Shown: positions 1-32,849 of the stretch, in pieces
How positions within the stretch are numbered: the stretch's first letter is position 1
Layout of the letters: each line of letters opens with the position of its first letter
DNA from: Nitrospiraceae bacterium
Lineage (GTDB): Bacteria > Nitrospirota > Thermodesulfovibrionia > Thermodesulfovibrionales > UBA1546
Reading direction: 5' to 3'
DNA length: 32,849 bases
Assembly (NCBI GenBank): GCA_003599795.1
Contig: QZJQ01000027.1
Coordinates: 1 to 32,849 of the forward strand
Notes under the pieces: model-generated
Databases searched by the model: none
Seen by the model: only the letters and a program-made list of their open reading frames with translations
What the model was told of the DNA's origin: nothing
Position numbers and translations under genes: made by a program

Positions 1-1005
1 TTTTGAAACCCTGTAACTTACGCCTGCTGATGCAACAACATTTTCCTCAATCATTGTAGAGCCAAAATCATTTGCGCCGAACCTTAATGCAACTTCAGCT
101 ATTTTCAACCCCTGCGTTACCCACGATGCCTGTATGTTTTTAATGTTATCAAGATATATTCTGGATAAGGATAGAACACGGAGATACTCAACAGCAGTAG
201 CAGCTTGAAGTTGAGAGTTCTTTTTTTTATCCTTTGACCCTTTGACCCTTTGACCCTTTGACCCTAATTTTGTGTTCCCCGGCTGGAATGTCCACGGGAT
301 GAATGCAGTAAATCCTCCTGTTCTGTCCTGAAGGTTTCTTATTGCGTCAAAATGTTCAATGATGTCATCAGGTTTTTCAATGCTCCCGAACATCATTGTC
401 GCTGTCGTCCTCACGCCAAGCCTGTGCGCTTCTTCCATAACCTTTAGCCATGAGGATGATTTTATTTTCCTTGGGCTCAGTATCTCCCTCACCCTGTCAG
501 AGAGTATCTCAGCGCCTCCTCCGGGGATGGAATCAAGCCCAGCGGATTTCAAAATCTTTATTGTTTCTCTTATTGTCAGATTTGATTTATCAGCAATGTA
601 GCATATCTCAGGAGGTGAAAATCCGTGGACATTAATATCAAAACGCGATTTTATTGATTTGAGCAGATTAATGTAGTACTCAATATTGAAATCAGGGTGT
701 AATCCTCCCTGAATTAATATCTGCGTGCCGCCGAAATTTATAGTCTCTTCAATCTTTTTGAATAACTCACCTTCACTCAATATATAAGAATCCTTGTCTT
801 CCTTATCTCTCCAGAAGGCGCAGAACGTGCATTTATTTATGCAGATGTTTGTGTAGTTGATGTTCCTGTCAATGACGAATGTGCCAGTCTTTTCAGGATG
901 TAAGCTCTTCCGTATTTCATCCGCCTTCTGTCCAAGCTCAAGAAGGTCAGCGTTTTTTAGTAATTCAAGCCCTTCCTTTTTTGTTATGCGTTTATGCTCA
1001 TTCAT
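1..1005 (-). CDS. mqnC: Cyclic dehypoxanthinyl futalosine synthase MqnC (3'-truncated by window edge)
   Basis: Radical-SAM enzyme of the futalosine route to menaquinone; the family cyclises dehypoxanthine futalosine. The CX3CX2C cluster motif is Cys55, Cys59, Cys62 (context NICINKCTFCAF), followed by the family motifs QGGLHP, PGGGAEI and, near the visible end, GSTMIEENVV. The frame is open to base 1 (335 codons), so only the last residues are missing. The ATG at 1003-1005 overlaps the mqnE stop by one base (TAATG), with a GGAG-type ribosome site upstream, so the two genes are translationally coupled. Odd feature: residues about 249-266 are a lysine/serine-rich low-complexity insert encoded by short tandem repeats, just where the family normally runs directly from the PGNTxLG motif into the AATAVEYL helix. 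The frame stays open through it. Confidence 0.93.
   Translation of the reverse strand, partial: MNEHKRITKKEGLELLKNADLLELGQKADEIRKSLHPEKTGTFVIDRNINYTNICINKCTFCAFWRDKEDKDSYILSEGELFKKIEETINFGGTQILIQGGLHPDFNIEYYINLLKSIKSRFDINVHGFSPPEICYIADKSNLTIRETIKILKSAGLDSIPGGGAEILSDRVREILSPRKIKSSSWLKVMEEAHRLGVRTTATMMFGSIEKPDDIIEHFDAIRNLQDRTGGFTAFIPWTFQPGNTKLGSKGQRVKGSKDKKKNSQLQAATAVEYLRVLSLSRIYLDNIKNIQASWVTQGLKIAEVALRFGANDFGSTMIEENVVASAGVSYRVSK
199..264. repeat. Short tandem repeats inside mqnC
   Basis: Four exact copies of the 8-mer TTTGACCC occupy 233-264. They are followed leftward by a poly-T run and a GAAGTTGAGAGTT unit (about 207-219) of the kind also seen between nadD and rsfS. Because 8 is not a multiple of 3, the copies are read in rotating frames (GSKGQRVKGSKD). 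Copy-number change would shift the frame. Confidence 0.9.
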
Positions 1006-2090
1006 TAACTTTTCACTCCTAACTCCCTATAAAAACTATCCCTTTCAACTGGTATCTTCCCTGCCTTCTTGATCAGATTCTTTAACTGCTCCGCTGTCAT
1101 TGCGTTTGCGCTCAATGCGCCTGCCGAATGCGTAATCTTTTCTTCTATAACCGTTCCCTCAATGTCATCAGCGCCGAATAAAAGCGCGACCTGAGATAGC
1201 TTTTCTCCGAGCATAATCCAGTAAGCCTTGATGTGAGGGAAGTTATCAAGCACAAGCCTGCTCACGGCAATCGTCTTTAGATCATCTATGCCTGATGTAT
1301 TATGACCCCTACCCCCTAATTCGGTATTCTTCGGATGATAGGCCAGCGGAATAAATGCCTGAAATCCTTTGGTTCTATCCTGCAACTCTCTCAGTTTCAT
1401 CAGGTGATCAACCCTCTGCTCATAGTTTTCAACATGTCCGTATAGCATAGTTGCATTCGTCTTTATGCCTGCTTTATGCGCGGCCTCCATAACAGCAAGC
1501 CATCCCTCGCCCGAAAGCTTTTCAGGGCATAGTTGATTTCTCACTGCAATATCAAAAATCTCTGCGCCTCCTCCCGGCATTGTGTCAAGGCCGTGCTTTT
1601 TGAGTTCAAGGAGTGTGTCCATAATGTTCAGGCCGCTTATTTTCGAAAAATATTCTATCTCTGTTGCGGTGAATGCCTTTATGCATATCTTTGGGAATGC
1701 TTTTTTTATTCCGGAAACCATCTCAAGATAATATCCAAAGGGCCAATCAGGATGCAGCCCGCCGGTGATGTGAACTTCAGTGAATGGATTAATCAGTGAA
1801 TGGGTGAATCCGTGAAGCTTTTGAATAATCTCGTTAATTGTTAGTTCGTATGCGCCTTTTTCTCCTTTTGAGCGGCTGAAGGCGCAGAACTTACAACGGT
1901 TGACACAGATATTTGTGGGATTGATATGGATGTTTCTAACAAAATACGCCTTATTGCCGTTCTTCTTTTTTGCCGCACGGGATGCAAGTTTTCCGAGAGT
2001 GAATATGTCATCAGTATCAAATAATCTGAGGGCGTCTTCTTTCGTCAGTCTTTGCTCAGACAGGATCTTATCTTTAATCTTTTGCAGCAT
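1005..2090 (-). CDS. mqnE: Aminofutalosine synthase MqnE
   Basis: Radical-SAM enzyme making 6-amino-6-deoxyfutalosine from 3-[(1-carboxyvinyl)oxy]benzoate and SAM, an early step of the futalosine menaquinone pathway. The CX3CX2C motif is at Cys62, Cys66, Cys69 (ICVNRCKFCAF). It is followed by ITGGLHPDWP, PGGGAEIF, an AFIPLAYHPKNTELG segment and the C-terminal GTVIEEKITHSAGA motif that separates MqnE from MqnC. Its 361 residues are normal for the family. It lies immediately upstream of mqnC, overlapping by one base, and is divergent from hemC across an 80 bp gap. No strong Shine-Dalgarno precedes the ATG; a weak AAGGAAG lies about 15 nt upstream. The last residues (GVKS) and the mqnC ribosome site are made from an AGTTAGGAGTGAAAAGTT unit of the repeat family described elsewhere. 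Confidence 0.93.
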   Translation of the reverse strand: MLQKIKDKILSEQRLTKEDALRLFDTDDIFTLGKLASRAAKKKNGNKAYFVRNIHINPTNICVNRCKFCAFSRSKGEKGAYELTINEIIQKLHGFTHSLINPFTEVHITGGLHPDWPFGYYLEMVSGIKKAFPKICIKAFTATEIEYFSKISGLNIMDTLLELKKHGLDTMPGGGAEIFDIAVRNQLCPEKLSGEGWLAVMEAAHKAGIKTNATMLYGHVENYEQRVDHLMKLRELQDRTKGFQAFIPLAYHPKNTELGGRGHNTSGIDDLKTIAVSRLVLDNFPHIKAYWIMLGEKLSQVALLFGADDIEGTVIEEKITHSAGALSANAMTAEQLKNLIKKAGKIPVERDSFYRELGVKS

Positions 2091-2108
2091 TTAGAAAATA
2101 AGTCTTCC

Positions 2109-2138
2109 TTGAAGCTTTAGCTAATAAGATATTATACT
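2109..2138 (+). promoter_or_regulatory. Candidate sigma-70 promoter of hemC
   Basis: TTGAAG (2109-2114), an 18 bp spacer, then TATACT (2133-2138). The predicted transcript would start about 2145 and carry the GGAG ribosome site at 2161-2164 before the hemC TTG. Read by eye only. Confidence 0.5.
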
Positions 2139-2170
2139 ATAAACTCTTAAATTCATTTTCGGAGACGAAA

Positions 2171-3151
2171 TTGGCAAAGAAGAAAGTCGTAATCGGCACA
2201 CGCGGAAGTAAGCTTGCATTGTGGCAGGCTGAGTGGGTGAAGTCCGAGCTTTTAAAATTAAATCCCGCTCTGACTATTGAGCTTAATAAGATAAAGACAA
2301 CCGGCGACAAGATCCTTGACGTTCCTCTTGCGAAAGTGGGTGGAAAAGGGCTTTTCGTAAAAGAGATTGAGGAAGCGCTTCTGCGCGGCGAGGCAGACCT
2401 TGCAGTCCACAGCATGAAAGACGTGCCGACAGATTTTCCTAAAGGGCTTCATCTCGCTGTTATATGCAAAAGAGAAGACCCGAGGGATGCATTCATATCG
2501 CAAGTTAAAAGTGAAAAATTAAGAGTTAAAAGTTTTAAAGAGCTTCCAAAAGGCGCGACTGTTGGAACGAGCAGTTTAAGGCGTTCGTGCCAGTTGCTGA
2601 GCATAAGACCGGATTTGAAGATAGAACAACTAAGAGGAAATCTTGATACAAGGCTGAGGAAACTTGATGAAGGGAAATTTGACGCAATCATCCTTGCAGC
2701 TGCGGGTGTTAAGAGGCTTGGATGGGCAAACAGGATTACCGAAACAATTGAACCCGGAATAAGCCTTCCTGCAATTGGACAGGGCGCAATCGGGATTGAA
2801 TGCAGGGTTGAGGGTGATTTTATTAATAAACTTATTGCTCCGCTTAACCACAATGAAACCTCTGTCTGTGTTCGCGCTGAAAGGGCCTGTCTTAAGAAAC
2901 TTGAAGGCGGATGTCAGGTGCCGATTGCGGCATATGCGACCCTTGCCGGCGGCAGGCTGTCAATGAACGGATTGGTTGGGAGCGTTTCCGGAGACAGGAT
3001 TATCAAAAGCCATGTAGAAGGAAATCCAAAAGACGCCGAATCTCTCGGACTCAAACTCGCGGAAGATTTACTTTCAAAAGGAGCAAAAGAGATTCTTGAT
3101 GAAGTTTACGGCAAAGACATCAGGCCTGTTAACGGCGAGATAGCAAGCTGA
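2171..3151 (+). CDS. hemC: Hydroxymethylbilane synthase (porphobilinogen deaminase)
   Basis: Condenses four porphobilinogens to hydroxymethylbilane in haem/sirohaem/corrinoid synthesis. It opens with [14 protein letters not shown], has the catalytic Asp84 in HSMKDVP, the VGTSSLRR arginine motif, and Cys248 in [11 protein letters not shown] as the attachment point of the dipyrromethane cofactor. The start is a TTG with GGAG six bases upstream; no in-frame ATG fits the conserved N-terminus. In E. coli the matching residues are Asp84 and Cys242, so about six extra residues lie between them here. They coincide with residues 111-120 ([10 protein letters not shown]), encoded by AAGTTAAAAG-type repeats. 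The gene is convergent with tyrS, one base apart at the 3' ends. Confidence 0.95.
2502..2536. repeat. AAGTTAAAAG-type degenerate repeat inside hemC
   Basis: Several degenerate copies of a GTTAAAA/AGTGAAAA heptamer-like unit lie in frame in hemC and encode residues 111-121 ([10 protein letters not shown]). The same unit recurs at the mqnE/mqnC junction, in the nadD-rsfS gap and inside aroC. Confidence 0.8.
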
Positions 3152-3152
3152 A

Positions 3153-4361
3153 TTACTTCCCTACAACCCTAAAAAACTTCCTCTTCCCTGCCTTAAAAAG
3201 ATAATTTCCCTTTTTGAGTTTTGCATCAGGGTTATCGCACTTTTTGTCATCAATTGTAACTCCGCCCTGTTTCATGAGCCTTACCCCTTCACTACTTGAG
3301 ACATTGATAGCGAGTTTCATAATCTTCGGAATCCACATCTCGTCTTCTTCCCACTGAAGCTCAAAAACAGGAATCTCATCGGGTATTCCCTTGTCCTTGA
3401 AAATATGCCCGAATTCTTCTTTGGCTTTTAATGCCGCATCTTTCCCCCAGTATCTTTCCACAATCTCCAGCGCAAGATTTTCTTTTGCAGTCTTTGGATG
3501 GACTGTGCCTTCTTTGATTCCTTTTTTAAGCTCATTCAGTTCCTCAAGTGATATATGGCTCAAAAGTTCATAGTATCTGAGCATTAACGTATCGCTTATG
3601 GACATGATCTTGCCGAACATATCCTTCGGCTGTTCCGTAATGCCGATGTAATTGCCAAGGCTCTTTGACATCTTGTTCACACCATCAAGCCCCTCAAGCA
3701 GAGGCATTAATACAACAGCCTGCTCTTCAACCCCCATTTTCCTTTGCAAAGTTCTCCCCATCAGGATGTTGAATTTCTGGTCAGTGCCGCCAAGCTCAAC
3801 ATCTGCCTTGAGATGAACGGAATCGTACGCCTGAAATAATGGATAATAGAATTCAAGAATTGATATGTCCTGCTGGTTTTCAAACCGCTTCTTGAAGTCT
3901 TCTCTTTCAAGCATCCGCGCAACTGTCTGCATGGAGCCGAGCCTTACAATATCCATAGCGCCCATCTTTGCAAGCCATTCGCTGTTGAACATTACCTTTG
4001 TCTTTTTAGCATCCAGTATCTTGAATATCTGCTCTTTGTAAGTCTCAGCATTCTTAAGCACTTCTTCTTTTGTCAGAGGTTTTCTCACCTCTGATCTTCC
4101 TGTCGGGTCACCGATCATGCCTGTGAAATCACCAATCAGAAATAATATCTCATGCCCCAGTTCCTGAAACTGCCGCATCTTCTCAAGAAGGACTGTATGT
4201 CCGAGATGAATGTCAGGCGCAGTGGGATCAAAACCTGCCTTTATCCTGAGAGGCTTTTTCTCTTTATTGGACTTCTCAAGTTTGGCAAGAAGCTCTTTTT
4301 CGCTTATTACTTCAACAGCGCCTCTTTTGATTATCTCAAGTTGCTTTTCCGGCGTAATCAT
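3153..4361 (-). CDS. tyrS: Tyrosyl-tRNA synthetase
   Basis: Class I aminoacyl-tRNA synthetase charging tRNA-Tyr. The ATP-binding HIGH-type motif is HLGH (residues 52-55, context [12 protein letters not shown]). The KMSKS motif is present as KMSKSLGN (230-234). The tyrosine-recognition region contains [12 protein letters not shown]-terminal S4-like RNA-binding domain (about 335-402) ends the 402-residue protein, a normal length for the long TyrRS subfamily. The ATG has no Shine-Dalgarno at the usual distance, but a promoter-like -10 ends seven bases upstream, so the mRNA may be leaderless. Transcription diverges from rpmH. Confidence 0.96.
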
Positions 4362-4368
4362 GGGAATT

Positions 4369-4398
4369 ATGATAACCCCTTAAGGCCGTAGTAGTCAA
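4369..4398 (-). promoter_or_regulatory. Candidate leaderless promoter of tyrS
   Basis: On the minus strand TTGACT (4393-4398), an 18 bp spacer, then TATCAT (4369-4374), with seven bases before the ATG. The start site would fall on or next to the first base of the start codon. It is back to back with the rpmH promoter. Confidence 0.55.
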
Positions 4399-4406
4399 TT
4401 CGTTCC

Positions 4407-4436
4407 TTGACTTTATTCCTGCTAAAAAGATATACT
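4407..4436 (+). promoter_or_regulatory. Promoter of the rpmH-yidD-yidC operon
   Basis: TTGACT (4407-4412), an 18 bp spacer and TATACT (4431-4436). Unlike the tyrS promoter it leaves a short leader that contains a GGAG ribosome site (4445-4448) before the rpmH ATG. Confidence 0.65.
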
Positions 4437-4455
4437 TTTCGTCTGGAGAAAAACA

Positions 4456-4596
4456 ATGGGAACATATACTACATACCATCCTCACAAGATTAAAAGGAAA
4501 CGGACACACGGCTTCCTTGAGCGCATGAGCTCAAAGGGAGGACGCAAGGTCATTCAAAGAAGAAGGGCAAAGGGCCGAAAGAAACTGGCTGTTTAA
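4456..4596 (+). CDS. rpmH: 50S ribosomal protein L34
   Basis: A 46-residue, very basic protein containing the L34 signature [18 protein letters not shown] and ending in [13 protein letters not shown]34 is a small structural protein of the large ribosomal subunit. The start ATG is preceded by GGAG at a good distance. The N-terminus ([11 protein letters not shown]) is a few residues longer than the common MKRTYQP form. In most bacteria rnpA follows directly; here the next gene is yidD and only 91 bases intervene. Confidence 0.95.
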
Positions 4597-4687
4597 TCTT
4601 TGATTCCTTATCGCAGGCAGGGCTTTACACCTATGAACCTTATTAATAATGTGAGCGGCTCTGATGCATACAGTGCAGGAGTGCAAG

Positions 4688-4909
4688 GTGGGAGATATAA
4701 TTAAAAATATTTTATTAGGGCTTATAAAGCTCTATAAATACGCTATCTCTCCATTACTGCCTGACAGCTGCCGGTTTGTGCCAACCTGTTCTGAATATTC
4801 GGCAGAGGCAATAAAAAGATATGGCGCTGTAAAAGGCAGTTATCTTTCAGTAAAAAGAATACTCCGGTGTCATCCGTTTCATAACGGCGGCTATGACCCT
4901 GTAAGGTAA
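4688..4909 (+). CDS. yidD: Membrane protein insertion efficiency factor YidD
   Basis: Small membrane-associated protein that assists YidC-dependent insertion of inner-membrane proteins. It carries the family signature [17 protein letters not shown] with its cysteines, then [16 protein letters not shown] prefer the GTG at 4688, which has AGGAG at 4677-4681 and begins just before the usual N-terminal amphipathic helix (73 residues). An in-frame ATG at 4664 would add eight residues but has no convincing ribosome site. It is 8 bp upstream of yidC in the same operon. The position normally held by rnpA, between rpmH and this gene, is empty. Confidence 0.92.
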
Positions 4910-4917
4910 ACAGAATA

Positions 4918-6513
4918 ATGGGAACAGAAAAAAGAACATTAATAGCTATAATCTTTTCAATAATCATCCTTCTTGGATGGCAGTTTTTATTTCCGCCCCT
5001 GCCGCAGAAACAGCCGGCAACCGAACAGGTAAAAGAAGAAAAAAAAGAAAGTAAACCTCTGGAGACTGCCAAGCCTGTTTCCATTCCTGTTTCAAAACCA
5101 ACAGCAATGCCTTCAGACGAAAAAGAGGTCAGGATTGAGACAGGCCTTTATTCAGCAACGCTCTCCTCAATAGGCGGTACCATAAAAAAATGGGAATTAA
5201 AAAAGCATAAAGATAAAGATGGGCTGCCTGTGGTCCTTCAGCAGGGACAGAGCGTTTATCAGCCTCTCAGCATAGGCTCTCAAAATAACTTTAATCTTGC
5301 AAGTGTAAATTTCAGAATATCCGGAAGAGACCAGAAACTTGATGAAAATAAAAACACAGGCGCCATTGCCTTTGAATACGCAACCTCTGAATATTCTGTA
5401 AGAAGAACTTACACTTTTTATAATGACAGCTACAAGGTTGACCTTAAGGATGAAGTTGCAGGATTGCCTGAGTACTGGATAACCACAGGCACCGACTTCG
5501 GAATCCATGACAGAAAAGACGAATCAGCGCATCGCGGGCCTGTACTTCTGAAAGACGCAGAGAGGATAGAATTTGACGCGAAAAAACTAAAAGAAACCCA
5601 AAGCTATCAGGGCAGGCTGAGATGGATAGCTCAAGAGGACAAATACTTTTTCTCAGCGATTGTGCCTCTCACACAGATGGATGAGGCAAAGGCATGGAAA
5701 GTTCAGGATGCCTCAGTTATCGCATTCAAGGGCAAATCCGGCATTAATAATTTCATTGTCTACGCAGGCCCCAAAGAACACGACAGCCTCAAAAAATTAG
5801 ATGTGGGGCTTGAGCACATTGTTGACTTCGGATTTTTCTCCATTATATCAAGGCCGTTGTTCTGGCTTATGAAATTCTTTTATAAATTCATGGGCAATTA
5901 CGGATGGGCCATAGTGCTCCTGACAATTGTAACCAGAATTCCCTTTATCCCGCTGATAAATAAGAGCCAGGCATCAATGAAGAAAATGCAGGATATACAG
6001 CCAAGGATGAATGAGATAAAGGAAAAATACAAAGATAAGAAAGACCCGCAGAAGATGCAGAAGGAGATGATGGAGCTTTACAAAAAGCATAAGGTAAATC
6101 CCCTCGGAGGCTGCCTGCCGATGCTCCTTCAGGTTCCTGTGTTCTTTGCTCTCTATACAATACTTTCAATTGCCGTTGAATTAAGAGGCGCGCCGTTCAT
6201 GCTCTGGATAACAGACCTCTCAGGCCCGGACACGCTTTTCGGACATATCCCTTCATGGTTTCCATTGATAGGAGATTTCGCTGTTGGGCCGTTGCCAATT
6301 GCCATGGGCCTCACAATGGTCATCCAGCAGAAGATGACGCCATCGTCTGCCGACCCTGCCCAGCAGAAAATGATGATGCTCATGCCGATTATATTTACAT
6401 TTATGTTTCTTAATTTTGCGTCAGGGCTTGTGCTTTACTGGCTGGTGAACAACCTGCTTTCAATTGCCCAGCAGTTTTATGTGAACAGGAAATTGGCAAA
6501 AGAAAAAGCGTAA
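4918..6513 (+). CDS. yidC: Membrane protein insertase YidC/Oxa1
   Basis: Inner-membrane insertase acting alone or with SecYEG. The 531-residue Gram-negative form has an N-terminal membrane anchor (about 9-28), a charged linker, a periplasmic P1 beta-sandwich domain (about 60-310), and the conserved C-terminal five-helix core (about 325-525). The core carries the IPLINKSQASMKKMQ coiled region, the LGGCLPMLLQVPVFFALY helix and the FASGLVLYW helix. A jag/khpB gene often follows yidC; instead the downstream region holds a toxin-antitoxin pair on the other strand. Confidence 0.96.
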   Translation: MGTEKRTLIAIIFSIIILLGWQFLFPPLPQKQPATEQVKEEKKESKPLETAKPVSIPVSKPTAMPSDEKEVRIETGLYSATLSSIGGTIKKWELKKHKDKDGLPVVLQQGQSVYQPLSIGSQNNFNLASVNFRISGRDQKLDENKNTGAIAFEYATSEYSVRRTYTFYNDSYKVDLKDEVAGLPEYWITTGTDFGIHDRKDESAHRGPVLLKDAERIEFDAKKLKETQSYQGRLRWIAQEDKYFFSAIVPLTQMDEAKAWKVQDASVIAFKGKSGINNFIVYAGPKEHDSLKKLDVGLEHIVDFGFFSIISRPLFWLMKFFYKFMGNYGWAIVLLTIVTRIPFIPLINKSQASMKKMQDIQPRMNEIKEKYKDKKDPQKMQKEMMELYKKHKVNPLGGCLPMLLQVPVFFALYTILSIAVELRGAPFMLWITDLSGPDTLFGHIPSWFPLIGDFAVGPLPIAMGLTMVIQQKMTPSSADPAQQKMMMLMPIIFTFMFLNFASGLVLYWLVNNLLSIAQQFYVNRKLAKEKA

Positions 6514-6597
6514 CGCGAAGCATGAGCAAAGCGGCAACCGCATTAATGCAAAACCAAAGAAGGTTAATCAGCATCAGGTCTATGCGATTGGTATAAT

Positions 6598-6852
6598 CTA
6601 ATAATGGTATCTTAATTGAGCTATCATTATTTTATCTTCTTCAATTTTATATATAAGGCGATGTTCATTATTAATTCGGCGTGACCAGTATCCGGAAAGG
6701 TTATGCTTTAAAGGTTCCGGCTTTCCAATGCCTTTATACTTATTTTTCTGAATGTCTTTTATTAGTTCGTTAATACGCTTCAGGATTTGTTTGTCAGTAT
6801 TTTGCCAGTAAAGATAATCTTCCCATGCATTTTCTGAAAAAATTAGTTTCAA
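6598..6852 (-). CDS. yoeB: Toxin YoeB (Txe/YoeB-family mRNA interferase)
   Basis: An 84-residue protein with the same length and layout as E. coli YoeB. It contains YLYWQxTDK, the block GKPEPLKHNLSG, then WSRRI and EHRLIY, and ends RYHY. Catalytic residues sit at the E. coli numbers: Glu46, Arg65, His83 with terminal Tyr84. YoeB binds the ribosomal A site and cleaves mRNA there. The ATG overlaps the yefM stop by four bases. All active-site residues are intact, so it is probably functional. It occupies the gap between yidC and mnmE. Confidence 0.94.
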   Translation of the reverse strand: MKLIFSENAWEDYLYWQNTDKQILKRINELIKDIQKNKYKGIGKPEPLKHNLSGYWSRRINNEHRLIYKIEEDKIMIAQLRYHY

Positions 6853-7100
6853 GCTAATAAATCCCGCTCTTTACCTTTGCCCTTTTCAAGTTCCTTAATA
6901 GATTCAATAAGACGTTTAGCATTCTTAGGACTTTGCAAGAGGTAAGCTGTTTCATTAAGTGATTCATAATCTTCTAAAGAAATCATGACGACAGCTTCAG
7001 TTTTTTTGCGAGTTATGACAATAGGATTATGATCGTCACATACCTTTTTCATAGTCTTAGCTAAATCGCCGCGAGCAGACGTATATGTAATTGCTCTCAT
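6849..7100 (-). CDS. yefM: Antitoxin YefM (Phd/YefM family)
   Basis: An 83-residue antitoxin and autorepressor partner of YoeB. The N-terminal Phd/YefM DNA-binding fold (MRAITYTSARGDLAKTM, PIVITRKK, VVMISLEDYESL) is followed by ETAYLLQSPKNAKRL and a charged C-terminal toxin-binding tail, closely tracking E. coli YefM. The GGGAGG ribosome site is strong. Upstream lies a clear promoter overlapped by two TGTACA cores, the operator type bound by YefM-YoeB. The first gene of a two-gene operon with yoeB. Confidence 0.94.
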   Translation of the reverse strand: MRAITYTSARGDLAKTMKKVCDDHNPIVITRKKTEAVVMISLEDYESLNETAYLLQSPKNAKRLIESIKELEKGKGKERDLLA

Positions 7101-7130
7101 CTTGTTAAACCTCCCTCATATTTGTGCATA

Positions 7131-7168
7131 TGTACATAATATTGTACATGTACTGCATTTTTTGTCAA
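7131..7168 (-). promoter_or_regulatory. yefM-yoeB promoter and operator
   Basis: On the minus strand TTGACA (7163-7168), a 16 bp spacer and TACAAT (7141-7146). Two TGTACA hexamers sit at 7131-7136 and 7143-7148, centre to centre 12 bp, the nearer one overlapping the -10. The E. coli yefM-yoeB operator is known to use paired palindromes with TGTACA cores at this spacing, so autoregulation is very likely. Confidence 0.8.
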
Positions 7169-7175
7169 CTAATTT

Positions 7176-7231
7176 TTATAACGATGAGTGCGCACGCCGC
7201 GAAGCGGTCGGCGTGGAACGACAGGTTAGAG
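7176..7231 (-). other. Integron attC-like recombination site
   Basis: A 56 bp imperfect inverted repeat. Read on the minus strand it begins CTCTAAC (R''-like, 7225-7231), continues with TCGTTC (L''-like), the stem CACGCCG/CGGCGTG with a CCGCTTCGCGG tip, then ACTCA (L'-like), and ends GTTATAA (R'-like, 7176-7182). The order and wording resemble mobile-integron attC sites such as that of aadA cassettes. It lies 16 bp past the stop of the lipoprotein gene, exactly where a gene cassette carries its attC, and just before the yefM promoter. R' departs from the GTTRRRY consensus, so activity is uncertain. It could be an unrelated REP-like hairpin. Confidence 0.55.
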
Positions 7232-7247
7232 CTTCAGCCGTCAGAAA

Positions 7248-7637
7248 TTATTTATGCCCTGCAAAACCTGATGACAGTATTTGTCCCGTATTTTTGTCAA
7301 CTATTACAGACCAAAAAAATGGATACATAAAAGGCTTTCCGTTGTCAAACTTAAAATCAAATTTAATGTTAAATCTATCTTCAAATTCTCTTACATTAAA
7401 GCGATTAATATCTACATCTGTTTTTGCAGGATTTGTAGATTTGTCAGGGGGATTTTTAAAAAGATAGTTTTGAGCTAAAACAATAGCTTCTTTTTCATTA
7501 ATACCGTTGGAATAGTCGATTCCTAACATTTGCTGTTCTATATACTCGCTTGTGACGATGGACTGTTTTGCAACACAGCTGAAAAGCATCAAAATTAATA
7601 CAGTTAAAAGGATTAAGAAATTATAAGTAAATCGCAT
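7248..7637 (-). CDS. Small putative lipoprotein, function unknown
   Basis: A 129-residue protein with a hydrophobic signal and a lipobox-like LFSC (Cys21), so probably membrane-anchored. The mature part has a helical EKEAIVLAQNYL segment and a C-terminal beta motif FWSVIVDKNTGQILSSGFAGHK, similar in style to PepSY/NTF2-like or cystatin-like small domains; I cannot name the family. The start ATG (7635-7637) has GAGGGAAA upstream; an in-frame GTG at 7652 is less likely. An ATACGA-ACTG-TCGTAT palindrome (7664-7679) lies upstream and may be an operator. With the attC-like site just after its stop it resembles an integron gene cassette. Confidence 0.7.
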   Translation of the reverse strand: MRFTYNFLILLTVLILMLFSCVAKQSIVTSEYIEQQMLGIDYSNGINEKEAIVLAQNYLFKNPPDKSTNPAKTDVDINRFNVREFEDRFNIKFDFKFDNGKPFMYPFFWSVIVDKNTGQILSSGFAGHK

Positions 7638-7758
7638 TTTACTTTCCCTCACTAACGGTTACTATACGAACTGTCGTATTTTCCTAAAACTGAGTAAAAT
7701 ATAACACACCTCGAAGATTTTCTAAAGAGTAAATTTTGTATAAAATCAATTATGGGAT

Positions 7759-7812
7759 GTTTTCACTATGTTGTGTTTTCACTATGTTGTGTTTTCACTA
7801 TGTTGTGTTTTC
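7759..7812. repeat. 16 bp tandem repeat upstream of mnmE
   Basis: Three exact copies of GTTTTCACTATGTTGT (starting 7759, 7775, 7791) and a partial fourth (GTTTTC at 7807). The array ends 7 bp before the mnmE -10-like box, so copy number would change what lies in the -35 region. Confidence 0.95.
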
Positions 7813-7818
7813 CTAAGT

Positions 7819-7824
7819 TATACT
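7819..7824 (+). promoter_or_regulatory. -10-like box directly before mnmE
   Basis: TATACT ends seven bases before the mnmE ATG and no Shine-Dalgarno is present. No good -35 is visible; that position falls in the 16 bp tandem array. Confidence 0.4.
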
Positions 7825-7831
7825 ATTAATT

Positions 7832-9217
7832 ATGATTCCAGATGACACCATAGCCGCTATTTCAACACCTGCCGGAGAAGGCGGAATAGGCATTGTCAGG
7901 CTAAGCGGAAAAGACGCAATAAAAATAGCTGACAGGCTCTTTCATTCCTCTAAAGGCAAATCTCTTTCCGATTCAGCCTCTCACAAAATAATCTATGGCT
8001 TTATAAAAGACCCTGCCACAAATGAGACCGTGGATGAAGTTCTTGTTTCAATTATGCGCACGCCGAATACCTACACCAGAGAAGATATTGTAGAGATTAA
8101 CTGCCACGGCGGGATGTCGCCTCTGAGAGATGTGCTTGAACTTGCAGTTAAAAGCGGGGCGCGGCTTGCCGAACCCGGAGAGTTCACAAAAAGGGCCTTC
8201 TTAAACGGAAGGCTGGACCTCAGTGAGGCAGAGGCAGTGCTGGACCTCATAAGGGCAAAGACGGATGAGTCGCGCAGAATCGCTCTTGAACAACTGAGAG
8301 GAAAACTCTCTGAAAAGATTTTGAATCTCAGAGAGCAGATTACAAAGATATGCGTTTTCATTGAGGCCTACATAGATTTTCCTGAAGAGGACATAGAGCT
8401 TGCATCAAAGAAGGAGATTATTGAATCAGCAGAGACAATTCTGAAAGAGCTTGAGTCCCTTTTAAAAAGCTACGACGAAGGCAGATTTTTCAGAGAAGGG
8501 CTTGCAGCGGCAATCGTGGGAAAGCCTAATGTCGGAAAGTCTTCGCTCCTTAATGCGCTTCTCCAGAAAGATAGGGCTATTGTCACGGATACGCCGGGAA
8601 CAACAAGAGACACCATTGAAGAATATCTGAATATCAACGGCCTGCCGCTTCGCATAATTGACACGGCAGGCATAAGAGAATCGCATGACATGGCAGAGAA
8701 AGAAGGAGTTAAAAGAAGCATAAGAGCCATGGAAGATGCAGATTTGGTTATTGCAGTGGTTGACGGCAGCGAGCCATTGAAAGATGAAGACATAGAGATG
8801 CTTGAAAGGGTCAAGGATAAGAATACAATAACTACAATCAACAAGTCCGACATTTCATTCGAAGAGAACGCGCTCGCCTCACGCCTTTTGCTTTACTCCT
8901 CACATGTTCTGCGTATTTCCGCAAAACGCGGTGATGGACTGGAAGAATTGAAAAAAACTATCTTCCAGTCCTCGGTGAAAAACTGGAAAGAGCAGAAGGA
9001 AGGTGTTATAGTTACAAACCTCAGGCATAAGATTGCAATCCGGTCTGCCTATGATTCTCTAAAAAATGGAATTAAGGCAATTGAAACCGACAGGCCTCTT
9101 GAGATAATCGCAATTGAATTCAGGTCTATCCTTGATAGTCTCGGAGAGATTGTGGGCGCTGTAACAACAGATGATATATTGAACAGGATATTCAGCAATT
9201 TCTGCATAGGGAAATAA
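7832..9217 (+). CDS. mnmE: tRNA uridine-5-carboxymethylaminomethyl modification GTPase MnmE
   Basis: With MnmG, installs the carboxymethylaminomethyl group at wobble U34 of certain tRNAs. The 461 residues show the folate-binding N-terminal domain (DTIAAISTPAGEGGIGIVRLSG), a helical domain, and an inserted Ras-like G domain: G1 GKPNVGKSS (230-238), TPGTTRD (254-260), DTAG (277-280), NKSD. The invariant C-terminal CIGK (458-461) is intact. The ATG lacks a Shine-Dalgarno but follows a TATACT box, consistent with a leaderless message. Normally in the rpmH-rnpA-yidC-jag-mnmE neighbourhood; here separated from yidC by the toxin-antitoxin/lipoprotein block. Confidence 0.96.
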   Translation: MIPDDTIAAISTPAGEGGIGIVRLSGKDAIKIADRLFHSSKGKSLSDSASHKIIYGFIKDPATNETVDEVLVSIMRTPNTYTREDIVEINCHGGMSPLRDVLELAVKSGARLAEPGEFTKRAFLNGRLDLSEAEAVLDLIRAKTDESRRIALEQLRGKLSEKILNLREQITKICVFIEAYIDFPEEDIELASKKEIIESAETILKELESLLKSYDEGRFFREGLAAAIVGKPNVGKSSLLNALLQKDRAIVTDTPGTTRDTIEEYLNINGLPLRIIDTAGIRESHDMAEKEGVKRSIRAMEDADLVIAVVDGSEPLKDEDIEMLERVKDKNTITTINKSDISFEENALASRLLLYSSHVLRISAKRGDGLEELKKTIFQSSVKNWKEQKEGVIVTNLRHKIAIRSAYDSLKNGIKAIETDRPLEIIAIEFRSILDSLGEIVGAVTTDDILNRIFSNFCIGK

Positions 9218-9231
9218 AACATTCACATCAA

Positions 9232-9404
9232 GGCACTGCGGCTGGATTGAGGCAAGATTCACGGGTCTGTCAGAATGGGGGCTGAAGACGACACGAAGTG
9301 GAGCGGATAGCCACCGCATGGGACAGATAAAAGCTTAGTCTATAGCACAATGTCTGCACTTTAAAAAAGATAGTTTAATATTGCCAAAAGACAGATGCAG
9401 TGCC
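9232..9404. ncRNA. Possible structured element of unknown class
   Basis: The gap between the convergent ends of mnmE and the HARP gene contains nested complementary segments. GGCACTGC (9232-9239) pairs perfectly with GCAGTGCC (9397-9404). Inside, TCTGTC pairs with GACAGA, a GGGGGCT/AGCCACC stem follows, and there is a small CAC-gaa-GTG hairpin. I do not recognise an RNA family (not tmRNA, RNase P RNA, SRP RNA or a known riboswitch), and the strand is undecided. The pairing may be chance. Confidence 0.25.
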
Positions 9405-9421
9405 CTGCAAAAATTCCCGGC

Positions 9422-10036
9422 TTAGTGCGCTGCCGACATCTCAGCTTTTTTGATGGAGCTTTGAAGGTATTCTTTGAACTTGGCAGACACCAGCCATTTA
9501 ATCCCTAATTTTTCAGCCCATTTTATTATTCCCTGGTCTGCCGTTACCAGTAACGCATCAAGCTCCCTTGCAAGCAGGATAAGGTCCACATCTTCCTTGC
9601 TGTCAATAATGCCTTCCCTCAAGGCCTCCCGGTATTTTCTCCTCATGTCCTTAATAATATCTTCTTCGCCTGCTTTTGAAACGCCTCTCACAGCCTTTTC
9701 TGCCACCCTGAGCCCCTTATTAATCCTCTCTCTAATGTCTTCTATAAGTTCATAGAGCAGAAATGCAGGACATGTAAGCTCATGTTTCTTAGGTGGTTTT
9801 TGCTGAAGGTAAACGAGCAGGTCTCCCGATATATTTTCAGGCTGTATGAAATTAAGGAGTTCCTCAAATATGGATGGCGGCATATAGAACTCAAGGTGAG
9901 GAATCTGCGCTGCTAAAGAAAGGAAATTTTCAAGCGCCTCTGTAGGTGTCCTGCCGAAGCTCTCGCGAACCTCAGGATTTACAAAGAGGCTCGTATCCAA
10001 GACCACGGCGCCCTTTTTAAATTTTGCCTGAGCCAT
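9422..10036 (-). CDS. RNA-free ribonuclease P (HARP), PIN-domain 'RNA ligase partner' family
   Basis: A 204-residue PIN-like nuclease of the HARP (homolog of Aquifex RNase P) family, earlier named UPF0278 / RNA ligase partner (MJ0950-type). Members cleave the 5' leader of pre-tRNA without an RNA subunit. Seen here: VVLDTSLFVNPEVRESFG at the N-terminus, FYMPPSIFEEL, a charged helical middle (about 90-140), then IDSKEDVDLILLARELDALLVTADQGIIKWAEKLG. As I recall the Aquifex Aq_880 active site, it is Asp7, 138, 142, 160. Here Asp14, 145, 149, 167 match with a constant offset of seven. The start overlaps the end of lapAB by 20 bp, implying coupling. Whether it is the sole RNase P depends on rnpB and rnpA elsewhere. 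Confidence 0.87.
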   Translation of the reverse strand: MAQAKFKKGAVVLDTSLFVNPEVRESFGRTPTEALENFLSLAAQIPHLEFYMPPSIFEELLNFIQPENISGDLLVYLQQKPPKKHELTCPAFLLYELIEDIRERINKGLRVAEKAVRGVSKAGEEDIIKDMRRKYREALREGIIDSKEDVDLILLARELDALLVTADQGIIKWAEKLGIKWLVSAKFKEYLQSSIKKAEMSAAH

Positions 10037-11330
10037 GAAGTTTGAACGTATATGTATTCCAGTTATTGCAGCTCGGGCATCTGCCGGACCAGTCCTGTGA
10101 TGAGTAGCCGCAGGCTGAACACCAGTAAGGAAGCCGGAACGCTATTTTCATGTCAACAGCTTTTTTGAATTCCACTGCTGCCTTATCGCATTGATTTCGC
10201 CTGAGATAGAGGTCGCCCATTATCTGATAAAGTTCCGGTGACGCCATGCCGCTTGCATCAACATAAGAAAACGTTTCAAAGGCATCATCTATCATCTCAA
10301 GCCTGTAATAGAGTTTGCCAAGCAGAAATCTCAGCGCATGGTTCTGAGGCGTCTTTGACAGGCTGTTCACATAAAGCCTTATGAGCCTTGAAGGTTCCCC
10401 GATGCTTATCAAAAGGTCTTCAAGCCTTGCAAGAACTATCATGGACGCTGTCTGATCATAGCTTTTCTCAAGAAAATCTACGGCATCTTCTGACTCGCCT
10501 TCCCTGAGCATTACCTCGGCAAGCCCTATGTACGCCGGCACAAAATTCACATCCATCTTGAGCAGGGTCTTAAAAAGTTTCTTTGCCTTTTCAATATCCC
10601 CTCGTTCAAGGCTGTAACGGCCGTATTCATACTTATATCCGAGGAGGTTCATCTGCTCTCTCTGACGGTCTTTTTCAGTATGCTCATGTTTCAATATCGT
10701 CTTCTGGACATCAACAAGCTCATCCCATTTTTCATCCCTTTCAAGGATAGCCCTCTTTTTGTAGAGAGCGCTGAGGTTATCGGTATCTATGTCAAGTATC
10801 TTCTCTATGTAATTCAGCGCCTCTGCCCACCTTCCCGTTTTTTCCATCAGGTTTTCAAGAGAGAAAAGCACTTCGGGATTCTGCTGATTGGAAGCAAACG
10901 CCTTGTTATAAAAACCTGTTGCCTTCTGATATTCCTCTTCGGCAGATGCGATGTCTCCGAGCCTTAGCAGCGCGTCAAGATGTTTCGGATCTTCCGCAAG
11001 GATGCCTTCAAGCGATTCCCTTGCTTCATCCTCATTGTGAGCAAGAAGTGCATTCAGCGCCCTTGAATACATCTCCTGAACCCTTGCCTCTTTTTTCTGT
11101 TTGCGCTGATACTGAAGGTTATCTATAAAGCGTTTTGTGTCTCTTATGGTAAATACAATGAGCATCGCAAGCGCTCCTGCAACACTTGAAAAGAGTATCA
11201 GTGCTATCTTGGGAGTCTCATACGCGTCGCCGAAAGGTATCTTGATTGTTGTTATTTCCTGGTTGACATATGCAAAACCGCCAAGCCCGGCAAGAAAAAG
11301 TATGAATATGAATATTGCGATTTTACCCAT
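10017..11330 (-). CDS. lapB: LapA-LapB fusion: TPR heat-shock/LPS assembly regulator
   Basis: A 437-residue inner-membrane protein. The N-terminus (about 1-62) has two membrane helices with a VNQEITTIKIPFG turn as in LapA/YciS (DUF1049). It is followed by a coiled region and many TPR repeats (about 85-390). The end is the LapB/YciM rubredoxin-like knuckle, Cys404-X2-Cys407 and Cys418-X2-Cys421 (context WCSACGY, RCPSCNNW). In E. coli LapB with LapA directs FtsH to degrade LpxC, setting the rate of lipopolysaccharide synthesis; there they are two genes, here one. It implies an LPS outer membrane. Downstream of rsfS by 2 bp and overlapping the HARP gene. Confidence 0.85.
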   Translation of the reverse strand: MGKIAIFIFILFLAGLGGFAYVNQEITTIKIPFGDAYETPKIALILFSSVAGALAMLIVFTIRDTKRFIDNLQYQRKQKKEARVQEMYSRALNALLAHNEDEARESLEGILAEDPKHLDALLRLGDIASAEEEYQKATGFYNKAFASNQQNPEVLFSLENLMEKTGRWAEALNYIEKILDIDTDNLSALYKKRAILERDEKWDELVDVQKTILKHEHTEKDRQREQMNLLGYKYEYGRYSLERGDIEKAKKLFKTLLKMDVNFVPAYIGLAEVMLREGESEDAVDFLEKSYDQTASMIVLARLEDLLISIGEPSRLIRLYVNSLSKTPQNHALRFLLGKLYYRLEMIDDAFETFSYVDASGMASPELYQIMGDLYLRRNQCDKAAVEFKKAVDMKIAFRLPYWCSACGYSSQDWSGRCPSCNNWNTYTFKLHGSGKI

Positions 11331-11332
11331 TG

Positions 11333-11647
11333 TCAGTTATGGCCCTTTCCTTCTGCGTGTATTCTTGGCGCATCAAGCCAGAGTTTTTCAAGCTGATAGT
11401 ATGCCCTTGTTTCTTCTTCAAACACATGAATAATGATATCTCCGTAGTCCATTAAAACCCAGTGGCTGTAATTCAGCCCTTCAATTCCCGCAGGACGAAT
11501 GCTTTTTTTTGAAAAGTCCTCTTCTATTGCTCCGGCAATTGCCCTGACCTGAGTTGTGCTTTCTCCCGAACAGATAACGAAATAATCTGCAATGATGGAC
11601 AATCCTTTCAGCTCAAGGACAAGCACATCCACGGCTTTCTTGTCCAT
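11333..11647 (-). CDS. rsfS: Ribosomal silencing factor RsfS (Iojap family)
   Basis: Binds L14 of the 50S subunit and blocks subunit joining under starvation. The 104 residues from the only ATG show DKKAVDVLVLELKGLSIIADYFVICSG, then YSHWVLMDYGDIIIHVF and YYQLEKLW, all typical. The frame is open further upstream and encodes LIKSKAKALAAAKIA, which matches the usual first helix. A strong GGAGGGGAGG ribosome site lies at 11701-11710, but no ATG, GTG or TTG sits between it and 11647. The true start may therefore be a rare codon (an in-frame ATA at 11687-11689) or a base may be missing. The usual neighbour nadD lies upstream, and lapB follows 2 bp on. Confidence 0.9.
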   Translation of the reverse strand: MDKKAVDVLVLELKGLSIIADYFVICSGESTTQVRAIAGAIEEDFSKKSIRPAGIEGLNYSHWVLMDYGDIIIHVFEEETRAYYQLEKLWLDAPRIHAEGKGHN

Positions 11648-11716
11648 TGCTATCTTTGCTGCTGCAAGGGCTTTGGCTTTACTTTTTATTAAAGGATTAT
11701 CCTCCCCTCCATATTG

Positions 11717-11793
11717 GAGTTAAAAGTTAGAAGTAAAAAGTTAAAAGTTCTTAAGCCTGAAACTCTTAATTCTCAACTTTCAACTCTTAACTT
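11717..11793. repeat. Inverted array of AAGTT-type units between nadD and rsfS
   Basis: Two 33 nt arms (11717-11749 and 11761-11793) built of degenerate GTTAAAA/AGTTAGA units. They are complementary at about 24 of 33 positions around an 11 nt loop. The right arm contributes the last codons of nadD (KVKS). No U-run follows on either strand, so it is not an ordinary terminator. Confidence 0.8.
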
Positions 11794-12445
11794 TATAAAT
11801 CTTATGAGTAATTATATAGGATTCAACTTCTTCTGGCAATAGGTTTTTTATGCTTTTGCCGCGTTTTACCATCTTTCTTATGCCGGTTGCCGATACCTCA
11901 ATGGGCGTGATGCGCATCATTATCACTTCCCTCCCGCTCTTTAATTTTGTTTTATACTGCCCGAGTTTTGCGCTATCAAGTTTTTTGAGGATGCTTTTAT
12001 TTATCTTCAGGTACGGCGAAGAGGCAAGTCCTGCGAATTTAAAGGCCGGCCTTGAGACGATAATGAAATCCGCAAGGCTGACAAGCCTCTCAGGCTGCCA
12101 CCAGTTGGGGATGTCAATAAAAGCATCAATGCCGGCTATAAAGTAAAGCCTTGCCCCGGGATAGATACAGCGCAGTTTTTCAATGGTATCTACGGAATAG
12201 GATTTATCTTTCTTTTTGTATTCAATATCAGAAACAGCAAAAAAACGGTTTTTAGATACGGCAAGCTTCACCATCTTATACCTGTGCTTCGCGTCCGCAA
12301 GTTCTGTATCCTTAAGCGGCGGGTTGCCTGACGGCACAAAGATAATCTTATTGAGCCCGAGTTTTTCCCTCACCTCTACTGCGGCAGTGAGATGCCCGTA
12401 ATGAACAGGGTTAAACGTCCCGCCGAATATGCCGAGTTTCATCAT
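11780..12445 (-). CDS. nadD: Nicotinate-nucleotide adenylyltransferase
   Basis: Adenylates nicotinate mononucleotide to deamido-NAD. It opens with KLGIFGGTFNPVHYGHL carrying the nucleotidyltransferase HYGH motif (15-18). It has the substrate segment PSGNPPLK, SYSVDTIEKL, the FIAGIDAF strand and the C-terminal EVSATGIRKMVKRG (ISSTxIR-like) motif. A GAGGG sequence precedes two adjacent ATGs; either could start. The final residues run into the repeat array, which seems to have replaced the original C-terminal codons. Upstream of rsfS, the usual order. Confidence 0.94.
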   Translation of the reverse strand: MMKLGIFGGTFNPVHYGHLTAAVEVREKLGLNKIIFVPSGNPPLKDTELADAKHRYKMVKLAVSKNRFFAVSDIEYKKKDKSYSVDTIEKLRCIYPGARLYFIAGIDAFIDIPNWWQPERLVSLADFIIVSRPAFKFAGLASSPYLKINKSILKKLDSAKLGQYKTKLKSGREVIMMRITPIEVSATGIRKMVKRGKSIKNLLPEEVESYIITHKIYKVKS

Positions 12446-12801
12446 CCTCGTCCCTCAATTACCGCATCTGAGAAAGGGGAACCCTTTGATTTTTTACCGG
12501 ACTTAGGCTGCAAGGGGGGCTTGTAAAAACTTGGCAAAATTATTTTGCCCACCTGCAATAATCTCAACAAAAAAGATTGAAGCTTTTTTTTGCGGGTCGC
12601 CTTCGTTGCCATGCAGTTAATTATTCATGCATGAGACCACATTGTCAAGGCAGAGGGGAGAGGTAAATTTCAGAGAATTCACGGAAAAAGCAAAAAATCA
12701 CTCCTGCTGACTTTTTTTAGGATTCTTTGATAAAATCTTCTTGTGATGCAAACGCTTTTAAGCAATATAGCTGAAATGGTTTTACACGGAAAGGAGAAAG
12801 T
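12446..12801. other. 356 bp intergenic region between nadD and the OsmC gene
   Basis: No gene seen. It holds a perfect GGCAAAA-TTA-TTTTGCC hairpin (12533-12549), an A/T-rich AAAAAAG...CTTTTTT hairpin (12569-12589) and the divergent promoters of nadD and the OsmC gene. Neither hairpin sits after a gene end, so they are not obvious terminators. Confidence 0.5.
12707..12736 (+). promoter_or_regulatory. Candidate promoter of the OsmC-like gene
   Basis: CTGACT (12707-12712), 18 bp spacer, TAAAAT (12731-12736). It leaves a leader of about 60 nt before the AAGGAG ribosome site. Moderate match only. Confidence 0.35.
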
Positions 12802-13260
12802 ATGGAAAAAGAATCATTAGACCTTACAGGTTATAAGGAAAAGATACCGCCTGTAAACAAGGGCGCTTTAACATGGGAAAAGGAGTTGATATTTCACGGC
12901 AGGACTCAGCGGGGCGAAGAGGTTGATTATGACGCTGAATTCCAATGGGGATGCTCGCCTACAGAAACCTTATTAATGAGCGTTGCAGGATGCCTTGCGA
13001 TAGATGTAGTGTCATTTCTGCGGAAGATGAAGGCGGAAATAACAAGCTTTAAGATTGATTATTCGGGCGAGAGAAATCTCACGCCGCCGCAATACTATAA
13101 GACTATGGAGATGGTCATAAATATCTCAGGGAAAAACATTACGCCCAAGAAGATGGACAGGGTTATAGCTCTCTCTCAGGAGAAATACTGCTCTGTTTAT
13201 CATTCGCTGAGAAAGGACATCAAGGTTGATGTGAAATATAATATAACCAATGAGGGTTAG
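12802..13260 (+). CDS. OsmC/Ohr-family protein
   Basis: A 152-residue OsmC-fold protein. The family detoxifies organic hydroperoxides through two cysteines; here Cys64 (SVAGCLAIDV) and Cys130 (EKYCSVYHSL) sit in the two conserved positions, with an extra Cys51. The N-terminal beta sheet and the ITPKKMDRVIALSQEKYC helix are typical of the YhfA-like OsmC branch, in which substrates are less certain than for Ohr. The ATG has a good AAGGAG site. Not in an obvious operon. Confidence 0.88.
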   Translation: MEKESLDLTGYKEKIPPVNKGALTWEKELIFHGRTQRGEEVDYDAEFQWGCSPTETLLMSVAGCLAIDVVSFLRKMKAEITSFKIDYSGERNLTPPQYYKTMEMVINISGKNITPKKMDRVIALSQEKYCSVYHSLRKDIKVDVKYNITNEG

Positions 13261-13416
13261 TATGATTTGGATAGACACCATACAGCATTCTCGCTCATTC
13301 TCGGTCTATCGCCCTCCGAGGAATTTTCCCTCTTTATTTTTCAAATATAGTTTAAGGAATATCGGTAAAATAAAACCGCTCAAATACTATATGGTGCCTA
13401 TCTTTGTTTAAACAGC

Positions 13417-13863
13417 ATGAGTAAGAAATCAGCCATATTGCTTTTCCTTTTAATCATTTCTCCGGTGCTTATCTATTTCCTCTGGCCCTCTGATGAGGCA
13501 AGAATTAAAAAACTCATCAAAGAAGGCGCAACAGCAGTAGAAAAAGAAGAGATTGATAATGTCATGGCAAAGGTTTCGTTCAGTTATCAGGATGAAAAGG
13601 GACTTACTTACATACTTATTAAAAAAGTGCTTGAAAGCCAGTTCAAATCTCTTTCAGGCATAAAGATAGAATATGAAAACCTAAGAATAGAGGTAAAAGA
13701 AAAACTGGCAACTGCTGAATTTGACCTCCGTGTTATCGCAACTATCGGAAGCCGGACAGGCTATATCATCGGCGACCTCCAGACCCCTGCGCGCATAAAA
13801 CTCTTCCTTGAAAAAGAGCGCACGACATGGCTTGTGATAAAGACCGAGGGAATTATATCTTAA
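13417..13863 (+). CDS. Membrane-anchored small protein, NTF2/SnoaL-like, function unknown
   Basis: A 148-residue protein with one N-terminal membrane helix (about 5-23) and a periplasmic domain. The pattern of an N-terminal helix pair (EARIKKLIKEGATAVEKEEIDNVMAKV) followed by a curved beta sheet ending TTWLVIKTEGI suggests an NTF2-like fold; no catalytic residues can be named. Its end overlaps the 3' end of pdxA by 11 bp in convergent orientation. The 156 bp before it contain nothing I can assign. Confidence 0.7.
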   Translation: MSKKSAILLFLLIISPVLIYFLWPSDEARIKKLIKEGATAVEKEEIDNVMAKVSFSYQDEKGLTYILIKKVLESQFKSLSGIKIEYENLRIEVKEKLATAEFDLRVIATIGSRTGYIIGDLQTPARIKLFLEKERTTWLVIKTEGIIS

Positions 13864-14827
13864 GCCTTGCCGCCAGTTTTATTGCCTCAAGCATGCTTGC
13901 CGGGTTGGCAATTCCTTTCCATGCAATGTCATAAGCAGTTCCGTGGTCAGGTGAGGTCCTGATAATCGGCAGCCCGACTGTTACATTCACCCCCTGCTCA
14001 AATGCAATCATCTTTAAAGGAATAAGTCCCTGGTCATGATACATGCAGACAACCATATCAATCGCCCCTTTGTATGCTTTATGGAAGACTGTATCAGGAG
14101 GATAGGGGCCTGTTACCGGTATCCCAAGTTTCTTTGCCTCTTCAATTGCAGGGATAATATCATTTTTTTCTTCGTCTCCGAATATGCCTGCTTCTCCGGC
14201 ATGGGGATTTAATCCTGCGACTGCAATCCGTGGATTTTTTATATCCAGCATATCGCACGCCTTTTTTGCAAGCCGGATTGTCTTTAATATGCTTTCTTTT
14301 TTAATCATAGCCGGAACGCTTTTAAGAGATGTGTGTATTGTGACGAGTATCACCTTTAAATCGCCTCCGATGAGCATCATCGCATAATCTTTTGTGCCTG
14401 TAAGCTCGGCAAGCATTTCAGTGTGGCCATGCCATTTCATGCCTGCCATCTTCAATACCTCTTTTGAAATAGGTGCAGTGACAATAGCGTCAACTTTTTT
14501 CTTCAGGGCAAGTTCAACAGCCTTCTTGATATAACTCACACACGCCCTGCCATTTTCAGCAGCGGGTTTTCCTCTTTCAAATTTTTTAATCTCTCCTATG
14601 TCAATAAGCTCTATTGTCCCTGCCGCTGCCTTTGATTCATCAGAAGAGTTTATAATCCGCAATTTCAGCGGAAGTTTGAGCAGGCTTATTGCCTCTTCCA
14701 TAACAGTGCGGTCACCAATGACAACAGGCGTGCCGCAGCCGCGTATCTCGGCGCAGTAAAGAGCTTTGGCAATTATCTCAGGCCCGATTCCTGCTGCATC
14801 ACCCATTGTTATCGCAATCTTTTTCAT
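13853..14827 (-). CDS. pdxA: 4-hydroxythreonine-4-phosphate dehydrogenase PdxA
   Basis: NAD-dependent dehydrogenase of DXP-dependent pyridoxal phosphate synthesis. Signature segments are MKKIAITMGDAAGIGPEI at the N-terminus, VTAPISKE, MKWHGHTEML with the metal-binding His, VAGLNPHAGEAGIFGDEE, MYHDQGLIPLK and ISPDHGTAYDIA-like IRTSPDHGTAYDIA. I place the start at the ATG that begins the conserved N-terminus; an ATG four codons upstream (14839) is possible. Neither has a Shine-Dalgarno. The gene diverges from selB with only about 40 bp between starts and overlaps its convergent neighbour by 11 bp. Confidence 0.93.
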   Translation of the reverse strand: MKKIAITMGDAAGIGPEIIAKALYCAEIRGCGTPVVIGDRTVMEEAISLLKLPLKLRIINSSDESKAAAGTIELIDIGEIKKFERGKPAAENGRACVSYIKKAVELALKKKVDAIVTAPISKEVLKMAGMKWHGHTEMLAELTGTKDYAMMLIGGDLKVILVTIHTSLKSVPAMIKKESILKTIRLAKKACDMLDIKNPRIAVAGLNPHAGEAGIFGDEEKNDIIPAIEEAKKLGIPVTGPYPPDTVFHKAYKGAIDMVVCMYHDQGLIPLKMIAFEQGVNVTVGLPIIRTSPDHGTAYDIAWKGIANPASMLEAIKLAARLKI

Positions 14828-14855
14828 TGTCTTATACATATAAAGATTACTACAA

Positions 14856-14861
14856 TATAAT
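14856..14861 (+). promoter_or_regulatory. -10-like box directly before selB
   Basis: A consensus TATAAT ends six bases before the selB ATG, and there is no Shine-Dalgarno. The -35 region is poor. It suggests a leaderless selB transcript. Confidence 0.45.
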
Positions 14862-14867
14862 GAATTT

Positions 14868-16748
14868 ATGCACTATGTAATACTCGGCACAGCAGGACAT
14901 ATTGACCATGGCAAGAGCGCTCTGGTCAAGGCTTTGACAGGCATAGACCCTGACAGGCTGAAAGAGGAAAAAGAACGGGGCATCACGATTGACCTTGGGT
15001 TTGCAGACCTTGTTTATCCTGACGGGCTCACTGTGGGGGTTGTTGATGTCCCCGGGCATGAGAGGCTTGTAAGAAATATGCTTGCAGGCGCGGGCGGCAT
15101 AGATATCGTCGTCCTCGTCATTGCCGCAGATGAAGGCATAATGCCTCAGAGCAGAGAGCATCTTTCAATATGCAATCTTCTTAAAATCAAATCAGGGCTG
15201 ATTGTGATTACAAAGGCAGATCTTGTTGAAGATGACTGGATAAAACTTGTTTCAGAAGAAGTGAAGGATTTTGTGAAGGGGACCTTTCTTGAAGGAGCGG
15301 ATATAATCCCTGTTTCATCAAAGACAGGAAAGAATATAGAACTCCTGAAGGAAAAAATCAGAGAGGTGGCCTTAAAAGTTAAGCCAAAACTTACAAAAGG
15401 ACTCTTCAGGCTTCCGATAGACAGGGTTTTTACTTTAAAAGGATTCGGAACGGTTGTAACTGGCACTGCGATTTCCGGAAGTATTTCTGTTGATGATGCC
15501 GTTGAAATACTTCCCGCAAATATTAACAGCAAGGTGCGTGGCCTTCACAGCCACGGGAAATCTATAAAGACTGCCTATGCAGGCCAGAGGGTTGCGGTAA
15601 ATATTTCTGGCGTAGAGAAAGAGAGCCTCAGCAGGGGCGATGTAGTTGTTTTGCCTGAGAGGTTTTCTACTACAAAGGCAGTGGATGCAAAGATAGAACT
15701 TCTGAAGGATGCTCCTCTATTAAAAAACAGAAGTCTCGTTCATTTTCATTCAGGGACATCCGAGGTGATTGCGAGGATCATACTTTACGACCATGATGAA
15801 CTAAAGACAGGAGAAAGCTGTTTTTGTCAGCTTAGGCTTCAGTCTCCGGTAATCTCAATGTCAGGAGACAGATATATTATAAGAAGGTTTTCGCCTGTTG
15901 AGACAATCGGCGGAGGAGAAATCCTTGACTCTCATCCCGGCAAGAGGAAAAAGGCCGAAGGCATAGAAGATTTGAAGGTTTTTGAAAACGGCTCACTTGA
16001 TGAGAAAATATCCATGAAGATAAAAAAAACCGGTATGAATGGAATGCCGCTTGCGGCATTGGAAGGCTGGATAAATGCGGATGTTCCTGCAGTAAAAGAC
16101 GCTGTAAGATTGTTAAAAGAAAGGAGCATAATCGTTCAATCAGAAGATGCGCTTATCCACAGCGATTTGGTCAATTCAATCAAAGAAGGAATTAACAAAA
16201 TCCTCAATCGCTTCCACAAGCAAAATCCATTAAAGACAGGGATGCCAAAAGAAGAGATAAGAGCTCAGGTAAAGATTGAGCAGAAGATTTTTAATTCTCT
16301 GCTCAACGCCATGAAAGATGTTGTGATAGATAAAGACCTTTTGCGCCTGTCAAGTTTCAGGGTCTCGCTTTCAGAAGTTGATAAAGGCATTGAGACAAAG
16401 ATTCTGAATATGCTTGAGCAGGCAGGGTTTCAGCCTCCTTTAAAGGACGAACTCCTCACAGCCTTCAAGATGCAGCCCAAGCAGCTTGATGATATTCTTA
16501 AACTCATGGCAAAACAGGGAAGTATCGTGAGAATTAATGAAACGATGTATATTACAAAGCCTATTTACGAAAAGATATTTGCTCTGCTTAAAGACTTCTT
16601 CGGCAAGAAAAAAGAGATGACAGTAGCAGAGTTCAGGGACATACTCAATACCTCCCGCAAATACGCCCTCCCTTTTCTTGAATACCTTGACACGCAAAAG
16701 GTAACTATGAGAGTAGGGGATGTGAGGAAATTTTTGTTAAAAGGATAA
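14868..16748 (+). CDS. selB: Selenocysteine-specific elongation factor SelB
   Basis: Delivers Sec-tRNA to UGA codons by binding a SECIS hairpin in the mRNA. The GTPase domain has [45 protein letters not shown] and TKAD. EF-Tu-like beta domains follow (about 175-340). The C-terminal third (about 380-626) is the series of winged helices used for SECIS binding. The 626-residue length is normal. It implies that selA, selC and selD and at least one selenoprotein exist elsewhere; none is recognised in this window. The following lipoprotein gene starts 1 bp after its stop. Confidence 0.95.
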
Positions 16749-16749
16749 A

Positions 16750-18978
16750 ATGTTTTATCTTTGCGTACTAATTGCTGCCTTTTTCATTGCTTCATGTAAT
16801 GGGCAATTTCTATCTCCGGCAAAACCTTCAGCATCCTCCGAAGCAGAATTATATTGCAGCCTGCTTCATGTGCAGAGGGGAGAACATCCTGTTTTAGAGC
16901 CTGTGCCATTTCTTGGAATCCATCTTGCCCCTGAAAAACTGGAGGAATCAGGTTATTCCTGCGCGGAAAACTTTTTTATCAAAGTCCCTGAGGTTATCCG
17001 CGGAACCCCTGCTGAAGAAGCAGGCATAAAAAAAGACGATATTATTCTCTCATTTGGCGGAACCCAAACCTGCAATAATCAGGGGAATGCTGTTGCGCTA
17101 TTCAAGAAAATGATTGAACAGCAGAAAATCGGCTCAGTAGTAAACATAGAAGTCCTGCGCGATAACCAGAGACTCTCACTCAGCGTTAAGCTTGCCGCAA
17201 TGCCGATGCGTCAAAATGAAGAAGCAATTCATCCCGGCATTGAGAATTGTCCGGGTCAAATTTCCAAACTTGAGAATAATATTCACGCCAGAAATGCGCA
17301 TCCTTTATTCAATAAAATTTTTGATGGCTTATATCACCGGTCAAATGCTATTCATAATTTCGGATGGCCGTATGAAAAAGAATACAACAGCCTTCAGTTA
17401 AAAGAGATTACTTACATTATGCGGCATCCCTTGTCCGCAGGAGCAGTTGCAAAGGGAATGTCCCGAAATATCACTGCGCCTATTCATGATTATGACTGGC
17501 GCATGGAGAATATATTAAAAACGTCTGCACATTTTCTTGATATTGAAATAAATAACCCTGACAGCTCTGTTGAGATAACCTTCCCTGAATTAATCAGGGT
17601 AATGGAATTAACAAAAAATAAGGTTGAGCAGACATTAAGCAATCTGACCTCCGAAGAACGGGCGCTTTTCAGGGCAAAGGCATTAAAGCCGTGGATGGAC
17701 GAGCAATGGAACAGCATATTAGAGATTTCCATGAAAATAGACCGTAAAAAACTATTTGATGCATTCTTGCCTCTTATGCATTTTTTAACGCGCGATAATT
17801 TATCTGTTTTGAGAGGGGATATTGCCATGCGTTTCGGACATAACAAAAAGGCAATATTATATGAAGCTATGACCCCGATAGGGAAGGTGATAGTGGGCGG
17901 AGAAGGAGCCAATGTTTATAAAAAAGATGCAGCCCTGATTATTGATTTGGGCGGCGATGACCTGTATCTTAATAACGCGGGCGGAACAAGAGAAGGAATG
18001 CCTGCAGCGCTTGTGGTTGATTTTAGCGGCAATGACCGTTATGTCAGCAAGGATAATTTTTCCCAGGGAGCCGGAGTTCTGGGAGGAGGTTTTCTTTTAG
18101 ACCTCGGAGGCAATGATACATTCGTCTCATTGGACGGCAGCCAGGGAGCAGGGTTCTGGGGAATCGGTATTTTATATCATGGCGACGGGAACAGTGTTTT
18201 GAATTCAAGGAGCTTTTCTCAGGGAACAGCTCAGATGGGGTTAGGAATTGCTATAAATGGGAGGGGCGACAGCAAATATTCCTGTTTATACGGAGGACAG
18301 GGCTATGGCCTTTTCGGAGGGGCAGGCATTTTGATAGATAAAGCCGGAAATGATTACTACCATCTGGGCGGCCTTGAATCCGACTTTCGCGATCCGTTAA
18401 AAGCCACACAAAGCATGGGGCAGGGTTTTGGGCACGGCATAAGACCGGCAAATGGGATTAATGGAATTCCGGGCGGCATCGGAATTCTTGCGGATGAGCA
18501 AGGCAATGATATATACATTGCGGATTATTTTGCACAAGGGTCCTCTTACTACTATGGCCTGGGCATATTGCATGATAAATCAGGAAATGACCAGTACATT
18601 TCAGGCAGGTATTCGCAAGGCGCAGGGATTCATTCAACAGCAGGCGTTCTTATTGATGAAAAAGGGGATGATTCTTATTATGCCTCATTCGGCGTTGCTC
18701 AAGGACTGGGTCATGATTTTGGCATAGGATTTTTTGAAGATGCTCAAGGAAACGATAAGTATTGGGGAGGGACTCTGGTTCAGGGCGCGGCAACAAACAA
18801 AAGCATCGGGATATTTATAGACATGCAGGGGGATGATGAATATACATTCACCACTGACGGACAAGGCCATGCCTCTGATGACAGCGGAATGGGAGTTATG
18901 ATAAAAGGGATATCACCCGGCAGTTATATAAACAGTGATTTGAATGATGAGGTTATCAAGCTGGGCGTAAATCAGTAG
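16750..18978 (+). CDS. PDZ-domain lipoprotein with about eleven 27-residue 'GNDxY/QG' repeats
   Basis: A 742-residue protein I cannot assign to a named family. A signal with lipobox IASC (Cys16) predicts a lipoprotein. Residues about 50-150 form a PDZ domain (FLGIHLAP, VIRGTPAEEAGIKKDDIILSFGG). A helical middle (about 165-370) follows. From about 395 to 715 there is a solenoid-like array with consensus GIGILxDxxGNDxYxxxxxxQGxG. GxDxY/F cores fall at 401, 427, 454, 505, 533, 585, 612, 639, 667 and 694, with a degenerate one near 478, spaced 24-28 residues (one double step of 52). Acidic GND/GDD turns could bind calcium. It follows selB by one base and its 3' end overlaps aroB by 23 bp, convergently. 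Confidence 0.85.
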   Translation: MFYLCVLIAAFFIASCNGQFLSPAKPSASSEAELYCSLLHVQRGEHPVLEPVPFLGIHLAPEKLEESGYSCAENFFIKVPEVIRGTPAEEAGIKKDDIILSFGGTQTCNNQGNAVALFKKMIEQQKIGSVVNIEVLRDNQRLSLSVKLAAMPMRQNEEAIHPGIENCPGQISKLENNIHARNAHPLFNKIFDGLYHRSNAIHNFGWPYEKEYNSLQLKEITYIMRHPLSAGAVAKGMSRNITAPIHDYDWRMENILKTSAHFLDIEINNPDSSVEITFPELIRVMELTKNKVEQTLSNLTSEERALFRAKALKPWMDEQWNSILEISMKIDRKKLFDAFLPLMHFLTRDNLSVLRGDIAMRFGHNKKAILYEAMTPIGKVIVGGEGANVYKKDAALIIDLGGDDLYLNNAGGTREGMPAALVVDFSGNDRYVSKDNFSQGAGVLGGGFLLDLGGNDTFVSLDGSQGAGFWGIGILYHGDGNSVLNSRSFSQGTAQMGLGIAINGRGDSKYSCLYGGQGYGLFGGAGILIDKAGNDYYHLGGLESDFRDPLKATQSMGQGFGHGIRPANGINGIPGGIGILADEQGNDIYIADYFAQGSSYYYGLGILHDKSGNDQYISGRYSQGAGIHSTAGVLIDEKGDDSYYASFGVAQGLGHDFGIGFFEDAQGNDKYWGGTLVQGAATNKSIGIFIDMQGDDEYTFTTDGQGHASDDSGMGVMIKGISPGSYINSDLNDEVIKLGVNQ

Positions 18979-20035
18979 AAAGGACCTTCAACGCCATTTT
19001 CTGAATCCTCACCTTTCCAATGCGCTCGGGCAGTATAAACTTCAACTCTCCGGCAACTGACTTTTTGTCAAGCTGCATTGATGACATCATTGATTTGAGA
19101 TTTATCTTTGCGGGCATTTCCGACGGAAGGCAATACTCATCGATAAGGGCTTTTATTCTTTGAGCTGTCCTTCCTGTAATGAAACCAAGCCTCTCTGCCA
19201 GCCTTGCCTCAATACGCATTCCGATGGCAAGAGCTTCGCCGTGAAGATATTTTCTATATCCTGTAGCTGTTTCTATCGCATGGCCTATCGTATGCCCGTA
19301 ATTGAGGATTGCGCGGAGGCCCGATTCTCTCTCGTCCTTTGAGACAACCGCTGCCTTAATCTCACAGGAGCGTTTGATTAGGTAAGTTAATGCCTTCCTA
19401 TCAAGGCTGATAATTTTGTCTCTGTTATTCTCTAAAAACGCAAACAGCTTTGCATCCCATATCACGCCGTATTTGATTACCTCGGCGAGTCCTGCAAGGA
19501 GTTCCCTTTTCGGCAATGTCCTTAATGTATCAATGTCTATCCACACAAGCTTGGGCTGGTAGAATGTGCCTATCATGTTTTTGCCGAGCTTGTGGTTGAC
19601 ACCTGTTTTGCCGCCTACAGAGCTGTCAACCTGAGCAAGCAGTGTTGTCGGAATTTGTATATAATCAATTCCCCTCATGTATGTTGATGCTGCAAAGCCT
19701 GTTATGTCTCCGATAACTCCTCCGCCGAGCGCAATGAGAGCGGACTTTCTGTCAAGCCTGTGTTTGAGCAGTTCGCCGTAAATCTTCTGGACTATGCTTA
19801 TGTCCTTATATTTTTCGCCGTCGGGGATTATCACGGGAATGGCGTCAAATCCCGATGACTTTATGGAATTCAGAACTTTCTTGCCGTAAAATCTGTTTAC
19901 AGCCGGGTTGCTTATTACTGCAATCTTCCGGCATGAACTCAAAGATTTCAGCTTAGGGCCAATCTTCTCAATGATATTGCTTCCGATACAAATATCATAG
20001 CTTCTCTCTTGCAGATTGACTCTTACTTTTTCCAT
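18956..20035 (-). CDS. aroB: 3-dehydroquinate synthase
   Basis: Second step of the shikimate pathway, using NAD and a divalent metal. Visible motifs: IPDGEKYKDIS, the glycine-rich ALGGGVIGDITGFAASTYMRGI, PTTLLAQVDSSVGGKTGVNH, the metal ligands in GLAEVIKYG, NYGHTIGHAIE and HGEALAIGM. The 359-residue length is standard. It overlaps aroK by 13 bp and closes the pilMNOPQ-aroC-aroK-aroB run. Its end overlaps the convergent PDZ lipoprotein gene. Confidence 0.96.
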   Translation of the reverse strand: MEKVRVNLQERSYDICIGSNIIEKIGPKLKSLSSCRKIAVISNPAVNRFYGKKVLNSIKSSGFDAIPVIIPDGEKYKDISIVQKIYGELLKHRLDRKSALIALGGGVIGDITGFAASTYMRGIDYIQIPTTLLAQVDSSVGGKTGVNHKLGKNMIGTFYQPKLVWIDIDTLRTLPKRELLAGLAEVIKYGVIWDAKLFAFLENNRDKIISLDRKALTYLIKRSCEIKAAVVSKDERESGLRAILNYGHTIGHAIETATGYRKYLHGEALAIGMRIEARLAERLGFITGRTAQRIKALIDEYCLPSEMPAKINLKSMMSSMQLDKKSVAGELKFILPERIGKVRIQKMALKVLSTDLRPA

Positions 20036-20526
20036 ATCTCAATTATCTCCTCGGCAACTTCAAACGGTTTCTTGTTTTCAGTATCTACTATTATATCCGC
20101 TTTTTGATAATACGGCATTCTGAATTCAAGGAGTTCCTTGATTTTCTTCAGAGGATTTTCCGCCTGAAGCAATGGCCTGTCATTATTATTGCTCGTGCGT
20201 TTAAGTATGGTCTCAGGCGCGGCTGTAAGGCAGATTATCACTCCGCTTTCCCTCAAGGCGTCCATATTTTCCTGCCGTAAGACAGCGCCGCCTCCTGTTG
20301 AAATAATAACATTCTTATTTTTGGAAAGGTTCTTTATCATCTCTGTCTCAAGGTCCCTGAACCTGGGCTCTCCGAACTGCTTAAATATTTCGGTTATTTT
20401 CATGTTTTGGGATTTTTCTATCTCTGTGTCAATGTCTATGACCTGCCAGCCGAGAACTCTTGAAAGCTCTTTGCCCACCTCGGATTTTCCGGTTCCCATA
20501 AAGCCGGTCAGCACGATATTCTTCAT
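20023..20526 (-). CDS. aroK: Shikimate kinase
   Basis: Phosphorylates shikimate. P-loop GTGKS (residues 11-15 in LTGFMGTGKSEVG), DIDTEIE shikimate-binding Asp motif, FRDLETE, the Walker-B-like STGGGAVL, and NDRPLL lid. 167 residues, typical length. The ATG has no Shine-Dalgarno; a TTGACA/TAAAAA promoter ends seven bases upstream, so it may be separately transcribed as a leaderless message despite lying in the pil-aro gene run. aroB overlaps its end. Confidence 0.95.
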   Translation of the reverse strand: MKNIVLTGFMGTGKSEVGKELSRVLGWQVIDIDTEIEKSQNMKITEIFKQFGEPRFRDLETEMIKNLSKNKNVIISTGGGAVLRQENMDALRESGVIICLTAAPETILKRTSNNNDRPLLQAENPLKKIKELLEFRMPYYQKADIIVDTENKKPFEVAEEIIEIWKK

Positions 20527-20533
20527 AGCGTAT

Positions 20534-20562
20534 TTTTTACATTATATCTAAGATTATGTCAA
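20534..20562 (-). promoter_or_regulatory. Candidate internal leaderless promoter of aroK-aroB
   Basis: On the minus strand TTGACA (20557-20562), a 17 bp spacer and TAAAAA (20534-20539), seven bases before the ATG. It is in the 78 bp gap after aroC, the longest gap in this gene run. Confidence 0.45.
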
Positions 20563-20604
20563 TCAGAGGTTGACCGGCAAGCAGGCATAAAGCCTATGAT
20601 AGCA

Positions 20605-21783
20605 TCAGAATTTGGAAAGATAGTTCAGGTAGGAATTGTAGTTTCTCTTCACTTCCAATATGCTGTCACCGCCGAATTTCTCAAGGAATGCGCCAGCTAT
20701 AACAAGCGCTGTCATTGCCTCGCCTACGACTCCGGCAGCAGGCACAGCGCATATATCAGACCGCTCATAGGCTGCTTTAACTGGCTTCTTTGTATTAATA
20801 TCAACAGAACTAAGGGGTTTTCTTAAGGTGGGTATCGGTTTCATCGCTGCTATTATTATTACCGGCATCCCGTTTGTCATCCCGCCTTCAATGCCGCCTG
20901 CATTGTTTGTTTTTCTATAAAACTTTGCACTTTTATAAAATATCTCATCCATTACTTCTGAACCTGATTTTCCACTCATGTCAAAACCCCTGCCGATTTC
21001 AACCCCTTTAATAGCCTGAATAGACATCAAGGCCTGAGCAAGTTTTCCGTCAAGCCGTTTGTCCCACTGTATATGACTGCCGAGGCCGACAGGGACGCCT
21101 GTCGCAAACACCTCAAAGACTCCGCCAAGTGAGTTTCCCTCTTTTACAGCCCTGTCTATCAGTTGGACCATTTTTTGAGATGCGCTTTTGTCAGGACATC
21201 TCACAGGAGACATCTCGGCAATCTTGAACAAAGCTAAAAGTTCTTTTTCGGAACTTTTAGCTTTTAATTCTGAACTTTTAACTTCGCCAATTTGTATGAC
21301 ATAACTGCCTATTCTGATGCCGAACTCAGACAGGAATTTTTTTGCTATTGCTCCAAGCGCTGTCCTCATTGCCGTTTCCCTTGCGCTTGAGCGCTCAAGG
21401 ATATTTCTCATATCATGGGTATCATATTTAACTGCGCCGGCAAGGTCGGCATGCCCCGGTCGCGGGCTGGTGACTTCTTTTTGCTTAAAACTTGGAAGCT
21501 GGAACTCGGAGCTCATTATATCCTGCCAGTTATGCCAGTCTTTATTTTCAATAAGAAGGGTTATCGGAGAGCCGATTGTTTTGCCAAAGCGGACGCCTGA
21601 CAGCACTTGAGCGCGGTCAGCCTCTATCTTCATTCTTCCGCCGCGGCCATGTCCTCCCTGTCTTCTTCTCAAGTCTCCGTCAATGCCGCCTGAAGAAACA
21701 GAAAGCCCTGAGGGAATCCCCTCAAGGATTCCTATAAGGGCTTTGCCGTGCGATTCGCCTGACGTAAGGTATCTGATAGCCAT
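20605..21783 (-). CDS. aroC: Chorismate synthase
   Basis: Forms chorismate from EPSP using reduced FMN. Family signatures include YLTSGESHGKALIGILEGIPSG, GGHGRGGRMKIE, SPRPGHADLAGAVKY, RSSARETAMR (followed by FLSEFGI) and GGIEGGMTNGMPV. Its 392 residues are slightly longer than usual. A short insert (about residues 172-186, around SSELKAKSSEKE) sits in a variable region before SPVRCPD and is encoded by AAGTTAAAAG-type repeats containing a perfect 14 bp inverted repeat. It lies 17 bp after pilQ in a pilus/shikimate operon; aroK and aroB are common there, aroC less so. Confidence 0.96.
   Translation of the reverse strand: MAIRYLTSGESHGKALIGILEGIPSGLSVSSGGIDGDLRRRQGGHGRGGRMKIEADRAQVLSGVRFGKTIGSPITLLIENKDWHNWQDIMSSEFQLPSFKQKEVTSPRPGHADLAGAVKYDTHDMRNILERSSARETAMRTALGAIAKKFLSEFGIRIGSYVIQIGEVKSSELKAKSSEKELLALFKIAEMSPVRCPDKSASQKMVQLIDRAVKEGNSLGGVFEVFATGVPVGLGSHIQWDKRLDGKLAQALMSIQAIKGVEIGRGFDMSGKSGSEVMDEIFYKSAKFYRKTNNAGGIEGGMTNGMPVIIIAAMKPIPTLRKPLSSVDINTKKPVKAAYERSDICAVPAAGVVGEAMTALVIAGAFLEKFGGDSILEVKRNYNSYLNYLSKF
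21230..21264. repeat. Perfect 14 bp inverted repeat inside aroC
   Basis: AAAGCTAAAAGTTC (21230-21243), a 7 nt loop, then its exact complement GAACTTTTAGCTTT (21251-21264). Further GTTAAAAG-like units continue to about 21290. All are read in frame as part of AroC. Confidence 0.95.
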
Positions 21784-21800
21784 CTCAGAATAAATAGCCG

Positions 21801-24086
21801 TCAGGGCTTAGTTACTATTGTCGGGGTTATAAAGACAAGCAGTTCCGTTACATTAGGCCCTGTCTGTGTCTTTGTCTTAAACAACCAGCCGAGTAGTGGT
21901 ATTTTGCTCAGAAGCGGTATGCCTTCCTCGCCTTCCGATGTATTCGTTGTATATATTCCGCCAATAACCAATGTGTCTCCGTTCTTTACAAGCGCCTGTG
22001 TATTTACGCTCTTTGTCTCTATGGCATAACCCTGAGGCGTGAGGATACCAAGGGCATTGTTTGTTGCATTTATCTTTAATTGGACATAGCCGTCAGGCGT
22101 AATCCTCGGTGTGACTCCAAGGCTTAAGGTTGCATTAACGTATTCCGTCTTGGTCCCTTCTGCGCTAACAGTCTGGACAGGGATGCTTACCCCCTGCTGA
22201 ATAGTGGCAGCCTCGTTGTCCATAGTCATTATCTTAGGGTTAGACAGCCTCTTTGATTTGCCGACTGATTCAAGGGCGGAAAGTGACAAATTCACCTGCA
22301 CAGTGCTTGCGCTTCCTAAGCTCAATCCTAAGACACCGCCTGGATTTGTCGCTGCAGACCCGGCAGTTACTATAGGAGTATTCACAGAAAAGGTTCCGCT
22401 TGCAATGTCAATGTTACCAAAACCGACACGGGGACTTGCGGTTCCAAGATTACCTCCCCATCTTATCCCCATGGATTCGCTGTAATTGCTCCCCACCTCA
22501 ACTATCTTGGCCTCTATCATAACCTGCGGTTTTGCAACATCCATTACTTTTACAAGTTCTTTTATTTTGTTAATGCTCTTCTGCGTATCTTTTATGATAA
22601 GAGTGTTCATCCTGTTGTCTATTGTCACAGCGCCCCGCGAGCTGAGCAGTTTCCCTTTATCAATAGCGCCGCTAATTTCACTGGAAGTGGCATAGTTTAT
22701 GCGTATTATTTCCTGCATCAAATCTTCTGCCTTTTCCTCCACATCTTTTGCCTTTGTTTTTTCGTCTGACATCTTGGCAAACATGCTGACGGGAGCAATC
22801 CATACTATGTTGCCTTCCACGGATTTCCCGAGTCCGAAGGTCTGCAGTACTATATCAAGCGCCTGATCCCACGGTACATTCATAAGCTTCAATGTAATTT
22901 TGCCCTTTACAGCAGGGTCAATTACAAAGTTGTATCCGCTTATGTCGGCAAGGAGCCTGAATATCGGCCCAATGTCTGCATCCTGAAAATCAAGAGAGAT
23001 TTTCTGGCCTTTATATTTGCCTTCAACGGGTTTTTCGGGCTCTGCAGTTTGTGCTTTTGCTTCTGTCTTTACCTCTCCGCCCGTTGCTGTCTCAGCCTTC
23101 TTTTCAGCTTTTGCAGCATATATTTCTTTTTCAGAAAGCTGGAATGCCACTATTACAGAATCCTCTATTGCAGTGACGCTAAAGCTTGCTTTCTCTTTCA
23201 TGTCAAGCACAATTCTTGTTTTGTCTTTATATTTTCCTGTCCTGAGTCCTTTAAGCGGAGACTGTGCCTTTGGTAATGGGGCATCAAGCGTGACATTGGG
23301 CATGTCTAAAACTGTCCGGCTGTCAAGTTCAAAAACATTAGGCTTCAGAGCGCCGTTGCCTTTTATTATCAGCTTCAGGACATCCTGCTCTTTTTCAATA
23401 CTTACCTTCACAATTGATGTTGCAGGATGAAGCTCTTTTTGCGCAGGTGGTTTGGGCAGCGCCGGTTCTTCCTTTTCTGCTGCCTTTGGTTTTTCTTCAG
23501 GTTTTGCAGTTTCTGCTGTTTTAGTTTCTTTAAAGGCGTCTTCTATTTTCTCTGCTGCAACCTTGGTTTCCTCTGCCTTTGGAGCCTCAGCCGCCTTTTC
23601 AGTTGTCTTTGCTTTAAGTTCTTCTTCAGGATTAATAACGTTGAGCGTCAACAGAGTTCCCTTGTAGGCCGGCACAATACCGGCAGGAGAAGAAAGTAGT
23701 ATCTCAAGCTTGGTTAAAAGCGGCTCATCTGTTTGAGAAGGCATAATCTCTGTTATGCCCGCTTTCTCAGATTTGATTTTTCCTGCTGCAATGCCGAGCC
23801 GCATATCCGGAAGTTCCACAATTGTCTTATACGGGTCAGAAGGCTTGTATATTGTGTATTTAAAGGGCTTGTCCGCATTGATATTGAGTGTATTGTCCGT
23901 GATGTCTATCGCAGTCAGGGTGGCGATCTGCCTTTCTTCCTGAACGCCGGCTGTGGTTGCGCAGCCCGAAACAGCTATTAAAGTTATTAATAAAAAACCG
24001 CAGATAACAGATGGCAGATAAGAAAACCACTGCCTTTTTCCCCTGTATTCTGCATTCTGTATTCTGTATTTCATGTTTTGTCTCAT
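21801..24086 (-). CDS. pilQ: Type IV pilus secretin PilQ
   Basis: Outer-membrane secretin through which the pilus fibre exits. 761 residues: a signal with lipobox AVSGC (Cys42), two AMIN-type beta domains (about 55-130 and 225-330) separated by a Glu/Lys/Ala-rich linker (about 135-220), the STN/N0 domain (ISLDFQDADIGPIFRLLADISGYNFV), an N1 domain, and the secretin barrel with VMIEAKIVEVGSNYSESMGIRWG and VIGGIYTTNTSEGEEGIPLLSKIPLLGWLFK. The ATG overlaps the pilP stop (ATGA) with GGAGGA upstream. Odd points: residues 5-30 are encoded by short tandem repeats, and a lipobox is unusual for PilQ. Confidence 0.95.
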   Translation of the reverse strand: MRQNMKYRIQNAEYRGKRQWFSYLPSVICGFLLITLIAVSGCATTAGVQEERQIATLTAIDITDNTLNINADKPFKYTIYKPSDPYKTIVELPDMRLGIAAGKIKSEKAGITEIMPSQTDEPLLTKLEILLSSPAGIVPAYKGTLLTLNVINPEEELKAKTTEKAAEAPKAEETKVAAEKIEDAFKETKTAETAKPEEKPKAAEKEEPALPKPPAQKELHPATSIVKVSIEKEQDVLKLIIKGNGALKPNVFELDSRTVLDMPNVTLDAPLPKAQSPLKGLRTGKYKDKTRIVLDMKEKASFSVTAIEDSVIVAFQLSEKEIYAAKAEKKAETATGGEVKTEAKAQTAEPEKPVEGKYKGQKISLDFQDADIGPIFRLLADISGYNFVIDPAVKGKITLKLMNVPWDQALDIVLQTFGLGKSVEGNIVWIAPVSMFAKMSDEKTKAKDVEEKAEDLMQEIIRINYATSSEISGAIDKGKLLSSRGAVTIDNRMNTLIIKDTQKSINKIKELVKVMDVAKPQVMIEAKIVEVGSNYSESMGIRWGGNLGTASPRVGFGNIDIASGTFSVNTPIVTAGSAATNPGGVLGLSLGSASTVQVNLSLSALESVGKSKRLSNPKIMTMDNEAATIQQGVSIPVQTVSAEGTKTEYVNATLSLGVTPRITPDGYVQLKINATNNALGILTPQGYAIETKSVNTQALVKNGDTLVIGGIYTTNTSEGEEGIPLLSKIPLLGWLFKTKTQTGPNVTELLVFITPTIVTKP
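24007..24076. repeat. Short tandem repeats encoding the PilQ signal region
   Basis: ATTCTGT/ATTCTGC 7-mers (about 24047-24076) and CAGATAA/CAGATGG units (about 24007-24025), all within the first 30 codons of pilQ. The first block encodes MKYRIQNAEYR. Confidence 0.75.
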
Positions 24087-24664
24087 TCTTCCTCCCCCTC
24101 GCGGAGTTTCAAAATTGTTTCTTTTGATTTAAGCTGTCCCTTATAATCCTTTATTTTTTCTATGATAATTATCTTGTTTTTATTTATTTTGTGTATTTTC
24201 CCGTCGTGAAGCCCGATTGTCATGCCCTCTCTTAAAGTGTACGCCTTCCCGTCAGGTAAAACTGCAGTTGCAAAATTGCCTTTTTCATTCCACACTATGC
24301 CTAATATCTTAATTGCGCTGATATCATAATTTTCAAGAGGGGTCTGGCCCTTCTTGGGCTTTTCTGTTGCAGTTACAACAAGTGAAATAAACGGATCTCT
24401 TTTCCCCTTTTTGTCGTAAGTGACCGCTTCTTCTGCTGCCTTAGTCTCTTTTGCGTCGGCAGGCTGGAGAGCAGCCTCTTGTGCGGTCTTTGCTGGTGCA
24501 GCCTTTGAAGGAGCCGCTTTCTTGTCACAGGCGCCCAGAAAAAATAAAGCTATGAGGAAAGTAGACAGCATGTAGCAAACAGTAGACAGTAGCCCAGTAG
24601 ACCAGTAGTTTTTACTGCTGCTCTGCTGCTCTGCTGCTCTGCTGTTTTCTGTCTTTTGTATCAT
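24083..24664 (-). CDS. pilP: Type IV pilus assembly lipoprotein PilP
   Basis: Periplasmic lipoprotein linking the PilMNO inner-membrane platform to PilQ. 193 residues: signal ending in lipobox LGAC (Cys46), an Ala/Lys/Pro-rich linker, then the PilP beta domain beginning KRDPFISL and running through LENYDISAIKILGIVWNEKGNFATAVLPDGKAYTLREG to the C-terminus. It overlaps pilO and pilQ by 4 bp on each side. The first 35 residues, including a Gln/Ser/Ala stretch and part of the hydrophobic core, are written in tandem 7-8 bp repeats. Confidence 0.92.
   Translation of the reverse strand: MIQKTENSRAAEQQSSSKNYWSTGLLSTVCYMLSTFLIALFFLGACDKKAAPSKAAPAKTAQEAALQPADAKETKAAEEAVTYDKKGKRDPFISLVVTATEKPKKGQTPLENYDISAIKILGIVWNEKGNFATAVLPDGKAYTLREGMTIGLHDGKIHKINKNKIIIIEKIKDYKGQLKSKETILKLREGEEE
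24561..24644. repeat. Tandem repeats encoding the PilP signal peptide
   Basis: 24615-24644 is CTGCTGCT repeated nearly four times (8 bp period). 24561-24609 is a degenerate GTAGACA/CAGTAGA array of about 7 bp period. Both lie inside pilP codons 6-35. Confidence 0.9.
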
Positions 24665-25254
24665 TTGCCCTTCTCTTTTACTGCTGAAAAGGTTGTCGCC
24701 TTTAGCGAGATGCTTAATAATGCCTCTTCTTTTTGCGCTTTGGGATCTCTCAGTTGTATGTCAGACAGATTGACAATTCTGTTTAATGTTGTAAGGCTGC
24801 TGAAGAATGAACCGAGGTTGTGATAAGTTCCGGTAATGGTCAAGGAAAATGGAATTTCTTCAACAATGCCGCTTGGATGAGCTTTTTTTGCCTCCGGTCT
24901 CCATGTCAATATGTCTATGTCTGACTTTAACGCTATCTCTGACAACTGCTGAATCAGCGTAGAAATACCTCCTTCTTCAGGGAGTTTTTCTTGCAGCTCT
25001 TTGAGTTTTTTAGTGAGCTTGTCGTTTTCAATCTTAAGGATATCCAGTTTTGCCGCCTTTGTTTTATTTGTGGCTATCTCATTTTCCTGCTTAGATATAT
25101 CCGCATTAAGTTTTTTGACTTCCTTTGTTTTAGGCATATACACAAGCACGACAAACAGTATTGCGATAATTACTGCCGGCGCAACAGCAATGGCTATTCT
25201 TGCGCCTTTGGGCACCTTTTTCAGGTCAAGTTTTATATTAAGTTTAAGTGCCAT
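24661..25254 (-). CDS. pilO: Type IV pilus inner-membrane protein PilO
   Basis: Part of the PilMNO alignment complex. It has a short cytoplasmic start, one membrane helix (about 20-40, AIAVAPAVIIAILFVVLVYM), a coiled coil (about 45-90) and a periplasmic ferredoxin-like domain (EIPFSLTITGTYHNLGSFFSSLTTLNRIVNLSDI). I choose the ATG at 25254, which overlaps the pilN stop by one base (TAATG) and has AAAGG upstream; a GTG at 25275 would overlap pilN by 22 bp. The next gene, pilP, overlaps by 4 bp. Confidence 0.93.
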   Translation of the reverse strand: MALKLNIKLDLKKVPKGARIAIAVAPAVIIAILFVVLVYMPKTKEVKKLNADISKQENEIATNKTKAAKLDILKIENDKLTKKLKELQEKLPEEGGISTLIQQLSEIALKSDIDILTWRPEAKKAHPSGIVEEIPFSLTITGTYHNLGSFFSSLTTLNRIVNLSDIQLRDPKAQKEEALLSISLKATTFSAVKEKGK

Positions 25255-25796
25255 TATCCTGCCTTTACTTTGCACGTTATATTAAACTGATAAGTCACTA
25301 TCTTGCCTGAGGTTGCCTTCTGCGTTCCATGAAGGGCTACATCCGTAAAAAGAGCGGATTTTTTAAGATTTTTTTCATAGTTAACCACATCCTCATTTGT
25401 GAAACCAGTTCCGCTTATCTTTATTTCATTGCCTGATACAGACATAGACTGAAGCCAGACACCGTTTGGCAGCACACTTGCCATCTCCGAAAGGATTTTT
25501 ACGGGCAGGCTCTGATTTTTTTTGAGTTGTTCTATTATGCCTGTTCTTTTTTCAAGGGTTTGTTTCTGGGATTCATAGTTTTCTACTTCCTTTATCTTAT
25601 TCTTCAGGTCTGTTATTAAAGTCTCATTAGTCTTTTTTTGCTGCTGGAGCGTCGCTAACTGCGAGCTTAAATAGTAGAAGAGATACCCTGATGCAATGAC
25701 TGCCGCCAATGTAAACAGAACGCTGTTGATAATAAATACCGGAACAGCCTTTGGCTTTTTCTTGCGTTTTACTTGCAGGAGGTTTACTCTTATCAT
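25254..25796 (-). CDS. pilN: Type IV pilus inner-membrane protein PilN
   Basis: Partner of PilO. Its short cytoplasmic N-terminus MIRVNLL is the conserved segment that inserts into PilM. A membrane helix (about 22-44) and coiled coil (about 50-85, TLQQQKKTNETLITDLKNK region) follow, then the periplasmic domain with VWLQSMSVSGNEIKISGTGF typical of the Fimbrial/PilN family. The ATG overlaps the pilM stop by four bases, so all pil genes are coupled. Confidence 0.94.
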   Translation of the reverse strand: MIRVNLLQVKRKKKPKAVPVFIINSVLFTLAAVIASGYLFYYLSSQLATLQQQKKTNETLITDLKNKIKEVENYESQKQTLEKRTGIIEQLKKNQSLPVKILSEMASVLPNGVWLQSMSVSGNEIKISGTGFTNEDVVNYEKNLKKSALFTDVALHGTQKATSGKIVTYQFNITCKVKAG

Positions 25797-26845
25797 CTGT
25801 CCCCAAGCCTCCTTAGGGCAAGCCCTACGGCAATAGCCGCCATAGGCGCCATTTCCTGTATATATGAAAAATCAAATTTTGAAGGGATGGTAATATTTTT
25901 AAACGGCTCTACGGCCTTTGATTCAACCCCTATTTTCTCCGAAAGGACTCTCGGAAAATCTTTTATGAGCGCGCCGCCGCCGCTTAACAGCACCTCGTGT
26001 ATGTCTTCATGCAGCGTAGTGCTCTTGTAATAATCCAGCGAGCGCCCTATTTCATTGATTAAATCCTCAGAGGTATTCATAACAACAGAATAAGCGTCTC
26101 CGGGAGACACGCCTTCTATGGCTTCTCCCCTTTTAAGCCTTTCGGCATTTTCATAGGTAACGCTGAATTCCTTTTGAATGGCTTCCGTGTACAGATTGCT
26201 TCCGAGAGAGCTGTCCCTTGTGAACACGGAAACCCCGCCTTTAAGGATGTTTATATTTATTGTGCTTGCTCCTATATTGACCAGCGCCACGTTTCTGTTA
26301 GGTTCAATCTCGTAATTGATTTCATACATGTTTTCAAGGGCAAAGGCAGCCACATCCACTATTATCGGATTCAGTCCTGCCTCTTTTACAACTGCAACAT
26401 ATTCATTAATGATGTCTTTTTTGACCGCAACGAGTATAACGTCCATCTGCCCGGGCTCTTCTCTGGGCCCGAGTATCTGAAAGTCAAGGTTTACGTCCTC
26501 AATGTCAAACGGAACATATTGTTCCGCCTCAAATTTTATTGATTCGGCGAGCTCATCCTCTGACATTTCATGGAGAGAGATACGCTTTATAATCACTGAG
26601 GCATGCCCTGAAATTCCTATAACAGCATCTTTTGTTTTTACTCGGGCTTTTCTTGTGAGTTCCTTGAGAGCTTCTACCAGCCTGAGCGAATCTATTATGG
26701 CGCCGTCAACTATAATCTCAGGCGCAATCGGAAGCGTGTCAAAAAGTTCAAGCTCGTAGCCCTTCTTGGTGTCTTTGACCTGCACTACCTTGAAATAGCT
26801 TGAGCCTATGTCTAAACCTATAGAGCCTTTACTGCCAAAAAGCAT
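25793..26845 (-). CDS. pilM: Type IV pilus actin-like ATPase PilM
   Basis: Cytoplasmic actin-like protein that recruits PilN and couples the assembly motors to the envelope complex. The phosphate-1 loop is GLDIGSSYFKVVQVK. SHA-type features include VIGISGHASVIIKRI, MSEDELAESIKFEAEQYVPFDIEDVNLDF, LVNIGASTININIL and VLLSGGGALIKDFP. 350 residues, normal. First gene of the pil-aro run, with TTGACA 17 bp upstream of a weak -10 that ends seven bases before the ATG and no Shine-Dalgarno. Confidence 0.95.
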   Translation of the reverse strand: MLFGSKGSIGLDIGSSYFKVVQVKDTKKGYELELFDTLPIAPEIIVDGAIIDSLRLVEALKELTRKARVKTKDAVIGISGHASVIIKRISLHEMSEDELAESIKFEAEQYVPFDIEDVNLDFQILGPREEPGQMDVILVAVKKDIINEYVAVVKEAGLNPIIVDVAAFALENMYEINYEIEPNRNVALVNIGASTININILKGGVSVFTRDSSLGSNLYTEAIQKEFSVTYENAERLKRGEAIEGVSPGDAYSVVMNTSEDLINEIGRSLDYYKSTTLHEDIHEVLLSGGGALIKDFPRVLSEKIGVESKAVEPFKNITIPSKFDFSYIQEMAPMAAIAVGLALRRLGDR

Positions 26846-26852
26846 AACTTAA

Positions 26853-26881
26853 TAAATACCAGAAAATACGCAACTTGTCAA
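26853..26881 (-). promoter_or_regulatory. Promoter of the pilMNOPQ-aro operon, possibly leaderless
   Basis: On the minus strand a perfect TTGACA (26876-26881), a 17 bp spacer and TATTTA (26853-26858) preceded by TGG (extended -10-like). Seven bases separate it from the ATG. Confidence 0.5.
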
Positions 26882-26971
26882 GTTATTTTTATATAAAATT
26901 TCCAGATATATCAAAAGCTTTCGTAAAACTTTTAAGATATTGGTTTAAGAATTGGCAATTCACACATACGT

Positions 26972-27862
26972 CTAAAGGATATGCAGCAGCCGCTCTATTT
27001 TTATCCCTGAGCCTCCGCCTAAGGCAAATGACTTGCCTATTGCAAACAATTTACCGTCAGGACTTTTAAGCCTAAGATACGAATCAGGCGGCAATTCGGG
27101 TAAGCTCTCAGACGTAATCACAGCCCCATTTATTGCTCTCGTAAAGTCACCGGCAGTGAGGATGATATCCTTAAGACAGCCGAGTGAAGAATCTATAGAA
27201 CGGGTGGATTTTTCTTTATGAGGCAATTCGTCAAATCCCGCTGAGTCCTCAAGAATAAAATCGCCTATTTTGGTCCTCTTAAGTTCAACCACATGCGCGC
27301 CTGTCCCGAGCGCTGTTCCTATGTCATCACACAAAGTGCGGATGTATGTTCCCTTTGAGCATAACACCCGTATCTCCAGAAAAGGAGGGGTAAAGCCGGT
27401 TATATCAAGCTTATATATATTTACGCTTCTGCGCTGTCTTTCTATTTCTATGCCTTTTCGGGCAAGCGTGTAAAGCGGTTTGCCTGCGACCTTTATTGCA
27501 GAATACATGGGAGGTATCTGTTCAATATTGCCTCTGAGGCGCTCAAGCGCGGATTCTATAAGATTCTTATCAACAGAGAAATCAGGCGCTTTATAAATTA
27601 TTTTTCCTTCAGAGTCTAAGGTGTCCGTACGTTCGCCGAGTTTCATCCTGGCAATATATTCCTTGTCGGCATCTGCAAGGAATCTTGTTATCTTTGTCGC
27701 CTCGTTCAAGCATACAAGCAAGATGCCAGTTGCAATCGGGTCCAGCGTTCCGGCGTGCCCGGCTTTTTTCGCAGCGAAGATGCGTTTGACCTTTGTAACT
27801 GCCTGCTGCGAGGTCAGCCCTTTTGGTTTGTTGAGATTTATAACTAAATTTTTGTTATCCAT
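26972..27862 (-). CDS. truB: tRNA pseudouridine-55 synthase TruB
   Basis: Makes pseudouridine 55 in the T-arm of tRNAs. It starts LVINLNKPKGLTSQQAV and has the catalytic Asp41 in AGHAGTLDPIATG, YIARMKLGERTDTLDSEG, the PPMYSAIKVAGKPLYTLAR motif and CSKGTYIRTLCDDIG. 296 residues including a small PUA-like C-terminal domain. It lies 84 bp after ispF, a gap that holds a strong hairpin. No Shine-Dalgarno is evident at the ATG. Confidence 0.95.
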   Translation of the reverse strand: MDNKNLVINLNKPKGLTSQQAVTKVKRIFAAKKAGHAGTLDPIATGILLVCLNEATKITRFLADADKEYIARMKLGERTDTLDSEGKIIYKAPDFSVDKNLIESALERLRGNIEQIPPMYSAIKVAGKPLYTLARKGIEIERQRRSVNIYKLDITGFTPPFLEIRVLCSKGTYIRTLCDDIGTALGTGAHVVELKRTKIGDFILEDSAGFDELPHKEKSTRSIDSSLGCLKDIILTAGDFTRAINGAVITSESLPELPPDSYLRLKSPDGKLFAIGKSFALGGGSGIKIERLLHIL

Positions 27863-27878
27863 TGTTCAATGACAAAAT

Positions 27879-27924
27879 TAACCCCCTCTCTCCCCATTAC
27901 TTTAAGGGGGATGAAAGGGGGTTA
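27879..27924. repeat. GC-rich hairpin between ispF and truB
   Basis: TAACCCCCT (27879-27887) pairs perfectly with AGGGGGTTA (27916-27924), and inside it TCCCC (27891-27895) pairs with GGGGA (27907-27911). There is no U-run, so it looks more like a dispersed hairpin element or mRNA-processing signal than a terminator. Confidence 0.75.
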
Positions 27925-27946
27925 TTGCAGATAAGTCATATTCAAA

Positions 27947-28417
27947 TCAGACTTTTTTGAGCAGGCATACTGCGTATGCCGCAATGCCTTCGCCCCTACC
28001 CGTAAAACCCATGCCTTCGTTTGTCTTTGCCTTTATATTGATACGTTCTGCAGGAATCCCTGCACTGCTAAGAGCCTTTTTCATGGAATCAATGTATGGC
28101 GAAAGCCTTGGCCTTTCCGCAATTATTGTTGAGTCTATCCACAGGACTTCAAAACCATCACGATTCGCCATCTCAAGCACATTCTTAAGCAGGGCAATGC
28201 TTGAAGCATCTTTCCATTCAGGTTCTGTGTCAGGAAAGTGTTTCCCTATATCTCCGCGTCCAAGGGCGCCGATTAGAGAATCCATTATTGCATGGCAGAG
28301 GACATCTGCATCCGAATGCCCTGCAAGCCCTTTTTCAAAAGGTATCTCTGCCCCTCCGATGATGAGTTTTCGGCCCCTGATAAGCCTGTGGGAATCATAG
28401 CCAAAGCCTGTTCTCAT
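27947..28417 (-). CDS. ispF: 2-C-methyl-D-erythritol 2,4-cyclodiphosphate synthase
   Basis: MEP-pathway isoprenoid enzyme. Zinc ligands Asp8, His10 and His42 are present (GYDSHRL, SDADVLCHAI), with the family segments LIGALGRGDIGKHFPDTEPEWK and the C-terminal KAKTNEGMGFTGRGEGIAAYAV. 156 residues. The ATG overlaps the end of ispD by four bases, so the two consecutive-pathway enzymes are coupled rather than fused. Confidence 0.97.
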   Translation of the reverse strand: MRTGFGYDSHRLIRGRKLIIGGAEIPFEKGLAGHSDADVLCHAIMDSLIGALGRGDIGKHFPDTEPEWKDASSIALLKNVLEMANRDGFEVLWIDSTIIAERPRLSPYIDSMKKALSSAGIPAERINIKAKTNEGMGFTGRGEGIAAYAVCLLKKV

Positions 28418-29139
28418 GCAGCGCCTCCTGCTCTTTTTCTTAAAAGAAGCTCTGCTATATCAAGGTCTTCGGGGGTTGTTATCTTTATATTGCTGTAAGA
28501 GCCCATTATTGCTTTTACCTTGCCTCCGTATTTTTCCACTATTGCGGAATCGTCTGTTGAGTAGAACCTCTCGTCCATCGCCTTTCTGTACGCCTTTATC
28601 AGCACGGAATATTTGAAGACCTGGGGCGTCTGTATCGCCCATAGAGATTTCCTATCTAAAGTTTTTTGGACCATAACTTCGGTTAAACCCTGAGACCCGA
28701 AACTCAGAATTTTTTTAATCGTGTCTTTAAGCGGCACACCCGCAACAACCCCGTCAACTCTCCTGAGCTGTTTTATGGATTCTTCAACAATAGATTTTTC
28801 AATGAGCGGCCGCACGCCGTCATGTATCAGCACGGCATCTGTTTCCTTGTCTATTAAAGCAAGTGCATTGTAAACAGAGTCCTGCCTTTCTTTTCCTCCG
28901 GCTGCAATCCTTTGGATCTTTGAAAACTTAAAGGTCTCTAAGATATCGCAGCCAAGCGCCATATCGTCTTTTTTAAAAACAGGGATTATTTCCGAAATCT
29001 CGCTGACTGATTCCAATACCTCAAAAACCCACACTATCAGCGGTTTATTCCCAAGAGCCTGAAACGGCTTATTGCCTTCCTGCCCGAATCTTTTCCCGAG
29101 ACCGGCTGCAGGAACAATGGCTGTAACTTTTCCTTTCAC
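28414..29139 (-). CDS. ispD: 2-C-methyl-D-erythritol 4-phosphate cytidylyltransferase
   Basis: Transfers CMP to MEP. Nucleotide-binding IVPAAGLGKRFG, the GGKERQDSVYNAL motif, VLIHDGVRPLI, GVVAGVPLKDTIK, and the ATP/CTP-lid WAIQTPQVFKY are seen. 241 residues. The start is GTG, one base after the stop of the PIN-TRAM gene; no in-frame ATG precedes the conserved motif. Confidence 0.96.
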   Translation of the reverse strand: MKGKVTAIVPAAGLGKRFGQEGNKPFQALGNKPLIVWVFEVLESVSEISEIIPVFKKDDMALGCDILETFKFSKIQRIAAGGKERQDSVYNALALIDKETDAVLIHDGVRPLIEKSIVEESIKQLRRVDGVVAGVPLKDTIKKILSFGSQGLTEVMVQKTLDRKSLWAIQTPQVFKYSVLIKAYRKAMDERFYSTDDSAIVEKYGGKVKAIMGSYSNIKITTPEDLDIAELLLRKRAGGAA

Positions 29140-29140
29140 C

Positions 29141-30130
29141 TTAATTTTCTCTTTCGTAATCCTCTTTTGTCTTGGAGAATATCATCCTGCCAGCTGTTGT
29201 CTGGAGGACACTTGTCACGGTAACATCAACATTTTTGCCGATAAGCCTCTTGCCGTTCTCTACAACAACCATTGTGCCGTCATCAAGATATGCAACTCCC
29301 TGGTTATGCTCCTTCCCTTCTTTGATGACAAATAGTTTTATGGTTTCGCCCGGAAGCACAACCGGTTTCAGGGCATTTGCAAGCTCATGTATGTTCAGGA
29401 CGGACACTCCCTGAAGTTCGGCAATCTTATTGAGATTAAAGTCATTGGTTATTACTTTTGCGTCAAGCAGCCGCGCAAGCGCCACAAGCTTTGAATCAAC
29501 CTCTTTTATCTTCGGGAAATCCTCATCAACTATTTTCACGGTCACGTTGGACATCTTCTGGAGCTTGTGGAGGACATCAAGCCCGCGTCTTCCCCTCCCC
29601 CTCTTCAGAGGGTCCGGAGAATCCGCAATATACTGAAGTTCCTGCAGGATAAACTGAGGAGTAATAAAGGTCCCCTCTATAAACCCCGCTTCGCACACGT
29701 CGGCAATACGGCCATCTATTATCACGCTTGTGTCAAGCAGTTTAAGGTTCTCCTCAATCCCCTGTCCCCTAAAAAGCCTGAGTATGCCTGATATTGTAAG
29801 CCCTTTGCCGCGCCTTAGCCCTATCAGCAATCCCGTATACCCGAATAATGCATTCAGGAGAAATGCCGTAGTCAAATAATCATGAACAATTGCCTTCAGC
29901 GGGAATAGCACCAGATTTGCAAACAAAAGGCCTACTGAAAGGCCGAATATTCCGCCAATCACAATTCCTATGGAAATTTTTTTAAGAACAGTCTCCGTAA
30001 AAAGGGCCAGAGCGCCGGCTGCTGCGCCCCATACAGCGCCTATAACCTGCGAATCATATTTACTGCCAAGCAGATAACCTGCCATTAAAAAAACTGCAAA
30101 TACAGCTATCCTTAAAATAATAAAAATCAT
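29141..30130 (-). CDS. Membrane PIN-TRAM domain protein (YacL family)
   Basis: A 329-residue integral membrane protein. Four hydrophobic helices (about 3-21, 28-46, 53-73, 83-105) precede a PIN nuclease-fold domain (about 128-245, Asp133 in LLDTSVIIDGRIAD, acidic cluster DSKLVALARLLDAKVITNDFNL) and a C-terminal TRAM-type beta barrel (about 262-320). Homologues often sit next to ispD, as here, but their substrate is not established. The AGGAGG ribosome site at 30139-30144 is strong. First gene of the ispD-ispF-truB run. It is a second, unrelated PIN protein besides the HARP. Confidence 0.9.
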   Translation of the reverse strand: MIFIILRIAVFAVFLMAGYLLGSKYDSQVIGAVWGAAAGALALFTETVLKKISIGIVIGGIFGLSVGLLFANLVLFPLKAIVHDYLTTAFLLNALFGYTGLLIGLRRGKGLTISGILRLFRGQGIEENLKLLDTSVIIDGRIADVCEAGFIEGTFITPQFILQELQYIADSPDPLKRGRGRRGLDVLHKLQKMSNVTVKIVDEDFPKIKEVDSKLVALARLLDAKVITNDFNLNKIAELQGVSVLNIHELANALKPVVLPGETIKLFVIKEGKEHNQGVAYLDDGTMVVVENGKRLIGKNVDVTVTSVLQTTAGRMIFSKTKEDYEREN

Positions 30131-30233
30131 TTCATTTGCCTCCTTTCTGCTTATACATAAATTTAAAAATCAAAAAAAATAAAATTTTTGTTTCTTGGAT
30201 TTTGCACTTTAAATTTTTAATTTTAAACTTCCC
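30131..30233. repeat. A/T-rich inverted repeat region between degP and the PIN-TRAM gene
   Basis: Degenerate AAATTTAAAAAT / ATTTTTAATTT units occur in both orientations around 30160-30230. They resemble in style the other short-unit repeats of the window. The ribosome site of the PIN-TRAM gene is at its left end. Confidence 0.5.
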
Positions 30234-31706
30234 CTATGATGCCTTTATTGCCGTATAGAACTTTTGTCCGCCTCTGTTGATAAAGAGCAGCACTGTTGAG
30301 CCGGGCTTTATAGTAGAAGCAATTTTATTGAAATCGTTGATACCGGCTACTTTTTTGGCGTCTATTTCCTGTATGACATCTCCTTTCCTGAGTTTAGCCT
30401 CATCTGCCGCGCTTCCGGCCTCCACCTTTAAAAGCACCACTCCTTTCTCATCTCTGTTCAGCCCCAACTGCTGGGCAATCTCTTTTGTCAGCTCTATCAC
30501 TTCAAGCCCTGCCAGCGCATCGCCTCGCTTGGCATCATCATGAAGCGGCTCAATCTTTGCCTCACCGGGTTCTTTCGGAGATTCTGTTATTGCTGCGGTA
30601 AGATTATATTCTTTCCCTTTTCTGAGCACCTTGATATTTATCTGAGAGCCTGCCTTTGTCTGGGCAACTGCATTCCTAAGGCTGTCCGCATCCTTTATTT
30701 TTTTGCCGTTATACTCAAGAACAATGTCGCCGCGCATTATGCCCGCTTTTTCAGCAGGGCTGCCTTTTACGACATCGCCCACAAGCGCTCCATCCGAATC
30801 TTTGATCCCGAATTTCTCGGCAAGCTCGGGCGTTAATTTTTGTATTGAAACTCCGAGCCAGCCCCTTGTTTTCTTGCCGTACTTAATAAGGTCTTCCATT
30901 ACAGACCGCACGAGATTGCTCGGCACTGAAAAACCTATGCCCTGATATCCTCCTGTCTTTGAAAATATTGCCGTATTTATGCCTATAACTTCGCCCTTGA
31001 TATTTACAAGAGGGCCGCCGGAATTGCCAGGATTAATGGCAGCATCTGTCTGTATGAAGTCTTCGTAGTCCGTGATTCCCACACTTGCCCTTCCAACTGC
31101 ACTTATAATGCCCATTGTCACTGTGTGGCTCAGGCCGAAGGGATTGCCGATAGCAAGAACGAATTCTCCGACCTGCAGCTTATCAGAGTCTGCCCATGCA
31201 GCTGTCGGCAGGCTGCCTGCATTAATTTTTATTACTGCCACATCTGTTTTAGGGTCTGCGCCAATAACTTTTCCCTTAAAGCTTTTCTTGTCATAAAGGG
31301 TCACCTTTATCTCTTCAGCCTGTTCAACGACATGATTGTTTGTGATTATATAACCATCGCTTGAGACAATAACGCCTGAGCCCAGGCTCTGCTCCTTCCA
31401 TTTTTTAGGCAAGGCGAAATCCTGAGACGGGCCGAAGAAATTGAAAAACGGGTCGTCAAAAAAAGAAGGCGTCTCTCTTCTGACGACCTTTGTCGTTGAA
31501 ATATTCACAACAACAGGAGAGACGCTGTTTGCTATCTCAGAAAACGCCTTTGATGTCTCTATTATCTGGCTCGGCACTCTCGGAGATACTATTACAGCCG
31601 GCCCCGGGCTGAACGGAGTAATCCTGCCAAAGATATAAAACGAAATCCCCGCAAGGAGGAATCCCGACACCAGTACGATTATCCCTATTAAGATTTTTCT
31701 TTTCAT
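30234..31706 (-). CDS. degP: Periplasmic serine protease DegP/HtrA (Do family)
   Basis: Envelope quality-control protease and chaperone. An N-terminal membrane anchor/signal (about 5-27) precedes the trypsin-like domain with His125 (ITNNHVV), Asp155 (DPKTDVAVI) and Ser229 (INPGNSGGPL). Two PDZ domains follow (about 285-370 and 395-485, each with a G-D-x-I/V loop). 490 residues, as usual for Do proteases. It may be membrane-tethered since no clear cleavage site is seen. Promoter immediately upstream, with no Shine-Dalgarno. Confidence 0.95.
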   Translation of the reverse strand: MKRKILIGIIVLVSGFLLAGISFYIFGRITPFSPGPAVIVSPRVPSQIIETSKAFSEIANSVSPVVVNISTTKVVRRETPSFFDDPFFNFFGPSQDFALPKKWKEQSLGSGVIVSSDGYIITNNHVVEQAEEIKVTLYDKKSFKGKVIGADPKTDVAVIKINAGSLPTAAWADSDKLQVGEFVLAIGNPFGLSHTVTMGIISAVGRASVGITDYEDFIQTDAAINPGNSGGPLVNIKGEVIGINTAIFSKTGGYQGIGFSVPSNLVRSVMEDLIKYGKKTRGWLGVSIQKLTPELAEKFGIKDSDGALVGDVVKGSPAEKAGIMRGDIVLEYNGKKIKDADSLRNAVAQTKAGSQINIKVLRKGKEYNLTAAITESPKEPGEAKIEPLHDDAKRGDALAGLEVIELTKEIAQQLGLNRDEKGVVLLKVEAGSAADEAKLRKGDVIQEIDAKKVAGINDFNKIASTIKPGSTVLLFINRGGQKFYTAIKAS

Positions 31707-31713
31707 ATTTTCA

Positions 31714-31743
31714 ATTATAATCGCTGTAACGATTTATTGTAAA
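31714..31743 (-). promoter_or_regulatory. Promoter of degP, probably leaderless
   Basis: On the minus strand TTTACA (31738-31743), an 18 bp spacer and a consensus TATAAT (31714-31719). Seven bases remain before the ATG, leaving no room for a ribosome site. Confidence 0.6.
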
Positions 31744-31842
31744 GAAGCCGGACATAGAGAAGCATCTTGGCCGGATACCAAGAATTAAATCAAGGCCGGG
31801 TCAAATGCAATGAGATTTTTAAAATAGACGCGGGATTTATTT

Positions 31843-32415
31843 TTAAATTGTAGTCCCTCTTCCGATAGAAAACGCCTCGCCAAGATAGCCGCCTATTTTG
31901 TAATAAGAGCGCATCTCAGGAGTAAAAAGAATTGGCCTTACTTTTTCTATATCCGGAAATCCTTTCTCATTAAGAACAGATTCATCAGCCTTAACATCAA
32001 GGATTTCGCCGACAAACTGGGTATGCAGCCCGATTTCTACAATGTTTATTACTTTGCACTCCAGAATCAAAGGGAATTCCTTTACATAAGGGGCGTCAAC
32101 CATATCGCTTTTTACGGGAGTAAGCCCTGTGGTAGAAAACTTGTCCGTGTCTTTTCCGGAAACCATTCCGAAATAATCAGCCTCTTTGGCGTTCAACTCG
32201 GAAGGGACATTTACTGTAAATGCCTTTCGCTCAATGATATTTCCGTAAGTATAGGTTGCCTTTCTTATGGAAATTGCAACGCATGGAGGCTTGGAACAGC
32301 AGATTCCTCCCCATGCAATAGTCATAACGTTCGGCTTCCCTGCCTTGTCATAAGTTCCGATAACCCAGACAGGCGTGGGGTAAATCAGCGTCCTTGGGCC
32401 AAATGATTTCTTCAT
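31843..32415 (-). CDS. Flavin reductase-like (FMN-binding split-barrel) protein
   Basis: A 190-residue protein of the flavin reductase-like/DUF447-type split barrel. Seen: YPTPVWVIGTYDKAGKPNVMTIAWGGICCSKPP, AISIRKATYTYGNI, FTVNVPS, VGEILDVKADESVL. Such proteins bind FMN and are common in anaerobes, where they act as flavin or electron-transfer proteins; the real partner cannot be told here. Cys39-Cys40 is typical of the anaerobe branch. AGGAGG stands just before the ATG. Monocistronic by spacing. Confidence 0.9.
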   Translation of the reverse strand: MKKSFGPRTLIYPTPVWVIGTYDKAGKPNVMTIAWGGICCSKPPCVAISIRKATYTYGNIIERKAFTVNVPSELNAKEADYFGMVSGKDTDKFSTTGLTPVKSDMVDAPYVKEFPLILECKVINIVEIGLHTQFVGEILDVKADESVLNEKGFPDIEKVRPILFTPEMRSYYKIGGYLGEAFSIGRGTTI

Positions 32416-32522
32416 CTTATCCTCCTGATAATTTTTTGTTGTTATAAACAGATTATATCAAGTTTTTGGGCTGGATGTTAGAGAAAAAAATTGATGTGGG
32501 GTTTTTAAAATGAGCGCTGAAC

Positions 32523-32849
32523 CTATTTATTATTTTTTGAGGATAGCGCTTTGTCATGGACTCTTGATAACAAGCCTAATGCTGTTATTGCTCCAAGAAG
32601 CGCCATAAACATATCCGACTGCGTATCCCACACATATCCCTGAGTTCCCAGAAATGCCTCTGCTGCCGTGCCTGTGATTTCAGAAACCCACCACTCAAAA
32701 AACTCATATGTCGCACTAAGCGCAAGGCTGATAGATAAGACCACAAAATACAGAGGTGGACCCCATCGTTTGGACAGATTTGGGGCTGATTTAAGGTGGA
32801 AACCACCATCCATCATGCCGCCTCCAATAACAGTTCTGACTTCATATAT
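32523..32849 (-). CDS. DUF2238 (YjdF-like) membrane protein, 5' part missing
   Basis: The C-terminal half of the DUF2238 family. Seen: FVVLSISLALSATYEFFEWW membrane helix, the hallmark AEAFLGTQGYVWDTQSDMFMALLGA helix and a short basic tail. The family is normally about 200 residues with several membrane helices; only about 109 codons lie in the window and the frame is open to its edge. Two adjacent ATGs at 32811-32816 could start a short form. The segment before the conserved helix does not resemble the family closely, so a truncation or frameshift near 32820 is possible. Confidence 0.75.
   Translation of the reverse strand: MYEVRTVIGGGMMDGGFHLKSAPNLSKRWGPPLYFVVLSISLALSATYEFFEWWVSEITGTAAEAFLGTQGYVWDTQSDMFMALLGAITALGLLSRVHDKALSSKNNK

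Follow-up and report, generated by a model that had tools for sequence, protein, structure and literature searches.

Few ribozymes are kept as widely as the RNase P RNA, and the rpmH-yidD junction normally holds rnpA. In the stretch of DNA analyzed here (the window; 32,849 nucleotides), rpmH and yidD lie close together, and a PIN protein is encoded on the opposite strand. A sequence-only reading of the window had proposed that, in this lineage, the RNA-protein form of RNase P gave way to an RNA-free one. We asked whether this proposal holds for the host genome and its relatives, and what history of gains and losses could have produced such a replacement.

The PIN protein belongs to the HARP family

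The PIN protein, for which the earlier reading had named no strand, lies on the minus strand.

9422..10036, minus strand: HARP, or Aquifex RNase P homolog (PIN_5/TIGR03875), 204 amino acids, identified with Pfam and TIGR profiles and phmmer

By its sequence, the open reading frame (ORF) running from 10036 to 9422 is a HARP, a known protein-only RNase P. It matched PF08745 (PIN_5) with an E value of 3.3e-60 (203.4 bits against a cut-off of 27) and TIGR03875 with an E value of 2.8e-61 (206.6 bits against a curated cut-off of 95.3). A phmmer search against solved chains returned 7E8K as the best match (E = 1e-68), and every one of the best seven HMMER chains with a structure is named RNA-free ribonuclease P. 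The closest solved structure is that of PbHARP from Planctomycetes bacterium GWF2_40_8 (7E8K, 7E8O; PMC9051087), which is 60% identical over 185 residues without gaps, while Aq_880 of Aquifex aeolicus (7F3E; Nickel 2017, as relayed in PMC10941002) is 46% identical and carries the same four aspartates. Database relatives of the protein come from Nitrospirota MAGs labelled Nitrospiraceae, Thermodesulfovibrionales, or Thermodesulfovibrionia.

Asp14, Asp145, Asp149, and Asp167 of the window protein align with Asp7, Asp138, Asp142, and Asp160 of Aq_880, which are required for nuclease activity, and Arg132, Arg136, and Arg140 correspond to Arg125, Arg129, and Arg133, part of a basic site in the helical domain that contacts the tRNA elbow (PMC8405995). 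The Aq_880 positions given in the earlier reading agree with that publication; the constant offset of seven that it described is the net offset at all four residues, with small compensating indels in between. All four aspartates and all three arginines are invariant in the 63 HARPs found in the class to which the window belongs. Given a PIN_5 E value of 3e-60 and the retention of the four aspartates in 63/63 class HARPs, the match is not due to chance.

By homology to Aq_880 and PbHARP, the window protein would be a PIN nuclease that depends on metal ions and is built up from dimers. Its helical spike would bind the pre-tRNA elbow through arginines, and the 5′ leader would be cut in the Asp14/145/149/167 site of another HARP subunit. 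Cleavage of pre-tRNA 5′ leaders has been examined for several HARPs, PbHARP among them, and PbHARP has been solved with pre-tRNA (7E8O; PMC9051087); it is reported to be a dimer in vitro. No pre-tRNA cleavage was seen with four recombinant HARPs from other bacterial species (PMC12153264), so that family membership is no guarantee of activity; however, the HARP literature describes those species as also having the RNA enzyme (PMC6380272 for Gammaproteobacteria). We nevertheless consider it highly probable that the window organism uses its HARP for pre-tRNA 5′ cleavage.

Pre-tRNAs that end in CCA are reportedly cleaved ~10-fold more slowly by Hydrogenobacter HARP (PMC12153264). From this one would predict that HARP-dependent genomes adapt by dropping encoded CCA, but most HARP-only genomes still encode it and have as many CCA-ended tRNA patterns as RnpA genomes do. 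The exceptions are family f5 (Thermodesulfovibrio-type) and genomes G132 and G160, where 3 to 6 matches to the CCA-ended tRNA pattern were counted versus 20 to 53 in most others; these lineages seem to be without encoded tRNA CCA ends.

The rpmH-yidD junction has closed up

4456..4596, plus strand: rpmH (ribosomal protein L34), translated as 46 residues
4597..4687, plus strand: collapsed rpmH-yidD junction without rnpA, with no RnpA-like frame
4664..4909, plus strand: yidD (PF01809, E = 1.5e-32), with an alternative start at GTG 4688
4918..6513, plus strand: yidC (PF02096 and PF14849), completing the rpmH-yidD-yidC order

The gap between rpmH and yidD measures 91 nucleotides, as originally described, if yidD starts at GTG 4688, and 67 nucleotides if it starts at ATG 4664. 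None of the frames in this gap resembles RnpA, bearing out the claim that the junction holds no RnpA fragment. Across the class, 2 to 193 nucleotides separate the rpmH stop from the yidD core in HARP-only genomes versus 307 to 436 nucleotides in genomes with RnpA, and the two ranges do not overlap. The junction was collapsed in every HARP-only genome examined, while an intact RnpA ORF occupied it in 25/25 RnpA genomes. A short gap and HARP co-occur across the 79 genomes with a measurable junction, the sole exception being G146, which is discussed below.

Downstream of yidC, between it and mnmE, the window carries a YoeB toxin/YefM-type antitoxin pair (6598 to 7100, minus strand; PF06769, E = 1.5e-39; PF02604, E = 1.3e-23).

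The RNA enzyme was not found in the host genome or its congeners

The host genome (G000) is a Thermodesulfovibrionia-type Nitrospirota MAG of 63 contigs and 1.4 Mb that is 75% complete; the window is its contig 10. Searches of this genome found no match to RnpA (PF00825) and nothing over threshold for RNase P RNA (RF00010), while the same searches were positive in bacterial controls. Since a quarter of the genome is missing, the argument from absence rests on its relatives. HARP was present in three congeners (G104, 99% complete; G126, 100%; G215, 93%), and neither RnpA nor RF00010 was found in any of them. G014, a HARP-only genome from another family assembled as a single, 100% complete contig, was likewise without rnpA and rnpB. 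The RNA search used the bacterial class A model, and all RNA-bearing relatives have class A. Replacement of the RNA enzyme by HARP in the window's lineage, as the sequence-only reading had supposed, is thus supported by the absence of both components from the host and from congeners that are 93 to 100% complete.

HARP and RnpA are nearly exclusive across the class

Among 246 genomes of the phylum, 63 carried HARP over the cut-off and 175 carried RnpA; only two (G190 and G228) carried both. All 63 HARP genomes belong to the window's class, whose 80 genomes divide into 54 with HARP only, 23 with RnpA only, two with both, and one with neither. The presence of rnpB follows that of rnpA: RF00010 was positive in 24/80 genomes, at 169 to 304 bits, comprising both dual genomes and 22 of the 23 RnpA-only genomes, and it was detected in 0/54 HARP-only genomes, about 34 of which were searched again with laxer filters. 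Sister genomes within the same families gave strong matches to both RnpA and rnpB.

Two genomes depart from these patterns. In G223 (family f9), the rpmH-yidD junction holds RnpA as usual, and no rnpB was recovered by covariance model, by laxer filters, or by blastn with the rnpB of a relative; either an assembly gap or an insertion-bearing RNA could account for this. G146, which is 100% complete, has neither enzyme by family search, and its 54-nucleotide junction is collapsed like those of its HARP relatives. No lapB was found in it either, although this gene precedes HARP in these relatives. Given the collapsed junction and missing lapB, the assembly probably has a gap at the HARP locus, and the idea of a third form of RNase P in G146 was set aside.

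The rnpB tree was used to ask whether contamination explains the two dual genomes, the RnpA tree being too short to resolve their positions, and it spoke against this. The rnpB of G190 grouped with families f6 and f11 and that of G228 with f9; since both branch with their species-tree neighbors, we take these genes to be native. The rnpB of G190 (locus L128) sits on a long branch (1.03 versus a median of 0.31), which might fit an RNA under relaxed constraint.

Gene neighborhood of HARP and its occurrence with an RNA ligase

In the window, HARP is flanked by lapB and mnmE, and the gene order is nadD-rsfS-lapB-harp.

10017..11330, minus strand: lapB (TPR and Zn_ribbon_LapB; PF18073 and TPR repeats)
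11333..11647, minus strand: rsfS (PF02410, E = 1.4e-32), next upstream of lapB
11780..12445, minus strand: nadD-like nucleotidyltransferase (PF01467, E = 2.9e-24), at the head of the row

The lapB gene lies directly upstream of HARP, with the HARP start overlapping its 3′ end by 20 bases. The same arrangement, with lapB directly upstream on the same strand, occurs at most of the 63 HARP loci of the class, including those of the deep families f15, f17, and f19, and rsfS precedes lapB-harp in several families as well.

Elsewhere in the window, only two bases separate the gene for the selenocysteine elongation factor SelB from the next one, which encodes a 742-amino-acid PDZ protein (14868 to 18978, plus strand), whose repeated GGND-type motifs lie beyond the PDZ domain in a part without a Pfam match. 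The window also encodes another PIN protein, which carries a TRAM domain (29141 to 30130, minus strand; PF01850, PF01938) and is unrelated to HARP.

An Rnl3-type RNA ligase (TIGR01209) was found in 15/80 class genomes: both dual genomes, 13 of the 54 HARP-only genomes, and none of the 23 RnpA-only genomes. It adjoins HARP wherever contigs allow a view. TIGR01209 had no match in the host genome, its genus, or its family, where no HARP-RNA ligase pair was therefore found. In a survey published in mBio, 89% of HARP genomes had the ligase (PMC12153264); the adjacency it described is shared here wherever the ligase occurs, while the frequency in our set is 15 of 56 HARP genomes. The low frequency among HARP-only genomes qualifies the published linkage between HARP and ligase. 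As a suggestion drawn from few independent events, the ligase may accompany the dual state and be lost after HARP takes over.

Is HARP the only RNase P of the host?

Two explanations would leave HARP with a lesser role. If the RNA enzyme were present and had been missed, because the MAG is incomplete or because rnpA and rnpB have diverged past detection, HARP could be an accessory enzyme. The 75% completeness of the host genome and the undetected rnpB of G223, an RnpA genome, are consistent with such an oversight; however, the three nearly complete congeners and all 54 HARP-only genomes lack both components, sister genomes in the same families give strong matches to RnpA and rnpB, and the junction is intact in the assembly and closed up exactly where RnpA relatives hold rnpA. 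We regard this explanation as very improbable. An equally small chance may be given to the idea that HARP acts mainly in some other RNA-processing or repair role with Rnl3, tRNA 5′ maturation being achieved otherwise. Co-occurrence of HARP with a Pab1020-type ligase in most surveyed HARP genomes (PMC12153264), together with the adjacency of the two genes in 15/80 class genomes, is what such a role would lead one to expect, but the window's genus and family do without the ligase, as do 41 of the 54 HARP-only genomes, which have kept HARP with an invariant active site. Moreover, with RnpA and rnpB absent, some enzyme must mature tRNA 5′ ends. We hold with high confidence that the 204-amino-acid protein is a HARP serving as the organism's only RNase P and that rnpA and rnpB of the ribonucleoprotein enzyme were lost in the window's lineage. 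The most economical history is a dual ancestor of the class followed by losses of one enzyme or the other. The sequences themselves show the homology, the conserved sites, the missing RnpA and rnpB, the collapsed junctions, and how the enzymes are distributed on a tree; enzymatic activity in this organism, its reliance on HARP alone, and the dual ancestor are inferred.

Probable repeated loss of the RNA enzyme within one class

We mapped these patterns onto a midpoint-rooted species tree, which was built from 24 proteins of the ribosomal operon in 78 genomes. With no regain allowed, the tree requires nine losses of rnpA, or six when branches below an SH-aLRT of 95 are collapsed. In all six independent pairs separated by supported branches, rnpA and rnpB differ jointly (median pairing, p = 0.03). 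HARP differs in the opposite direction in four of these pairs and shows no difference in the other two, too few for significance. These results suggest at least six completed swaps from RNA to protein within this single class, two of whose genomes still carry both enzymes.

The position of HARP behind lapB in most members, deep branches included, suggests a dual ancestor that resolved repeatedly to one enzyme. Such an ancestor would have carried HARP next to lapB, and its descendant lineages would then have shed the RNA enzyme at least six times and HARP at least four times. The alternative is that HARP was not ancestral and spread between lineages by repeated horizontal transfer, in which homologous recombination often placed it behind lapB and the RNA enzyme was replaced each time. 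Several observations fit transfer: in the HARP tree, f12 and G211 group with f2 and f4, and a constraint holding f1, f12, and f13 together was rejected; the HARPs of G211 and f4 adjoin the RNA ligase, at a distance from lapB; and RnpA genomes retain no HARP remnant behind lapB, which fits just as well if those lineages never had HARP at that position. In the family of G211, whose other members carry RnpA, G211 alone is HARP-only, and from the location of its HARP we infer that it gained the gene recently and then lost the RNA enzyme. Since the placements of f12 and G211 contradict the species tree, the history has not been vertical throughout. Most families are nevertheless intact in the HARP tree and match the species tree, and the class-level families f15, f17, and f19 are split from all order-level HARPs. 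The tree of the neighboring LapB broadly follows the ribosomal tree as well, with f8 placed with f6 and f11, f1 and f13 near f9 and f10, and f15, f17, and f19 apart. We therefore favor a dual ancestor with later transfers. Spread by transfer throughout is possible, though we give it distinctly less weight. We lean, with some reservation, toward a class ancestor that carried both enzymes in an unstable state, which was resolved by at least six ribonucleoprotein losses and at least four HARP losses as a replicated natural experiment, with the ligase tied to the dual state and dispensable once HARP had taken over.

Relation to known systems and significance

Much of the groundwork for this picture is already published, namely, HARP itself, the Aquifex junction (PMC10941002), and HARP-only Nitrospirae (PMC6380272, PMC8266387). 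The Aquifex genome resembles the window's host in having neither rnpA nor rnpB and in its reduced rpmH-yidD-yidC order (PMC10941002). Unlike Aquifex, which belongs to another phylum, the host has its HARP following lapB and has close relatives that keep the RNA enzyme or both. HARP-only members of the same phylum without RnpA were reported by Daniels et al. 2019 (PMC6380272; cited in PMC8266387). In their accessible portions, however, these two surveys use RnpA as the marker and tally genera, do not consider RNase P RNA, junctions, or a tree, and give no dual intermediates or loss count for Nitrospirae. In the literature searched, to which subscription papers (parts of the primary HARP literature among them) did not belong, Thermodesulfovibrio or Nitrospirae appeared together with HARP only in PMC6380272, PMC8266387, PMC10941002, and the ligase paper PMC12153264, and we found no class-wide tally combining RNase P RNA, junctions, dual intermediates, and a loss count.

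The organism that carries the window almost certainly trims its tRNAs with a small protein enzyme and not with the near-universal catalytic RNA. The field has yet to settle why Aquificaceae gave up RNase P RNA (PMC10941002, PMC12153264). Since close relatives within the window's class are RNA-only, protein-only, or dual, the class provides replicates of the swap, and these allow one to ask what precedes or follows it, including the ligase, CCA encoding, and non-tRNA RNA substrates. The two dual genomes are a natural place to seek a division of labor between the enzymes. If the dual state was indeed resolved repeatedly, the class would constitute a replicated natural experiment in the passage from ribozyme to protein.
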